A stretch of DNA of 64,000 bases from Rhodanobacter sp. LX-99 (GTDB lineage: Bacteria > Pseudomonadota > Gammaproteobacteria > Xanthomonadales > Rhodanobacteraceae), in NCBI RefSeq assembly GCF_018599185.1, contig NZ_JAHFVL010000003.1, positions 516,512-580,511 of the forward strand, read 5' to 3'. The translations under genes and the position numbers were made by a program. The notes beneath the pieces are model-generated. The model was not told the DNA's origin and searched no databases. It saw nothing but the letters and a program-made list of their open reading frames with translations. Positions 1 through 64,000 of this stretch are shown here, piece by piece. Position 1 is the first letter of the stretch; each line of letters opens with the position of its first letter.

Positions 1-58
1 GCAACGCCGCATCCAAGCTGGCAAGATGATCGCCGCCTGTCCTGCCCTTGGAAGCTCC

Positions 59-604
59 ATGTCGCCCGCCTCGATGCGAGCCAACGACAGCGATGACGTG
101 CGCGCCGCGGCCGCCGGCGATCGCCATGCGTTCCAGCGGCTGTACCGACTGCACGTGGGTCGCGTGCATGGTGCGGTGTACCGGCTCGCCGGCTACGACC
201 ACGCCCGCGCCGAAGACCTCACCCAGGATGCGTTCATCCGCGCCTGGCAGAAACTGCCCGGCTTCCGCCACGAGAGCGCGTTCGGCACCTGGCTGTACCG
301 TCTCGCTGTGAACGTGGCGCTGATGGACATCCGCGCCCGCGGCGCCGACCCGGTCAGCACGCTCGACGACGAGCATCTGCAGGACGCCGGCGAAACACCG
401 TTCTGCGCCGCCGAGCGCGAGGAACTGGAACGCGCAATCGGCCGGCTGCCGCCCCGCGCGCGCGCCGTGCTGGTACTGCACGACATCGAGGGCTGGCGGC
501 ACGAAGAGATCGGCAGCGAGCTGGGCATGGCCGTCGGCACCTCGAAAGCGCAACTGCACCGCGCCCGCGGCCTGCTGCGCAAAGTATTGGGAGAAAGCTC
601 ATGA
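59..604 (+). CDS. ECF-type RNA polymerase sigma factor
   Basis: A 181-residue sigma-70 family protein of extracytoplasmic-function size. Region 2 is visible as a helix with the DLTQDAFIRAW motif followed by FGTWLYRLAVN. Region 4 is the C-terminal part with LPPRARAVLVLHDIEGW and a helix-turn-helix (HEEIGSELGMAVGTSKAQLHRAR). I chose the ATG at 59 because GGAAG lies just upstream; an in-frame ATG at 26 would add 11 residues. The stop overlaps the next start by ATGA, so the two genes are translationally coupled. By family it directs core RNA polymerase to a small regulon; which signal it answers cannot be read here. Confidence 0.9.
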   Translation: MSPASMRANDSDDVRAAAAGDRHAFQRLYRLHVGRVHGAVYRLAGYDHARAEDLTQDAFIRAWQKLPGFRHESAFGTWLYRLAVNVALMDIRARGADPVSTLDDEHLQDAGETPFCAAEREELERAIGRLPPRARAVLVLHDIEGWRHEEIGSELGMAVGTSKAQLHRARGLLRKVLGESS

Positions 605-1056
605 ACGAATTCGAATGGCGCCGACAGCTGCGCGACCTGCGCCAGCCGCTCACGCCGCAGCGCGACCTGTGGGCCTCGATCGACGCCGCACTGGAAGACG
701 CCGAACGCACGCAGGCACCCGCGAACCCGGCCTTGCGCGAGCCTCGGCCGGCATATCGCCGGCGCTGGCTGGTCGCCGCCAGCCTCGCCGCCTCGCTGCT
801 GCTGGCCGGCGGCATCGGCTGGCGCGTGCTGCAGACACCGACGGCCACGCCGGTGGCCAGCCACGCGAAGGCTTCCGGCAACTGGAAGCCGTCCGACCCA
901 CGACTCGCCGGCGCCGCGATCGAACTGGACGCTGCGCAGATGGAGCTGCAGCTGGCGATCCAGCAGGCACCGGATTCGCCGTCACTGCAGCGTCTGCTCG
1001 GCCGCACCGAACAACAACAGACGCAACTGCGCCAACTGGCCAACCAGGCCGGCTGA
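601..1056 (+). CDS. Putative membrane anti-sigma-like protein
   Basis: A 151-residue protein with one membrane segment at about residues 57-78 (WLVAASLAASLLLAGGIGW), a charged N-terminal cytoplasmic part and a C-terminal periplasmic helix rich in Gln and Leu. It overlaps the sigma gene by 4 bases. That position and topology suggest it restrains the sigma factor. No HxxxCxxC zinc anti-sigma motif is visible, so the family assignment is inference from context. Confidence 0.65.
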   Translation: MNEFEWRRQLRDLRQPLTPQRDLWASIDAALEDAERTQAPANPALREPRPAYRRRWLVAASLAASLLLAGGIGWRVLQTPTATPVASHAKASGNWKPSDPRLAGAAIELDAAQMELQLAIQQAPDSPSLQRLLGRTEQQQTQLRQLANQAG

Positions 1057-1073
1057 TACCACCAGGAACGACC

Positions 1074-1976
1074 ATGAAAACCGCCCGCTACCTTCCTCTG
1101 CTGCTGTGCCTGTGCATCGGCCAGGCCCTCGCCGACACGCCGATCCAGTTGCGCCATGACGCCACGCCGACGGCCCGTGTCAGCATCAGCAATACCGCCG
1201 GCACGGTGAACGTGATCGCGTGGGACCGCAACGAAGTGCAGGTCAGCGGCCGCCTCGGCGACGGCGCCAAGCCACTGGCGATCACCGGCAGCAACGGCGA
1301 CCTGGAGATCAAGGTCGAGCCGCAGGGCGGCTCCGGCTGGTTCAACTGGGGCGGCGACAGCAAGATGGCGCCGACCACGCTGGAACTGCACGTCCCCAAG
1401 GCGGCTTCGCTCGACGTCGACGTGATCAGCGCGCCGCTGGTCATCGACGGCATGGACGGCGGCAGCATCCAGGTCAATACGGTCAGCGGCAAGGCGCGCA
1501 TCAACGCGCGCACGCCCTCGCTGAAGGTGGATAGCGTCAGCGGCGGCATCGAGCAGGCCGGGCATGCCGAACAGGCCGCGCTGCAAACCGTCAGCGGCGA
1601 GATCCTGGCGCCGGCGCTGGGTCGCGATGTCGAACTGCAGACCATCTCCGGCCGTATCCAGGCCAACGGCGGGCCGTGGCAGAAACTCACCCTCAGCACG
1701 GTATCCGGCGACGTGCAGCTCACCGGCGCCCTGGCCGCCGGCGGCAGCATCGGCATCGACAGCATGAGCGGCGACGTGCAGCTGCAACTGCCTGCGAACA
1801 CCTCCGCCAGCCTGCACGCCAGCAGCTTCAGCGGCGACCTGCGCAGCGATTTCGGCACGCCGAAGGAACCCGAGCACGGCCCCGGCAGCTCGCTGGATGT
1901 CCGCCTCGGCGCGGGTGCCGGCAAGATCAACATCGAGACCTTCAGCGGCGACCTGCGCGTGCGCAAGCAGGACTGA
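1074..1976 (+). CDS. DUF4097-type beta-strand repeat secreted protein
   Basis: A 300-residue protein with a signal peptide (MKTARYLPLLLCLCIGQALA) and then repeated short strands of the form NTVSGKARI, DSVSGGIEQ, QTVSGEILA, QTISGRIQA, STVSGDVQL, DSMSGDVQL and FSGDL. This is the pattern of DUF4097/adhesin-like beta-helical repeats. AGGAACG lies before the ATG, 17 bases after the previous stop, so it is probably the third gene of the sigma operon. The family has no established reaction; an envelope location is inferred from the signal peptide. Confidence 0.85.
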   Translation: MKTARYLPLLLCLCIGQALADTPIQLRHDATPTARVSISNTAGTVNVIAWDRNEVQVSGRLGDGAKPLAITGSNGDLEIKVEPQGGSGWFNWGGDSKMAPTTLELHVPKAASLDVDVISAPLVIDGMDGGSIQVNTVSGKARINARTPSLKVDSVSGGIEQAGHAEQAALQTVSGEILAPALGRDVELQTISGRIQANGGPWQKLTLSTVSGDVQLTGALAAGGSIGIDSMSGDVQLQLPANTSASLHASSFSGDLRSDFGTPKEPEHGPGSSLDVRLGAGAGKINIETFSGDLRVRKQD

Positions 1977-2001
1977 GCGCAGCCCACTCTTCCCGAAACG
2001 A

Positions 2002-2030
2002 AAAACGCCGTCGCATGGCGACGGCGTTTT
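2002..2030. terminator. Bidirectional rho-independent terminator
   Basis: A perfect 13-bp stem (AAAACGCCGTCGC and its complement) with a 3-base ATG loop, starting with an A-run and ending with a T-run. It lies between convergent genes, so it can serve both strands. Confidence 0.9.
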
Positions 2031-2060
2031 CATGATCTGCCGGAAATACGGCCCGGCCGA

Positions 2061-2966
2061 TCAGAGATCCTGGTGATACTGCACGTACGGCGTGCGCGAC
2101 TGATCCGGTTCCGGACCCGCCGGCGTATTCGCCGGGCTGCCGGACGACCACAGGTTCTGCGCACCGACGCTCAGCGAGCCGCGCCACGGCAGGCGCCAGG
2201 TCACGCCCAGGTCGATGCTGTTCCAGCGGCGGTCGGCATTGAGCCCACCCGGAATGCCGGCCTGCGGCTGCATCGTGCGGCCGATCAGCACGCCGCTCAG
2301 CGGGCCGTGGTCGACACCGAAACTCAGCGCCTTCTGGTCCAGCGTGTCGATGCCGAGCAGGTTGCCCGGCAGCAGGTGGATGCGGCCCACGCTGGCACCC
2401 AGGTCGATACCGCTCTTGTTGCCCAGGGCCAGCCGGCCATGCGCATTGAGCTGGGAGCTGCTGTCGAAACTGGACAGGCCATCCACGCCCGGCGCGGCGC
2501 CCGGCAGCACGCGCGGCAACACGTTCTTGTTCGGCGTGGTATTGGTGCCGACGCTGACACCGACGCTATAGCGGCCGGCGTCATAGGTGGCGCCTACTTC
2601 GCTGCCGAGCACGCGCAGGCCCGGATTCGTCCAGGAATGTTCGCTGACCTCTGCGTGTGCCTGCAGTCGCGGCCCCAGCCCGTATTCCACGCCGGTCGTC
2701 ATCACCGTGGAGGCGTCCACCACCCGCAACGCCAGCGGCGCATTCTTGCGCAGGGCCTCGGCGCCGGTGCTGCGATCCGCCCTGAGCGCGAACAGGCGGC
2801 CATCGGCACCACGCCACAACGGCACCATGATGCCGGGTTCGACCTCGGTTACCTGATCCGGCGGCTGCGCCAGCAGGCGCTGCGCCATGCCACTGTCGCC
2901 CACAGACTGCCCGGCCGCGGTGAACGGCAGCAGCAGGACGAGCAGCAGGGCGGACAGGCGGCGCAT
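2061..2966 (-). CDS. Hypothetical secreted, probably outer-membrane protein
   Basis: 301 residues with a signal peptide (MRRLSALLLVLLLPFTAAG). The rest alternates polar and hydrophobic residues with many Gly (GVEYGLGPRLQAHAEVS, YSVGVSVGTN, GRLALGNKSGIDLGASVG), as in outer-membrane beta barrels. The protein ends in Leu rather than Phe or Trp. The start is the ATG just before the signal peptide; a GTG 45 bases upstream would add a charged extension and is less likely. I do not recognise a named family. Confidence 0.6.
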   Translation of the reverse strand: MRRLSALLLVLLLPFTAAGQSVGDSGMAQRLLAQPPDQVTEVEPGIMVPLWRGADGRLFALRADRSTGAEALRKNAPLALRVVDASTVMTTGVEYGLGPRLQAHAEVSEHSWTNPGLRVLGSEVGATYDAGRYSVGVSVGTNTTPNKNVLPRVLPGAAPGVDGLSSFDSSSQLNAHGRLALGNKSGIDLGASVGRIHLLPGNLLGIDTLDQKALSFGVDHGPLSGVLIGRTMQPQAGIPGGLNADRRWNSIDLGVTWRLPWRGSLSVGAQNLWSSGSPANTPAGPEPDQSRTPYVQYHQDL

Positions 2967-3219
2967 ACGATGGACCAGTGACTCACTCGACGGAGGATAC
3001 TTGGACTGCACTATACCCCGTTTTACGTTTTACTAACACCCCAAAAACCCACTCCAACGCACAAAAACGGCAGGGATTCACCCCTTTTTGACCCCATCTC
3101 CACCTGTGGGTTCCCGCCCTCGGAAAACTGGCGAGGGAACAGACTTACACGTTATAAAGGCAGGATAAAGGCATGCCACGTCGATCCAGCCAGGTCGCCC
3201 CGGAACCCGCCGCAGTCCA

Positions 3220-6120
3220 ATGAGCGCCACACCGACGATCCGTTCATCCCAACCACCGCCGGTGGCTCGGGATCTTGCGGCCCTGCACGCAGCGGTCGAA
3301 CGGCTGTTCGAAGCGCCCGATGCCGCCGGCGTGATGGAAGTCTGCGAACTCATGCTGGACAATTTCGGTGTCCATGGCCGCTTGCGCTGGCGGCGCATGG
3401 ACGAGCAACCCGATCCCCTGGCCGGGCAGTTGGACCTGGCCGAGGATCCGCAAGGCCCGCGCACCCTGATGCTCGAATGGACCGACCCGCCGCTGCCCGA
3501 GGTCGTGCGCGACCGCCTGGACTGGCTGGGCCGGCTGGCCGACATCCGCCTGCGCCAGTTGGCCGAGACCAGCCGCCTGTACGAGGCGATCTCGCGCCTG
3601 GCGCTGGCCGAGCGGCTGCAGCGTGCGCTCTACGCGATCGCCGAACAGGCCGGCGCCGAACATGACATGCCCGAGATGATGCGTTCGCTGCATGCCATCG
3701 TCGGCAGCCTGATGTACGCGGAAAACTTCTACATCGTGCTGTACGACGCAGCCACCGACACCGTCCGCTTCCCCTACTACGTCGACATCGCCGATACCGA
3801 CCCGCCGCCGCCGGACCAGAACCTGCCGCTGCACGACATGCTGCACAGCCTGACCTGGAACCTGCTGCAGGAAGGCCGCCCGCTGATGGGCTCGTTCGAG
3901 GAACTGCGGCAGCAGTTCGGCGACCGCTTCGTGCCGATCGGGCCCAGCTGCGAGCACTGGCTTGGTGCGCCGCTGCTGCGCGCCGGCCGCGTCGTCGGCG
4001 GCATCGTGATGCAGAGCTATCGCACCGACACCCATTACTCGCGGCACGACCTGGAGCTGCTGAACTACGTGGCCCAGCATGTGCAGACGGCGCTGGAGCG
4101 GCGCGAGGCGCACATCGAGCTGGGCCGCCGGGTGACCGACCGCACCGCCGCGCTGCGCGAGGCGAACCGCGTGCTGCGCCAGCAGGTGCTGCAGCGCCAG
4201 CGCGGCGAGCGCCTGCAGGCGGCGCTGTTCCGCATCGCCGAGTTGGCCAACACCTCGGACAGCCTGGACAAGTTCTACGCAGCCATGCACCAGGTGATCA
4301 GCGGCCTGCTGTACGCGCGCAACTTCTATATCGCGCTGATCGACGAGGAGAACGGCCACCTCACCTTTCCCTATTCGGTGGACGATGTGGACAGCGTGCG
4401 GCCCCCGCGCGCGCATGGCCGCGGCGCCACCGAATACGTGCTGCGCCACGCCAAGCCGCTGCTGGCCACGCCCGCGGAGATCGACCGGCTCAGCGCGCAG
4501 GGCGAGATCAGCCATTTCGGCGCGCGCTCGGTGTGCTGGCTTGGCGTGCCGCTGATCTGGGGCGGCAAGGCGATGGGTGTGCTGGCGCTGCAAAGCTACT
4601 CGCCCGAGCACACTTACAACGAGCGCGACCAGGAGCTGCTGACCTTCGTCAGCTACCACATCGCCAACGCACTGCAGCGCAAGCAGGCCGCGGCGGCGCT
4701 GAAACACGCCTACGCCGGGCTGGAGCGCCGCGTCACCGAGCGCACCCGCGCGCTGGCGCTGGCCAACCGCGACCTGCGCGAACAGATCGCCGAGCGCGAG
4801 CGCGTCGAGCGCCGGCTGAAGTACGAAACCCTGCACGACTCGCTGACCGGCCTGCCGAACCGCACCCTGCTGCTGCAGCGGCTGGAGCAGGCGATGCAGC
4901 GCTACGTCGCGAACCCGAGCGAACAGTTCGCCGTGCTGTTCATCGACCTGGACCGCTTCAAGGTGATCAACGACTCGGTCGGTCACCTGGTCGGCGACGA
5001 CCTGCTGTTCCAGGTCGGCGGCCGCATCCGCGCCTGCCTGAAGACGCGCGACGTCGTCGCGCGCCTGGGCGGCGACGAATTCGCGGTGCTGCTGGAAGGC
5101 ATCGTCGAGACCCACAAGGCGACGCTGATCGCCGAGCGCATCATCAGCGAGCTGCAGACGCCGTTCCGGCTAGGCACCAAGGAGATCTTCACCTCGGCGT
5201 CGATCGGCATCGCCCTGTCCAGCCCGCATTACCGCCAACCGGAGGAATTGCTGCGCGACGCCGACGCGGCGATGTACAACGCGAAGGACGGCGGCCGCCA
5301 CCGCGCGGCGATGTTCGACGACCGCCTGCGCCGCGAGGCGCTGTCGCTGCTGGACATGGAGAGCGACCTGCGCCACGCGCTCAGCCGCAACGAGTTCGAG
5401 CCGTTCTACCAGCCGATCGTGGAGCTGGCCGACGGCCGCATCACCGGCTACGAGGCGCTGCTGCGCTGGCACCACCCGGAACGCGGCCTGCTGGCGCCGA
5501 ACGACTTCCTGCTGATCGCCGAGGAATGCGGCTGCGCCGAGGCGATCGACTGGCAGATCTTCGAGCAGGTGTGCACCCAGGCGGTGCGGCTGATCGGTAC
5601 CGAGGGCTTCATCAGCATCAACGTGTCCGGCCGGCACTTCCGCTCGGCCGACCTCGACCTGCGGCTGCTGGCGCTGTTCGACCAGTACGCCGTGCCGACG
5701 CGCTGCATCCGCATCGAGGTCACCGAGCACGCGCTGCTGGAGAACCCGACCCAGGTCAAGCAGATGCTGCTGAACCTGCGCAGCCACGGCGTCGGCATCG
5801 CGCTGGACGACTTCGGCACCGGCTATTCCTCGCTCAGCTACCTGCACCAGTACCCGTTCGAGACGTTGAAGATCGACCGCTCCTTCATTACCGAACTGCC
5901 GCCCGACGACGCCGAGACGCAAGGGCTGGCGCTGGTGCGCGCGATCCAGGTGCTGGCCGACTCGCTGCGGATGAAGGTGATCGCCGAAGGCATCGAGGAA
6001 GAGTCGCAGCGGCAGGCGCTGCTGCGCGTCGGCTGCCGCTACGGCCAGGGCTTTTTGTTCGCCGAGCCGCAGCCCGCAGGCACCTGGATCGGCGCAGACA
6101 GGCCGCTGTTGCTGGCCTGA
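3220..6120 (+). CDS. GAF-GAF-GGDEF-EAL cyclic-di-GMP enzyme
   Basis: A 966-residue soluble signalling protein. Two similar GAF domains (about residues 134-295 and 332-490; compare LMYAENFYIVLYD with LLYARNFYIALID) are separated by coiled-coil stretches. A GGDEF domain follows (about 533-700, intact GGDEF at 617-621), then an EAL domain (about 712-960) with EAL at 745-747, DDFGTGYSS at 863, LKIDRSF and VIAEGIE. Both catalytic motifs look complete, so it may make and degrade c-di-GMP. The allosteric RxxD I-site position reads KTRD, so product inhibition is probably lost. No membrane segment is seen. Confidence 0.93.
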   Translation: MSATPTIRSSQPPPVARDLAALHAAVERLFEAPDAAGVMEVCELMLDNFGVHGRLRWRRMDEQPDPLAGQLDLAEDPQGPRTLMLEWTDPPLPEVVRDRLDWLGRLADIRLRQLAETSRLYEAISRLALAERLQRALYAIAEQAGAEHDMPEMMRSLHAIVGSLMYAENFYIVLYDAATDTVRFPYYVDIADTDPPPPDQNLPLHDMLHSLTWNLLQEGRPLMGSFEELRQQFGDRFVPIGPSCEHWLGAPLLRAGRVVGGIVMQSYRTDTHYSRHDLELLNYVAQHVQTALERREAHIELGRRVTDRTAALREANRVLRQQVLQRQRGERLQAALFRIAELANTSDSLDKFYAAMHQVISGLLYARNFYIALIDEENGHLTFPYSVDDVDSVRPPRAHGRGATEYVLRHAKPLLATPAEIDRLSAQGEISHFGARSVCWLGVPLIWGGKAMGVLALQSYSPEHTYNERDQELLTFVSYHIANALQRKQAAAALKHAYAGLERRVTERTRALALANRDLREQIAERERVERRLKYETLHDSLTGLPNRTLLLQRLEQAMQRYVANPSEQFAVLFIDLDRFKVINDSVGHLVGDDLLFQVGGRIRACLKTRDVVARLGGDEFAVLLEGIVETHKATLIAERIISELQTPFRLGTKEIFTSASIGIALSSPHYRQPEELLRDADAAMYNAKDGGRHRAAMFDDRLRREALSLLDMESDLRHALSRNEFEPFYQPIVELADGRITGYEALLRWHHPERGLLAPNDFLLIAEECGCAEAIDWQIFEQVCTQAVRLIGTEGFISINVSGRHFRSADLDLRLLALFDQYAVPTRCIRIEVTEHALLENPTQVKQMLLNLRSHGVGIALDDFGTGYSSLSYLHQYPFETLKIDRSFITELPPDDAETQGLALVRAIQVLADSLRMKVIAEGIEEESQRQALLRVGCRYGQGFLFAEPQPAGTWIGADRPLLLA

Positions 6121-6136
6121 TCGAACACCCTCGTCC

Positions 6137-7036
6137 TCACTGCGCCGTGCCTGGCGCACCGGGTGCCGCGCCCTCGCTGAGCAGGTGCTCGGCATCGATG
6201 CGGTCGAAGTGATAGCGCTGCGCGCAGAACTCGCAGACCACCTCGATCTCGTCGCCGCGGGCGACCAGCGCCGCCTCCACCTCGTCGCGGCCGAGCGAGC
6301 GCAGCATCGACGTGACCCGCTCGCGGCTGCAGCTGCAGCCGAACGCCAGCGGGCGCGGCTGGAACAGGCGCACCGACTCCTCGTGGTAGAGCCGGTACAG
6401 CAACTGCTCCGGCGCGACGGCCAGCAGTTCCTGCGCGCCCAGGGTGGCGGTCAGGTGCACCACGCGATTCCACGCATCGTCGTCCCGCACGGCATCGCGA
6501 CCGCCTTCGCCCGGCATCTTCTGCAGCATCAGGCCAACCGCATGTTCGCCGTCGGCGGCCAGCAGGATCCGCGCCGGCAATTGTTCGGACTGCACGAAAT
6601 AGTCTTCCAGCGAACCGGCCAGGTCGGCGTGCCGCAAGTCGACCAGGCCCTGGTAACGCTGGCCGCGATCCACGTTGCCGATGGTGATCGCCATGATCGC
6701 GTCGGCCAGCGCATCCAGCGCCAGCGGCGCGGACAGCGGTTCGTTCCAGCGCGCCAGGCCGCGCAGGCGGCCCTGGTCGCTGCACTCGGCGAACAGCAGG
6801 CGCAACGCGTCCGAACTCTTCAGCTCGATCGACAGCGCGCCGTCCAGCTTGATGTTGCCGGTCAAGAGCGCGCTGGCGGCCAGCGCCTCGCCCAGCAGGG
6901 CATGCAGCGCCAGCGGGTAATCGGCGCGGCCGGCCACTTCGCGCCAGGCCGGTCCCAGCCGCACCAGGGTGCCGCGCACGCCGACGCGTTCCAGCAGGAA
7001 TCGGTGCAGCACGTCTTCGACAGGCAGATTTTCCAC
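6137..7036 (-). CDS. hslO: Hsp33 redox-regulated chaperone
   Basis: A 299-residue cytoplasmic holdase activated by oxidation and unfolding. The C-terminal zinc-binding redox switch is intact: Cys234-x-Cys236, 31 residues, then Cys268-x-x-Cys271. The N-terminal part has the family's NIKLDGALSIELKS and ITIGNVDRGQRYQGLV stretches. I chose the GTG start at 7036, which has AAAGAGA about 9 bases upstream; the longer open frame to 7261 runs across the divergent mtgA start and its extension is low-complexity. It converges on the c-di-GMP gene with only 16 bases between stops. Confidence 0.92.
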   Translation of the reverse strand: MENLPVEDVLHRFLLERVGVRGTLVRLGPAWREVAGRADYPLALHALLGEALAASALLTGNIKLDGALSIELKSSDALRLLFAECSDQGRLRGLARWNEPLSAPLALDALADAIMAITIGNVDRGQRYQGLVDLRHADLAGSLEDYFVQSEQLPARILLAADGEHAVGLMLQKMPGEGGRDAVRDDDAWNRVVHLTATLGAQELLAVAPEQLLYRLYHEESVRLFQPRPLAFGCSCSRERVTSMLRSLGRDEVEAALVARGDEIEVVCEFCAQRYHFDRIDAEHLLSEGAAPGAPGTAQ

Positions 7037-7134
7037 GGCGAATGTTCTCTTTAAAGTCAGGCGGAACAGATGGGGACGCGGCCGCGCCGGAACAACGCCC
7101 CTTATACTGCCCGCATCTTCCCACGCGTACCGCC

Positions 7135-7875
7135 ATGCCCTCTCCGTTCCGCCGCGTTCCGCTGGTTCGTCTGTTGCGCTCGCTGGCGATCCTGCTGCTC
7201 GCATGGCTGGCGCTGAGCTGGCTGGTGGTGTTGGTGCTGCGCTTCGTGCCGCCGTGGACATCGGCGGTGATGATGGAGCGCCAGCTCGGCGCGTGGATCC
7301 ACGGCGAGAAGGACTTCCGGCTGCGCCAGCACTGGGTGCCGTGGACGCAGGTGTCGGCCTGGGTGCCGCTGGCGATGGTGGCCGGCGAGGACCAGAAGTT
7401 TCCCTACCACCACGGCTTCGACCTCGACTCCATCCAGGACGCGCTCGACGCCGCCGACGACGGCAGACGCCTGCGCGGCGCCAGCACGATCAGCCAGCAG
7501 ACCGCCAAGAACCTGTTCCTGTGGAACGGCCGCAGCTTCGTGCGCAAGGGGCTGGAGGCGTACTTCACCGTGCTGATCGAGCTGACCTGGCCGAAGCGGC
7601 GCATCCTCGAGGTGTACATGAACATCGCCGAGCTGGGCAACGGCGTGTACGGCGTGGGCGCGGCCAGCGAGGCGTACTTCCACACCACGCCGGCGCGGCT
7701 CGGTCCGGCCCAGGCCGCCCGCCTGGCCGCGGTGCTGCCCAGTCCGCGGCGCCTGCATGCGGACCGGCCCAGCGCCTACGTGCAACGCCGCGCGGACTGG
7801 ATCCAGCGGCAGATGTACCAGCTCGGCGGCCCCGCCTATATCGAAGGCCGCGTGCCGCCGCGCGCACCGCGCTGA
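7135..7875 (+). CDS. mtgA: Monofunctional peptidoglycan transglycosylase
   Basis: A 246-residue GT51 enzyme that polymerises lipid II into glycan strands at the inner membrane. One N-terminal membrane anchor (about 12-40) is followed by the GT51 motifs: AGEDQKFPYHHGFD with the catalytic Glu85, RGASTISQQTAKNLFLW, and KRRILEVYMNIAELG. There is no transpeptidase domain. The start at MPSPFRR precedes the anchor directly; an in-frame upstream ATG at 7042 overlaps the divergent hslO start and is unlikely. Confidence 0.95.
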   Translation: MPSPFRRVPLVRLLRSLAILLLAWLALSWLVVLVLRFVPPWTSAVMMERQLGAWIHGEKDFRLRQHWVPWTQVSAWVPLAMVAGEDQKFPYHHGFDLDSIQDALDAADDGRRLRGASTISQQTAKNLFLWNGRSFVRKGLEAYFTVLIELTWPKRRILEVYMNIAELGNGVYGVGAASEAYFHTTPARLGPAQAARLAAVLPSPRRLHADRPSAYVQRRADWIQRQMYQLGGPAYIEGRVPPRAPR

Positions 7876-7973
7876 CCACTGCGCGGCCGGTTCACAACTT
7901 TGCTACACGCCGACACGATGGCGGCGCTAGACTCGCCCCAGACGGCCCGCCCGGGCCGCTGGGAGACCCAAGC

Positions 7974-8402
7974 ATGAGCCAGGTCAAACATCTGCTGCAG
8001 GGCAAGGGCAACGCAATCTACAGCATTGCACCGGATGCGCCCGTACTCGAGGCGATCAAGCACATGGCCGAGCACCGGATCGGCGCGTTGCTGGTGATGC
8101 ACGGCGAGCAGCTGGTCGGCGTCATGTCCGAACGCGACTACGCGCGCAAGGTGATCCTGCAGGGCCGCTCCTCGTCGCAGACCGCCGTGTCCGACATCAT
8201 GAGCGGCAACCCGCTGACCGTCGGCCCGGATACCGACGTGTTCGACTGCATGCGCCTGTGCACCGACAGCCGCATCCGCCACCTGCCGGTGGTGCAGGAC
8301 GGCAAGGTGGTCGGGGTGATCTCGATCGGCGATCTGGTCAAGGCGGTGATCGACGCGCAGGCCGAACAGATCGAGCACCTGCAGCGCTACATCACGAGCT
8401 GA
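7974..8402 (+). CDS. Tandem CBS-domain protein
   Basis: A 142-residue protein made of a CBS pair: the first with HMAEHRIGALLVMHGEQLVGVMSERD, the second with MRLCTDSRIRHLPVVQDG and VVGVISIGDLVKAVI. Such stand-alone pairs bind adenine nucleotides. The partner is unknown. GGGAGACCCAAGC precedes the ATG, which decides the start within a much longer open frame. Confidence 0.92.
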   Translation: MSQVKHLLQGKGNAIYSIAPDAPVLEAIKHMAEHRIGALLVMHGEQLVGVMSERDYARKVILQGRSSSQTAVSDIMSGNPLTVGPDTDVFDCMRLCTDSRIRHLPVVQDGKVVGVISIGDLVKAVIDAQAEQIEHLQRYITS

Positions 8403-8506
8403 GATTCGCGATTCGGCTCGCGCAGGCAGGATGCCGGAGCGAACATCGGCGAAGCCGATGGCCCGCAGGGCGAGCCGCGGACGCGGCAAGTCATTCGGGA
8501 TTCGGG

Positions 8507-8532
8507 AAAGCATCGACTCAAACCGATGCTTT
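8507..8532. terminator. Possible terminator hairpin at convergent gene ends
   Basis: A perfect 9-bp stem AAAGCATCG / CGATGCTTT with an 8-base loop, overlapping the stop of the minus-strand transporter and lying about 105 bases after the CBS gene. No long T-run follows on either strand, so termination is uncertain. Confidence 0.35.
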
Positions 8533-9861
8533 CGCAGCTCCGTCCACGGGCGCGTGCTCGTCCGGCGCCAGGTCGGGCGACCAGCCGGCGCGCCTGGCCA
8601 CCATCGCCGCCAGCGAGGCCACGCCGACACCGGCCAGGGCCAGACCGCCGATGCCCCAACCCAGCCCGCGCAAGCCGCTCACCGCACTGGTCACCACCAG
8701 GTCGCCGAAGCGCCACACCGCCGTCTCGACGAAATTCTTGCCCTTGTAGCGCGTCTCGCGCGGCACCCGCGTATACAGCGCATCCACCGCCGGCTTGGTC
8801 ATGCCGTAGGCGAAGCCACGCGTGATCACCTGCATCACCGCCAGCAGGGGGACGCCGTAGCCGAACATCGCCAGGTCGCCGCCGCCGAGCAGTGCTACCG
8901 CGCCCAGCAGCGCCACGTTCACCAGCGCGGGCAGCAGCAGGCCCCAGCCGGCGCCGTGGCGAATCAGCAGCCAGCGGGTCAGGCTCAGCTGCAGCAGCGC
9001 GCCGAGCAGGTTGGTGGCCAGGTCGAGGTCGTTGTAGAACGCCGTGCGCGCCACCGCATCGGTGAAATGCGCCTTCGCATAGTCCGCCACCAGCGCATAG
9101 GCCAACGTGCCGATGCCATCGCCGAACAACATCAGCAACGCCATGTAACGCAGAAACGGACGCGACCACAGCTCCTTGATCCCGGTCCACAGCGAGCCGC
9201 CGACCGCCTCCTCGCCCCGGCTGCCCGGCTGGCGGTCATGCCGCGTGGAGAGCCGCAGCAGCAACGCCAGCGCCAGCGCCAACGCCAGCGCCGAGACCAC
9301 CAGCAGCGGCGCCACCCCGATCAGCCGCACCAACAGCTTGGTCACCAGCGGGCCAAAGACCGCGCCGCCCATGCCACCCAGCGCGATCAGCGAGAACACC
9401 TGCCGCGCCTGACCGCTGGAGAAAATGTCGGCCATGAAGCTCCAGAACAGCGACACCACGAACAGGTTGAACACGCTGGCCCAGACGAAGAACACCACGC
9501 CCAGCTCACGCGCACCGATGCGGTCCTGCGCCGCAAATGCGGGCACGAACGCGAGCAGGCACAGGATGAAAAAGCTGTAGCTCCAGCCGAGCAATTGCCT
9601 GCGCCGAAAGCGCGCCACCAGCATGCCGAACAGCGGCGTCAGCAACAGCATCACCACGAACACCGCGCCGTAGAACAGCGGCAGCGACTGCGAGCCGACT
9701 GCGCCGCTCAGCTGGCCCATGACCGGCCGGATGATGTAGTACGAGGTCATGACGAAGAAGAACGCCAGCGCCGACAGCATCGGCGCGGCGGCTTGTTCCA
9801 CTACGGCTTGGCGGGGCAAACTCACGGGCACATCCAGCGTGGGGCGCGGCAAGCCTAGCAT
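8518..9861 (-). CDS. MFS transporter resembling Npt/AAA nucleotide-exchanger family
   Basis: A 447-residue membrane protein with about 12 predicted segments. The first segment has FFFVMTSYYIIRPVMGQLSG, similar to the SYYxLRPxRD stretch of the Npt1/Npt2-like (ATP:ADP antiporter, AAA) relatives common in gammaproteobacteria. Further segments include FYGAVFVVMLLLTPLFGML, VFFVWASVFNLFVVSLFWSF and VMQVITRGFAYGMTKPAVD. A true nucleotide substrate is not implied: free-living relatives have no proven substrate. It is divergent from the next gene. Confidence 0.75.
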   Translation of the reverse strand: MLGLPRPTLDVPVSLPRQAVVEQAAAPMLSALAFFFVMTSYYIIRPVMGQLSGAVGSQSLPLFYGAVFVVMLLLTPLFGMLVARFRRRQLLGWSYSFFILCLLAFVPAFAAQDRIGARELGVVFFVWASVFNLFVVSLFWSFMADIFSSGQARQVFSLIALGGMGGAVFGPLVTKLLVRLIGVAPLLVVSALALALALALLLRLSTRHDRQPGSRGEEAVGGSLWTGIKELWSRPFLRYMALLMLFGDGIGTLAYALVADYAKAHFTDAVARTAFYNDLDLATNLLGALLQLSLTRWLLIRHGAGWGLLLPALVNVALLGAVALLGGGDLAMFGYGVPLLAVMQVITRGFAYGMTKPAVDALYTRVPRETRYKGKNFVETAVWRFGDLVVTSAVSGLRGLGWGIGGLALAGVGVASLAAMVARRAGWSPDLAPDEHAPVDGAAKASV

Positions 9862-9896
9862 GCGGCCATGTCCATCCAGCGAAGCGTGGGAAAGCC

Positions 9897-11486
9897 TTGA
9901 ACCACTACGACTACGTCATCGTGGGTGCCGGCTCGGCCGGCTGCGTGCTGGCCAACCGGCTCAGTGCCGACCCGGCCGCACGCGTGCTGCTGCTGGAAGC
10001 CGGCCCCCCGGACTGGAACCCGCTGATCCACATGCCCGCCGGCATCGCCCGGCTGGCCAACAACCGCGCGCTCAACTGGAACTACCGCACCGAGCCGGAG
10101 CCCGCACTCAATCAGCGCCGCCTGTGGTGGCCGCGCGGGCGCACCCTGGGCGGCTCCAGCGCGATCAACGCGATGTGCTACATCCGCGGCGTGGCGGCCG
10201 ACTACGACCGCTGGGCCGAGGCCAGCGGCGATCCGCGCTGGTCATGGCGCGAAGTGCTGCCGTGGTTCCTGCGCAGCGAGGACAACAGCCGCGGCGCCAG
10301 CGCGCTGCACGGCACGGGCGGCCCGCTCGGCGTTGCCGACCTGCGCCATCACAACGTGCTGTCGGAGGCCCTGATCGATGCCGCCCAGACCGCCGGCTTC
10401 CCTCGCAATGACGACTTCAACAGCGAGCAGCAGGCCGGCTTCGGGCTGTACCAGGTGACCCAGCGCAACGGCACGCGCTGCTCCAGCGCGACGGCGTTCC
10501 TGAAGCCCGCGCGCCAGCGCGACAACCTGCACGTGCGCACGCATGCGCTGGTCGAGCGCGTGCTGATCGAGCACGGCCGCGCCGTCGGCGTGCAATTGCG
10601 CCGCGGCCGGCACGACGCCGAACGGATCGAGGCGGGCGAGGTGATCCTGGCGGCGGGCACGATCAACACGCCGCAACTGCTGATGCTGTCCGGGCTCGGC
10701 TCGGCCGACCATCTGCGCGAGCACGGCATCACGGTGATCGCCGACGTGCCCGACGTCGGCGCCAACCTGCAGGATCACCTGGACATCTGCACGCTCGACG
10801 GCAACCCGGGCAAGGTCAGCTACGACCATCTCAACGAACTGGCCACCGGCCTGCGCTGGCTGCGCCACCGCGACGGCCCCGGCAGCTCCAACGTGGCCGA
10901 GGCCGGCGGCTTCGTGCGCAGCCGCTTCGCCGGCGACGAACGCTGCGACCTGCAGTTCCACTTCGTGCCCGCGCTGCTCGACGACCACGGCCGCCATCGC
11001 CTGCCCGGCTACGGCTACACCTTGCACGCCTGCTACCTGCATCCGCACAGCCGCGGACGCTTGCACCTGCACTCGGCTGACCCGGCGCAGCCGATTGCGA
11101 TCCATGCCGATTACCTGGGCGACCCGGAGGGCCACGATTTGAAAATGATGGTCGAGGCGGCGCGGCTGTCGCGCGAAATCCTCGACCAGGCGGCGTTCGC
11201 GCCGTACCGCGGCGCGCCGGTGTTCCCCGAGCGGCGCATCGCCACCGATGCCGAGTACGCCGACTTCATCCGGCGCAAGGCGGAAACCATCTATCACCCG
11301 GTCGGCACCTGCCGCATGGGCAGCGACGACCGCGCGGTGGTCGACAGCGAACTGCGCGTGCGCGGCGTGGACGGCCTGCGCGTGGTCGACGCCTCGGTGA
11401 TGCCGAGCCTGCCCAGCGGCAACACCAACGCGCCCACCATCATGATCGCCGAGCGCGCCAGCGCCTTGATCCGCGGCGAAGCCTGA
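9897..11486 (+). CDS. GMC-family FAD-dependent alcohol/choline dehydrogenase
   Basis: 529 residues. An N-terminal FAD Rossmann motif (YVIVGAGSAGCVLANRL) is followed by GMC signature 1 (GRTLGGSSAINAMCYIRG), signature 2 (GTINTPQLLMLSGLG) and a C-terminal active-site region with HPVGTCRMG and PSGNTNAPTIMIAERA. The length fits choline dehydrogenase and relatives that oxidise primary alcohols. The start is TTG; no in-frame ATG or GTG lies close upstream and FAD motif spacing fits. Without betB or betI nearby I do not call it BetA. It ends 8 bases from the convergent protease gene. Confidence 0.88.
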   Translation: MNHYDYVIVGAGSAGCVLANRLSADPAARVLLLEAGPPDWNPLIHMPAGIARLANNRALNWNYRTEPEPALNQRRLWWPRGRTLGGSSAINAMCYIRGVAADYDRWAEASGDPRWSWREVLPWFLRSEDNSRGASALHGTGGPLGVADLRHHNVLSEALIDAAQTAGFPRNDDFNSEQQAGFGLYQVTQRNGTRCSSATAFLKPARQRDNLHVRTHALVERVLIEHGRAVGVQLRRGRHDAERIEAGEVILAAGTINTPQLLMLSGLGSADHLREHGITVIADVPDVGANLQDHLDICTLDGNPGKVSYDHLNELATGLRWLRHRDGPGSSNVAEAGGFVRSRFAGDERCDLQFHFVPALLDDHGRHRLPGYGYTLHACYLHPHSRGRLHLHSADPAQPIAIHADYLGDPEGHDLKMMVEAARLSREILDQAAFAPYRGAPVFPERRIATDAEYADFIRRKAETIYHPVGTCRMGSDDRAVVDSELRVRGVDGLRVVDASVMPSLPSGNTNAPTIMIAERASALIRGEA

Positions 11487-11494
11487 GCGCGCGA

Positions 11495-13393
11495 TTACGC
11501 CGGCAGCGGGCAGTGCAGGCTGGCGCAGATCACCCGCAGCAGTTCGGCCTCGGCCACGCTGACCTCGCCATCGGCGTGGATCGCGCTGGCCAGGCCCTGG
11601 ATCAGCACTTCCTTGGCGGGCGGCATCAGTCCGTCCAGCTCGTCCAGCGCGCGTTCGAACGGGAGCTGCCACGCCGACGGCAGCGGCGGCCAGGCCAGCG
11701 CCGCACCGGGGAACACCTGCTGCATCGCCAGCAGCCACGCGCGCCGCGCCGCAGCTTCGTCGGCCGCACCATGCCGCGCGACCACGGCGCAGACCAGCAC
11801 CACGCTGTCGCGGCAGGCCGGCAATTTTTTCAGGCCGTCCACCGGCGCACGCCGTGGCTGCCGCGCTTCGAGCAACTGCAGGCGCAGCAGGCGGGTCAGG
11901 CAGTACTCGTCCAGGTCGACCCGGCCATCCACACGCACCAGCGCATCGAGCGTATCCAGCAAGGTCTGCTGTCGCCCCCGCGGCAGTTGTTTCAACGCGG
12001 GAAACGCCAGCGCCGCCAGCGGCAGCCGAGACTCGGGCGGCAACGCTTCCACCTCGGCGAAGCTGGCCGCGGCGGCCTGCTGCACATCGTCACCGAAGGC
12101 ATCGGCGACCAGTCGCCGCTGGCGCGGCTGCAGTGCCGACTGCGCCGACAGCGCCAGCGCCAACAGCACCGGCAGCGCCGAATCCGGCTGCTGTACGGCT
12201 TCGTTCAAGGCCGCCGGCAAGCCTTGCCGCAGCGCCGCGGCACGCTGGAATGTCGAGGCACCTGCAGCCGCGGCCTGGGCCGCAACCACCGCGCCCGCCA
12301 ACGCGGCCGGTAATGGCGGCGGCACGGCAGCACGGCCCGGCACGTCCAGCGAACTTGCCGCCTGGTTCGCCACAGACGCCTCGGCAACTGCCTGCCGCAA
12401 CGACACCGCCAGCCGGGCCAGTTCCTCCTCGCGGAAACCGGGCTCGAGCGCACGGATGCGCTGCAGCAGCGGCGGATGCGTGGCGAACAGCGCATTGAAC
12501 GCGCCGGCCTCGCCGAACAGCATGTGCGCCACTTCCTGCTTGTTCGTCACCTGCAGGGTGGAGCCTTCGGCGAAGATCGCGATCTTCTTCAGCGCGCCGG
12601 CGATGCCGTCGGTCTGGCGGGTGAACTGCACCGCCGAAGCATCCGCCAGCGATTCGCGCGAACGCGCCACCGCGGCCTGGATCAGCCGCCCGAAGAAATA
12701 GCCGATGTAGCCGACCGCCATCAGCGCCAGCCCGATCAGCCACACCTGGCCGCCACCCCGGCGGTTGCCGCTGCCGCCGAACCAGATCACCCGGCGTCCC
12801 ACGATCGCCAGCACCAGGATGCCGAACAGCAGGCCCATCAGGCGGATGTTGAGCCGCATGTCGCCGTTCAGCACGTGGCTGAACTCGTGCGCGATCACGC
12901 CCTGCAACTCGTCGCGACTGAGCCTGTCGAGGCAGCCCCGGGTCACGCACACTGCAGCGTCGGAGGCCGAATAGCCGGCGGCGAATGCATTGATGCCCGC
13001 TTCGTCGGCCATCAGGTAGATGTCCGGCACCGGCACGCCCGCCGCAATGGCGACTTCCTCGATCACGTTGCGCAGCCGGCGCAGCTGCGGGTCGCGGGTA
13101 TCCGGCGGCACCGGCACCGCCCCCACGCTTTCGGCCACCGCCTTGCCGCCGCCGGACAGGCTCATGATGCGGAACAGCGAACTGAGTCCGATCCCGGCGA
13201 TGACCGCGGCGCTGCTGGCGAACAGCAACGGCAGGTTCGACGCGGCCGGCTCGCCCTCGACCGGATGATGGCCCATGGCGAGCCAGACCACCGCGTCGAT
13301 CGCCGCCACGATCGCCACCACCGCCAGCACGAACAACACCACCAGCCGCCGGCTGCTGCCGCGCACGCGCGCCTGTTGCGCAAAGAAATCCAT
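11495..13393 (-). CDS. M48 HtpX-like metalloprotease with TerB-like C-terminus
   Basis: 632 residues. Two N-terminal membrane segments (about 16-37 and 47-65) are followed by an M48 protease core with zinc motif HEFSH (about 169-173), two more segments (FGILVLAIVGRRVIWF, VWLIGLALMAVGYIGYFFG) and the third-ligand region SRESLADASAVQF. After the protease lie about 300 further residues ending in IHADGEVSVAEAELLRVICA, typical of TerB-like helical domains. GGGAGCCTCC precedes the ATG. The gene follows lemA on the same strand, a pairing seen widely. A role in membrane protein quality control is inferred. Confidence 0.88.
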   Translation of the reverse strand: MDFFAQQARVRGSSRRLVVLFVLAVVAIVAAIDAVVWLAMGHHPVEGEPAASNLPLLFASSAAVIAGIGLSSLFRIMSLSGGGKAVAESVGAVPVPPDTRDPQLRRLRNVIEEVAIAAGVPVPDIYLMADEAGINAFAAGYSASDAAVCVTRGCLDRLSRDELQGVIAHEFSHVLNGDMRLNIRLMGLLFGILVLAIVGRRVIWFGGSGNRRGGGQVWLIGLALMAVGYIGYFFGRLIQAAVARSRESLADASAVQFTRQTDGIAGALKKIAIFAEGSTLQVTNKQEVAHMLFGEAGAFNALFATHPPLLQRIRALEPGFREEELARLAVSLRQAVAEASVANQAASSLDVPGRAAVPPPLPAALAGAVVAAQAAAAGASTFQRAAALRQGLPAALNEAVQQPDSALPVLLALALSAQSALQPRQRRLVADAFGDDVQQAAAASFAEVEALPPESRLPLAALAFPALKQLPRGRQQTLLDTLDALVRVDGRVDLDEYCLTRLLRLQLLEARQPRRAPVDGLKKLPACRDSVVLVCAVVARHGAADEAAARRAWLLAMQQVFPGAALAWPPLPSAWQLPFERALDELDGLMPPAKEVLIQGLASAIHADGEVSVAEAELLRVICASLHCPLPA

Positions 13394-13440
13394 GGAGGCT
13401 CCCGGGTGGCGCCACGGCATGCGCCGCGGCGCCACGGCGA

Positions 13441-14028
13441 TCAGCTGAAGGAAACCTTCGGCACGTCGCGCACGGCCGGGTTCTCGATCTGCAGCGGCTC
13501 GGCCGCGGCGAAGCCGAAGCTGTTCGCCACGAACGAGGCGGGAAAGACCTCGCGCTTGTTGTTGTAGGTCAGCACCGAGTCGTTGTACGCCTGGCGCGCG
13601 AACGCCACCCGGTTTTCCGTGGAGGTCAGCTCTTCGGAGAGCTGCATCATGGTCTGGTTCGCCTTCAGGTCGGGATAGGCCTCCTGCAGCGCGAACAAAT
13701 GGCCCAGAGTCTGGGTCAAAGCATTTTCACTGCTGGCCAGCTGCTGCATCGCGGCCGGATCGCCCGGGTGGGCCTTCGCACCGGCCAGCCCGCTGACCGC
13801 CGCGTTGCGCGCCTGCACCACCGCCTCGAGCGTGCCGCGTTCGTGCGCGAGGTAGCCCTTGGCCGTCTCGACCAGGTTCGGAATCAGGTCGTGGCGCCGG
13901 GTGAGCTGGACGTCGATCTGCGCAAACGCGTTCTTGTAGCCGTTGCGCGAGGTGACCAGTCCGTTGTAGATCGCCACGAAGTACAAGACAATCAGGACAA
14001 CAACAATCAGAAAAATGATCAGACCCAT
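13441..14028 (-). CDS. LemA family membrane protein
   Basis: 195 residues: one N-terminal membrane segment (MGLIIFLIVVVLIVLYFVAIYNGLV) followed by a long helical domain with NGYKNAFAQIDVQLTRRHDLIPNLVETAKGY, the LemA hallmark. It lies upstream of the M48 protease gene on the same strand, 47 bases between stop and start, and probably forms an operon with it. The function is not established biochemically. Confidence 0.93.
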   Translation of the reverse strand: MGLIIFLIVVVLIVLYFVAIYNGLVTSRNGYKNAFAQIDVQLTRRHDLIPNLVETAKGYLAHERGTLEAVVQARNAAVSGLAGAKAHPGDPAAMQQLASSENALTQTLGHLFALQEAYPDLKANQTMMQLSEELTSTENRVAFARQAYNDSVLTYNNKREVFPASFVANSFGFAAAEPLQIENPAVRDVPKVSFS

Positions 14029-14083
14029 CGTCGAGTTCTCCACCCTGAGGCGCATCCCCACGCCGGAACCACGCCAGAATACC

Positions 14084-15391
14084 ATGCAGTTTCATAAGAT
14101 CTTCTTGCTGATCGCGGGCGCACTGGGGTTGGCCTGCACGCCGGTCTGCGCCAACGCGCGCACCGCTTCCCCGGCTCCCGACCCGTCGTCGGTCAGCGTC
14201 GGCAACGCACCGCAGAAACTGCCGTCGCCGCGCGTCAAGCAGACCCTCGCGGACTACCAGCGATGGCTGAACCGCCTTGCCCAGCGCGATGCCGTCGCCG
14301 GCCTGGCCACCGCCGTGGTGATCGACGGCAAGGTGGTCTACGAAGGCACTGTCGGCTATGCCGACACCGCCACCAAACAGCCGATCACGCCGGACACCGT
14401 GTTCCGCCTCGCCTCGCTGTCGAAGGCGTTCGCCGCCGCCATCGCCGGCCTGCTGGTCGACGACGGCAAGCTGGGCTGGAACACGAAGCTGGTCGACGTG
14501 CTGCCGTACTTCAAGCTGAAGGACATGCAGGCCGCCGCACAGGCCACCGTCGGCGACATCCTGGGACAGCGGCTCGGCCTGCCGCGCAACACTTACGACA
14601 ACATGCTCGAGGGCGACACCTCGTACGAAGAGCTGGTGCGCAAGCTGGACGAGGTCGACATGGTCTGCGGCGTGGGCCAGTGCTACGGCTACCAGAACGT
14701 CGCCTTCAGCATGATCGGCGACGTAGTGCTCGCGCGCACCGGCGACTTCTTCTATCATCAGGTCGACAAGCGCATCTTCTATCCGCTGGGCATGAGCACG
14801 GCCAGCTACGGCCGCGCCGCGCTGGAATCCAGCAAGAGCTGGGCGCGCCCGCACCGCGCCACCAGCCGGGGTTGGGTGCCGTTCGAGCCGAACGAAACCT
14901 ACTACCGGGTCGCGCCGGCGGCCGGCGTCAACGCCAGCCTGCGCGACATGGAGAAATGGCTGATCGCCCAGATGGGCGGCCGCCAGGACGTGCTGCCCAC
15001 CTCGCTGCTGGACGTGCTGCACACGCCCGGCGTCGCCACGCCCAGCGAACTGCACGCCACCGCCTGGCGCAGCGGACGCCTGACCGCCGCACACTACGCG
15101 CTGGGTTGGCGGGTCTATGAATACGGCGGCGAAACCCTGATCTATCATGCCGGCGCCGTGGCCGGCTATCGCACCATGATCGGTTTCTTCCCGAAGTACC
15201 GCGCCGGGGTGGTCACACTGTGGAATTCCACCGGCCCCACCCCCAGTGGACTGATGCCGATGGTGTTCGACGACCTGCTGGGCCTGCCGCACGTGGACTG
15301 GGCCCACATCGAAGGCCCCGCCAAGCCGGCAGCGAAGCCCCGGGCGAAATCCCGGCCGCGGGCGCATCGCCGCACGCCACGCCACCGCTGA
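14084..15391 (+). CDS. Serine beta-lactamase-like hydrolase (class C / CubicO type)
   Basis: A 435-residue exported protein with a signal peptide (MQFHKIFLLIAGALGLACTPVCA). It has the penicillin-binding fold triad: SLSK at 111-114 with nucleophile Ser111, YQN at 203-205, and HAGAVAG near residue 365 in the KTG position. The last 25 or so residues are very basic (PRAKSRPRAHRRTPRHR). It may be a D,D-peptidase, esterase or peptidase; the HxG in place of KTG argues against calling it an AmpC lactamase. Confidence 0.85.
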   Translation: MQFHKIFLLIAGALGLACTPVCANARTASPAPDPSSVSVGNAPQKLPSPRVKQTLADYQRWLNRLAQRDAVAGLATAVVIDGKVVYEGTVGYADTATKQPITPDTVFRLASLSKAFAAAIAGLLVDDGKLGWNTKLVDVLPYFKLKDMQAAAQATVGDILGQRLGLPRNTYDNMLEGDTSYEELVRKLDEVDMVCGVGQCYGYQNVAFSMIGDVVLARTGDFFYHQVDKRIFYPLGMSTASYGRAALESSKSWARPHRATSRGWVPFEPNETYYRVAPAAGVNASLRDMEKWLIAQMGGRQDVLPTSLLDVLHTPGVATPSELHATAWRSGRLTAAHYALGWRVYEYGGETLIYHAGAVAGYRTMIGFFPKYRAGVVTLWNSTGPTPSGLMPMVFDDLLGLPHVDWAHIEGPAKPAAKPRAKSRPRAHRRTPRHR

Positions 15392-15413
15392 GCCCGCAGC
15401 CGCCCAAAAGAAA

Positions 15414-15438
15414 GCGGCGCATGCGAAACATGCGCCGC
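15414..15438 (-). terminator. Rho-independent terminator of the TonB-like gene
   Basis: A perfect 10-bp stem (GCGGCGCATG with its complement) and 5-base loop. On the minus strand it is followed by TTTCTTTT, so it terminates the minus-strand gene that stops at 15464. Confidence 0.8.
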
Positions 15439-15463
15439 CCCGGTTGCCGCAGTCACGCCGCGA

Positions 15464-16498
15464 TCAGAGTTTGAACTCGATCCGCTGCTGCTTGACGCTG
15501 GACACGGCCGTGCCGTCCTTCATCGCCGGATTGAAGCGATAGCGCTCCACCGCGTCGATGGCGGCACGATCGAAAACGTGACGCGGCTGCGACTCGACCA
15601 CCTTCACGTCGCTGGTCTTGCCATCGGGATCGACCGTGAACGACACCACCACCCAGCCTTCCTGGCGTGCCCGCATCGCCGCCGTGGGGTAACGCGCCGG
15701 GGAACCCTTCACCAGCACCGCCGCCATGGTCGCGCCAGCCGCGCTGCCGCTGTCCGCACCCGCGGCATTGTCGCCGCCCGCCGCCGTATTCGCCGCGGCT
15801 TGCTGGCGCGGCTGTTGCGCCGCGCTCGCCTGCTCGGCCTTCTGCTGCTCGGCCAGCTGGGCCTTCTGCTGCTCGGCCAGCTTGTCCGCCGCCAGCTTGT
15901 CCGCCGCGGCCTTCTGGGCCGCGAGCTGGGCGGCCTTCTCCTGATCGAGCGCCAGCTGCTGTTGCTTGTCCAGCGTCTTGCGCTGGGCATCGAGCTTGGA
16001 ACGGAGAATGGTCAAGGTGAAGTTGGCCGGGTCGGCCTTCGCCAGCAGATCGATCTGGCGCTGCGCTTCGCCGAAGTCGCGCGAGTTGATCGCCTGCTCG
16101 GCCGAGGTGGCGGCGAACGGGAACGTCTCGCGCAACGCATCGGAAGCCACCTTGTTGCCGGGTTCCTTTTCCAGCACGCGCAGATAGAACTCGAACGCAT
16201 TGTTGCCGGCCGGCGCCAGGTAGCGCTGCTCGTTCATGGCGGTACGCGCCTCGGCAAGCAGCTGGTTGAGATCCATCGCCGCCACGTTGGCCGGCGGCGG
16301 CGCCGTCCGCGTCGCGGTGGAAACCGGCGTGGACGGATGGCCGCCCGAGTCGGCCATGACCAACTCCTGGTGCGGCTTGATGATCAGGAACCATGCGCCC
16401 ACGGCGAGCAGGGCAAAGATGGCGATGATGGCAATGACCAGGGGCCGAACGGCCCCGCGCGCATGCCGGCGCGTATCAAGTATGTATCGGGTATCCAT
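15464..16498 (-). CDS. TonB-like energy-transducer protein
   Basis: 344 residues: a short cytoplasmic start, one membrane anchor (VIAIIAIFALLAVGAWFLI, about 21-39), a helical stretch, and a Gln/Lys/Ala-rich coiled region (about 180-235). The C-terminal TonB domain (about 255-344) contains RYPTAAMRARQEGWVVVSFTVDPDGKTSDVKVV and FDRAAIDAVERYRFNPA. No exbB or exbD is adjacent, so its partner motor is elsewhere. Such stand-alone TonB paralogues are common in xanthomonads. Confidence 0.88.
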   Translation of the reverse strand: MDTRYILDTRRHARGAVRPLVIAIIAIFALLAVGAWFLIIKPHQELVMADSGGHPSTPVSTATRTAPPPANVAAMDLNQLLAEARTAMNEQRYLAPAGNNAFEFYLRVLEKEPGNKVASDALRETFPFAATSAEQAINSRDFGEAQRQIDLLAKADPANFTLTILRSKLDAQRKTLDKQQQLALDQEKAAQLAAQKAAADKLAADKLAEQQKAQLAEQQKAEQASAAQQPRQQAAANTAAGGDNAAGADSGSAAGATMAAVLVKGSPARYPTAAMRARQEGWVVVSFTVDPDGKTSDVKVVESQPRHVFDRAAIDAVERYRFNPAMKDGTAVSSVKQQRIEFKL

Positions 16499-16882
16499 GG
16501 TCTCTCACTGAGTGTCGACAGATACCCGCGCTTTTTCCCCCTGTCCATCCAGGAGCAGTGAATCCCCCGGATTCACCGCGGCGCGGATGTGCAGAAGGTA
16601 ACTCCAATGGCGCAGCACGGCAAATCGCGTGCGGAATCACGGCACCGGGCCGGAATCCGGCCCAGGGAGGCGGCACCGGGCAGCGGTGGAGATCGCCGAA
16701 AACACTGCGGGCAGCGCCGGCTTCGAAGGTCGCGGGGTGGATTCTCCGACCCCTGAAACGAAGCGTCCCGGCCAGGCCGGGACGAAGGCTTCTCGAAGTA
16801 CTCTCCCCGCGCTGGGCACCGCGGGGAGAGAAGTCGATTGCTTGTCTTATTGTGGGTGTCGCTTGTCGTGTTGCTTGCAGCC
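16499..16882. other. Non-coding interval with two strong hairpins
   Basis: No supported gene. Two perfect dyads lie downstream of the minus-strand metJ-like gene: a 10-bp stem with 10-base loop at 16801-16830 (CTCTCCCCGC arms) and a 9-bp stem with 3-base loop at 16764-16784 (CGTCCCGGC arms). Neither is followed by a T-run on the minus strand, so they may act as transcript-end or mRNA-stabilising structures rather than canonical terminators. Confidence 0.5.
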
Positions 16883-17416
16883 TTACTTCTTCGCTTTGGC
16901 TTTCGCGGTCTTGGTGGCCTTCACCACCTTGGCCGGTGCAGCTTTCTTGGCGGCGGCCTTCTTCGGCGCAGCCTTCTTCGCGACCTTCTTCACAGCAGCT
17001 TTCTTGGCGGCTGCCGGCTTCTTGGCAGCCTTCTTGGCGGCCGGCTTCCTGGCAGCAGCCTTCTTGGCGGCCGGCTTCTTGGCAACCGGCTTCTTGGCGG
17101 CGGCCTTCTTCACGGCGGGTTTCTTGGCGGCGGCCTTCTTGGCGGCCGGTTTCTTTGCAGCGGATTTCTTGGCAGTGGCCATGGTTCGTCTCAGCTCCTC
17201 ATCAGTTGGCAGTGGTTGCCCAGTAAAAGCGTGCAGGAACGCTTCGACCAACACGTCACTGTTGGTAGCGTGCCGAAGATTGTTCACTTGACGGTGGGTG
17301 CGCAAATCAGAAAGCCGCCGCAGGACATGCAGCGGAATCGAGACAGTGATCTTGCGTACTGCATTGGCCTTTTCACCGTGCTCGACATAGGGCTTGATGA
17401 ATTTCGTTGTTGCCAT
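16883..17416 (-). CDS. metJ: MetJ-type methionine repressor fused to a histone H1-like Lys/Ala tail
   Basis: 177 residues. Residues 1-78 match E. coli MetJ closely: [13 protein letters not shown], the DNA-contacting ribbon [20 protein letters not shown] and the SAM-pocket helix [13 protein letters not shown]. MetJ is a dimeric ribbon-helix-helix repressor of methionine genes with SAM as corepressor. E. coli MetJ continues with about 30 more residues; here residues 82-177 are instead almost only Lys, Ala, Pro and Val ([10 protein letters not shown] repeats), like AlgP, PhaF or chlamydial H1-like tails. GGGGA about 9 bases upstream supports the start. An internal ATG at 17182 (residue 79) has GAGGAG upstream and could yield the tail alone. 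Confidence 0.88.
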
Positions 17417-17472
17417 AAAACGCATTCCCCGTGATCTGTTGCGAAAGCTATCCCCGAAGATTTCGGCTGTCA

Positions 17473-17496
17473 ATTGATTTTAGTCATGAAATCAAT
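17473..17496. promoter_or_regulatory. 24-bp dyad upstream of metJ
   Basis: Inverted repeat ATTGATTT / AAATCAAT with an 8-base spacer (TAGTCATG), 57 bases upstream of the metJ start in an AT-rich promoter-like stretch. It could be an operator for an unidentified regulator. It does not match the met box. Confidence 0.45.
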
Positions 17497-17570
17497 CCGA
17501 TCCACCCCGCCCCAAACCCGCCGGAGGCCTGCCGCGATAAGGCCTGAGGGGTGATCATTGGCATAATCAA

Positions 17571-17590
17571 TTGGACGTCTATACGTCCAA
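17571..17590. promoter_or_regulatory. Tandem met-box-like operator
   Basis: An inverted repeat with 8-bp arms TTGGACGT and ACGTCCAA around CTAT. Read as MetJ-type adjacent 8-mers it is GGACGTCT then ATACGTCC, matching the AGACGTCT consensus at 7 and 6 of 8 positions. MetJ binds arrays of two or more adjacent 8-bp boxes, so this is the right architecture. It lies 155 bases upstream of metJ, consistent with autoregulation, though it could serve a plus-strand transcript. Confidence 0.6.
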
Positions 17591-17674
17591 ATTTTATTTC
17601 AATGAAAAACATGAGATTCCTTGAAACCGTTGCGGCACAACGCTTTCAAGACACTCCTACGGTGATGATCCATC

Positions 17675-17682
17675 AGACGTCT
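17675..17682. promoter_or_regulatory. Isolated perfect met box
   Basis: A perfect AGACGTCT lies about 90 bases from the tandem site. The flanking 8-mers do not resemble met boxes, and MetJ normally needs at least two adjacent boxes, so it may be chance or an auxiliary site. Confidence 0.3.
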
Positions 17683-18060
17683 GCTGCAGGGAGTCGCTCG
17701 ATCAAGGTGCGTTCCGAGCCACCGAAAGGCTCCCGGCAGATGAACAGAACACGACTGAAATGAGCCGAACCCGCACCCCGGCGCACGCGAAAAATATCCG
17801 GCGCCTCGCCCCGTCCGCACCCCGGCAACGGCGCGAACGGGATGCGCGGCACTCCCGGGCCCTCATCGCCGATGGCGACCACGCGACGACATTTTGCACG
17901 CCATCACGTCGACGACGGCATGCATGCGCCATGCAGACATCGAGATGATTTCATCGGAAGGAACAGGGCGTCGCTCGCCCAGAAGCACGTCGTTCCGGCC
18001 GGCGCCGCCTGGGAAAACCGGATGGCTGCATGCACGACGCGGCGACACATTCCGCCCCCG

Positions 18061-18092
18061 AAAACGCTGCCGGCCGCACTGGGCGGCCGGCA
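18061..18092 (-). terminator. Probable terminator of gcvH
   Basis: A perfect 10-bp stem (TGCCGGCCGC / GCGGCCGGCA, loop of 5). On the minus strand it is followed by GCGTTTTC. It starts 26 bases after the gcvH stop. Confidence 0.6.
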
Positions 18093-18117
18093 AGGTCAGG
18101 CTGCGGTCAATCGCGAC

Positions 18118-18513
18118 TCAGTGGTCTTCGTTCTCGACCAGTTCTTCGTAGTCGTTCGCGTCGAGCAGTTCGTCGAGCTCGGCGCGGTCGCTGGGACGCA
18201 CCAGGAAGATCCAGCCTTCGCCGAAAGCGTCCTCGTTGATGGTCTCGGGCTTGTCGTTGAGCAGCTCGTTGACCTCGACGATCTCGCCGGAGACCGGCGA
18301 GTAGATGTCGGAAGCGGCCTTCACCGACTCCACCACGGCCGCACCGGCGCCCGCCTTCACGGCGGAACCGACTTCCGGCAGTTCCACGTAGACCAGGTCG
18401 CCGAGCTGACCCTGCGCGTGGTCGGAGATGCCCACCCGGACCAGGCCATCGTCTTCGACGCGGGCCCACTCGTGGGACTTGAGGAATTTCAGATCGCCGG
18501 GAATCTCGCTCAT
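18118..18513 (-). CDS. gcvH: Glycine cleavage system H protein
   Basis: 131 residues. The lipoyl carrier of the glycine cleavage complex: it shuttles the aminomethyl group from the P protein to the T protein and passes on electrons to the L protein. The lipoylated Lys65 sits in VESVKAASD, and the [17 protein letters not shown] and [11 protein letters not shown] strands are intact. The start [10 protein letters not shown] gives the usual length. It follows gcvT on the same strand with 105 bases between. No gcvP is in this window. Confidence 0.96.
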
Positions 18514-18618
18514 GATCGGGGTCCAGTCGTTTGGTTGGGTCAGGTTACAGGCGGTGATTCTAGCTACATCCGCCAATGGGAAGAATGTACCGCGGACGGC
18601 ACACCGGCGCGACGGCGC

Positions 18619-19719
18619 TCAAATCCCTTCGCAAGGCTTGCCGTCGCGCACGAACGGGTATTTCACCAGGCGCACCGGCACCTCGCGGCCGCGGATGTCG
18701 ACGCGCACGTCGCCCGGCTCGCCGACCGGAATGCGCGCGAACGCCACCGCCTTGTTCAGCGTCGGCGCAAAACTGCCGGAGAGGATCTCGCCCTCGCCGT
18801 TCGCGGTCAGCACCTTCTGGCCGTGGCGCAGCACGCCCTTGTCGTCCAGCACCAGGCCGACCATCACGCGCGGCACGCCGGCCGCCTTCTGCTGCTCCAG
18901 CGCGGCGCGACCGATGAAGTCGCGGCCCTCGTCCAGCGCGATGGTCCAGCCCAGGTTCGCCTCCCACGGCGTGACGCTCTCGTCCATGTCCTGGCCGTAC
19001 AGGTTCATGCCCGCTTCCAGGCGCAACGTGTCGCGCGCGCCGAGGCCGGCCGGCGCCACGCCCGCGGCGGCCAGCGCCTCCCACAGCGCGATGGCATGTT
19101 CGGCCGGCACGATGATCTCGAAACCGTCCTCGCCGGTGTAGCCGGTGCGCGCCACGAACAGCGGCATGCCGTGCGGACCCTGCGCGGCGGCGGCACTGAA
19201 CTTGCCGAGCTTCTCGATGCGCGGACGATCCACCTCGTGCAGCAGGCCAAGCACCTTGGCGCGCGCATGCGGGCCCTGCACCGCGATCATGGCGAACTCG
19301 GGGCGCTCCTTCACCTGCACGTCGAACGCCTTCGCCTGGCGCTCGATCCAGGCCAGATCCTTGGCGCGGGTGCCGGCGTTGACGACCAGCCGGAAAAACT
19401 CCTCGCCGAGGTAGTACACGATCAGGTCGTCGATCACCCCGCCGCGCTCGTCCAGCATGCACGAGTACAGCGCCTTGCCGTGCACCTTCAGCTTGTCGAT
19501 ATTGTTGGCCAGCAGGTGGCGCAGGAATTCCCGGGTGCGTGCGCCGTGCAGGTCGACCACGGTCATGTGCGAGACATCGAACATGCCGGCGTCGCGGCGC
19601 ACCGCGTGATGTTCCTCGATCTGCGAGCCGTAGTTGATCGGCATGTCCCAGCCGCCGAAGTCGACCATGCGCGCGCCGAGCGCACGATGGGTGGCGTTGA
19701 GTATGGTCTTCTCGGTCAT
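18619..19719 (-). CDS. gcvT: Glycine cleavage system T protein (aminomethyltransferase)
   Basis: 366 residues. It transfers the methylene carbon from the aminomethylated H protein to tetrahydrofolate, releasing ammonia. Family stretches include [60 protein letters not shown] and the C-terminal [21 protein letters not shown]. The length is standard. It lies between cysNC and gcvH, all on the minus strand. No glycine riboswitch fits in the 88 bases upstream. Confidence 0.96.
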
Positions 19720-19807
19720 CGCGGCGGCGCCTTGCGGGGGAAAGTCCCGCATTATCGCCGCCGGCAGCGGGCAATCCAAGCCGTGCGCGGGCGACGACGA
19801 CGCAGGA

Positions 19808-21685
19808 TCAGCCGCGGGCGTGGCCGTCGATCCCGGCCAGCACCCGTGCCACAACCTGTTCGGCCAGCTGTTCGGCGTGCTGTCCGCCGCTCAGCAGGTG
19901 GATGTCCGGCGCCGCGGGCCGCTCGTACGGCGCGTCGATGCCGGTGAAGTTGCGGATCGTGCCGGCGCGCGCCTTGCGATAGAGGCCCTTGGGATCGCGC
20001 CGCTCGCATTCCTCCAGCGGCGCGTCCACGAACACTTCCATGAATTCCGCCGCCGCGAACAATTCGCGCGCCGACTGCCGCTCGCTGCGGTACGGCGAGA
20101 TCGCGCTGACCAGCACGATCAGGCCGGCGTCCACCATCAGGTGCGCCACCTCGGCGATGCGGCGGATGTTCTCGACGCGATCCTCCGGGGTGAAGCCGAG
20201 ATCCTTGTTGATGCCGTGGCGCACGTTGTCGCCGTCGAGCAGGTAGGTGTGGCAGCCCAGCGCGTGCAGACGGCGCTCGACCAGGTTCGCGATGGTGGAC
20301 TTGCCGGCGCCGGACAGGCCGGTGAACCACAGGCACAGCGGCTGTTGCCCCTTGCTGGCGGCGCGCACGCCCTTGTCGATGTCGACGTGCTGCCAGTGCA
20401 CGTTGGCCGAACGGCCCAGCGCGAAATCCAGCATGCCGCACGCCACCGTGGCGTTGCTCAGGCGATCGATCAGGATGAAGCCGCCGAGCGTGCGGTTGTC
20501 CGCATAGGCCTCGAACGCGATCTCGTCGTCCAGGCCCAGCGTGCAAGAGCCCACTTCATTCAGCGCCAGCTGCCGCGCGGCGAGCTTCGCCTGGCTGTTG
20601 ACGTCCACCTTGTACTTGATCGACATCACCCGCGCGTTGACCGTGCGCGTGCCGAGCTTCAGCCAATACGTGCGGTTCGGCAGCAGCGCCGCGTCGCCCA
20701 CCCACAGCAGGTGGCAGGCGAACTGGTCGGCCACCGGCGCCGGGCGCAGCGCATCGGCGATCACGTCGCCGCGGCTCACGTCGATCTCGCGGTCCAGGCA
20801 CAGCGTCACCGCCTGGCCGTCCGCCGCGTGGGGCAGGTCGCCATCGGCGCCGACGATGCGGGCGATCCGCGCATGCTGCCCGCCCGGCTGCACCACGATC
20901 TCGTCGCCGCAGGCCACGCGGCCGCCGCAGACCGTACCGGCGTAGCCGCGGAACGACTGGTCGGGCCGGTTCACCCATTGCACCGGCATGCGGAAATCCG
21001 CCGCCCGGGCGGACGCCGCGTCAGCCGCCTCCAGCAGCTCCAGCAGGCTGGGGCCGCGGTACCAGCGCATGCGCGCGGAACGCACGCCCACGTTGTCGCC
21101 TCCCGGCGCAATCACCGGCAGGCACGCCACGCTGGCGATACCCAGCGTTTGCGCCAGCGCGCGGTAGGCTTCGCTGATCTCGCGGTAGACGGCCTCGTCG
21201 CAATCGACCAGATCCATCTTGTTCACCGCCAGCACCACCTGACGGATGCCGAGCAGGCTGCATATATAGGTGTGCCGGCGAGTCTGCGGCAGCAGGCCCT
21301 TGCGCGCGTCCACCAGCACCACCGCCAGCTCGGCGTTGGAGGCGCCGGTGGCCATATTGCGCGTGTACTGCTCGTGTCCGGGGCAGTCGGCCACGATAAA
21401 GCTGCGCCGCGCGGTGTGGAAGTAGCGGTAAGCCACGTCGATGGTGATGCCCTGCTCCCGCTCGGCGTCCAGCCCATCGGTGAGCAAGGCAAAGTCCAGC
21501 GCATCGCCGGCGTCGGCATGCAGCCGCCGGCTGTCACGCGCCAGCGCGGCGAGCTGGTCGTCCGGCACCGTGCCGGCGTCGTACAGCAAGCGGCCGAGCA
21601 GCGTGCTCTTGCCATCGTCCACGCTGCCGCAGGTGATGAAGCGCAGCAGGCCCTTGCCAGCATCGAGGGTGATCGGTGCGGCCAT
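19808..21685 (-). CDS. cysNC: Bifunctional sulfate adenylyltransferase large subunit / APS kinase
   Basis: 625 residues combining two steps of sulfate activation. The N-terminal part is an EF-Tu-like GTPase ([23 protein letters not shown]) that drives ATP sulfurylase together with CysD. The C-terminal part, from about residue 440, is APS kinase with Walker [10 protein letters not shown] and [15 protein letters not shown], making PAPS. This fused form is like NodQ/CysNC. The start ATG overlaps the cysD stop by one base (TGATG), so the two subunits are translationally coupled. No cysH, cysI or cysJ is nearby. Confidence 0.95.
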
Positions 21686-22602
21686 CAGAAATAGCCCTCC
21701 TGCTTCTTGCGTTCCATCGATGCGGTGGGGTCGTGGTCGATCACCCGGCCCTGTCGCTCGGAACTGCGCGAGTCGGCCATTTCCCGAATGATCTTGTCCA
21801 GCGTATCGGCGCTGGATTCGACCGCGCCGGTGAGCGGGTAGCAGCCCAGCGTGCGGAAGCGCACCTCCCGCATTTCCACCGCCTCGCCCTCGCGCAGCGT
21901 GAAGCGTTCGTCGTCCACCATGATCAATGCGCCATCGCGCGCCACCACCGGGCGCGGCTTCGCAAAGTACAGCGGCACCACCTCGATGCCCTCGCGCTGG
22001 ATGTACAGCCACACGTCCATCTCGGTCCAGTTGGACAGCGGGAACACCCGCACGCTCTCGCCCTTGCGGATGTGCGTGTTGAAGGTGTGCCAGAACTCCG
22101 GCCGCTGGCGCTTCGGATCCCAGCGGTGCTGCGCGTTGCGGAACGAGAAGATGCGCTCCTTGGCGCGCGACTTCTCCTCGTCGCGCCGCGCGCCGCCGAT
22201 CGCAGCGTCGAACCCGTACTGGTCCAGTGCCTGCTTCAGCGCCTGGGTCTTCATCACGTCGGTGTGCACCGTGGCACCGTGGGTCAGCGGCGTGATGCCC
22301 TGGCGCACGCCGTCCTGGTTGACGTGCACCAGCACCTGCACGTCGCCGGCCGCCGCCACCCGGTCGCGGAACGCGATCATCTCGCGGAACTTCCACGTCG
22401 TGTCGACGTGCAGCAACGGCATCGGCGGCCGCGCCGGATGGAACGCCTTGCGCAGCAGGTGCAGCAGCACCGAGGAATCCTTGCCGATCGAATACAGCAT
22501 CACCGGATGGCGGAAGCTGGCCACCACCTCGCGGAAGATGTGGATGCTTTCCGCCTCGAGTTCGTCGAGATGCGTTTGCGATTGCGGGAATGCGACCGTC
22601 AT
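21685..22602 (-). CDS. cysD: Sulfate adenylyltransferase small subunit
   Basis: 305 residues. The catalytic PP-loop subunit of ATP sulfurylase, making APS from ATP and sulfate. The PP-loop [15 protein letters not shown] and downstream [27 protein letters not shown] and [15 protein letters not shown] stretches are intact. It is followed directly by cysNC. Confidence 0.97.
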
Positions 22603-22674
22603 GCCATCGGAGACTTGAAAGAAGTTGGCGGCGACAAACTGGCGCCGCGTTCAACCCGGCATGTTACGCGATCC

Positions 22675-24072
22675 TCAGGGGATCACCGGATACGTCGGCT
22701 CGACATCGAGCGTGGCCGCGCACACCGAGGCCAGCTCCAGCAGGCGCAGGTCCGAGCCGCGTGCGCCGACCAGTTGCAGGCCCACCGGCAGGCCGTTCGG
22801 CAGCGTGCCCATCGGCAGGCTCACCGCCGGGCAACCGGCCAGGCTGGCGAAGCTGGTGAGGTCGGCCTGCGAGTCGGGCACCGGGCCATCCAGCGGGAAC
22901 GCGCCCTGCGGCGTGGTCGGCAGCACCAGCACGTCGACCTGGGAGAACAGCCGGCGCATCTTCAGCGTGGCCGCGTCGAGCACGCGGTCGGCCACCGCGT
23001 AGTCGGCCGCGCTCTTGCCGGCGGCGTAGCCGAGCAGGCGGCGGAAGCGCTCCGATACCGGATGCTCGGCATTGGCCAGATCCGCGGCGAAGGTGCCGAG
23101 CATCTCCGCTTCCATCAAGAGCAGGCCGGCGCGGCGGGTACGCGCGAAATCCCAGTCGGCGAAGTCGACCGTGCGGCGGTCGCCCAGCGCGTGCGGCAAC
23201 TTCGCCATGGCCGCCTCGAACACCTCGATCACTTCCGGCTGCACGCCGACCGCGGCCAGGTCCGGCAGCAGGCCTGCGCGCAGGTTGCCCGGCTCCCAGT
23301 CCGGCAGCGCGAACGCGACCCGGCGCCGGCGCGAGCGTGCATCGTCGGCGTCGTAGCCGGCCAGCACCTGCAGCAGGACGGTGAGGTCGTCGGCGCTGCG
23401 CGCCAGCAGGCCGACCGCGTCGAGCCGGCGCGCCGCCGGCACCAGGCCGCGAGCGGAGATCTCGCCGTGCGTGGGCTTCAGCGCATACACGCCGCAATAG
23501 CTGGCCGGGATGCGGATCGAGCCGAGGCTGTCCGAACCCACCGCGGCCACCGCCAGGCCCGCGGCCACCGCGGCCGCCGCGCCGCCGGAGGAACCGCCGG
23601 CGGTGTAGCCGTGCCGGTGCGGATTGTGGGTGGCGCCGAAGTGCGGGTTGTCGGTGACGGCGCCCAGCGCGCCCTCGTCCATGTTGGTCTTGCCCAGCAG
23701 GATCGCGCCGGACGCACGCAGCCGCGCCACCACGTGCGCGTCTTCCTGCACCGGCTTGCCGCGGCCCGGCAGACCGACCCGGGTCGGCCAGCCGGCGATG
23801 TCGAAGTTGTCCTTCAGCGCCAGCGGAATGCCATCCAGCCGCCCGATCACGCCGTCGCGGCGGCGCCGGTCGGCCAACTGCGCCTGGTCCTGCAGCAAAC
23901 CCGAGCGCTGGTCGACATAGGCATGCAGCGCGGGATCGATCCGCTCGATCGCCTGCTGGTAAGCGTCGGCCAGCGCCTGCGGCTGCACGCGACCCACCGC
24001 CAGCCAGTGCAGCAACTGGCACAGCGAGGCACGGCGCAGGTCGAGATCGGCGATCGGCGGCATCGAATTCAT
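22675..24072 (-). CDS. Amidase signature family hydrolase
   Basis: 465 residues. The Ser-cisSer-Lys triad is visible: Lys in IPLALKDNFDIAG, the cis-Ser region GYTAGGSSGGAAAAVAAG, and the nucleophile region GSDSLGSIRIPASYCGV. The last differs slightly from the usual GSDTGGSIR. The family hydrolyses small amides; AtzF/allophanate-hydrolase-like or aryl-amidase roles are possible and the substrate is unknown. I chose the ATG at 24072 with AAGGGAG five bases upstream over the GTG at 24078. It lies upstream of cysD on the same strand, 72 bases away, and is divergent from the ETF-QO gene. Confidence 0.9.
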   Translation of the reverse strand: MNSMPPIADLDLRRASLCQLLHWLAVGRVQPQALADAYQQAIERIDPALHAYVDQRSGLLQDQAQLADRRRRDGVIGRLDGIPLALKDNFDIAGWPTRVGLPGRGKPVQEDAHVVARLRASGAILLGKTNMDEGALGAVTDNPHFGATHNPHRHGYTAGGSSGGAAAAVAAGLAVAAVGSDSLGSIRIPASYCGVYALKPTHGEISARGLVPAARRLDAVGLLARSADDLTVLLQVLAGYDADDARSRRRRVAFALPDWEPGNLRAGLLPDLAAVGVQPEVIEVFEAAMAKLPHALGDRRTVDFADWDFARTRRAGLLLMEAEMLGTFAADLANAEHPVSERFRRLLGYAAGKSAADYAVADRVLDAATLKMRRLFSQVDVLVLPTTPQGAFPLDGPVPDSQADLTSFASLAGCPAVSLPMGTLPNGLPVGLQLVGARGSDLRLLELASVCAATLDVEPTYPVIP

Positions 24073-24241
24073 GAACACTCCCTTGGGTTGCCCCGATTAT
24101 CGCCGCGTCCGGTGAAGCGATTGCAAGCGGTGGCGCAGCACGCGTTGCCGCACGGCGCCTGAAAACGGACAATGGCTGTCCGACCCATACCCTCACGCAC
24201 GGCAGCCGCCTGCGCCTCCACCCAGCATCAGGGAGTCCGCC

Positions 24242-25858
24242 ATGAGCGAACGCGAAACCATGGAATACGACGTTGTCGTCGTCGGCGCCGGTCCGGCCGG
24301 CCTGTCGTTCGCGATCCGCCTGAAGCAGCTGAAGCCGGAAGTGAGCGTGTGCGTGATCGAGAAGGCCTCGACCATCGGCGCGCAGATCCTGTCCGGCGCG
24401 GTGATCGAGCCGCAACCGCTGGACGCGCTGCTGCCGGGTTGGCGCGACCAGCCACCGCCCATTTGCGTGCCGGCCGGCGACGACGAATTCTGGCTGCTGT
24501 CGAAGACCGGCGGGCGCAAGATGATGGTGCCGCCGGGCATGCGCAACCACGGCAACTTCATCGTCTCGCTGGGCGCGATGTGCGCGTGGCTGGCGCCGCA
24601 GGCCGAGGCGCTGGGCGTGGACGTGTTTCCCGGCTTCGCCGCCGCCGACAACATCTACGATGAGGACGGTTCGGTCGCCGGCGTGCGCATCGGCGACATG
24701 GGCGTGGCGAAGGACGGCACGCACAAGCCCGGCTACACCGAAGGCATCGACATCAAGGCGAAGGTCACCGTGCTCGCCGAGGGCGCGCGCGGCAGCCTGA
24801 CCAAGCAGCTGATCAAGCGCTTCAAGCTCGACGCCGGCAGCGACCCGCAAGGCTACTCGATCGGCATCAAGGAGCTATGGCAGCTGCCAGCCGGCCGCGT
24901 GACGCCGGGCAAGATCGTGCACAGCTTCGGCTGGCCCGCCGACACACATACTTATGGCGGCAGCTTCCTCTACCACCTGGACCAGGACCGCGTGGCGCTC
25001 GGCTACGTCAGCGGGCTCGACTACAGCGACCCGAACTACCAGCCGTGGGAAGCGTTCCAGCAGTGGAAGAACCACCCGATGATGAAACCGCTGCTGGAAG
25101 GCGGCACGATCCTCTCGGCCGGCGCGCGCGCGATCGTCACCGGCGGCTACCAGTCGCTGCCGAAATGCGAGATGCCAGGTGCGCTGCTGATCGGCGACAC
25201 CGCCGGCCTGCTCAACGTGCCGAAGGTGAAAGGTACCCACCAGGCGATCAAGAGCGGCATGCTCGCCGCCGAGCACCTGGCCGCGAACGCGCTGAACCCG
25301 ACCGGCTTCGACGCGAAACTGCGCGGTTCGGACGTGATGGCCGAGCTGAGGAAGGTGCGCAACATCAAGCCCGCATTCAAGAAGGGCCTGTGGTTCGGCA
25401 TGCTCAACGCCGCCTGGGAAACCGTCACCGCCGGGCTGTCGCCGTGGACGCTGAAGAACAAGGCCGACTGGTCCAGCCTGCACAAGCTGGGCGCGCAGGA
25501 AGAACCGAAGCGCGACTACGTGCAACGCACGCTGGCTCCGCGCGATCGCCTGGCCGGCGTGTACTTCGCCGCCACCGAGCACGACGAGGACCAGCCGATC
25601 CACCTGCACGTGGCCGACACGAACATCTGCATCGACCAGTGCACCACCGAATACGGCAACCCGTGCACCCGCTTCTGCCCCGCCAGCGTCTACGAAATGG
25701 TCGAGGATGTGCATGCCGACGGAAGCAAGGGCCGCCGCCTGCAGATCAACGCGGCCAACTGCGTGCACTGCAAGACCTGCGACATCAAGGACCCGTACGA
25801 GATCATCACCTGGGTCACGCCGGAAGGCGGCTCCGGGCCGAATTACCAGAACCTGTGA
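24242..25858 (+). CDS. Electron transfer flavoprotein-ubiquinone oxidoreductase
   Basis: 538 residues. A membrane-associated flavoprotein that passes electrons from reduced ETF to ubiquinone. It has N-terminal FAD motif VVVVGAGPAGLSFAIRLK, GDTAGLLNVPKVKGTHQAI, and a C-terminal 4Fe-4S ferredoxin-like domain with RFCPA and NCVHCKTCDI supplying four Cys. Its redox partner genes etfB and etfA lie about 5 kb downstream on the same strand, separated by glycan genes. Confidence 0.96.
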   Translation: MSERETMEYDVVVVGAGPAGLSFAIRLKQLKPEVSVCVIEKASTIGAQILSGAVIEPQPLDALLPGWRDQPPPICVPAGDDEFWLLSKTGGRKMMVPPGMRNHGNFIVSLGAMCAWLAPQAEALGVDVFPGFAAADNIYDEDGSVAGVRIGDMGVAKDGTHKPGYTEGIDIKAKVTVLAEGARGSLTKQLIKRFKLDAGSDPQGYSIGIKELWQLPAGRVTPGKIVHSFGWPADTHTYGGSFLYHLDQDRVALGYVSGLDYSDPNYQPWEAFQQWKNHPMMKPLLEGGTILSAGARAIVTGGYQSLPKCEMPGALLIGDTAGLLNVPKVKGTHQAIKSGMLAAEHLAANALNPTGFDAKLRGSDVMAELRKVRNIKPAFKKGLWFGMLNAAWETVTAGLSPWTLKNKADWSSLHKLGAQEEPKRDYVQRTLAPRDRLAGVYFAATEHDEDQPIHLHVADTNICIDQCTTEYGNPCTRFCPASVYEMVEDVHADGSKGRRLQINAANCVHCKTCDIKDPYEIITWVTPEGGSGPNYQNL

Positions 25859-25922
25859 TGCGTGGCCCCACGCGCCACCGGAAACGTTCCGCAAGCCGGC
25901 TTGTGATCTCCCGGAAACACGC

Positions 25923-26792
25923 ATGACGCAGTACGACGGCTACACCCAGCTGAATGAACAAGGCTACGCGGTGATCCGCGGCGCTGTTTCGACGGAAGCC
26001 TGCGAGCGCGCACTGGCCGGCATTGCCGCGTTCAAGCGGAAGCATCGCGCCGCGATCCAGGGCAACGTCAACGAACACGGCCAGCTCTATCGCGTGGTGA
26101 ACCTGCATCTGGCGATCGACGCGCTGGCCAGCGTGTTCTCCGACAACCAGGCACTGCCGGTGTGCGACCGCTTCTTTGATCAGCCGGCGACGCTGTACAC
26201 CAGCCTGTACTACGAACGCGGCTCCGAGCAGGCGCTGCATCGCGACACGCCCTATTTCTGCACGCGCCCGGCGGACCGCTATCTTGGCGTGTGGCTGGCG
26301 CTGGACGATGTCGATGCCGGCAATGGTCCGCTGCGGGTGGTACCCGGCAGCCACCGCCTGCCGCCGATCGACGTAGCGGCACTGGCGCGCGAGCTGTTCC
26401 CCGATCCCGCCTCGATCCCGCCGATCTCCGATCCCGGCTGGAACGCGTATCAGGCCGCCGTGCAGCAACAATGCGACGAACGTGGCATGAGCCACCGGGA
26501 AGTGCACGTGCAACGCGGCGACGTGATCATCTGGCATCCGCAGATGTTCCACGGCGGCTCGCCGCACCTGGACAGGGAACGCCCGCGGCGCAGCCTGGTG
26601 ATGCATGTCACTCCGCGCGGCGTTCCGGTGCACCATATCGACGTGTTCTACAATCCCGACAAGGTGCTGCCGACGAAGGCGGAATGGCGCTACTACAGGC
26701 ACGGCCAACGCCACATCGCCCGCTTTCGCCAAATCGACTTCGGCCACACGCACACCATGCCGGTGCGCCGGCTGCGCTGGCCGCTGTTCTGA
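25923..26792 (+). CDS. Phytanoyl-CoA dioxygenase (PhyH) family protein
   Basis: 289 residues. A putative Fe(II)/2-oxoglutarate-dependent hydroxylase: the facial triad is His106-x-Asp108 (LHRDTPYF) and His210 (FHGGSPH), with Arg in PRRSLVMHV about 15 residues later as the likely 2-oxoglutarate ligand. The start is 64 bases after the ETF-QO stop. The substrate is unknown. Its position just before two glycan-assembly genes makes a sugar or lipid modification possible, which is inference from location only. Confidence 0.85.
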   Translation: MTQYDGYTQLNEQGYAVIRGAVSTEACERALAGIAAFKRKHRAAIQGNVNEHGQLYRVVNLHLAIDALASVFSDNQALPVCDRFFDQPATLYTSLYYERGSEQALHRDTPYFCTRPADRYLGVWLALDDVDAGNGPLRVVPGSHRLPPIDVAALARELFPDPASIPPISDPGWNAYQAAVQQQCDERGMSHREVHVQRGDVIIWHPQMFHGGSPHLDRERPRRSLVMHVTPRGVPVHHIDVFYNPDKVLPTKAEWRYYRHGQRHIARFRQIDFGHTHTMPVRRLRWPLF

Positions 26793-26897
26793 ACGGCGTG
26801 ACCGGTTGCGCTCGCCCATCCGACCCCACGATGAGGCCCCTATGAGGAACGACTCCTGATTGCCTATTTCCGATGGCGCCTGAAGCGCCTGACCTAT

Positions 26898-28937
26898 GTG
26901 TTCCGGCGCATCGTCGGCAGCTTCGCGCTGCGTGGCGCGCGCGGCACGCTATCGCGCATTGCACAGGAGTTCGCGCGGCGGCCGGCACTCGACCCCGAGC
27001 TGCACCTGTTGCCGTTGAACGTGGACGCGCACGGGCTGGTGCTGCCTTCGCCTGCCGCACCGCGCGTTTCGGTAGTCATTCCCGTGCATGGCGAGCTGGC
27101 CCATACGCTGGCCTGCCTGCGCTCGATCATGCAGCACGCGGCGGCGGCCACGTTCGAGGTAATCGTGATCGACGACGCCTCGCCCGACGACAGCGCGCAG
27201 GTACTGGCCGGCATCGCGGGACTGCGGCTGGTCATCAACCCGCACAACCTCGGCTTCATCGGCAGCTGCAACGCCGGCGCCGCCGCGGCACGCGGCGAAT
27301 TCCTGCTGTTCCTCAACAACGACACCCAGGTCACGCCCGGCTGGATGGACGCGCTGCTGCGCTGCTTCGCCGAGCGTGCCGACTGCGGCATCGCCGGCAG
27401 CCGGCTGGTCTACCCGGACGGGCGCCTGCAGGAAGCGGGCGGACTGGTGTTTGCCGACGGCAGCTGCTGGACCACCGGCCGCTTCGAGCCGCGCGACGTA
27501 CCGCTGTTCCGCTGCCGGCGCGAGGCCGACTACGTCTCCGGCGCCTCGCTGCTGATCCGCCGCGAAGTGTTCCACCGCGTCGGCGGTTTCGATGCGCGCT
27601 ACGCACCGGCCTACTACGAAGATGCCGACCTGGCGTTCGCGGTGCGCCGGCTCGGCCTGCGCGTGTACTACGAGCCGGCCAGCACGGCGATCCACTGCGA
27701 GGGCATCAGCGCCGGCACCGACCTCGACCGCGGCATGAAGCGCCACCAGCGGCCCAACCGGGCGAAGTTCGTCGACAAATGGACGACCGAACTCGCCGCC
27801 CAGCCGCCCGCCGGCACGCCACTCGAACGCGCGATCCACTGGCGCCGGCGCGGCCGTGTGCTGGTGGTGGACGCGATGACGCCGGAGCCTGCGCGCGACT
27901 CCGGCTCGCTGCGCCTGTGCGCGATCTTGCGCCTGCTCGACGAGCAGGGCTGGAGCACCGCCTTCCTGCCCGACGACGGCCGCGCCAGCCCGGCGGAAAT
28001 CGACGCGCTCGGCGCACTGGGCTGCGAAGTGCTGAGCAAGCCGTGGGTGGCGGACCTGCCGCGCTGGCTGCGCGAGCACGGCAGCGAACTGCACGCGGTG
28101 ATCCTGTGCCGGCACACCGTCGCCGGCCAGTACGCCGGGCTGGTGCGCCGGCACGCGCCGCAGGCGAAGCTGCTGTTCGACACGGTGGACCTGCACTTCC
28201 TGCGCGAACGGCGCGCCGCCGAACTCGGCGGCAGCGCCGTCATGGCCCGCCAGGCCGAAGCCGCACGCCGCAGCGAGCTGGCCCTGATCGAACAGGCCGA
28301 CGTCAGCTTCGTGGTCAGCCCGCACGAGCGGGCATTGCTGGCGCGGCTGTTGCCGCAGGCGCGGGTGGAACTGCTGTCCAACATCCACGAGGTGCACGGC
28401 AGCCGGCAACCCTATGCGGGGCGCGGCGACCTGATCTTCATCGGCGGCTACGGCCACCCGCCGAACAGCGACGCGGTCCACTGGATCGCCGACGATATCC
28501 TGCCGCGACTGCGCGAAGCGACCCCCGGCATCCGCGTGCACGTGCTCGGCGACATGCCCGACGCGGCGCGGCGCGCGCTGGCCACGCCGGGCCTCGAATT
28601 CCACGGCCGCGTGGCCGAGTTAGCGCCGTGGCTGGACCGCTGCCTCGCCACCCTGGCACCGCTGCGTTTCGGTGCCGGCGTGAAGGGCAAGATCAACATG
28701 TCGATGAGCCACGGCGTGCCGGTGATCGCCACCACCATCGCGGTGGAGGGCATGCAGCTCGCCGACGGCGTGAACGTGCTGGTGGCCGACGACGCGGCCG
28801 CCTTCGTCGCGGCGGTGCGGCGGCTGCAGCGCGACGAAACGCTCTGGCAGCAGCTCTCCGCACACGGCCTCGACAATGTGCAGCAGCATTTCTCCGCCGC
28901 CGCCGCCGCCGCCACCCTGCATCGCGTGCTGGATTGA
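26898..28937 (+). CDS. Two-domain glycosyltransferase (GT2 + GT4-like)
   Basis: At least 679 residues. The N-terminal GT-A domain (about 55-300) has RVSVVIPVHG, VIDDASPD, FLNNDTQV and the acceptor-side YYEDADLAF; the C-terminal GT-B-like domain (about 318-679) ends with LAPLRFGAGVKGK. It is a paralogue of the C-terminal two-thirds of the protein at 50197-53535 (both carry [10 protein letters not shown]). The start is unsure: GTG at 26898 is in frame, but GAGGA at 26844-26848 sits at good distance from a CTG at 26856 or ATT at 26859, which would add IAYFRWRLKRLTY. No membrane segment is seen. Confidence 0.85.
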   Translation: MFRRIVGSFALRGARGTLSRIAQEFARRPALDPELHLLPLNVDAHGLVLPSPAAPRVSVVIPVHGELAHTLACLRSIMQHAAAATFEVIVIDDASPDDSAQVLAGIAGLRLVINPHNLGFIGSCNAGAAAARGEFLLFLNNDTQVTPGWMDALLRCFAERADCGIAGSRLVYPDGRLQEAGGLVFADGSCWTTGRFEPRDVPLFRCRREADYVSGASLLIRREVFHRVGGFDARYAPAYYEDADLAFAVRRLGLRVYYEPASTAIHCEGISAGTDLDRGMKRHQRPNRAKFVDKWTTELAAQPPAGTPLERAIHWRRRGRVLVVDAMTPEPARDSGSLRLCAILRLLDEQGWSTAFLPDDGRASPAEIDALGALGCEVLSKPWVADLPRWLREHGSELHAVILCRHTVAGQYAGLVRRHAPQAKLLFDTVDLHFLRERRAAELGGSAVMARQAEAARRSELALIEQADVSFVVSPHERALLARLLPQARVELLSNIHEVHGSRQPYAGRGDLIFIGGYGHPPNSDAVHWIADDILPRLREATPGIRVHVLGDMPDAARRALATPGLEFHGRVAELAPWLDRCLATLAPLRFGAGVKGKINMSMSHGVPVIATTIAVEGMQLADGVNVLVADDAAAFVAAVRRLQRDETLWQQLSAHGLDNVQQHFSAAAAAATLHRVLD

Positions 28938-28987
28938 CCCCGCGCGTGCCAGCGCCGATGCTTCGGCATCCCCACCGATAGGCCGCC

Positions 28988-31048
28988 ATGTCCGCTCGCG
29001 ACTTCGCCAAACGCTGTCTGTTCACCGTGCTGCGCACCGGCTTCCGGCTGACCCCGATGCCGGGCACCACGCGCGACCGGCTGCGCCAGCGTTTCCTGGA
29101 CCGGCACGCGGACCTGCTGCCGCCGGGGCCGCGCGGCCAACCGGCCGAAGCGTCGCAGGCCGAGCACCGACCACGCACCCAGGCCGCCGGACGCGCGATC
29201 GGTTTCGTACCCCGGCGCAGCGGTACGCTGCCGGCGCCGTTGCCCGCCACCGTGGTCGCGTTCTACCTGCCGCAGTTCCATCCGATCCCGGAGAACGACG
29301 CGTGGTGGGGCGAGGGCTTCACCGAGTGGCACAACGTGACGCGCGCGCTGCCGCAGTTCGAAGGGCATGCGCAGCCACGCCTGCCCGGCGAGCTGGGCTT
29401 CTACGACCTGCGCCTGGCGGACGCGATGCGCCGGCAGATGCAGCTGGCGCGCGAATACGGCATCGGCGCGTTCTGCAGCTACTTCTACTGGTTCGCCGGC
29501 AAGACCCTGCTGGAAACGCCGCTGCAGCAATGGCTGGCCGACCGCACGCTCGACCTGCCGCTGTGCCTGTGCTGGGCCAACGAGAACTGGTCGCGGCGCT
29601 GGGATGGCCGCGCCGACGACATCCTGATCGGCCAACGGCACAGTCCCGCCGACGACCTCGCCTTCATCGAACACGTTTCCCGCTACCTCGCCGACCCGCG
29701 CTACCTGCGCGTGGACGGCAAGCCGCTGTTGCTGGTCTACCGCCCCGGCCTGCTGCCGGACCCGAAGGCCACCGCCGCGCGCTGGCGCGAGTGGTGCCGC
29801 GCCAACGGCATCGGCGAGATCCAGCTTGCCTACGTGCAGAGTTTCGACCGGGTCGACCCGCGCACGATCGGCTTCGATGCCGCGGTGGAATTCCCGCCGA
29901 ACAACACCACGCCCGCGCCGATCACCGCGCGGCAGCGCCTGCTCAACCCGGACTACCGCGGCGACGTGCACGACTGGCGCGAGCTGGCACGGCAGTCGAT
30001 GGCGCAGCCCGAGCCCGCCTACCCGCGCTACCCCGGCGTCAACCCGGGCTGGGACAATGAACCGCGCCGCAGCGGCGGCGGCCGCGTGTTCGCGCATGCC
30101 TCGCCGCGCGGCTATCGCGACTGGTTGCGGCATGCCGTCGGCGTCGCGCAACGGCGCTTCCCGGCGCAGCCGCTGGTGTTCGTCAACGCCTGGAACGAAT
30201 GGGCCGAAGGCGCCGTGCTGGAGCCGGACAGCCGGCTCGGCCACGCCTGGCTGGAAGCGACCCGCGCCGCGCTGCAGCCGGCGCCGGCCGCCGATACGCG
30301 ACCTTGCGCGGTGATCCACGTCTGGTATCCCGAGCTGCTGGACGAACTGGTGGCGGCATTGCGCGCCAGCGGCATCGACTGGCGCGTCGTGATCACTACC
30401 GCCGACGAACGCGAGCAGGCCGTGCGCGAACGGGTGGCGCAGCTCGGCCTCGTCGCCGAGATCGACGTGTTCGAAAACCGCGGCCGCGACATCCTGCCGT
30501 TCCTGCACGTGGCCAACCGCCTGCTCGACGAAGGCGTGACCACCGTGCTGAAACTGCACGGCAAGCGCTCCACCCATCGCCAGGACGGCGAAACCTGGCG
30601 CCGCGAACTGCTCGACAAGCTGCTCACCCCCGAACGTGCCGGCCGTATCGTGGCGGCCTTCCGCGATGACGCCACGCTGGGCCTTGTTCACGCCGAAGGC
30701 CACCTGCAGCCACTGGACTACTACTGGGGCGCCAACCAGGCCAACGTCGACTATCTCACCCGTCGCCTCGGCATTGCGGCGCCGCAGGTGGAACACGACA
30801 GCTTCATCGCCGGCAGCATGTTCTGGCTGCGCCCGGCGGCCCTGCGCCTGCTGCTGGACGCCCACCTGGAAGTGGCGGAGTTCGAGGCCGAAGCGGGCCA
30901 GCTCGATGGCACCCTGGCCCATGCGATCGAACGCGTGTTCAGCCTGAGCGCCAACGCCGGCGGCTTCAGCACGCTCAGCGCGGCCGGCCTGCTCGGCCTC
31001 GCCGAAGCGGCGCCCGGGACGTATCCGTACGCGCGACGCAGCGGCTGA
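28988..31048 (+). CDS. WbsX-like (GH99-like) plus RgpF-like surface-glycan protein
   Basis: 686 residues with two modules. Residues about 88-430 are WbsX-like: VVAFYLPQFHPIPENDAWWG, GFTEWHNVTRA, YFYWFAGKTLLE, CWANENWSRRWDG and FVNAWNEWAEGAVLEPD. Residues about 440-680 are RgpF-like (rhamnan synthesis F): IDVFENRGRDILPFL, VLKLHGKRSTH, and FIAGSMFWLRP. Both families occur in O-antigen and cell-wall polysaccharide clusters and are thought to act as glycosyltransferases. It lies 50 bases after the GT2+GT4 gene and 108 bases before etfB. Confidence 0.85.
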   Translation: MSARDFAKRCLFTVLRTGFRLTPMPGTTRDRLRQRFLDRHADLLPPGPRGQPAEASQAEHRPRTQAAGRAIGFVPRRSGTLPAPLPATVVAFYLPQFHPIPENDAWWGEGFTEWHNVTRALPQFEGHAQPRLPGELGFYDLRLADAMRRQMQLAREYGIGAFCSYFYWFAGKTLLETPLQQWLADRTLDLPLCLCWANENWSRRWDGRADDILIGQRHSPADDLAFIEHVSRYLADPRYLRVDGKPLLLVYRPGLLPDPKATAARWREWCRANGIGEIQLAYVQSFDRVDPRTIGFDAAVEFPPNNTTPAPITARQRLLNPDYRGDVHDWRELARQSMAQPEPAYPRYPGVNPGWDNEPRRSGGGRVFAHASPRGYRDWLRHAVGVAQRRFPAQPLVFVNAWNEWAEGAVLEPDSRLGHAWLEATRAALQPAPAADTRPCAVIHVWYPELLDELVAALRASGIDWRVVITTADEREQAVRERVAQLGLVAEIDVFENRGRDILPFLHVANRLLDEGVTTVLKLHGKRSTHRQDGETWRRELLDKLLTPERAGRIVAAFRDDATLGLVHAEGHLQPLDYYWGANQANVDYLTRRLGIAAPQVEHDSFIAGSMFWLRPAALRLLLDAHLEVAEFEAEAGQLDGTLAHAIERVFSLSANAGGFSTLSAAGLLGLAEAAPGTYPYARRSG

Positions 31049-31156
31049 TCGCCATCGCTGCGCCGCCGAACCGCTCATTTCGTACGATTGTTCGATGCCG
31101 GGTAGAATGGCGGTTTCGCACCCCTGCCGGGGCGGCCAACGAGACAGGAATCGCAG

Positions 31157-31903
31157 ATGAAAATTCTGGTCGGCTACAAGCGCGTCGTGGACTACAACGT
31201 GCGCATCCAGGTCAAGCCCGATGGCAGCGGCGTGGTCACCGACGGCGTCAAGCTGTCCGCCAACCCGTTCGACGACATCGCGCTGGAAGAGGCATTGCGC
31301 CTGCGCGAGAAAGGCGTCGCCGAGGAAGTGGTCGTGGTCGGCATCGGCCCGGCCGACCTCACCGCGCACCTGCGCAACGGCCTGGCGATGGGCGCGAACC
31401 GCGCCATCCACGTGGTCACCGGCGATGCCGTGCAGCCGCTGACTGCCGCCCGAGTGTTCCTCAAGCTGATCGAGAAGGAGCAGCCGGGGCTGGTGATCCT
31501 GGGCAAGCAGGCGATCGACGACGACGCCAACCAGACCGGCCAGATGCTCGCCGCGCTGTGGGACCGCCCGCAGGCCACGTTCGCCAGCAAGGTCGACATC
31601 GCCGACGGCAAAGCCACGGTGACCCGCGAAGTCGACGCCGGCCTGGAAGTGATCGAGGCCGAGCTGCCGGCCGTGATCACCACCGACCTGCGCCTCAACG
31701 AGCCGCGCTTCATCAAGCTGCCCGACATCATGAAGGCGAAATCCAAGCCGATCGACACGATCGAGTTCGGTTCGCTCGGCGTCGAGGCGCACGACCATCT
31801 GAAGACCACGCACTACGCGGCGCCGGCCAAGCGCAGCAAGGGCGTGATGGTGAAGGACGCGGCCGAGCTGGTCGCCGCACTGAAGCAGAAGGGCCTGTTG
31901 TAA
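31157..31903 (+). CDS. etfB: Electron transfer flavoprotein beta subunit
   Basis: 248 residues. With EtfA it forms the soluble FAD/AMP heterodimer that accepts electrons from acyl-CoA dehydrogenases. Family stretches include MKILVGYKRVVDYNVRI, NPFDDIALEEALRLREK, GKQAIDDDANQTGQM and LPAVITTDLRLNEPRFIKLPDIMKAK. AGGAATCGCAG precedes the ATG. etfA follows after 141 bases containing a dispersed repeat. Confidence 0.97.
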   Translation: MKILVGYKRVVDYNVRIQVKPDGSGVVTDGVKLSANPFDDIALEEALRLREKGVAEEVVVVGIGPADLTAHLRNGLAMGANRAIHVVTGDAVQPLTAARVFLKLIEKEQPGLVILGKQAIDDDANQTGQMLAALWDRPQATFASKVDIADGKATVTREVDAGLEVIEAELPAVITTDLRLNEPRFIKLPDIMKAKSKPIDTIEFGSLGVEAHDHLKTTHYAAPAKRSKGVMVKDAAELVAALKQKGLL

Positions 31904-31914
31904 CCCCATTCACT

Positions 31915-32025
31915 CCCTCTCCCTCCGGGAGAGGGTGGCCGAAGGCCGGGTGAGGGTACGGGCGAAGCGCGATACCACGCACCGCCGAACCCTCTCCCCA
32001 ACCCCTCTCCCGACGGGAGAAGGGC
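31915..32025. repeat. Dispersed hairpin repeat between etfB and etfA
   Basis: A perfect 9-bp hairpin (CCCTCTCCC-TCC-GGGAGAGGG) at 31915-31935 followed by GGGTGAGGG, and a second hairpin near 32006-32020 (TCTCCC-GAC-GGGAGA) preceded by CCCTCTCCCC. This pattern of CCCTCTCCC/GGGAGAGGG pairs is a familiar intergenic repeat in xanthomonads and other proteobacteria. It sits inside the etfBA transcript. Confidence 0.75.
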
Positions 32026-32044
32026 CCAAGAGAGAGACAACGCC

Positions 32045-32989
32045 ATGAGCAAGATCCTGGTCATCGCCGAACACCTCGGCGGCAAACTCAACTCCTCCAC
32101 CGCGCGCGCCGTGAGCGCCGCCATTGCGGTGAAGGGCGAAGCGATCGACGTGCTGGTGCTGGCCGACAGCGTCGACGCGATCGCCGCCGAGGCGGCGAAG
32201 ATCGACGGCGTGAGCCGCGTGCTCACCGTCGCCCGCGCCGAGAACGCACACCCGCTGGCCGCCGTGCTGGCGCCGCAGATCGCCAAGGCCGCCGCCGGCT
32301 ACAGCCACGTGTTCGTGCCGTCCACCACGTTCGGCAAGGACGTCGCCCCGCGCGTCGCCGCCCTGCTCGGCGTGGCCCAGGTCAGCGACGTGATAAGCGT
32401 CGAGGCCGCACACACGTTCAAGCGCCCGATCTACGCCGGCAACGCAATCATCACGGTCGAAGCCGACGCCGCCCACACCGTCGTGGCCACGATCCGCTCG
32501 GCCTCGTGGCCGGCCGCCGCCACCGGCGCCAACAGCGCACCGGTCGAAGCGCTGGCCGTCGACGCGACTCTGCCTGCGCATACCCGCTTCGTCGAGCTGA
32601 AGCAGGGCAGCAGCGATCGCCCCGACCTGCAGAGCGCCAGCAAGGTCGTCTCCGGCGGCCGTGGCGTCGGCTCGAAGGAAAACTTCGACATCATCTTCAA
32701 GTTCGCCGACAAGATCGGCGCCGCCGTCGGCGCCTCGCGCGCCGCGGTGGACGCCGGCTACGTGCCGAGCGACCTGCAGGTCGGCCAGACTGGCAAGATC
32801 ATCGCCCCCGAGCTGTACATGGCCATCGGCATCTCCGGCGCCATCCAGCACCTCACCGGCATCAAGGACGCCGGCACCATCGTGGCGATCAACAAGGACG
32901 GCGAGGCGCCGATCTTCGAAGTGGCCGACTTTGGGTTGGTGGGGGATCTGTTCAAGATCATTCCGGAGCTTGAGGCGGCACTGAACTGA
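32045..32989 (+). CDS. etfA: Electron transfer flavoprotein alpha subunit
   Basis: 314 residues. The C-terminal FAD-binding domain is intact ([73 protein letters not shown]). It is the last housekeeping gene before the polysaccharide locus; in Xanthomonas the LPS locus also lies between etfA and metB. Confidence 0.97.
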
Positions 32990-33022
32990 GTGGTGCCATG
33001 AGCCCTCCCAGATGCTGGGAAT

Positions 33023-33052
33023 CGAGGCTCACGGCCATGCGGCCTCGGCTTT
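33023..33052 (+). terminator. Possible terminator after etfA
   Basis: CGAGGC pairs with GCCTCG across a 13-base loop containing GGCC, followed by GCTTTCT. The stem is short and the T-run interrupted, so this is tentative. Confidence 0.35.
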
Positions 33053-33268
33053 CTGCATTACACGGCGCTTGCATTGCGGTCTTATCTGAACCGGCGAGGA
33101 AATCCCTCGGTCCGGGCGGTTCGTTTACCATGGATGACCAGTTCGCATAGGGATGGGAAATTCAATGAAACCAGAAGGGCTCATATTGCGGAAACCGGTG
33201 GTGACGCAAATTGTGTCGGATCTGCGTGGAGCAGATGCCGGGCAAATCCGCCTGGAGGCAACACGGCG

Positions 33269-34006
33269 ATGGGCGTGATACGCGATTGTGCCCGACTGCT
33301 CCGACGCACACCCATACATCCGCAGTGGCTGTTAGGCCGACGCCAGATCCCCGGCGGTCTCATAAATGCAACTGGCGTGATTCTCGACATCGGTGCAGCC
33401 GACCGATGGATCGCTGCCCATCTGCCTGAAACAGCGAGTTACATCGCACTGGATTATCCGGCAACCGGCAATGAGTTTTACAACGCAAGACCGGATATTT
33501 TCGCCGATGCCTGCCATCTCCCTGTCGCTGATGCTTGCGTCGATGGCGTCGTCTGTCTCGAGGTGATTGAGCACGTTCCGGATCCTGCTCTGGCGGTCAA
33601 GGAAATAGCACGCGTATTGAAGCCAGGCGGTCGCGCCTGGATTTCCATGCCATTCCTCTACCCCGTGCACAACGAACCCTTCGATTTCCAACGCTATACC
33701 GAATTCGGCCTGCGCAGAGACATGGCGCGCGCCAAACTGGAAGTTACGGATCTGCATCGATCCGGTCATGCGATACGTGCAGCCGGCCTGGTTATGTGCC
33801 TGGCAATCGCCGGTGGGGTAGATACGAGGCGCGGAGTCCTGAAGGCGATTCTGCTGCCGGTGGCCCTGGTCGCGATTTTTACCACCAATGTGGCCACTTG
33901 GCTCCTGTCATTGGCCTGGCCTGACTGGGACAACATTTCCACCGGACACCATCTGGAAGTGCGCAAGCCGTGTGAACCGGCCGTCACTACCCCGGACCAG
34001 GCATAG
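33269..34006 (+). CDS. Class I SAM-dependent methyltransferase, O-antigen locus
   Basis: 245 residues. A methyltransferase_11-type core with VILDIGAADRWIAAHLP as a non-standard motif I (GAADRW instead of GxGxG), DACHLPVADACVDGVVCLEVIEHV and ARVLKPGGRAWISMPF. A hydrophobic stretch near 185-205 (LKAILLPVALVAIFTTNVATWLL) may contact the membrane. GGAGG lies 10 bases before the ATG. First gene after etfA in the variable locus; it probably methylates a sugar or polysaccharide, target unknown. Confidence 0.8.
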   Translation: MGVIRDCARLLRRTPIHPQWLLGRRQIPGGLINATGVILDIGAADRWIAAHLPETASYIALDYPATGNEFYNARPDIFADACHLPVADACVDGVVCLEVIEHVPDPALAVKEIARVLKPGGRAWISMPFLYPVHNEPFDFQRYTEFGLRRDMARAKLEVTDLHRSGHAIRAAGLVMCLAIAGGVDTRRGVLKAILLPVALVAIFTTNVATWLLSLAWPDWDNISTGHHLEVRKPCEPAVTTPDQA

Positions 34007-34233
34007 TCCAACTGCGACAGCTTGCTGCCGCAGCCCGATTGCCTTTCGAAAAACCATGCGGCAGCCGGCACAATGCCACCCTGTCCGGCTGTCAGACATG
34101 AATGCCGTTTCATACACCATGCCATGCGTGACTTGAGCCATATGGATTCCACGTTGGATACAAATCAGATGTCATTCATGCTCAATCGATTTCCTCGCTG
34201 CGCTGAAGCTCAAATCGGCGACGGACTGAAGTA

Positions 34234-35355
34234 ATGCGCGTATTTCTGGTCAGCACCATGTACCCACGCGATGCCGCCGGTTGGCGTGGCGTATTCATCA
34301 GAAACATGGTTTACGCGCTGGCGCGCGCACCTTCCATCGAACTGGCCGTGTGGGCACCACCCGGTGAACTTCCCGAGGGAGTCATCAAGGCCTCCACTCC
34401 AGCGGAAGCGCAGTGGCTTGGAAAGCTCGTCGACCTTGGCGGCATCTCGCACATGATGCGGAGCGGCGGCATCCGGGCGCTGCTCGCACCGATCAAGCTG
34501 CTACTCCTGCTCGCAGCAGCCTATCGAAGGCACCCGGATACGGACATCTACCACGTCAACTGGCTGCAGTCCGCGCTGCCACTGCCACGCGACGGCAAGC
34601 CCGCCCTCATAACCGTGCTGGGCAATGACCTGAGGCTGCTCAGGTTGCCATTCATGCGCCCCCTGCTTCGCAGGATGATGCGCGGGCGCAAGGTGGCCAT
34701 CTGCCCGAACGCCGAGTGGATGCGCGATCCCCTGCAACATGCATTCGGCGATGTCGCCGAGATCTGTCCCGTTTCGTTCGGCATCGACCCGGTCTGGTAC
34801 GCCATAGATCGCACACCGGTCGCCAATCATCCCAAGCGCTGGATCGTGGTTGCGCGTCTTACCATGGACAAGCTCGGGCCGCTGTTTGACTGGTCATACC
34901 CGCTCTTCAAGGACGGTACGCGTGAGCTGCACTTGTTCGGGCCCATGGAGCAGGACATCGATGTGCCCGATTGGGTGCACTACCACGGCCCCGCCGCGCC
35001 GGCGCAATTGGCCGAAGAATGGTTTCCTCACGCTTGCGGACTGGTAACGTTGAGCCGCCACGCCGAAGGACGGCCACAGGTGATGCTGGAAGCCATGGCT
35101 GCAGGCCTGCCGATCATTGCCTCCCGTATGCCGGCGCATGCCACCGTCGTCGTCGACGGAGAGACAGGCCTGCTGTGCGACTCCGAGGAAACCTACGGCA
35201 AAGCACTGAGTATGTTGGAGGACGAGGCCATCAATCGTTGCTTCGGGGAAGCGGCGCGCCATCGTGTGACCGAGGAACTCGGTACGTGGGACGACTGCGC
35301 AAATCGTTATCGGCGCATCTATACGCGCCTGCTTGAGGGAAGGAAAGATGACTAA
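34234..35355 (+). CDS. GT4-family glycosyltransferase
   Basis: 373 residues of GT-B fold. N-terminal MRVFLVSTMYPRDAAGWRGVF is a typical GT4 beginning, and the C-terminal donor-binding part has LVTLSRHAEGRPQVMLEAMAAGLPIIAS and VVVDGETGLLCD. RWIVVARLTMDKLGP fits the domain linker. Its stop overlaps the start of the epimerase gene by 8 bases, indicating a common transcript. Sugar specificity cannot be read. Confidence 0.88.
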   Translation: MRVFLVSTMYPRDAAGWRGVFIRNMVYALARAPSIELAVWAPPGELPEGVIKASTPAEAQWLGKLVDLGGISHMMRSGGIRALLAPIKLLLLLAAAYRRHPDTDIYHVNWLQSALPLPRDGKPALITVLGNDLRLLRLPFMRPLLRRMMRGRKVAICPNAEWMRDPLQHAFGDVAEICPVSFGIDPVWYAIDRTPVANHPKRWIVVARLTMDKLGPLFDWSYPLFKDGTRELHLFGPMEQDIDVPDWVHYHGPAAPAQLAEEWFPHACGLVTLSRHAEGRPQVMLEAMAAGLPIIASRMPAHATVVVDGETGLLCDSEETYGKALSMLEDEAINRCFGEAARHRVTEELGTWDDCANRYRRIYTRLLEGRKDD

Positions 35356-36274
35356 GGCGGTACTCATTCTCGGCGGAGGCGGTTTTGTCGGGCGCAGCCT
35401 GACACGAACCTTGGCCCTGAAGGGCAAGCCGGTCATCACCGTCAACCGCAGCACGCCGGGATTCAAGCATCCCCTGGTTGAATCGGTAGTCGGCGAATTC
35501 CGGGAACCGGAAGCCTTCACCTCTTTGCTCACACGCAGCCATACCGTCGTGCATCTTGCTTCGACATCCACGCCGGGCACGTCCGCGGCGCAGCCGCTGC
35601 AGGAGGTGAATACCAACCTGTACGTTACCGCTTCCTTGCTGCAGGCACTCCAGAATCACCCTGGCGTGGAGCTTTTGTACATGTCCTCCGGAGGTTCGCT
35701 CTACGCGGATGCCTCCGGTTTGGCATCCGACGAAAGCGCGCGTGTCCACCCGCGCTCGTATCACGGCGCAGCCAAGCTCGCTTCGGAACACCTCATCTCT
35801 GCCTGGTGCGACCAGTTCGACGGCAAGGCCACCATCCTGCGCCCTTCGAACATCTATGGGCCAGGCCAGCCCGAACGCCCAGGTTTCGGCGTTATTCCGG
35901 CCGCCTTTGGCAAAATTCTGCGCAACGAGACACTCCACGTATGGGGCGACGGATCCGTCCGTCGCGACTATGTCTATATCGATGATCTGGTCCGACTCTG
36001 CACCATGATTCTCGATACTTCCATGCCCAAAGGCACGGGGATCTTCAATGTCTGCAGCGGCACCAGCATCAGCCTCAACGAGCTCTTCGACGTCATGGAA
36101 GCGGCTACAGGCAAGCCATTGCATCGCAGCTACGATGCCCGCAGAGCTGTAGACGCATCGTGCATAGCCATGGACGCTGCACATGCGGCAAAAGTCTACG
36201 GCTGGCACCATCAGACGTCCCTGAAAGAAGGCCTGACACAGACATGGGAGTGGATCAGCCGTGCCATGTCCTGA
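35348..36274 (+). CDS. NAD-dependent epimerase/dehydratase (extended SDR)
   Basis: 308 residues. Rossmann motif LILGGGGFVGRSLTR, MSSGGSLYAD and RPSNIYGPGQP mark a UDP-glucose 4-epimerase-like extended SDR acting on a sugar nucleotide. The usual YxxxK catalytic pair reads SYHGAAK, with His at the normal Tyr position and a Tyr one residue earlier. It overlaps the GT4 gene by 8 bases. Substrate is unknown; a nucleotide-heptose or hexose is plausible given the locus. Confidence 0.85.
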   Translation: MTKAVLILGGGGFVGRSLTRTLALKGKPVITVNRSTPGFKHPLVESVVGEFREPEAFTSLLTRSHTVVHLASTSTPGTSAAQPLQEVNTNLYVTASLLQALQNHPGVELLYMSSGGSLYADASGLASDESARVHPRSYHGAAKLASEHLISAWCDQFDGKATILRPSNIYGPGQPERPGFGVIPAAFGKILRNETLHVWGDGSVRRDYVYIDDLVRLCTMILDTSMPKGTGIFNVCSGTSISLNELFDVMEAATGKPLHRSYDARRAVDASCIAMDAAHAAKVYGWHHQTSLKEGLTQTWEWISRAMS

Positions 36275-36463
36275 CATGGAACGCATCATCGGGAACGGAT
36301 ACCTTCTCGTGAACGCCTCGCACGGGAACAACCTTCCGTGCCGTCGCCCGGGTGAGCAGTCACCGCCCTTGCCATGCTCACGCCGGAACACGCAACCACA
36401 CGCTGCGGGACGCAATCCTGCCAGACCCTCAGCGGCACGGCACAAGGAATCTGCAAAAGGCAT

Positions 36464-37426
36464 ATGCCGAGCATGAAGCGAATACTGAAAGGCCTTGGCC
36501 TCCTGCTGGCACTCGTGGCCGGCGGCTATTTCGTGGTCTATGCGCATCGCGCCTTGGCTGGCAAGGATCTATCCGCGCTGCTCGACAGTAGGGTACTTGT
36601 TGCCACGGGTTGCCTTACCCTGCTCTACACTCTGTCCATTCTGACAACGGCTCTCGCCTGGGCCAGGCTGTTGCGAGCCATGCAACAGCCTGCCGGGCTT
36701 GCACGCCTGCTACCTATCCTGGCCACCACTCAGTTCGGCAAATACCTCCCTGGCAATGTAGCCCAGCACATAGGACGCATCGCATTGGCACGCGGCACGG
36801 GCGTGCAGATGTCGCCGGCACTTCTCTCCGTAGCCTACGAACTCCTGCTGGCGCTGGTCGCCAGCGCGCACATTGGCGCGCTCACCCTGCTGTGGGCACC
36901 TCCAGCCGCGCTGCTGCAGCTGCAAATAACCCAGTACCGGGTGCCGTTGCTGATTGTGGTGACTTTAGGCGCACTGGCCGCATTGCTGCTTGCGCCGCGC
37001 ATTGCCATCTGGGTGACCCGCTTGCGAAACCCCTCACCCAAAGAAGTCATAGCCGCGCCGGCAAGATTGCACCTCGATCCGGCAACGGTCGGTAGCTGCT
37101 ACGCGCTGTATGCGAGCAGCTTCGTCATGATTGGCTATGGCCTCTGGCTGGTTGCCGGTTCGTTGACGCCTGCTGGCGCGTTGATGCCTGGCCCGGTGTT
37201 CTTCATCGGCGCATTCGCCAGCAGCTGGATCCTCGGCTTTGTCGCCCCCGGTGCACCGGCCGGCCTTGGTATCCGAGAAGCCATGTTGAGCGCCTGGCTC
37301 AGCGGGGTGCTGCCCCCCGTGGAAGTGGTCCTGCTTGTTGTCGCACTGCGCATAGCCACCACCCTCGGGGACCTGGTCAACTTTATCTGGGGGAGTGTGG
37401 TCATGTTTCGGCAGCGCAATGGTTGA
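36464..37426 (+). CDS. UPF0104 / lysylphosphatidylglycerol-synthase-TM family membrane protein
   Basis: About 320 residues, nearly all membrane segments (GLGLLLALVAGGYFVVYA, VLVATGCLTLLYTLSILTTALAWARLL, SVAYELLLALVASAHIGALTLLW, PLLIVVTLGALAALLL, FIGAFASSWILGFVAPGAPAGLGIREAMLSAWLSG). TTQFGKYLPGNVAQHIGRIALA and FVAPGAPAGLGIREA are family motifs. The family is flippase-like and often sits beside GtrB-type genes. ATG at 36464 has AAAGG close upstream; ATG at 36473 is an alternative. Confidence 0.82.
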   Translation: MPSMKRILKGLGLLLALVAGGYFVVYAHRALAGKDLSALLDSRVLVATGCLTLLYTLSILTTALAWARLLRAMQQPAGLARLLPILATTQFGKYLPGNVAQHIGRIALARGTGVQMSPALLSVAYELLLALVASAHIGALTLLWAPPAALLQLQITQYRVPLLIVVTLGALAALLLAPRIAIWVTRLRNPSPKEVIAAPARLHLDPATVGSCYALYASSFVMIGYGLWLVAGSLTPAGALMPGPVFFIGAFASSWILGFVAPGAPAGLGIREAMLSAWLSGVLPPVEVVLLVVALRIATTLGDLVNFIWGSVVMFRQRNG

Positions 37427-37630
37427 TATGGGAAGGCTCGCTCGTTTGGCGCGTCCAAGCAGAGATCGCGCCCGAGCAACCCCAGAAGAGCCGCTGCCTT
37501 CGATCACGCGGCACGCAACCTGGAGGCTTCCCGAGTCAAACCGCCCGAATGCTATCGTGCCGCACGACTCCAACAATCTGAGACGTGACCGAACTCCGAC
37601 ACGTATGCGAACCTTGCTCCAAGGACGACT

Positions 37631-38605
37631 ATGAAACTCATCATCCAGATTCCATGCCTCAATGAATCCGAGACCCTGGCGATCGCCTTGGCGGAGCTGC
37701 CACGTGAAGTCCAAGGCTTTGATTCGGTCGAATGGCTGATCATCGACGACGGCTCGACCGACAATACGGCGGAAGTCGCTCGTCAGAACGGTGTCCATCA
37801 CGTGGTGCGCCACCCGGTGAATCGCGGCCTCGCGGTGGGTTTCATGTCCGGCCTCGATGCATGCCTGAGGCTCGGCGCGGACGTCATCGTCAACACTGAC
37901 GCCGACAATCAGTATTGCGGCGCCGATATTCCCAAGCTGACGGCACCGATCCTGGCCCAAGAAGCCGACATCGTCATTGGTGCCCGACCGATCGAACAGA
38001 CCGAACACTTCTCCTGGATCAAGAAGAAGCTTCAACGCCTTGGCAGTTGGGCGGTACGTGTGGCCAGCAAGACCGATGTTGCGGACGCCCCCAGTGGCTT
38101 CCGCGCGATGTCCCGCGAAGCGGCCATGCGCCTCAATGTGTTCAATGCCTATACCTATACGCTGGAAACCATTATCCAGGCCGGCCAGAGCAATCTGCGT
38201 ATCGTCTCTGTTCCAATTCGTACGAATGGCGATCTGCGGCCGTCGCGCCTGGTGAAAAGCATCAGCAGCTACGTCCAGCGCTCGCTGGTCACGATCCTGC
38301 GCGTTTTCGTGATATATCGTCCACTTGCTCTGTTCTTCTATGCGGGATCGGTCTTTCTTCTCACCGGGGCAGTCGCCGGTATCCGGTTCCTCTATTTCTA
38401 TTTCGACAATGGCGGAGAGGGCCACGTTCAATCGGTCATTTTTGCCTCCTTGTGTATTACGCTCGGCATGCTGTTCAGCATGATGGGGCTAATCGGCGAC
38501 CTGATCGCGACCAACCGCAAACTGCTGGAACGAATCGATATTCGTCTCCGGCACTTGGAATTCGGAAGCAGCGATCGTAATCATGTAAATATTAAAAATG
38601 GTTAA
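37631..38605 (+). CDS. GT2 polyprenyl-phosphate glycosyltransferase (DPM/GtrB-like)
   Basis: 324 residues. GT-A domain with LIIQIPCLNESETLAIAL, LIIDDGSTDNT, VNTDADNQY (DxD) and a C-terminal pair of membrane segments (PLALFFYAGSVFLLTGAVAGIRF, VIFASLCITLGMLFSMMGLIGDL). This is the dolichol-phosphate-mannose-synthase/GtrB layout: it should load a sugar on undecaprenyl phosphate. AAGGACGACT precedes the ATG. The next gene overlaps by 8 bases and is a candidate user of that lipid-linked sugar. Confidence 0.88.
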   Translation: MKLIIQIPCLNESETLAIALAELPREVQGFDSVEWLIIDDGSTDNTAEVARQNGVHHVVRHPVNRGLAVGFMSGLDACLRLGADVIVNTDADNQYCGADIPKLTAPILAQEADIVIGARPIEQTEHFSWIKKKLQRLGSWAVRVASKTDVADAPSGFRAMSREAAMRLNVFNAYTYTLETIIQAGQSNLRIVSVPIRTNGDLRPSRLVKSISSYVQRSLVTILRVFVIYRPLALFFYAGSVFLLTGAVAGIRFLYFYFDNGGEGHVQSVIFASLCITLGMLFSMMGLIGDLIATNRKLLERIDIRLRHLEFGSSDRNHVNIKNG

Positions 38606-40607
38606 TGGCATGAATATGGGCACCGACTCAGAGCGCTCAGCGAAAGCGCTTTCTCTCATTTCTTCCATTTTTTTTGGAGTGTTGCTGTCCCTGCTTTTTA
38701 TAGGGACAGCCAAGGTAGCGATTCATTCGGCGCCATCGTTCGATGGCGGAATGAATCTGGAAGTTGCCAGCTCCATCGCCAAGGGCGAAGGCTATCGCCG
38801 CTCCTACGCGCAGCGCGACGTTTTCCCCCACGAGATACAAACGGGCGCTCCATACATCCTGCCAGCCGCCGCCGTCTTCAAGATTTGGGGTATAGCCATT
38901 CCGCAAGCACAAGTAGTGAACATCGCCTACTTCGCCCTACTCTTGGCAACCACCTTTCTCTTGGTGAGGCAGAGAGGGAGCCGGACGCTTGCACTCTTCG
39001 CAGCCTGCACTGCTGCCGTTGTGCCTGGAATACTGGAATTCGGTTTCAGCGGCTATGGCGAAATACCGGCTATTGCCTTGGTTTTTACTGCTACTACTAT
39101 CTTCTACAACGAGCGAAGCAAGCGACCACTAGCCGCGGCATTCGTGGCAGGTGTGCTTCTCGCGCTGGCCGTGATTACCAAGACGGTGATGCTCATCGGG
39201 GCGGGTGCCCTCTGCCTTTGCGTCATCCTGGAGTTGGCATTCCCTGCAAATGGCCAGCGGGTGCCGCATGTAAAGAGAGCGGGGGCACTGGCAGCCGGCG
39301 GCACACTCGCCATGATTGCAATGGAGTTATGGAGAGCCGTGGCGCTGGGTGGCGCCGATGCCTGGGCGAACTGGTGGGCAGAGGAAACGTCGGGAATCTT
39401 CCGGCAGGCGGGTGTCCAAAGTGGGCTTACGGATACAACGACGGGCCTGCTCGGAAAACTGAGTTTGCACCTGCATCATCTGAGTCAGGATTATCGATTT
39501 GCCATATGGGCCACCATCCTATGGCTTGTACTCCTCGGCTTCGCCGGATTAGCAACGCTTTTGCGTTCACCCAAGCAGGCAGGCAAGTGGAGCACACTGA
39601 CCATCCTAGTTATCGCCATCGTCTACATGGCGTGGTGGCTGCTAGTGACGCCCACAGCCAAAGCGTGGCACCGGCGCATCATCGACGGCATGATCTGCGC
39701 CAATGTCGGGATGATCATGTTTGTCGCTACCTGGTCCAGTGATTGGCGTAATCGTGCGTACGGCAGACTGGCCAGGATGTCAGCCATATTGATCACATGC
39801 CTAATTCTCAGCCTTCCACTGGTATGGCTGGTAAAGGGTTCCCGAGCGCTCGTCTACGCCAGCACAAATCTTGATGACAATCGCGCGCTCCTACACGTGG
39901 TCCAAGAAGTGCGAGCGCTCCCGAAGAACGCCTACATCTTCGGTGTCGGCTGGTATTCCGCCCCAACCGTCTCCCTTCTCGCGGAGCGGCTCATTCTGGA
40001 TTTCAATGACATTCCCGTATCGCGCCTGGAAACCGGACGGCCGGTCTATTTCGTGCAGGAACCGGGTGATTCCACGGACTATCTTGGGCGTGTTCGATCG
40101 ACCTACCAGCTACCCGAAGCATCGCCGGGCAGCTATGCCTTATTGGCAGCCACCTCACTGACACCCTCACAACTCGTCCCTCAGCACGATAAAGTTCGTC
40201 GCTACATTAATGCCTCCGATAACTACAGCTACATGCACGGATTCAATGAATCCGAAGGTAGCAATGGTCGATGGCTCAGTGACGACAACCTCGTTCTGCT
40301 GACACCCACGGTGGGCGATCATTTCGAACTGGTTGTCTATACGCTTCCGCAAGCCTCGTATTTGTACGACAGCGCACCGAAGATCATAGTCAGCTTCAAT
40401 GGCTGCGCCGCACCGGCCCAGGACAGTATTCCCGGAAACATGTCGAAGCTGATCTTCCCAATTCCAGACAACTGCAGCATCACGCCGAGCCAACCCGTCA
40501 ATGTTCGTATCGAAGTCGATAACCTTATTGACGCTGCCATAACGCGCGACCCGCGTTCGCTCAGCGTAGTTGGAAAGGAGCTCGGATTCGTAGGACCACA
40601 GCCTTGA
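38598..40607 (+). CDS. Large GT-C-like membrane protein
   Basis: 669 residues. About ten membrane segments occupy residues 1-420 (for example LISSIFFGVLLSLLFIGTA, VVNIAYFALLLATTFLLV, FVAGVLLALAVITKTVMLIGAGALCLCVILEL), followed by a soluble C-terminal part of about 230 residues. A short acidic motif in the first outer loop (SAPSFDGGMNLEVASSIAKGEG) is where GT-C enzymes carry their catalytic Asp. It is translationally coupled to the GtrB-like gene. I infer a polyprenyl-phosphate-sugar-dependent transferase; no close family is recognised. Base composition is lower in GC than the flanking housekeeping genes. Confidence 0.65.
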   Translation: MVNGMNMGTDSERSAKALSLISSIFFGVLLSLLFIGTAKVAIHSAPSFDGGMNLEVASSIAKGEGYRRSYAQRDVFPHEIQTGAPYILPAAAVFKIWGIAIPQAQVVNIAYFALLLATTFLLVRQRGSRTLALFAACTAAVVPGILEFGFSGYGEIPAIALVFTATTIFYNERSKRPLAAAFVAGVLLALAVITKTVMLIGAGALCLCVILELAFPANGQRVPHVKRAGALAAGGTLAMIAMELWRAVALGGADAWANWWAEETSGIFRQAGVQSGLTDTTTGLLGKLSLHLHHLSQDYRFAIWATILWLVLLGFAGLATLLRSPKQAGKWSTLTILVIAIVYMAWWLLVTPTAKAWHRRIIDGMICANVGMIMFVATWSSDWRNRAYGRLARMSAILITCLILSLPLVWLVKGSRALVYASTNLDDNRALLHVVQEVRALPKNAYIFGVGWYSAPTVSLLAERLILDFNDIPVSRLETGRPVYFVQEPGDSTDYLGRVRSTYQLPEASPGSYALLAATSLTPSQLVPQHDKVRRYINASDNYSYMHGFNESEGSNGRWLSDDNLVLLTPTVGDHFELVVYTLPQASYLYDSAPKIIVSFNGCAAPAQDSIPGNMSKLIFPIPDNCSITPSQPVNVRIEVDNLIDAAITRDPRSLSVVGKELGFVGPQP

Positions 40608-41050
40608 TTTCGAACCAGCGTCGACCGCCGAAAAAGCAGAGAGTCAAGCCGCAGGATCGCATTCATGACGCCGTTCCGCCACTCTCGCCGACAAACGGCG
40701 CCGAAATCTCGGCCCATCATTTCTTGTGATCAAGCTCGCTCTGCAGACTCAATGCCCGTTATGCCCGTGCAACGAATCCCGAATAGTAGAAGTACGTCGG
40801 CGCCGACACAAAGAGGCTTGCCGCTTGAGCCAAAACTCCCGCAACAGGCATCGTTGTCCGGCAACGAAGGTAGATTCGATCCCCAAAGTCCGTTGCATAC
40901 GCATCGGATCGAAACTCTGCGACGATGGCGAAGTGAACCGTCCCGACTTTCGCGGAGACTCCAACTCTTGAGAGGATGGAGCGAAGAAAACCTCGAATGA
41001 AGAAGGCCCCTGTACTCTCCGTAGGTTCGCGAGCGAGCCGTACGCAAAGC
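40608..41050. other. Degenerate non-coding stretch upstream of the IS remnants
   Basis: No frame here is convincing on either strand. It probably contains older, unrecognisable parts of the adjacent transposase remnant, since the recognisable coding starts abruptly at 41051. Confidence 0.4.
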
Positions 41051-41281
41051 ATCGCGCTTGACTTCATCGAGCCAGGCCGGTCGATGCAGAGCGGTTGCAT
41101 CGAACGATTCAACGAAGCTTCCGGCGCGGCGTGCCTGAAATGCACGTCTTCCGCAATCTCACCGAAGTGTATGAGCAGGCCGAGCGATGGATTGCCGACT
41201 ACAACAGACGGGATCTCCTATGATTGCCTCGACGGGCTGACGCCCGCCCGTAAGCTCCCCCGTCAAGCGGACACTTCAAAA
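41051..41281 (+). pseudogene. Decayed IS3-family transposase (OrfB C-terminus)
   Basis: Read in changing frames, this matches the end of an IS3-type DDE transposase: SIALDFIEPGRSMQSGCIERFN, then after a one-base loss near 41114 SFRRGVPEMHVFRNLTEVYEQ and AERWIADYN, then after a second shift YDCLDGLTPARKLPR. The catalytic Glu (IERFN) is present but the N-terminal two-thirds is missing. It is a dead fragment marking past insertion in the polysaccharide locus. Confidence 0.75.
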
Positions 41282-41405
41282 GTAGAACCACTGGCGACCT
41301 GTTGGCGGTACTCAGCGGGCGTCAGGTTACCGAGTGATGTGAGGACGCAGTCCGTTGTAGTCGATTATCCACCAGTAAGCTGCCTCGCGCACATCCTCAC
41401 CTATG
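41265..41405 (-). pseudogene. Second IS3-family transposase remnant, opposite strand
   Basis: The minus strand encodes EDVREAAYWWIIDYNGLRPH and, after a frameshift near 41340, SLGNLTPAEYRQQVASGSTF followed by EVSA and a stop. This is the extreme C-terminus of a different IS3-type OrfB. The stop lies in GTCCGCTTGACGGGG, which resembles an IS3-group terminal repeat. It meets the plus-strand remnant tail to tail. Confidence 0.75.
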
Positions 41406-41553
41406 CTCATCGAAACCACTGCGATCGAAAGCGTGAGCGCCAGGCTAGGCATCGATCTGAATGACGATTACATCGCGCGTGCCGTAACAAGTATTATGCC
41501 GCGGACCGGTACCGTGACATTAGCGACACCCAGCCTACAGCGGCAAGCATTGC

Positions 41554-42543
41554 ATGGACGACTTCAAAATGAACGACGATGTGCCTGACCAGATTGCGAC
41601 CAATTTCACTCTGGACGTTTCCATCGTGGTGCCGGTGTATGGTGGCAGCGCCGCCTTGCCTGAACTGTGTAGCCGTCTGGATGCAGTGATGCGTAGGGCC
41701 GGACTCGATTACGAAGTGATCCTGGTCGACGATCGCGGCCAGGCCGAAGCCTGGAGCGCCATCAGTGCGGTTGCCGCCCAGTATCCACAGTTGCGCGGCC
41801 TGCGCCTTGGCCGGAATTTTGGCCAACACGCGGCTACCATCTGCGGCATCTCATACGCTCGCGGAAAATGGGTCGTCACAATGGATGACGACCTTGAACA
41901 TCCGCCCGAATCCGTTCCCACCTTGCTAGCCACCGGCGACGACGATCACCCGTTGGTATACGGCGTCTTCGAGAAGCGTACCCATGCGACCTATCGCAAC
42001 CTGAGCTCGGAACTGATGCGCCGCATGCTCAAGCGCGCGTTCCCCGACCTCAACGAGGACTACTGCTCGTTTCGCGCTATCCACGCCCCGTTGGCCAAAC
42101 AGCTCGATCGCTTCGGTTTCAACCGCCCCTACATAGACGGCATGCTGTCCTGGCTGACCTCGTCGGCACGCAGCGTCAGCGTACCGCATGAACAGCGACA
42201 GCATGGTGAGAGTACTTACACCATACACAAGCTCCTTTCACGTGCAGCCAACATCTTCGTCACCTTCTCCTATCTGCCACTGCGCATCGCCACGTTCAGC
42301 GGCGCCGGACTGGCGTCCCTCAGCTTTCTGTATCTGCTTTATGTCATCTACGGCAAGCTGAGCGGCAGCATCATCGATCCAGGTTACGCCTCGCTGATGT
42401 CCGTGATGCTGTTCGCCTGCGGCATCCAACTGCTGATACTTGGCGTGGTCGGCGAATACGTGGGCCGACTGATGGGGGCAACATTCCGACGGCCGGTGTA
42501 TGTAGTGGACTGCGACACGAGAAACCAGCAGCCAAAACCTTGA
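41554..42543 (+). CDS. GT2 polyprenyl-phosphate glycosyltransferase (GtrB/ArnC-like)
   Basis: 329 residues. GT-A domain with VSIVVPVYGGSAALPELC, LRLGRNFGQHAATICG and TMDDDLEHPPES (DxD), followed by two membrane segments (LRIATFSGAGLASLSFLYLLYVIY, LMSVMLFACGIQLLILGVVGEYVGR). This is the layout of GtrB and ArnC, which transfer a sugar to undecaprenyl phosphate. Its stop overlaps the next gene (TTGA), which is a GtrA-like protein. It is the second such enzyme in the plus-strand half. Confidence 0.9.
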   Translation: MDDFKMNDDVPDQIATNFTLDVSIVVPVYGGSAALPELCSRLDAVMRRAGLDYEVILVDDRGQAEAWSAISAVAAQYPQLRGLRLGRNFGQHAATICGISYARGKWVVTMDDDLEHPPESVPTLLATGDDDHPLVYGVFEKRTHATYRNLSSELMRRMLKRAFPDLNEDYCSFRAIHAPLAKQLDRFGFNRPYIDGMLSWLTSSARSVSVPHEQRQHGESTYTIHKLLSRAANIFVTFSYLPLRIATFSGAGLASLSFLYLLYVIYGKLSGSIIDPGYASLMSVMLFACGIQLLILGVVGEYVGRLMGATFRRPVYVVDCDTRNQQPKP

Positions 42544-43004
42544 ACCCCATCACCTCCGCCCCAACGCCAGCCGATGAAATGATCTACCGTCCTTTGAAGA
42601 TTACGTTGTCCAATCTCCGTCGCTCATCCTCGAACCGCGCACGGGCAGGCGAGATGCTGCGCTTCCTAGTCGGAGGGATATTGAATGTCGCCGTTGGCTA
42701 TGGCAGCTATCTGATACTGCTGCACTGGTTCCGCTACGAGGTGGCATACGCCATCGCGTATGTCCTGGGCATCGTCGTGTCGTATGTATTCGGCGCGCTC
42801 TACGTGTTCCGCCAGCCCATGCGTTGGCGCTCAGCACTGCGTTACCCACTGGTATATCTTTTACAATTCCTGCTGGGCTTGATCCTGCTCAGGATTCTGG
42901 TCGAGCTGGTGCACATGCCCCAGCAGTTTGCGCCACTGGCCGTCGCCGTGCTCACCATACCGGCTACATTCCTGGCGTCGCGAACCATCATTCGTACGAA
43001 TTAA
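42540..43004 (+). CDS. GtrA-like lipid-linked sugar flippase
   Basis: About 154 residues with four membrane segments (LRFLVGGILNVAVGYGSYLILL, VAYAIAYVLGIVVSYVFGALYVF, LVYLLQFLLGLILLRILVELV, LAVAVLTIPATFLASR). FGALYVFR is typical of GtrA. The family is thought to flip undecaprenyl-phosphate-sugar to the periplasm. The start is TTG overlapping the GtrB-like stop; an ATG at 42579 is an alternative. It forms a pair with the upstream gene. Confidence 0.88.
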   Translation: MNPITSAPTPADEMIYRPLKITLSNLRRSSSNRARAGEMLRFLVGGILNVAVGYGSYLILLHWFRYEVAYAIAYVLGIVVSYVFGALYVFRQPMRWRSALRYPLVYLLQFLLGLILLRILVELVHMPQQFAPLAVAVLTIPATFLASRTIIRTN

Positions 43005-43033
43005 GCATTGTTCGATATCTCGACGGAATCACG

Positions 43034-43753
43034 ATGAACAAGTCAGTCAAACCCGAGTTCGACCAGTATGCCAAGGGATACACTGATCTTCATCGCGCCA
43101 GCATACGAGTCAGCGGTGAGGATCCCGCTTTTTTTGCGGCGTACAAAACCACGTACATGGCCGCATGGCTCGGGGATGGCGTCTGCGCTGGCTCGTTTTC
43201 AATTCTCGATTTTGGCTGCGGCGTCGGCAATACCATTGATCACCTGCGCCGGGCGTTTCCTGCAGCGTCGCTGCAGGGTGCCGATCTGTCAGGCGAAAGC
43301 ATCCGACTTGCCACCGAATCCCATGCCCGCCAGGCAACATTCCGTACCATCGAAAACGCTCGCCTTCCGCACGAGAACGAGAGCTTTGACGTCGTCATGG
43401 CAGCCTGTGTTTTTCACCACATTCCGCCTGCCGAGCGTACACACTGGATGAGCGAGATCAGGCGGGTATTGAAGCCAGGCGGTCACGTTTTCGTCTTCGA
43501 GCACAACATGCTCAATCCGCTGACACTGAAGACGGTTCGGGATTGCCCCTTCGATGAAGACGCGATACTGCTACCGCGTTCTGAATTGCTCGGCCTGGTC
43601 CGGCACGCGGAATTCGATAGCATTTGTTGCCGGTACATCGTGTTCTTCCCGCGCCCACTCTCCTTCCTGCGTCCACTCGAACCGGCCATGGGCTGGATAC
43701 CGTTTGGCGCACAATACGTCGTTCACGGCACCGCCAGCCGGGTTTGCGCCTGA
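43034..43753 (+). CDS. Class I SAM-dependent methyltransferase, O-antigen locus
   Basis: 239 residues with a standard SAM motif I (ILDFGCGVGNTIDHL), motif for the acidic ribose ligand (LQGADLSGESI), ESFDVVMAACVFHHI and IRRVLKPGGHVFVFEHN. It lies 29 bases after the gtrA-like gene and is the last gene of the plus-strand half. The target is unknown; polysaccharide or sugar-nucleotide methylation is likely from context. Confidence 0.85.
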   Translation: MNKSVKPEFDQYAKGYTDLHRASIRVSGEDPAFFAAYKTTYMAAWLGDGVCAGSFSILDFGCGVGNTIDHLRRAFPAASLQGADLSGESIRLATESHARQATFRTIENARLPHENESFDVVMAACVFHHIPPAERTHWMSEIRRVLKPGGHVFVFEHNMLNPLTLKTVRDCPFDEDAILLPRSELLGLVRHAEFDSICCRYIVFFPRPLSFLRPLEPAMGWIPFGAQYVVHGTASRVCA

Positions 43754-43865
43754 TGAGCGCGTGCATGCGCTCGATAAACGCGACAACCTCGACGGCGACG
43801 AACGCCGACGGATTTACCCGGTGTTCGTGTATTGACGCGCAGCACACCGTGCGATGCGCGCCCGG

Positions 43866-44594
43866 TTAGAGCTTCGCCTCGATGACGATCAACGTGTAGG
43901 GAATACGCAGCAGTCCTGTCAAAATATAGCTTTCTGACTTCTCGAACACTTTTGCAACCAGGGCTTTCCATTCCGGCTCGGTACGGACGTTCCTCCCGCG
44001 ATCCTGCTTGAGCACCCAGTGAGCCAGCGGAGCTTGGCTGATCAGAAAGCAGGCCTCCAGACAGACCAACCTGCCACTGGGCGCCAATGACGCGCGCGCA
44101 AGTTTCAGCGCAATCAAGGCCTCGTTGTCGTCGAGATGATGCAGCAATCCGTTGATGACGACCAAATCAGCCCCCTGCATCTGCGCGGGGAGATGGTCAA
44201 CATAGTCTTCGGCTACTCCTACCAGGAACATCTTGTCTGGATCGCCCGCGAATTTCACACGCGCACTCGAAATGTATTCGTCGCTGATGTCGAAACCGAC
44301 ATACTTCACGCCCGCCGGAAGTAAATGCACGATGCTACCCGGGCCACAGCCGATATCTACGACCTTTTGGCCTGCCCGGGCTTGCCAGAAACGCTCGCTG
44401 ACCCATCTTCGCGCCTTCGTGGCACCGACAAGATCCTGAAAAACGTTGTAGACCCAGGGAAACGTGAAAATGTGCTTGATGCCACGATCGTCTTGCACGG
44501 AAGTTCCTCCTGCATCTGGGGCGCTGCCTTGGACACTCTCCTTCAACCGGTACCCATGCGATACGTTCGATCTGGATGCAGGCCACGCATTCAA
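43866..44594 (-). CDS. Class I SAM-dependent methyltransferase, O-antigen locus
   Basis: 242 residues. SAM motif I VVDIGCGPGSIVHLLP, YVGFDISDEYISSARVKF, ADLVVINGLLHHLDDNEAL and LAPSGRLVCLEACF are clear. The start overlaps the stop of the upstream membrane-protein gene by 4 bases (ATGA), so the two are coupled. It is the last gene of the minus-strand half and converges on the plus-strand half with 112 bases between stops. Target unknown. Confidence 0.85.
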   Translation of the reverse strand: MNAWPASRSNVSHGYRLKESVQGSAPDAGGTSVQDDRGIKHIFTFPWVYNVFQDLVGATKARRWVSERFWQARAGQKVVDIGCGPGSIVHLLPAGVKYVGFDISDEYISSARVKFAGDPDKMFLVGVAEDYVDHLPAQMQGADLVVINGLLHHLDDNEALIALKLARASLAPSGRLVCLEACFLISQAPLAHWVLKQDRGRNVRTEPEWKALVAKVFEKSESYILTGLLRIPYTLIVIEAKL

Positions 44595-46180
44595 TCGCTT
44601 TTCTTTTTACCATCATTGCCGGCCTTGTACCCTGACAGTACCGGCTCAGCAGCCACGGGCATCAACGCCGGCAGATACCGATGCCGCCGCTGTACCTTCG
44701 GCGAGAACACGTTGAGCCGATTTTGACTCAGTAGTTGAGTGAGCTCCCGGCGTTTCGCGAGCGGCCAACGACACACTGGCAATTCCGGTGCGCACGTCCG
44801 GACATGTTCGGGATTCCTGGTTAGGTCGTCGACCTGGTGCGCCATGCTGGCGTAGTAGGCCACCAGGTAAGGCCGCACCTGCCATTCGTGCCTCGACATG
44901 AGAATTTGCCCAGCAAGCAGCACCACGCATCCGGCCGTTGGCAACCACATGCCCAGAATGTGCTGTCGAGAGGAGGGTTGAAGCGTTCCGTTGATCGAAC
45001 CCGCCCACATGAGCAGTAACGCGATTAGATGCCCCCCGTACAGTAAAACGTAACGCGGCTGATTCAGATAGTCGTTGCCGGCAGTCGCTACACGGCCCAG
45101 GATGATGCCGGCCACCCACCCGTATGAAACCAGCATCAGGCACGCCGCAACGAAAACCGCGCGATTGTATTTGCCACGAAAAGCCGTTCGCCAGAACCAT
45201 AGATGTGCCGCGAACAACAGCACGCCCATCGCTATCTGCACCGTTGGCCAAGCCTCGACATGGATGAATCGTGTCGGGCTCCGATAAAATACTGGCAGCG
45301 TCAGCGGTAACACCGCCCACATCCACCAACCCTTGTCCTGAAAGTGCGGGATCAGTAGCCCCAGCCGGGACGACAGCGGTACCTCATGCATTCCGCCGAC
45401 AATTGGTACATTGATGTAGCCGATCCTCACCAGCACGGTGCACGCGACGATGAAGGCCAAAAGCTTCCATGTCGACCGATCCCTCTGCGTTGGGTCGCGG
45501 AGTTGCATCAGCAGCAAGGCCACCACAACGGCAATGACGGCGATCAGTGCACTATCGTCACTGCTAATACCCAGCAAGAATGTGATCAACACCAATGCTA
45601 CGTAACGCCGTGTGCGGTGAGCGTGCCACACCACGAGCACGAACAGCAGGATAATCAGGCTGGTGACGTTTTCGAGAGCTACCAGCGGCCAGGTCCAGAT
45701 GGCTGCGTCCGCGTTTAATGTAAACAGTACTGCACAAATCGCGGCCCATGCGAGATAGCGAAAAATATCACCGCGATCATTGCGCTGCTCCGCCACAATG
45801 ACCATAAAAAAAACCAGCGCGCAGGCCGCGGCAGCGAACACGCCGATCACAGCCCCGACTACAAAATCCAGATCAAAGTAACGCCATTCGAAAAGCAGCA
45901 CTAGCTTGAACAGTGGCTGCGAGTGATCCGCCCCCATACGTCGGACGAAAAAGTCACCCAGACCGAGGCTGCCGTTGATCGCCTTGCGCAGAAATACATC
46001 CAAAAAATACCACGAGTCGTCGCGAATGACCGGAGAGGAAGCGCGCAACACAAAATAGAGTGCGTTAAGCAAGAACAGGACCGCCACCACCCACGCCAAC
46101 ACGCAAGCGACGTTCCGGGTTGATGACAACGCTGCCAAACGATGATTGCCTTTCTGCATCAAACTCACTGGACATGCCAC
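44591..46180 (-). CDS. Large multi-spanning membrane protein, possible GT-C enzyme
   Basis: 529 residues with about ten membrane segments (VACVLAWVVAVLFLLNALYFVL, FVVGAVIGVFAAAACALVFFMVIV, LIAVIAVVVALLLMQL, ALLLMWAGSINGTL). The first periplasmic loop has RDDSWYFLDVFLRK, with acidic residues as in GT-C transferases. I recognise no specific family. It precedes and overlaps a methyltransferase gene. A role in adding or polymerising sugars on lipid carriers is inference. Confidence 0.6.
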   Translation of the reverse strand: MACPVSLMQKGNHRLAALSSTRNVACVLAWVVAVLFLLNALYFVLRASSPVIRDDSWYFLDVFLRKAINGSLGLGDFFVRRMGADHSQPLFKLVLLFEWRYFDLDFVVGAVIGVFAAAACALVFFMVIVAEQRNDRGDIFRYLAWAAICAVLFTLNADAAIWTWPLVALENVTSLIILLFVLVVWHAHRTRRYVALVLITFLLGISSDDSALIAVIAVVVALLLMQLRDPTQRDRSTWKLLAFIVACTVLVRIGYINVPIVGGMHEVPLSSRLGLLIPHFQDKGWWMWAVLPLTLPVFYRSPTRFIHVEAWPTVQIAMGVLLFAAHLWFWRTAFRGKYNRAVFVAACLMLVSYGWVAGIILGRVATAGNDYLNQPRYVLLYGGHLIALLLMWAGSINGTLQPSSRQHILGMWLPTAGCVVLLAGQILMSRHEWQVRPYLVAYYASMAHQVDDLTRNPEHVRTCAPELPVCRWPLAKRRELTQLLSQNRLNVFSPKVQRRHRYLPALMPVAAEPVLSGYKAGNDGKKKSD

Positions 46181-46521
46181 CTGTTGTTATACGAACGCAT
46201 AATCGCCAAGCAAATTGACACAGCCGCATACACATCGGGGCGGCTCGACTTGAGGAGCACTTATCCGGGTTGCCTCCCCTACGTCGAACCACTTCGTGAT
46301 AGTCGCCATGAGCGGTTCAAACGTGGCAACGACGTTATGCTACACCACGATATTGGCCGCGGGAGCGGCCACTATGACACTGCGGCTCTAAAGCCGGCCC
46401 CTACTCAAAAAGCAGGGGACATCGGCCTACAAAGACGAACATGTTCGTGCCCTGCGTGCAAGTGTGTAACTGGCGCAGCCTCTGGCTGCACCACAACCTT
46501 AAAGGTTATTCCGCTCAACGA
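46181..46521. other. Dyad-rich intergenic interval in the minus-strand half
   Basis: 341 bases without a supported gene. Five perfect or near-perfect dyads fall within about 150 bases: 46354-46371 (GGCCGC/GCGGCC), 46398-46418 (CCCCTAC/GCAGGGG), 46436-46447 (CGAACATGTTCG), 46475-46489 (GCAGCC/GGCTGC) and 46495-46507 (AACCTT/AAGGTT). A plus-strand frame of 137 codons crosses it but overlaps the neighbouring gene ends and looks spurious. The interval may carry an internal promoter or structured RNA. Confidence 0.45.
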
Positions 46522-47289
46522 TTACTTCTCCGGAAGAGTCACCTCTGGTACATGAGCAGTCACAAACTGGCACCATCCGGTTCGTAGCCAGTAGGCGAAC
46601 TGTAGCGACACCACATCTCCGGTTTCGCGATAGTGCGCAAGCAAGTCATTTTCGAAGACAGGCATGCGAATGATGGCTTGCGCATCCACGATCAGCCCTG
46701 CACCTTCGAGGTAATGGAGTATGTCCGTCCTGCTCGGCAGATCCTTGTGCGTTCGATCATCATGGAAATTAGCAGTTATATACGCGAAGCCTACCTCCGA
46801 AAGCTCCTGGCTTGTTGGGCAGTACTGCGAATCATGCGAAGGCCATTCAATATAGACTCGCCCACCCGGCTTGAGGCGTGAAGCGCACCAGCTTACGTAT
46901 GCACCTCGATCTTTTATATGTTCAATGAAGTGGGATGAATAGATCGCATCGAACTTCTTTCCGCCCAATTCCGGTAATTGTTGATCCCAGTTTCCCAGCT
47001 CGTACCCATCATATTTATCGAAGGCCGCCCCCTTCTCGAGCGAGTATGCGAACAGCTTTACATCCAGTCGTTTCGGGGCTGGCCAATGCCTGAATACTTC
47101 AAGGCCGCCATCACCCGCACCCACATCAAGCATGGCCGCACTTGCAGGAAGGGTTTTAAGAAAGATTGCGCGCGGATGTTGCGCATGGTAACGCTCCAGT
47201 ACGTCCCTAACAGGGTGAACCGGCTCTATCTCCTGCGTAAACCACTGCATTATGGACTTGAATTCGTTGCTCACCGGCACGGTCTCCAT
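46522..47289 (-). CDS. Class I SAM-dependent methyltransferase, O-antigen locus
   Basis: 255 residues. Motif I AMLDVGAGDGGLEVF, then FDAIYSSHFIEHIKDRGAYVSW and ASRLKPGGRVYIEWPS. It starts 3 bases after the gmhB stop, in the same operon as the heptose genes. Methylation of the heptose or of the growing chain is plausible but unproven. Confidence 0.83.
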   Translation of the reverse strand: METVPVSNEFKSIMQWFTQEIEPVHPVRDVLERYHAQHPRAIFLKTLPASAAMLDVGAGDGGLEVFRHWPAPKRLDVKLFAYSLEKGAAFDKYDGYELGNWDQQLPELGGKKFDAIYSSHFIEHIKDRGAYVSWCASRLKPGGRVYIEWPSHDSQYCPTSQELSEVGFAYITANFHDDRTHKDLPSRTDILHYLEGAGLIVDAQAIIRMPVFENDLLAHYRETGDVVSLQFAYWLRTGWCQFVTAHVPEVTLPEK

Positions 47290-47292
47290 GGC

Positions 47293-47898
47293 TCAAGCGT
47301 CGCGTTTCATTATTGGATTTTCTGTTCGACTCAGGTACTCGATGACTCTGCCGAGCGCCCCCGGCTTACTTGAATCGACCAAGAACCCTCTTGGGACTCC
47401 CGCTACCGATGCGGCGAGAAGATCACTTTCCTTGTCGCCAACCATAACGGATTCCCCCAATGCCAGATTAAAAAGATCGCTGGCGACCGTGAACATCCCA
47501 GGCGCTGGTTTGCGACAATCACACTTTATGCGTAAAGCGCCCAGTCCAGCTTCGGGGTGGTGCGGGCAATAAATCGTGGCAAGAATTCCCACGTTACGCA
47601 TTGCAAATTCTTCATGCATCCATCGCGTGTAATCGAGAAAATCCGACTCACTGTAGTAGCCATGAGCTATGCCTGCCTGATTGGTGACCACGACAAGCGC
47701 GTACCCTGCGTCACGTGCGACCGCGCAGAGTTCAAAAATGCCCGGCACCCATTCAGTTTGTTCGATCGTGTGCACGTATCCGTGATCGACATTGATGACG
47801 CCATCGCGATCCAGAAACAAAACACGGCGTCTCGCCTGGCCCATTGCGGGTTGCGGTCCACCCGGAGCATAGATGCCTGGCTTCGGCTGGGTGCTCAT
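47293..47898 (-). CDS. gmhB: D-glycero-D-manno-heptose-1,7-bisphosphate 7-phosphatase
   Basis: 201 residues of the HAD superfamily. Motif I FLDRDGVINVD, motif II VVTNQAG, zinc-binding region YCPHHPEAG...CDCRKP and motif III/IV VGDKESDLLAA are all present. It removes the 7-phosphate from heptose bisphosphate. The start at MSTQPKP is the first ATG before the conserved core; its stop lies 3 bases before the methyltransferase gene. It completes the GDP-heptose route with gmhA, hddA and hddC. Confidence 0.92.
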   Translation of the reverse strand: MSTQPKPGIYAPGGPQPAMGQARRRVLFLDRDGVINVDHGYVHTIEQTEWVPGIFELCAVARDAGYALVVVTNQAGIAHGYYSESDFLDYTRWMHEEFAMRNVGILATIYCPHHPEAGLGALRIKCDCRKPAPGMFTVASDLFNLALGESVMVGDKESDLLAASVAGVPRGFLVDSSKPGALGRVIEYLSRTENPIMKRDA

Positions 47899-47899
47899 G

Positions 47900-48601
47900 T
47901 CATCGTCCAAGCAGTTGCTGCGCACGGGCATAATCGTCAGGGACACCAATATCTATAAAGTCGCGGGTGTCGTCCATGGCGGCCACGTCTCCTGCCAAAG
48001 CTCTGGGCAACAGAACTCGGCTCTCGAAGGAATAGGCGCTCTCATCACCGGGCAGGCCATCGACTGCCTCCGCAGTCAGGAAATAGCTTCCTGCATTGAC
48101 AAGACCCGGGCCGTGGCCGCCTTTTTCACGGAAAGCAATGACTCGGTCGTCAGCAACATCAACGGCCCCGTAGCGGCCCACATCTTGGACTCTGGCTAGC
48201 GCGACGCCTAGTGTGGCCCCAGTTATACCAACTATGCGTTCAAGCGCGGCTGGGTCATAACGAAGAAACGTATCGCCATTGGCCAAATGCACGCCATTCC
48301 CTTGAAGCAGTGCGGCGGCAAGACGGATCGCTCCACCCGTGCCCAACGGTTCCGGCTCTTGTGAATACGCGATGTCCATGCCAGCCCAGCGCGCGCCGAT
48401 CGTCTGTTCGATCTTCTCCGCCATATAGCCGGTAGCAAGGATCACCCGACGCAAACCGCCCGCCGCCAGCTGATCCAGCAAATGGGCAAGAAAGGGACGC
48501 CCGGCCACAGATGCCAGCGGCTTGGGCAAATCGGTGACTACGCTACGCAGGCGTGTTCCCAAGCCGCCTGCGAGGACGATGGCCTCTTTAGCCCTTGGCA
48601 T
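47900..48601 (-). CDS. hddC: Heptose-1-phosphate guanylyltransferase-type nucleotidyltransferase
   Basis: 233 residues. Nucleotidyltransferase signature EAIVLAGGLGTRLRSVVTDLPKPL, then LILATGY-like strand, EPEPLGTGGAIRLA and HLANGDTF. The setting among hddA, gmhA and gmhB identifies it as the enzyme making GDP-D-glycero-alpha-D-manno-heptose; sequence alone would only say sugar-phosphate nucleotidyltransferase. It overlaps gmhA by 14 bases. A TTG two codons upstream is an alternative start. Confidence 0.87.
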   Translation of the reverse strand: MPRAKEAIVLAGGLGTRLRSVVTDLPKPLASVAGRPFLAHLLDQLAAGGLRRVILATGYMAEKIEQTIGARWAGMDIAYSQEPEPLGTGGAIRLAAALLQGNGVHLANGDTFLRYDPAALERIVGITGATLGVALARVQDVGRYGAVDVADDRVIAFREKGGHGPGLVNAGSYFLTAEAVDGLPGDESAYSFESRVLLPRALAGDVAAMDDTRDFIDIGVPDDYARAQQLLGR

Positions 48602-49187
48602 CTGCAAACATCTCGTGCTCGATCAAGCCGCAGATCAGATGCCCGAGGAACTCATGGCCCTCTTGAATCTTCGGTGTCTCGCCCGAGGGCATGCGGAAGC
48701 AGACATCACACAAGTCGGCCATTGCGCCACCACCCCGTCCTGTAAAGCCGATCACGCCGATGCCGGCATCGCGCGCAGCCTTGATGGCGCGCACGATGTT
48801 CTTCGAATTGCCGGAGGTGGAGATGGCGAACAGCAGGTCACCGCCACGTCCCAGCGCCTCGATCTGACGCGCGAATATGTAGTCATAACCGTAGTCATTG
48901 CCGATAGCAGTGAGGATGCTGGTATCCGTGGTCAGTGCAATCGCTGCCAAACCCGGCCGGTCGAAATTGAACCGGCTGACCAGCTCCCCTGCCCAATGCT
49001 GGGCATCGGCCGCACTGCCACCGTTACCGGCAAACAACAATTTGTTGCCACGCTTGAGCGCTTCCACCGACAGGGCCACCACGCGCGATACCAACTCCCG
49101 CAGAGCCTCATCCACAGACATGGCGCGCAGCAGTTTGATCGATTTGTCGAATTGGGTATCGATATACCCGTTCAGATGATCCGCCAT
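48588..49187 (-). CDS. gmhA: Sedoheptulose-7-phosphate isomerase
   Basis: 199 residues with the SIS fold: LLFAGNGGSAADAQHWAGELVSRF, ALTTDTSILTAIGNDYGYDYIF, ISTSGNSKNIVRAI and EHEFLGHLICGLIEHEMF. It converts sedoheptulose-7-phosphate to D-glycero-D-manno-heptose-7-phosphate, the first step of heptose synthesis. AAGGAG lies 7 bases before the ATG. It overlaps hddA by 16 bases. A second gmhA for the LPS core may exist elsewhere in the genome. Confidence 0.95.
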   Translation of the reverse strand: MADHLNGYIDTQFDKSIKLLRAMSVDEALRELVSRVVALSVEALKRGNKLLFAGNGGSAADAQHWAGELVSRFNFDRPGLAAIALTTDTSILTAIGNDYGYDYIFARQIEALGRGGDLLFAISTSGNSKNIVRAIKAARDAGIGVIGFTGRGGGAMADLCDVCFRMPSGETPKIQEGHEFLGHLICGLIEHEMFADAKG

Positions 49188-50200
49188 GAGGTGGCTCCTT
49201 GGTGCGTAAAATGAAAGTCCATGATGCTGCCACCTTGCTCCAGCAATGCGCGGGCCAGACGGATGCGCTGTTCGGGGCTGCACAGGAACATCATGAAGCC
49301 GCCGCCGCCGGCACCGGACACCTTGGCTGCACGCGCGCCGTTGGCGAAAGCAACCTTCTCGACCTGCTCGATCAGTGGATTGCTGATGCTGGTGGCGGTT
49401 TTCTTTTTTGCCACCCAGCCTGCCTGCAGAGTCGACTCCAGCCGGCGAAGGTCGCCCTTGAGGATACATTCCTTCATCTGGATGGCTTCATCCTTCAACT
49501 GATGCATGGCGTCGATGGAGGCCTGGTTCTTATTGCCTACATTGCGCGATTGCTGATCGATAATGTCGGCCGAGGCACGCGAAACACCGGTGAAGTACAA
49601 CACCAGTGAACTCTCGAGTTCAGCCCAGACCCAATCCTTTATGCGCAACGGATTTACGATGACCCGATCGTCGGCGTAGAACTCCATGAAGTTGAAGCCG
49701 CCGAAGGTGGCCGCATATTGATCCTGCTTGCCGCCTGCCAAGCCCAAATCCTTGCGCTCGATGTCGTAGGCGAGCTGCGCCACCTCGTATTCGCCCAGAG
49801 GCAGCGAAAAATACTCGACGAATGCCTGCAGCAGGGCCACAACCATCGTCGAGGATGAGCCAAGCCCGGAACCTGGAGGAGCATCCGAGAATGTTTTCAC
49901 GGTCAGCGATGGTTGTTCGCCGTGAAGAAAATCGCGCGACACGCGCGCATACACGCCTTTAAGCAATTGCAGAGGCCCACCGCCTGCGACGTTGTCGTCA
50001 CAGGAATGCGTCTCCTCATGGCATACATCGAGCGCGTGAAAACAGGTATCCCGCCCGTTGCCTGGCATCACGATGGCATACGCATAACGGTCGATGGTGA
50101 CGTTCATCACGCGGCCGCTGTAGACATCGCAGTAAGGCGATACATCAGTACCGCCGCCGGCGAGGCCTAGCCGCAAGGGTGCGCGCGCACGCACGATCAT
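49172..50200 (-). CDS. hddA: D-glycero-alpha-D-manno-heptose-7-phosphate kinase (GHMP kinase)
   Basis: 342 residues. GHMP motifs: [19 protein letters not shown], the ATP loop [18 protein letters not shown], and C-terminal [14 protein letters not shown]. It phosphorylates heptose-7-phosphate at C1 in the alpha configuration, committing to the GDP-heptose route rather than the ADP-heptose route. The start overlaps the stop of the large upstream gene (ATGA), so it is coupled to it. Confidence 0.92.
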
Positions 50201-53200
50201 GGCGTACGCTCCCCGGCAGCTACCTGCCATGGAAGCTCCTGCGCGAACTCGTTCCACTGCGCCTCTTCCGTGAAATTGGCACGCACGAAAGCCTGCCCCG
50301 CGGCGGAGCTGCGGCGCCAGGCGGCATCGTCATCGAGCAGGAGCAGGACCCGCTTTGCAAAACCCTCAGCAGTATCCGCGGCAGCGAGGAAGCCGTCGGT
50401 CTGTTCGAGACCCTGAATCCCGGCCGACGTAGTCACGCACGGCACGCCGAAGCGCATGGCTTCGATCACTTTGCCTTTCATGCCTCCGCCAAAGCGTAAT
50501 GGCGCGACGACAACACGCGCGTTCGCATAACGTGCCGCAAGCTCCTCATCGGTGACGAAACCCGTGACCGTAACGCCATCGCCATGCAATGCCTTGACCT
50601 CATCGGATGGATTGGATCCGACCAGATCAAGATGGATCTGCGGGCGGTGCCTCCGGATATGGGGAAGTACCTCACCGACAAACCACTCCGCAGCATCCAC
50701 ATTCGGTGGGTGGGCAAAACCGGCAACGAAGACAAGGTCGTGCCGATTGGCCAGATTCGCATCAGGGTGCTCGGGAAAGTCATCGAATGCATATGCTGCG
50801 ATCGTGTGGGAATGAACCTTTGGTGCATTCTCATCCAACCATGTGCGTACGTGCTGCGTCTCGCTGACAGAAGGGTAGTAGACGGCGTCCACCCGCTTCC
50901 AGACCTCGTGCTCCAGCTTTCTCGTCCTGTCACACTCCGCTCGCAGCACCTTGTCTGCCGGCTGCATCCGCAACTGATCCTCGATGCGGAGGTAATGCAC
51001 ATCGTGACCGTAATAAAGCAGGAGGGCACTGCTGAACTTGCGCACCACATCGATGAAATTGACTGCAATATGGGGGCGACTCAACAGTACGACGTCGATA
51101 TCCGCTGCATGCTGTTGCATCCACTGCTCGAAACCTTGGTGATATTCAGCACCGTAAACGACTTCGACACCATGCTGCTGCAACAACGGCGCGTAGGCCG
51201 GGTCGTTATACAGATTTTCGGGCCAGAACTTCACCGAAAAACCCCTGCGTACGAACATACGGATGAACTGCCACATCGTGCGCGAACCCGCATCACGATC
51301 CGGCTGGGGGACATAGTGGTCCACGATGAGGATGGTGTGCGTCGTACCCGTACGGCCACGCGCACGGAAGACGTTTTCGCCATTGGGAAAATGCTCACGC
51401 TTGAGCACTTCATGCCAACGTTCGTAGAAACGTCGCTGGTTCTCGACCTGATAAGCCTTGATGCCGGAGTTGACGTCGGTGCCGTGCGATACGCCCTCAT
51501 GATGCACAACCACCGAACGCGGCTGGTAGTAGAGCTTCAATCCTGCTTGGCGCACCTTGAAGGCGAGATCCGAATCCTCGCAATACGCGGGCACATAGCG
51601 CTCATCGAAGCGGCCCAGCCGCTCGAACAGTTCGGCAGGGATAAGCAATGATGCGCCCGAGCAGTAATCCGTCTCACGTACATAGTTGTAGATACTGCGT
51701 GCGGGATCATCCAGACGCCCGTAATTCCAAGCACTGGCATCCTTCCACAGGATACCACCGGCTTCCTGGAGACGGCCGTCAGGATAAACCAGCTTGGAGC
51801 CAACCATGCCGCAATCTGGGAAACGCTCGAACAACTCCAACATGCTGTCCAGCCAACCCTCGGTGACCTCAGTGTCGTTGTTGAGAAAATACAGGTAGCG
51901 GCCCCGTGCCAGCCCAGCAGCACGGTTGCATGAGCGCAGGAAACCCAGATTTTCCGGATTGGACTCGAAACGCAGACCGGGTACGCCGGCCAGCGCATGG
52001 ATGTCCGGATCACCCGAAGCATCCTCGGCGATCAGCACCTCGTAAGGTACCTGCGGCGGGTGCGCCGCGATCGAACGCAGGCATGCGATCGTGATGGCCA
52101 GATTGCCGTAGGTTGGAATGATGATGGTGACATGCGGTTCGTTGTAGAACGGGAACGCCAGTTCGGCCACACTTTGCCGCAGCGATGCAGGCGATTCTGC
52201 GGGCTCGCCCAGAACCACGGCTGGCAGTTTGGTCATCGGAACCGCCATCGACCGTACCGACTGGCCGGCCATGTGCGCATATCTCTCCCGGATTGCACCT
52301 CGAAGTACGCGCCAATCTCCGCGCAGCAATCGGCCCGTCGCTCGCAACGGTCGTGTCAGCTTCCACGAACGTGAGCTCAGTATCAATTCATAGTCGCGAC
52401 GTAGCGTCGCAAGTTCTCCGGTCAGCAGTTCCGCGCGCGCCTTCAGTCGCGACTGATCGTCCTGCAACGAAGCGACAAAAGTGTTGCGGTCGGCCAGTTC
52501 ACCATTAAGCGAATGCACCAACCGATTCGCCTCTTCATGCTTGTCAGCCAATGCGCCATGGCTCGATTGCAGGGCGGTGAGCTCCGCGTTCAGCGATTTT
52601 GCCCAAGTCACAGTACCATCGTGTTCCGCGACCAGTTGGCCGTATCGCTCGCGCTCCTGCGCCAGTTCCGCGTCCAGCGATTTCGCCCATGCAGCAACCG
52701 CCTCATGCTCTTCCACCAACTGTCCGTGTACTACCCGCAACTCGTTCATCTCAGCATCGAGTTCACTGGCCCACCTCGCCACTTCACGATGATGGGTGTA
52801 AAGATCCTCGGCTTCGGAAAACAGAACGGATGGACGCAGCTTTGTCCGTAGCTCGGTGTTCAACGCGCCGGCGACGGCGATGAAATAGACGGGATCGGCC
52901 AGCGACGCCGCACGCTCGAGAACTTCGGACCCGGTATCCGTCAGTGCATCAACTGTCTGCACCGTGGCCATGCCTTGCAGCGTGAAGATGGACGAGCCGA
53001 CGGCAAGTCGTTGGCCGAAATAGCTGACGTCATCGAACTGTTCCTTGAGCACCGCGTCGAACTCTGCAAAGTCCAACTCCTTGACGTGGAATTCGTTGTG
53101 ATGCCCGGCAAGTTCCGAATAGACGACGCGATTCGGCGAGGAAATGACCAACAACCCATCAGGCCGCAGCACGCGGCGGATCTCGCTGAGCATTTCCTTG

Positions 53201-53535
53201 TGGCGGTCATGATGCTCAATGGTTTCAAACGAGACAACTACATCGACGCTGTCGTCGCCCAGGGGAATTTCCGCAGCATTACCCTGCATGAATTCCAGGC
53301 TGTGGATGCCCTTGTAGATCGCACTGGCATGCGCGACAGCGTCGCCAGCGATGTCCACCCCCCTCACCGAGCGGGCACGGCGCGCAAGCATCGCACTGCC
53401 ATAACCCTCGCCACAGGCAATATCGAGAACATCCTTGCCTTCGACCAGGCGCGTGCACCACGCATAACGGTGCAGGTGTTCGTGCCGAATCTCTCCCGCC
53501 TCGGTGGGCACGTAGCGCTCGCCGGTAAATTCCAT
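50197..53535 (-). CDS. Methyltransferase / coiled-coil / GT2 / GT4 fusion protein
   Basis: 1112 residues. Residues 1-220 are a SAM methyltransferase ([15 protein letters not shown] at 36-50, [12 protein letters not shown]). Residues about 245-390 are a coiled coil with a regular 28-residue repeat: Trp at 255, 283 and 311 and Leu at 339 begin copies of the form WAKSLDAEL. Residues 468-715 are a GT-A domain ([23 protein letters not shown]). Residues 735-1112 are GT-B-like, ending in [20 protein letters not shown]. The gene lies between wzt and hddA and overlaps both by 1 and 4 bases. A role in chain extension with terminal methylation is inferred. Confidence 0.88.
52486..52779 (-). repeat. 84-bp (28-codon) tandem repeat encoding coiled coil
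   Basis: Three and a half in-frame copies with exact 28-residue spacing (four heptads each). Copies share WA-S/K-S/E-LD/N-AE and the later GQLVxEH segment. DNA copies have diverged, so the array is old, but exact period is kept. Confidence 0.75.
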
Positions 53536-54947
53536 TAGCTATGCCCTACTTGCTCAATCTCGATGGCATGCATCGGGATACCAACCAGTCCATGCCGCAT
53601 GGTGCTCTCGCTGGCCTTGAAGGTAAACGCGTCATGGATCCAGTGCTGCTGGGTGTGGTTCTCCTGGGTTCCATTGGCAAGTGCTACGTCCACCGAATAA
53701 TCACCACTGGGCAGCACCGGCATACGGAATCGGAAATGTGCGCGCAGGCGGGTACCTGCTCGTGCCTGAACTGGCTGTTCCCGATAGCTGAGGTAGGTGT
53801 TGTCGCCGAACAACCGCTGCCCTAACCGATCCTTGACGTAAAACCCAAAGATCGGTGCATCCAGAGATTTGGACACCTCGGCCTCGATCATCAGGTCGGC
53901 AAGCTCGCCACCAGCCGTCAGCCGATGTACCTCGCCGTTACCATTCAACAATTTCACATCGCTGATATGTGCGGCACCCGTACCGAATTCGTTATCGATT
54001 CGCGTCGGGTCGAACTCGAATATCTCGACAAGATTCCGCGTAGCCTCGCCATTCAACATGCCCTTGCGCGGATCAACCACGTCCACCGGCAGGGTGGCGG
54101 CTCCCGTGTACACTTCGGCGGCAACCGCATTCGTTGCCGAAATGGGAGCCCGCACCATCACCGATTCGCCAAGCGAGGCACGGTCGGCCGCATGCTGCTC
54201 AGCCAGGTACCGCTCCACGACATCGCGTGCGGAGCCGTCCATCACCATTCGTCCCGAATCCAGCCAGATGGCCCGACTGCACAAACTAGTGACCGCCCCA
54301 GTGTCATGACTCACGAACAATAGCGTGCCACGCTTCTGGAATTCACGCAGGTAGCGCATGCATTTCTGAGTGAAACGCACATCGCCAACGCTCAACGCCT
54401 CGTCAATCACCAGGGTATCGGCATCGACATGGGCCGCAATCGCGAACGCCAATCGTACGTACATGCCGCTCGAATACGTCTTGACCGGTTGGTTGATGAA
54501 GTCCCCGATATCGGCGAATTCCACGATCGACGGGTAGCGCTTGCGCAACTCGCCTTCCGGAATGCCGTAAAGCAGGCCGCTCAGGTAGACGTTTTCCTTG
54601 CCGGTGAATTCCGGATTGAAGCCCGCCCCCAGCTCGAGCAAGGCAGCAATTCGCCCGGGTACATCCACCGTACCTTCGGTCGGATGAAGTGTCCCGCATA
54701 CCATCTGCAGCAGGGTCGACTTGCCCGAACCGTTGCGCCCGATGATGCCCATGGTTTCGCCGCGCCGGACATTGAACGACACACCACGCAGCGCCCAGAA
54801 CTCCTTGAAGTAGGCAAGCCCACCCCTTCCAATCGCGCGCCCAAAGCGCGGCAGAACCATCTGCTTGAGGCGATCTGCGGGTTGCGCATAGATCTCGTAG
54901 CGTTTCCCGAGTCCTTCGACGCAAATGCTGAAATCGTCAGAGGACAT
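53535..54947 (-). CDS. wzt: O-antigen ABC transporter ATPase with C-terminal cargo domain
   Basis: 470 residues. The ATPase domain (about 1-260) has Walker [10 protein letters not shown], signature [12 protein letters not shown] and Walker [12 protein letters not shown]-terminal beta-sandwich of about 170 residues ([57 protein letters not shown]) is of the Wzt C-terminal type, which in characterised systems recognises the modified non-reducing end of the polysaccharide. It overlaps wzm by 11 bases and the large MT/GT gene by one. Confidence 0.93.
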
Positions 54948-55761
54948 CGGCGAACCCTTTCCTGCTCCGCTCGAACCATGCAAAGGCAAGCCACGCAAAC
55001 AGGCACGACAGCACGGTATAGAGGCCCAGATGAGTCCACGACGGCGGTTTTCCCCAGATGAGGACATTCTGGGAAGACTCCACGATGACCGTCAGCGGAT
55101 TCAAGTACATCCAGGCGCGATACGACTCGGGGATGAACTCCTTGGGATACAGGATCGGCGCAAGAAACATGAGCGCTGTGGTGATAATGCCGGTGGCCTG
55201 CTTGAGGTCACGCAGAAAAACGCCGAGGGAGGCCAGCAGCCAAATGGTACCGGCCACGAATGGCAAAAAGCATGCGACCACTACCGGAAAAAGGAAAATT
55301 GTCCATGGCAAGGAGCCCTTCACGAACAACGAGATGATCAGCAGGACAACCGTCGAAACCAGCAGGTGAAACAGAGCCGAACCCAACGCACTCCACGATA
55401 ATATTTCCAGCGGAAACACGACTTTCTTGACGAAATTCGTGTTTTCCACAATCAACGTTGGCGCCCGATTGGCGCATTCCGCGAACATCGAGTTGATGTT
55501 CAATCCCGCGAACAGGATGATCGCGAACTCGAAGTGGCCCGTTACCTGGGCATTCCAGCGCGAATTGAAGATGACCCCGAATACGAACGTGTAGATCATC
55601 AACATCAGCAACGGGTTGAAGAATGACCAGAGCAGTCCAATGAACGATCCGCGATAACGGCCTACGACATCGCGTCGGGCCATTTGTACAACCAACGCGA
55701 AGTGACGACACAGCGCCCGGTATGGAGAAAGGGGGTCTATGAGGCGATAGGCTGAGATCAT
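54937..55761 (-). CDS. wzm: O-antigen ABC transporter permease
   Basis: 274 residues, ABC-2 type permease with six membrane segments (FIGLLWSFFNPLLMLMIYTFVFGVIF, FEFAIILFAGLNINSMF, LFHLLVSTVVLLIISLFV, WTIFLFPVVVACFLPFVAGTIWLLASL, and others). The amphipathic start MARRDVVGRYRGS is typical. With Wzt it exports undecaprenyl-diphosphate-linked polysaccharide across the inner membrane. It is the first gene of the minus-strand half. Confidence 0.93.
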   Translation of the reverse strand: MISAYRLIDPLSPYRALCRHFALVVQMARRDVVGRYRGSFIGLLWSFFNPLLMLMIYTFVFGVIFNSRWNAQVTGHFEFAIILFAGLNINSMFAECANRAPTLIVENTNFVKKVVFPLEILSWSALGSALFHLLVSTVVLLIISLFVKGSLPWTIFLFPVVVACFLPFVAGTIWLLASLGVFLRDLKQATGIITTALMFLAPILYPKEFIPESYRAWMYLNPLTVIVESSQNVLIWGKPPSWTHLGLYTVLSCLFAWLAFAWFERSRKGFADVL

Positions 55762-55879
55762 GACTTCGGATAAACCTTGCTCGCAACCATGCGATCGACA
55801 ATCCTGAGGATAAGTGGCACACCGCTGCGCGTATCACTTCGCATGCGAGGTGATGAGGACCTAGCGGCGACTCGAGCGT

Positions 55880-57046
55880 TCAACTCAATGCACGCTCCAG
55901 TTCGTCGCGCAGATCTCTTATGTCCTCCACCCCCACCGACAACCGTACCAGCCCGTCGCTGATCCCAAGCCGCTTGCGGTTGGCCGCAGGCACTGAGGCG
56001 TGGGTCATGATCGCCGGGTGCTCGATCAGGCTCTCCACCCCGCCGAGCGACTCGGCCAGCGCAAACAGTTTGCAGCGTTCCAGCATGCGCCGGGCCTTCT
56101 TCAGGCCGCCCTTCACCTCGATCGTGACGATGCCGCCGAAGCCATCCATCTGGCGTCTGGCCAGCGCGTGTTGCGGGTGGCTCTTCAGTCCCGGGTAGAT
56201 CACGCGATCGACGGCCGGGTGCTTGTCCAGCCACCTGGCCAGCTCCAGCGCGCTCTCGCAGTGCGCCTTCATGCGCAAATGCAGGGTCTTCAGGCCGCGC
56301 ATGGCGAGGAAAGCGTCGAACGGACCGGCCACCGCGCCCACCGAGTTCTGCAGGAAGCCCATCGGCCCGGCCAGTTCCTGGTTGCCGGCGACCACGATGC
56401 CGCCGACCATGTCGGAATGGCCGTTGATGTACTTGGTGGCCGAATGCAGCACCAGGTCGGCGCCATATTCCAGCGGCCGCTGCACCATCGGCGAGCAGAA
56501 TGTGTTGTCGACCACCAGGATCAGGCCGTGCTTCTTCGCGAACGCGGCGACCTTGGCCAGGTCGACCAGCTTCAGCATCGGGTTGGTCGGCGTCTCCGCC
56601 CAGATCATCCGCGTGTTCGGCTTCAGCGCCGCCTTCAGCGCGGCACCATCGTTCAGGTCGATGAAGCTGAAATCCAGTCCGGCCGAGCGCCGGCGCACCT
56701 TCTCGAACAGGCGGTAGGTGCCGCCGTAGAGATCGTCCATCGCGATCACGTGGCTGCCCGAATCCAACAGGTCCAGCACGGTCGCCGCCGCGGCCAGGCC
56801 GGAGGCGAACGCGAAGCCGGCCACGCCGCCTTCCAGGTCCGTCACGCAGCGTTCGTAGGCCATCCGCGTCGGGTTCTGCGTGCGCGAGTACTCGTAACCC
56901 TTGTGCTTGCCCGGGCTCTCCTGCACGTAGGTCGAGGTGGCGTAGATCGGCGTCATGATGGCGCCGGTGCTGGGATCGGGATGCTGGCCGGCATGGATGG
57001 CGCGGGTGCCCATTCCCTGTTCACTGCGTTGCTTGCCGCTTTTCAT
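55880..57046 (-). CDS. metB: Cystathionine gamma-synthase/lyase family PLP enzyme
   Basis: 388 residues. Cys/Met metabolism PLP family: AIHAGQHPDPSTGAIMTPIYATSTY, YEYSRTQNPTR, FASGLAAAATVLDLL, and PLP-lysine motif LHSATKYINGHSDM. It makes cystathionine from an O-acylhomoserine and cysteine, or cleaves it; paralogues are hard to tell apart. The name follows the known metB flank of xanthomonad LPS loci. GGAGAAACAGAGCG precedes the ATG. It is divergent from rmlB across 273 bases. Confidence 0.88.
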   Translation of the reverse strand: MKSGKQRSEQGMGTRAIHAGQHPDPSTGAIMTPIYATSTYVQESPGKHKGYEYSRTQNPTRMAYERCVTDLEGGVAGFAFASGLAAAATVLDLLDSGSHVIAMDDLYGGTYRLFEKVRRRSAGLDFSFIDLNDGAALKAALKPNTRMIWAETPTNPMLKLVDLAKVAAFAKKHGLILVVDNTFCSPMVQRPLEYGADLVLHSATKYINGHSDMVGGIVVAGNQELAGPMGFLQNSVGAVAGPFDAFLAMRGLKTLHLRMKAHCESALELARWLDKHPAVDRVIYPGLKSHPQHALARRQMDGFGGIVTIEVKGGLKKARRMLERCKLFALAESLGGVESLIEHPAIMTHASVPAANRKRLGISDGLVRLSVGVEDIRDLRDELERALS

Positions 57047-57137
57047 CGCTCTGTTTCTCCCAGCCCGCCGGACGGGCCACCTGGATGAGGATCAAGCGGA
57101 CAATTCTAGCCGCTAAGGGGCGACAGCCGGGCAAACG

Positions 57138-57156
57138 GATGAAGATAACGTTCATC
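57138..57156. promoter_or_regulatory. Inverted repeat in the metB-rmlB divergent promoter region
   Basis: GATGAA and TTCATC separated by 7 bases (GATAACG), 92 bases upstream of metB. The TGAA/TTCA ends recall LysR-type MetR sites, but those have a 5-base spacer, so the regulator is unknown. Confidence 0.4.
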
Positions 57157-57319
57157 TGGAAGTGAGCAAACTGTTGGTTTTTCGGCACTTCACCCGCTGC
57201 GGCACCCTTGCCAAGTATGAGCAGTGCTTGGTCATCGCGGCCAGAACCGGCATCATTTGCCGTCCGCTGGGCGTTGAAACTCCCCGGCAGACCCATTTAG
57301 TTGAATTAGGGACGTATCG

Positions 57320-58390
57320 ATGAACGAATCATCCGCATGGAACAAGACCCTGCTGGTCACTGGCGGAGCCGGCTTCATCGGCGCCAATTTCGTGCTGCAG
57401 GCGGTGGCTGACGGCCTGCGCGTGATCAACCTGGACAAGCTCACCTACGCCGGCAACCCGGACACGCTGGCGTCGCTGCAGGGCAACGAGCGGCATGTGT
57501 TCGTGCACGGCGACATCGGCGACCGCGCGCTGGTGGCGCGGCTGCTGACCGAGCACCGGCCCGCTGCCGTCGTCAATTTCGCCGCCGAGTCGCACGTGGA
57601 CCGCTCGATCGACGGCCCGGCCGAATTCGTGCAGACCAACGTGGTCGGCACGCTGGGCCTGCTGGAATGCGCCCGCGACTACTGGCGCAGCCTCGAAGGC
57701 GCCGCCCGCGAGGCGTTCCGCTTCCTGCACGTGTCCACCGACGAGGTGTACGGCTCGCTGGGCGAGAGCGGCAAGTTCACCGAGTCCACGCCGTACGCGC
57801 CGAACTCGCCGTACTCTGCCTCGAAGGCCGCCTCCGACCACCTGGTGCGTGCGTTCCACCACACCTACGGCCTGCCGGTACTGACCACCAACTGCTCGAA
57901 CAACTACGGGCCGTACCAGTTCCCGGAAAAACTCATCCCGCTGGTGATCCAGAAGGCGCTGGCCGGCGAAGCGCTGCCGGTCTACGGCGACGGAAAAAAC
58001 ATCCGCGACTGGCTGTTCGTGGGCGACCACTGCAGCGCGATCCGCCGCGTGCTGGATGCCGGCCGGGTGGGCGAAACCTACAACGTGGGCGGCAACGCCG
58101 AGCGCGAGAACATCGCCGTGGTGAAGACCATCTGCGCCCTGCTCGACGCACGCCGGCCGCTGGCCGACGGTCGCGCGCGCGAGTCGCTGATCACCTACGT
58201 CAAGGACCGCCCCGGCCACGACCGCCGCTACGCGATCGACTCCAGCAAGCTGCAGGCCGAACTGGGCTGGAAGCCGTCGCAGACCTTCGAAACCGGCATC
58301 GCGCAGACGGTGGACTGGTACCTGGCGCAGCAGCCGTGGGTGCAGCGCGTGCTCGACGGCAGCTACCGCATGGAGCGACTCGGCTCATGA
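57320..58390 (+). CDS. rfbB: dTDP-glucose 4,6-dehydratase
   Basis: 356 residues (RmlB). Extended SDR with [28 protein letters not shown] (Thr-Asp-Glu catalytic triad region) and [12 protein letters not shown] (YxxxK). It makes dTDP-4-keto-6-deoxyglucose. AGGGACGTATCG precedes the ATG. First gene of rmlBACD, which supplies dTDP-L-rhamnose to the neighbouring polysaccharide locus. Confidence 0.96.
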
Positions 58391-58416
58391 AAGCCGAAAA
58401 CAGAAAGGACGGGCTC

Positions 58417-59307
58417 ATGAGCAGCACGCAGAAAGGCATCATCCTCGCCGGCGGTTCCGGCACCCGGCTGCACCCGATCACCCGCGCAGTCAGCAAGCAG
58501 CTGCTGCCGGTGTACGACAAGCCGATGATCTACTACCCGCTGGCCACGCTGATGCTGGCCGGCATCCGCGAGGTGCTGGTGATCAATACCCCGCATGAGC
58601 AGGACATGTTCCAGCGCCTGCTCGGCGACGGCTCGCAGTGGGGCATCGACATCCGCTACGCGGTGCAGCCCTCGCCCGACGGGCTGGCGCAGGCGTTCAC
58701 CATCGGCCGCGACTTCGTCGACGGCCAGCCCAGCTGCCTGGTGCTGGGCGACAATATTTTCTACGGCCACGGCTTCACCGAGCGCCTCAAGCGCGCCGCC
58801 GCGCGTGAGCACGGCGCCACCGTGTTCGGCTACTGGGTGAGAGACCCCGAGCGCTACGGTGTGGCCGAATTCGACGCCGCCGGCAAGGTGATCGGGCTGG
58901 AAGAAAAGCCGGCCCAACCGAAGTCGAACTACGCGGTCACCGGCCTGTACTTCTACGATGGCCGCGTGTGCGACTACGCCGCCTCGCTGAAGCCCTCGGC
59001 CCGCGGCGAGCTGGAGATCACCGATCTCAACCGCTGCTACCTCGACGACAACTCGCTGCACCTGGAACAGCTAGGCCGCGGCTTCGCCTGGCTCGACACC
59101 GGCACCCACGAGTCGCTGATGGAGGCGGGCAACTACATCGAGACGATCGAGAACCGGCAAGGCCTCAAGGTGTGCTGCCCGGAAGAAATCGCCTACGTCA
59201 ACGGCTGGATCGACACCGGGCAATTGCTGGCGCTGGCCGCCCCACTGGCCAAGACCGGCTACGGCCAATACCTGCAACAGCTGACCCGGCATGGCCACGT
59301 GCGATGA
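58417..59307 (+). CDS. rfbA: Glucose-1-phosphate thymidylyltransferase
   Basis: 296 residues (RmlA). Signature [46 protein letters not shown] and [22 protein letters not shown]. It makes dTDP-glucose from dTTP and glucose-1-phosphate. I chose the ATG at 58417 with AAAGGA seven bases upstream; the ATG at 58387 is an alternative. The stop overlaps rfbC (ATGA). Confidence 0.96.
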
Positions 59308-59861
59308 AAGTGATCGAAACCACGCTGCCCGGCGCCCTGATCCTCGAACCGCAAGTGTTCGGCGACGCCCGCGGCTTCTTCTACGAGAGCTACAACAAGG
59401 CCAAATGGATCGAGGCCGGCATCGACGTCAACTTCGTGCAGTCCAATGTCTCGCGCTCGGCCCGCGGCGTGCTGCGCGGCCTGCACTACCAGTGGCCGAA
59501 CCCGCAGGGCAAGCTGGTCAGCGTGCTCGAAGGCGAGGTCTACGACGTGGCGGTGGACATCCGTCGCGGCTCGCCCACGTTCGGGCAGTCGGTAGGCGTG
59601 ATGCTGACTGCCGACAACCATCGCCACTTCTGGGTGCCGGAAGGTTTCGCACACGGTTTCTGCGTGCTGTCGGAGTTTGCCACCTTCACCTACCAGTGCA
59701 CCGCGCTGTACGACCCGAAAGCCGACGCCGGCATCCGCTGGAACGATGCCGCGCTCGGCATCGACTGGCCGCTGAGCGAGCCGCTGCTGTCGGACAAGGA
59801 CGGCAGGACGCCGCTGCTCGAGGACGTTCCGCCCGAGCGGCTGCCGATGTACGAAGCCTAG
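59304..59861 (+). CDS. rfbC: dTDP-4-dehydrorhamnose 3,5-epimerase
   Basis: 185 residues (RmlC). Cupin fold with [20 protein letters not shown] (catalytic His in GLHYQ) and [17 protein letters not shown]. It epimerises C3 and C5 of the keto sugar. Coupled to rfbA by a 4-base overlap; separated from rfbD by a 111-bp dispersed repeat. Confidence 0.96.
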
Positions 59862-59873
59862 GCTTTTTTTGCT

Positions 59874-59984
59874 CGTCATCCCTGCGCAGGCAGGGATCCA
59901 GCGACTGCCGTCCGGCCATGCCAGGACACTGGGTGACCAGCCCTTCGGCTGTTGAAAAGCCCCTCCGCTTGCGCGGGGATGACG
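59874..59984. repeat. 111-bp MITE-like repeat with terminal inverted repeats
   Basis: The ends are CGTCATCCC (59874-59882) and its complement GGGATGACG (59976-59984). The left end also forms a perfect hairpin ATCCCTGC-GCAG-GCAGGGAT. CGTCATCCCxGCG ends of this type are common dispersed repeats in beta- and gammaproteobacteria. There is no coding inside. It interrupts rmlBACD between rfbC and rfbD. Confidence 0.75.
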
Positions 59985-60002
59985 ATGATGGTGGAGGTGG
60001 AC

Positions 60003-60938
60003 ATGAAGACCCTATTGCTCGGCGCCAACGGCCAGCTCGGTCGCACGTTTCTTGAGCACGGCGGCCTCGCCACCCGCGGCGAACTGACCGTCGCCACCCG
60101 CGACGGCGCACTCACGCACGGCGGCCATGGCGAGACCGCCGACCTGTCGATCCCCGAATCGCTGCCCGCCCTGCTCGACCGCGTGCGGCCGGACGTGATC
60201 GTCAACGCCGCCGCGTACACCGCGGTCGACCGCGCCGAGCAGGAAGAAACGCTGGCCACCCGCGTCAACGGCGAGGCGGTCGGCGTACTCGGCCGCTGGG
60301 CGGCGGCGCACGGCGCGCTGCTGATCCACTACTCGACCGACTACGTGTTCGACGGCAGTCAGTCGCAGCCGTACGCGGTCGACGCGCCGACCGGCCCCCT
60401 CGGCGCCTACGGCCGCAGCAAGCTGGCCGGCGAGCAGGCGCTGCGCGGCAGCGGCGCCGACCACCTGACGTTGCGCACCGCCTGGGTCTACGCCGCGCAC
60501 GGCCACAACTTCCTGCGCACCATGCTGCGCCTGGGCGCCGAGCGCGACGAGCTGCGGGTGGTGTCCGACCAGCACGGCGCGCCCACCGACACCGGGCTGA
60601 TCGTGGACGGCACCCTCGCCGCCCTCGACCGCTGGCTGCGGTCCGACAGCGCGCAGCGCCGCGAACTGGCCGGCACGCATCACCTGGTCGCCAGCGGCGC
60701 CACCAGCTGGCATGGCTTCGCCAGCGCGATCTTCGAACAGGCCGCGGCACTGGGCGTGCTTGCCCGGCCGCCGCGAGTGGTTCCGATCAGCAGTGCCGAA
60801 TTCCCCACGCCGGCCGTGCGCCCCGCCTGGTCGTTGCTGGATAATGGCGGCTTCCGGCAGCATTTCGATTTTCCGCTGCCCGACTGGCAGCACGGCCTGC
60901 ACGACGTGATGCGCCGGCTTGCCGCATCCGGGCACTGA
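60003..60938 (+). CDS. rfbD: dTDP-4-dehydrorhamnose reductase
   Basis: 311 residues (RmlD). SDR with LLLGANGQLGRTF, VNAAAYTAVDRAEQE, HYSTDYVFDGSQ and YGRSKLAGEQAL (YxxxK). It gives dTDP-L-rhamnose by NAD(P)H-dependent reduction. The start at MKTLLLG is certain from the Rossmann motif; the in-frame extension to 59952 is translated repeat sequence. Confidence 0.95.
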   Translation: MKTLLLGANGQLGRTFLEHGGLATRGELTVATRDGALTHGGHGETADLSIPESLPALLDRVRPDVIVNAAAYTAVDRAEQEETLATRVNGEAVGVLGRWAAAHGALLIHYSTDYVFDGSQSQPYAVDAPTGPLGAYGRSKLAGEQALRGSGADHLTLRTAWVYAAHGHNFLRTMLRLGAERDELRVVSDQHGAPTDTGLIVDGTLAALDRWLRSDSAQRRELAGTHHLVASGATSWHGFASAIFEQAAALGVLARPPRVVPISSAEFPTPAVRPAWSLLDNGGFRQHFDFPLPDWQHGLHDVMRRLAASGH

Positions 60939-60952
60939 ACAAGGACCCAGCC

Positions 60953-62365
60953 ATGTTGATCCCTCTCATCCTCAGTGGCGGCAGCGGCACCCGGCTGTGG
61001 CCGGTATCGCGCAAGAACCTGCCCAAGCAGTTCCTGGCACTGGCCGGCAAGGGCACGCTGTTCCAGCAGACCGTCGCGCGCGCCCGGCAGCTGCCGCACG
61101 TCGCCGCGCCGATCGTGGTGGCCAGCGAAGACCACCGTTTTCTCGCCGCCGACCAGTTGCTGGAAGCGGGCATCGAAGACGCCTCCATCGTGCTGGAGCC
61201 GCTGGCGCGCAATACCGCGCCGGCGATCGCGCTGGGCGCACTGCAGGCGCTGCAGCGCGACGCCGACGCCGTGCTGCTGGTGCTGCCGGCCGATCACCTG
61301 ATCGGCGATACCGCCGCCTTCGTCGAAGCGGTACGGCAGGCGCTGCCGCTGGCCGCGCAGGGCTGGCTGGTGACGTTCGGCATCCGCCCGGATCGCCCGG
61401 AGACCGGCTTCGGCTACATCCGCCGCGCCGAGGCGATCGACGGCCACGGTTTTCGCGTGGAGCAGTTCGTCGAGAAGCCCGACCTGGCCACCGCCGAGTC
61501 GTACCTCGCCGACGGCGGCTACGACTGGAACTCCGGCATGTTCCTGTTCAAGGCTTCGCGCTACCTGGAGGAGCTGGCCGCGCACGCGCCGGCGATGCTT
61601 GCCGCCGTGCGCGAGGCGCACGCGAAGGCCTCGACCGACCTCGACTTCGTGCGCATCGACCACGACGCGTTCGCGCTGGTGCCGGACAAGTCGATCGACT
61701 ACGCGGTGATGGAAAAGACCCAGCGCGCCGCGGTGATCCCGGTCAGCTGCGCGTGGAGCGACATCGGCTCGTGGTCGGCGCTGTGGCTGACCGGCGACAA
61801 GGACGCCGACGGCAACCTGTGCGAAGGCGACACCATGCCGGTGGACACGCGCAACTCGCTGCTGCGCTCGCACGATCGCCACCTGCTCGCCACCGTCGGC
61901 GTCGACGACCTGATCGTGGTGACCACGCCGGACGCAACCCTGGTGGCGCACCGCGACGCCGCGCAGGACGTGAAGAAGATCGTCGAGCGGCTGAAGGCCG
62001 CCGGCCGCAGCGAGCATTCGCTGCACCGCGTGGTGTACCGGCCGTGGGGCAGCTACGACTCGCTGGAGGAAGGCGAGCGCTTTCAGGTCAAGCGCATCGT
62101 GGTCAAGCCCGGTGCCAGCCTGAGCCTGCAGAAGCACCACCACCGCGCGGAACACTGGGTCGTGGTTTCCGGCACCGCCGAGGTCACCTGCGACGACAAG
62201 GTGTTCCTGCTCAGCGAGAACCAGAGCACCTACATCCCGCTCGGCAGCAGGCACCGACTGCGCAACCCCGGCAAACTGCCACTGGAACTGATCGAGGTGC
62301 AGTCCGGCAGCTACCTGGGCGAAGACGACATCGTGCGCTACGACGACGTCTACGGCCGCGCCTGA
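60953..62365 (+). CDS. manC: Mannose-1-phosphate guanylyltransferase / mannose-6-phosphate isomerase
   Basis: 470 residues, bifunctional type II PMI/GMP (XanB, AlgA type). The N-terminal GMP domain has LILSGGSGTRLWPVSRKNLPKQF and FVEKPDL; the C-terminal cupin isomerase domain has RPWGSYDSLEEGERFQVKRI and QKHHHRAEHWVVVSG with its metal His. It provides GDP-mannose. The start is 14 bases after the rfbD stop, so it joins the rml operon. Confidence 0.96.
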   Translation: MLIPLILSGGSGTRLWPVSRKNLPKQFLALAGKGTLFQQTVARARQLPHVAAPIVVASEDHRFLAADQLLEAGIEDASIVLEPLARNTAPAIALGALQALQRDADAVLLVLPADHLIGDTAAFVEAVRQALPLAAQGWLVTFGIRPDRPETGFGYIRRAEAIDGHGFRVEQFVEKPDLATAESYLADGGYDWNSGMFLFKASRYLEELAAHAPAMLAAVREAHAKASTDLDFVRIDHDAFALVPDKSIDYAVMEKTQRAAVIPVSCAWSDIGSWSALWLTGDKDADGNLCEGDTMPVDTRNSLLRSHDRHLLATVGVDDLIVVTTPDATLVAHRDAAQDVKKIVERLKAAGRSEHSLHRVVYRPWGSYDSLEEGERFQVKRIVVKPGASLSLQKHHHRAEHWVVVSGTAEVTCDDKVFLLSENQSTYIPLGSRHRLRNPGKLPLELIEVQSGSYLGEDDIVRYDDVYGRA

Positions 62366-62377
62366 TCGCGGAAAACC

Positions 62378-64000
62378 CTATTCCACCGTCACCGACTTGG
62401 CCAGGTTGCGCGGCTGGTCGACGTCGGTGCCGCGCAGCACGGCGACGTGGTAGGCGAGCAGTTGCAGCGGCACGGTGAACACAGCGGGGGCGATGAAGCT
62501 GCCGCCGGATTCCACCCGCAGCATGACGCCGTGGTCGGCCATGTCGCCCATGCCGGCGGCGCCGTCGGCAAACACGATCAGGCGGCCGCCGCGGGCGCGC
62601 ACTTCCTGCAAGTTGGATTTCAGCTTGTCCAGCAGCGGGCCGTTCGGCGCCACCGCGACCACCGGCATCTTCTCGTCGACCAGGGCCAGCGGGCCGTGCT
62701 TGAGTTCGCCGGCCGGGTACGCCTCGGCGTGGATGTAGGAGATTTCCTTGAGCTTCAGCGCGCCTTCCAGCGCCACCGGGTACTGCGCGCCGCGGCCGAG
62801 GAACAGCGCATGCTGGCGCTGGATGAACTCGCCGGCCAGCTCGATGATCGCCGGCTCCAGCTGCAGCGCGTCTTCGATCGCGCGCGGCAGGTGCTGCAGC
62901 TCGGCGCACAGGGCGATGTAACGGTCGGGGTCGAGGCCGTGGCGGCGGGCCAGTTCCAGCGAAAGCAGGGCGAGCCCGGCCAGCTGGGTGGTGAACGCCT
63001 TGGTCGAGGCCACGCCGATTTCCGGGCCGGCGCGGGTCATCAGCTTCAGGTCCGCCTCGCGCACCAGCGAGGACTCGGGCGAATTGCAGATCACCAGGGT
63101 GCCGAGGTAGCCGCGGCGGCGCGATTCGCGCAGCGCGGCCAGGGTGTCGGCGGTTTCGCCGGACTGCGAGATCGCCACGAACAGCGTGCCTTCGGGCACC
63201 ACCGTCTCGCGGTAGCGGTATTCGCTGGCCACTTCCACGCTGACCGGCAGGCGGGCGAATTCCTCGATCCAGTATTTCGCGACCAGGCCGGCGTGGTAGC
63301 TGGTGCCGCAGGCGATGATGTGCAGGCCGCGGGTGGCCTGCAGCAGCGCGTCGCTGTCGACGCCGAAGGTGTTCGGCAGCACGCCGTGCGGGCCCAGGCG
63401 CGCCTCCAGCGTGCTGGCCACCGCGTGCGGCTGCTCGAAGATTTCCTTCTGCATGTAGTGGCGGTACTCGCCGCGCTCGACCGCGTCGGTGGACAGCTCG
63501 CTCTCGTGCACGGCGCGCGCGGCCGGCGCGCCGTCGAGGCCGCACACCTGCACGCTGTCGCGGGTGATCTCGACCACGTCGCCTTCGTCGAGGTACAGCA
63601 TCCGATGGGTGACCTGGATCAGCGCCTGCGCATCGGAACCGAGGAAGTTCTCGCCGATGCCGAGGCCGACCAGCAGCGGTGCGCCGCGGCGCGCGCCGAC
63701 CACGCGGCCGGGTGCGTCGCGGCTGAGCACCGCGATCGCATAGGCGCCTTCCAGTTCGCGCACGGTGGCCAGCACCGCCTCGCGCAGGTCCAGGCCCTGG
63801 TCGAGGTGGCGGTCGATCAGCGCGGCCATCACCTCGGTGTCGGTGTCGGAGGTGAACACGTGGCCGCCCGCCTGCAGCTCGGCGCGCAGGCGGGCGTGGT
63901 TCTCGATGATGCCGTTGTGCACGATGGCCACGCGGCCGGCGATGTGCGGGTGCGCGTTCGCCTCGTTCGGCACGCCGTGCGTGGCCCAGCGGGTATGCGC
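62378..64000 (-). CDS. glmS: Glucosamine-6-phosphate synthase, 5' end cut by the window
   Basis: At least 540 C-terminal residues (stop at 62378). The glutaminase domain has TRWATHGVPNEANAHPH and VHNGIIENHARLRAEL; two SIS domains carry ACGTSYHAG, ISQSGETADTLAAL, ASTKAFTTQLAGL, and the C-terminus is NLAKSVTVE. It makes glucosamine-6-phosphate from fructose-6-phosphate and glutamine for peptidoglycan and LPS. The catalytic N-terminal Cys lies outside the window. It converges on manC with 12 bases between stops. Confidence 0.97.
   Translation of the reverse strand, partial: AHTRWATHGVPNEANAHPHIAGRVAIVHNGIIENHARLRAELQAGGHVFTSDTDTEVMAALIDRHLDQGLDLREAVLATVRELEGAYAIAVLSRDAPGRVVGARRGAPLLVGLGIGENFLGSDAQALIQVTHRMLYLDEGDVVEITRDSVQVCGLDGAPAARAVHESELSTDAVERGEYRHYMQKEIFEQPHAVASTLEARLGPHGVLPNTFGVDSDALLQATRGLHIIACGTSYHAGLVAKYWIEEFARLPVSVEVASEYRYRETVVPEGTLFVAISQSGETADTLAALRESRRRGYLGTLVICNSPESSLVREADLKLMTRAGPEIGVASTKAFTTQLAGLALLSLELARRHGLDPDRYIALCAELQHLPRAIEDALQLEPAIIELAGEFIQRQHALFLGRGAQYPVALEGALKLKEISYIHAEAYPAGELKHGPLALVDEKMPVVAVAPNGPLLDKLKSNLQEVRARGGRLIVFADGAAGMGDMADHGVMLRVESGGSFIAPAVFTVPLQLLAYHVAVLRGTDVDQPRNLAKSVTVE

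Follow-up and report, generated by a model that had tools for sequence, protein, structure and literature searches.

The locus described here lies in a 64,000-nucleotide stretch of the Rhodanobacter sp. LX-99 genome (contig NZ_JAHFVL010000003.1, positions 516,512 to 580,511), which we refer to as the window and number from its first nucleotide. On the minus strand, an open frame running from ATG to TAA (16883..17416; 177 residues plus stop) constitutes the gene that we call metJ-H1. Its first 78 codons (17183..17416, minus strand) specify a MetJ domain, delimited by the models PF01340 and NF003622 and by alignment to the structure 1cma. The rest (16883..17182, minus strand) specifies a tail rich in Lys, Ala and Pro, and is at the same time a proposed nested gene: it opens with an ATG at 17182-17180 followed by a frame of 99 residues plus stop, and the proposal draws on composition, weak H1-like matches and a conserved Met. 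A terminator-like hairpin 3′ of the gene (16764..16784, minus strand) is a consensus match only.

The gene is flanked by gcvH and gcvT upstream and by a TonB-like gene downstream, and among 62 named loci with full flanks we find GcvH in 60, GcvT in 56, and TonB in 50. The roughly 700 nt between gcvH and metJ-H1 (17417-18117) hold no assigned gene. They contain met boxes, with a pair at 17573..17588 (no strand assigned) that has 3 mismatches to AGACGTCTAGACGTCT and has counterparts in the same place in relatives, and, by eye, an inverted repeat near 17620-17650. Also by eye, a promoter-like TTGACA, 17 nt, TAGCTT arrangement stands at 17445..17473 (minus strand), about 100 nt 3′ of the met boxes. 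Its second hexamer is weak, and a promoter scan requiring at least 4 of 6 positions per hexamer does not report it.

The assignment of residues 1-78 to MetJ, already proposed in the initial annotation, is well founded. The domain matches Pfam PF01340 with an E-value of 1.1e-34 (118.7 bits, cut-off 25) and the NCBIfam MetJ model NF003622 with 125 bits (cut-off 110), and the two PDB sequences that it matches are both E. coli-type Met repressor entries. In the alignment to 1cma, E. coli residues Lys23, Thr25, Arg40 and Arg43, which belong to the DNA-reading strand and helix A, are identical in metJ-H1, and Thr37 is replaced by Ser. The DNA-reading strand is conserved.

What follows the domain is very different. 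The MetJ match stops at about residue 89 of 105, the E. coli-type C-terminal part with helix C is not matched, and the tail takes over. Starting from residue 79, its 99 residues comprise 38 Lys, 1 Arg, 41 Ala, 8 Pro, and no Asp or Glu. The HC2 model (PF07382) reaches 36.3 bits in the tail, below its cut-off of 40, and NF038053 reaches 28.5 bits, below its cut-off of 80; thus, the term H1-like, as we use it for this tail, stands for composition and weak matches, not for a profile that is passed. The initial annotation had recognized the Lys/Ala/Pro tail and given its length as 96 residues; the tail itself is confirmed, and the difference from our 99 is a matter of where the tail is chosen to start. 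An AlphaFold model of the 177-residue protein, built with 21 sequences, is too poor to judge helix C (mean pLDDT 51.3, pTM 0.15). A basic, probably disordered, H1-like tail stands in place of the C-terminal part of MetJ.

The domain also departs from E. coli MetJ in the corepressor pocket, where Glu39 and Arg42 align with Leu and His. According to a simulation study, both residues are partners of SAM, and the co-repressor effect is predicted to weaken when they are changed (PMC2775130). The altered residues had been pointed out before, and the Leu and His are indeed there, but this is a trait of some genera only. Glu39 and Arg42 are both kept in 84 of 114 loci of the family and in 19 of 26 genera, and they are changed in genera g1, g4, g7, g16, g18, g20 and g22. 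(The count covers 114 of 116 loci, leaving out L116, which is cut, and L028, which reads Glu-Arg and was missed by the search expression.) As the protein passes the MetJ cut-offs while Glu39 and Arg42 are changed, we file it as a MetJ variant, and not as a canonical SAM-binding MetJ. Rhodanobacter is thus a genus that departs from E. coli at these positions, yet keeps its met boxes.

Evidence that the MetJ half continues to recognize met boxes comes from where those boxes are found. A search of the source genome for met-box pairs with up to 3 mismatches returns 22 sites, and the reversed pattern returns 6. We read the loci of 15 of these 22 sites and named the neighbors of three, which are those with a single mismatch. 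One lies between cysG and a CysB-like LysR gene; another is 5′ of a TonB receptor gene, for which the best model, a B12 receptor, falls far short of its cut-off of 599.7 with 61.9 bits; and the third has metX (355 bits, cut-off 296) on one side and, on the other, a peroxiredoxin gene that is followed by a cysteine synthase gene. At the other 12 loci, the best frames often run across the site.

Similar sites occur in the relatives. In 105 of 114 loci, the best met-box pair within the 400 nt upstream of metJ-H1 sits at a distance of 165-196 nt from the reference point. A pair with up to 4 mismatches is present upstream in 76 of the 114, compared with about 1.5 in shuffled sequences that keep base composition only; in 4 of 25 genera (g3, g11, g18 and g21) no upstream pair at this threshold was found. 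A further search used eight chosen genomes and 24 loci, whose neighbors were compared with seven query proteins. Met-box pairs adjoin a metX relative in seven of the eight genomes (one of these relatives is only 39% identical), adjoin metJ-H1 in four of the loci read, to which their coordinates add three further cases (G007, G016 and G088), and stand beside cysG/cysB in two. The recurrence of these pairs at metX, at cysG/cysB and at the gene itself across genomes indicates that DNA recognition appears to be kept. The sequence comparisons thus support a MetJ part that still reads met boxes, and methionine and sulfur genes very probably remain under its control.

How widespread is this gene? The best 80 of 553 matching loci come from Rhodanobacter, Dyella, Luteibacter, Frateuria, Dokdonella, Tahibacter, Oleiagrimonas, Mizugakiibacter, and many metagenome bins, with Rhodanobacter the closest among them (up to 99% identity); from the named genera among these 80 we take the family labeled f1 to be the Rhodanobacteraceae. 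A MetJ match above the cut-off is present in all 117 sampled genomes of the family. From these we took 116 loci, with none from genome G111, and the frame continues into a tail of at least 30 residues in 115 of the 116, the remaining locus ending at a contig edge. The combination of a MetJ domain with an H1-like tail, described by the initial annotation for a single gene, is therefore family-wide. Tail length ranges from 35 to 310 residues, and the longest tails occur in genus g13. Genome G306 has two copies of metJ-H1 (L287 and L288) with identical protein products, one at each end of a 5.4 Mb contig, either a duplication or an assembly artefact.

A sample of 200 genomes of the order has MetJ in 53, of which 34 belong to f1, 13 to f9 and 6 to f12, and a sample of 274 genomes of the class has it in three, the source genome and two others. 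The MetJ frames of f9 (n=13) have 95-106 residues, except for one of 143, and those of the two other genomes in the class sample 112 and 118. The six f12 proteins (L142-L147) are tailless, have 80-88 residues, and also lack the usual C-terminal part, so the loss of that part need not accompany a tail. Among all the genomes searched, the tailed MetJ is confined to f1. A literature search by titles and terms found, among the matches listed, no MetJ with an H1-like tail.

The most unusual feature of the gene sits at the border between domain and tail. The nested ATG at the first tail residue is kept in 114 of 115 readable loci (the exception is L084), and the Met is followed by Ala in 112 of 114 scored loci. 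The residue just before it varies (Thr in 76, Asp in 22, Ile in 4, Ala in 1) and is missing altogether in 11 loci, and the Met is still there! Among the best 80 of 553 loci, 78 junctions are readable and all 78 have the Met. In front of the Met, the Glu-Glu at the border is written GAG GAG in 114 of 114 loci, whereas both GAA and GAG are used for Glu in the rest of the domain; the border Arg codon is AGA in 108 of 114. (Border codons were scored in 114 of the 116 loci, excluding L016, at a contig end, and L084, which is without the Met.) The GAGGAG (17195..17200, minus strand) is Shine-Dalgarno-like by its duplex energy, and stands 12 nt 5′ of the nested ATG, or 9 nt where one codon is missing.

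The conservation extends well beyond this hexamer. A leader of about 48 nt inside the MetJ coding sequence (17183..17230, minus strand) has nearly frozen synonymous sites. Of the 14 codons preceding the border, most have a nearly fixed third position, as in ACT (112 of 114), GGG (112 of 114) and CCA (113 of 114); one Leu and one Asp codon within the leader vary. Using a tree built without the block, we count 2.4 synonymous changes per codon in the block (14 columns) and 16.5 outside (56 columns), a difference with a rank-test p of 3e-8. The codon scan and the synonymous-change count omit L016 and L116, and the latter also omits L084. The 78 readable junctions just mentioned have the block exactly in 74 cases and off by one base in four. 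Allowing up to 3 mismatches, the block is present in 224 of 233 family genomes, and in 189 of the 192 good ones, with no hits for the reversed pattern; nine family genomes lack it, among them g7 and seven whose completeness is below 94%. Within the order, 123 of 398 genomes have the block and all of them are f1. The tailless relatives (13 in f9 and 6 in f12) do not keep it.

Genus g7, represented by one genome, is the informative exception. It has Val-Val instead of the nested Met and other synonymous codons instead of the block, and it keeps a long tail. The joint loss of ATG and block is the outcome that a nested start predicts.

Another view of the same region is given by its folding and pairing energies, calculated for one locus in each of 26 genera and compared with random synonymous versions. 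The cost of opening the start region is below the random mean in 25 of 25 genera (7.3 vs 11.7 kcal/mol), and the 16S end pairs with it more strongly (−8.5 vs −5.2). The g7 sequence behaves differently: its opening cost is above the random mean (17.0 vs 13.2) and its 16S pairing of −2.2 is at the random level. Single genera are not extreme, as 1-20% of random versions open as easily and 12-36% equal them in pairing. Since the genera are, in addition, related to one another, the 25 of 25 result should be taken as support and not as 25 tests.

Other sources for the constraint were considered. An overlapping reading frame would end at a shifted-frame stop (ACT GA), which by eye is broken by ACC in 12 of 114 loci, and a GGCA/TGCC hairpin is broken in some genera; we rejected both. 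In an Rfam search over 16600-18000, none of the five matches reaches its gathering value. The lowest E-value, 0.0098, belongs to anti-hemB (23.1 bits, gathering 49.5), which falls on hairpins at 16756-16827.

Taken together, the frozen leader, the GAGGAG, the kept ATG and the joint loss in g7 suggest that the gene probably makes two proteins. The initial annotation had considered the fusion as the sole product; the fusion holds, and the conserved nested start, which it missed, suggests separate production of the tail as well. The reading that we favor, and judge to be fairly likely from the sequence data, is that one gene produces both a met-box-binding MetJ-H1 fusion and, from the nested ATG, a free H1-like protein of 99 residues. 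Translation from the first ATG would give a MetJ-family repressor with an H1-like tail in place of the usual C-terminal part. This fusion would bind tandem met boxes near metX, cysG/cysB, the TonB receptor gene and its own gene, and the two basic tails of a dimer would add nonspecific DNA contact. By analogy to PhaF and to AlgP, for which DNA binding by fragments of the tail is reported (PMC9239181), nonspecific binding of DNA by this tail is plausible. The further idea of the initial annotation, a coupling of SAM level to wider nucleoid binding, stays speculative. From the same message, the nested ATG at the first tail residue, set by the leader with its GAGGAG, would give the free H1-like protein. 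As the met-box operator lies 5′ of both starts, production of the two proteins should track the methionine/SAM state, provided that no separate promoter serves the tail. We infer that the nested start is in use, and that metJ-H1 may respond to SAM and regulate itself.

Two features of the leader do not fit so simple a picture. The spacing of 12 nt between GAGGAG and ATG is long, and counts against a plain nested start. In addition, the block extends to position −48, beyond what a ribosome-binding site needs, and fixes GGG and other codons that have no structure-lowering effect, so that part of it likely has a further or different function. We therefore put forward tentatively, as falling somewhat short of an even chance, a fuller version in which the supply of a chromatin-type protein tracks SAM through the shared operator, the half of the leader from −48 to −22 is a separate regulatory site for the tail, and the whole is a family-wide gene within a gene.

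The same excess of conservation could be read in another way, with the block acting as an internal promoter, or as a site for a protein or a small RNA, that governs the fusion mRNA or a transcript for the tail by itself, so that a second product would not be set by ribosome binding alone. In its favor, the conservation 5′ of the ribosome-binding region is sequence-specific, and the block is single-copy in the source genome within 3 mismatches. We still consider it unlikely, because the consensus scan finds no sigma-70-like site, no Rfam family exceeds its threshold (Hammerhead_II, which overlaps the block, scores 16.4 bits with a gathering value of 37), and the GGCA/TGCC hairpin is not maintained in all genera.

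One may also suppose that the fusion is the only product, and that the frozen stretch is a translational pause, GAGGAG and then the AGA codon, that allows MetJ to fold before the basic tail emerges. In its favor, the GAGGAG and AGA are fixed and stand directly at the domain border. But a pause gives no reason for a Met to be kept in 114 of 115 loci while its neighbor varies or is deleted, the block starts about 30 nt before the GAGGAG, and g7 retains the tail without any of the GAGGAG/AGA block; the pause seems to us quite improbable. Finally, a sequencing error, or two genes read as one, which had been named as the finding that would undo the fusion, deserves virtually no weight despite the tailless MetJ of 80-88 residues in six f12 genomes: it is ruled out because 115 of 116 loci keep the frame and all 11 junction deletions amount to one whole codon. 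The two f12 loci that are read further downstream (L142 and L145; the other four show about 20-30 nt past the stop) show no split two-gene form.

Having named the two-protein reading as the preferred one, we can compare metJ-H1 with known systems. A DNA-binding domain with a modular H1-like tail is also found in mycobacterial HupB, where the domain is HU and not MetJ. With E. coli MetJ (PF01340, NF003622; 1cma), metJ-H1 shares a domain above the curated cut-off, the conserved DNA-reading strand, and met boxes beside metX and 5′ of its own gene; it differs in the basic tail that stands for the C-terminal part, in the Leu and His at Glu39 and Arg42, and in the nested start. The HC2 and Burkholderia-type H1-like proteins (PF07382, NF038053) resemble the tail in composition and match it weakly, but the metJ-H1 tail remains below their cut-offs and is joined to MetJ. 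AlgP and PhaF of Pseudomonas likewise consist of a folded part and then a Lys/Ala/Pro tail; on the other hand, their N-terminal parts are not sequence-specific repressors, and the accessible portion of the source describes no nested start for them (PMC9239181). Bacterial N-terminal proteoforms, in which an internal start yields two products of one frame, are described in PMC11005335. In metJ-H1, by contrast, the short form would be a general DNA-binding tail and the long form a specific repressor.

The source genome has other proteins of this composition. A separate H1-like protein (L248, C2:176505-176981) starts MATTRKSAAKK and reaches 65 bits with HC2 (cut-off 40). A long protein, which we take to be DNA topoisomerase I-like, ends in a similar Lys/Ala tail both in the source genome (L257, C1:1660687-1660887) and in G006 (L251). 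A 409-residue frame (L261, C1:649137-649526) is Lys/Ala-rich in its first half, and its C-terminal end is presumably DksA-like. H1-like stretches seem to have been added to several DNA- or RNA-polymerase-acting proteins in this genome.

The presence of MetJ in 117 of 117 sampled Rhodanobacteraceae, a family assigned to the Xanthomonadales, can be set beside what has been written about that order. In its accessible portion, a comparative study lists no MetJ regulon for four Xanthomonadales genomes (PMC4239095), and a Xanthomonas study calls metJ missing there (PMC6230763); a contrary view is that the MetR/MetJ system appears conserved in many Gram-negatives, including Xanthomonas (PMC7270179). 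In this family, metJ-H1 allows the effect of a disordered basic tail on a well-studied repressor to be tested directly, with g7 as a natural control without the nested start. And if the nested start is used, one gene would tie the control of methionine synthesis to the supply of a histone-like protein.
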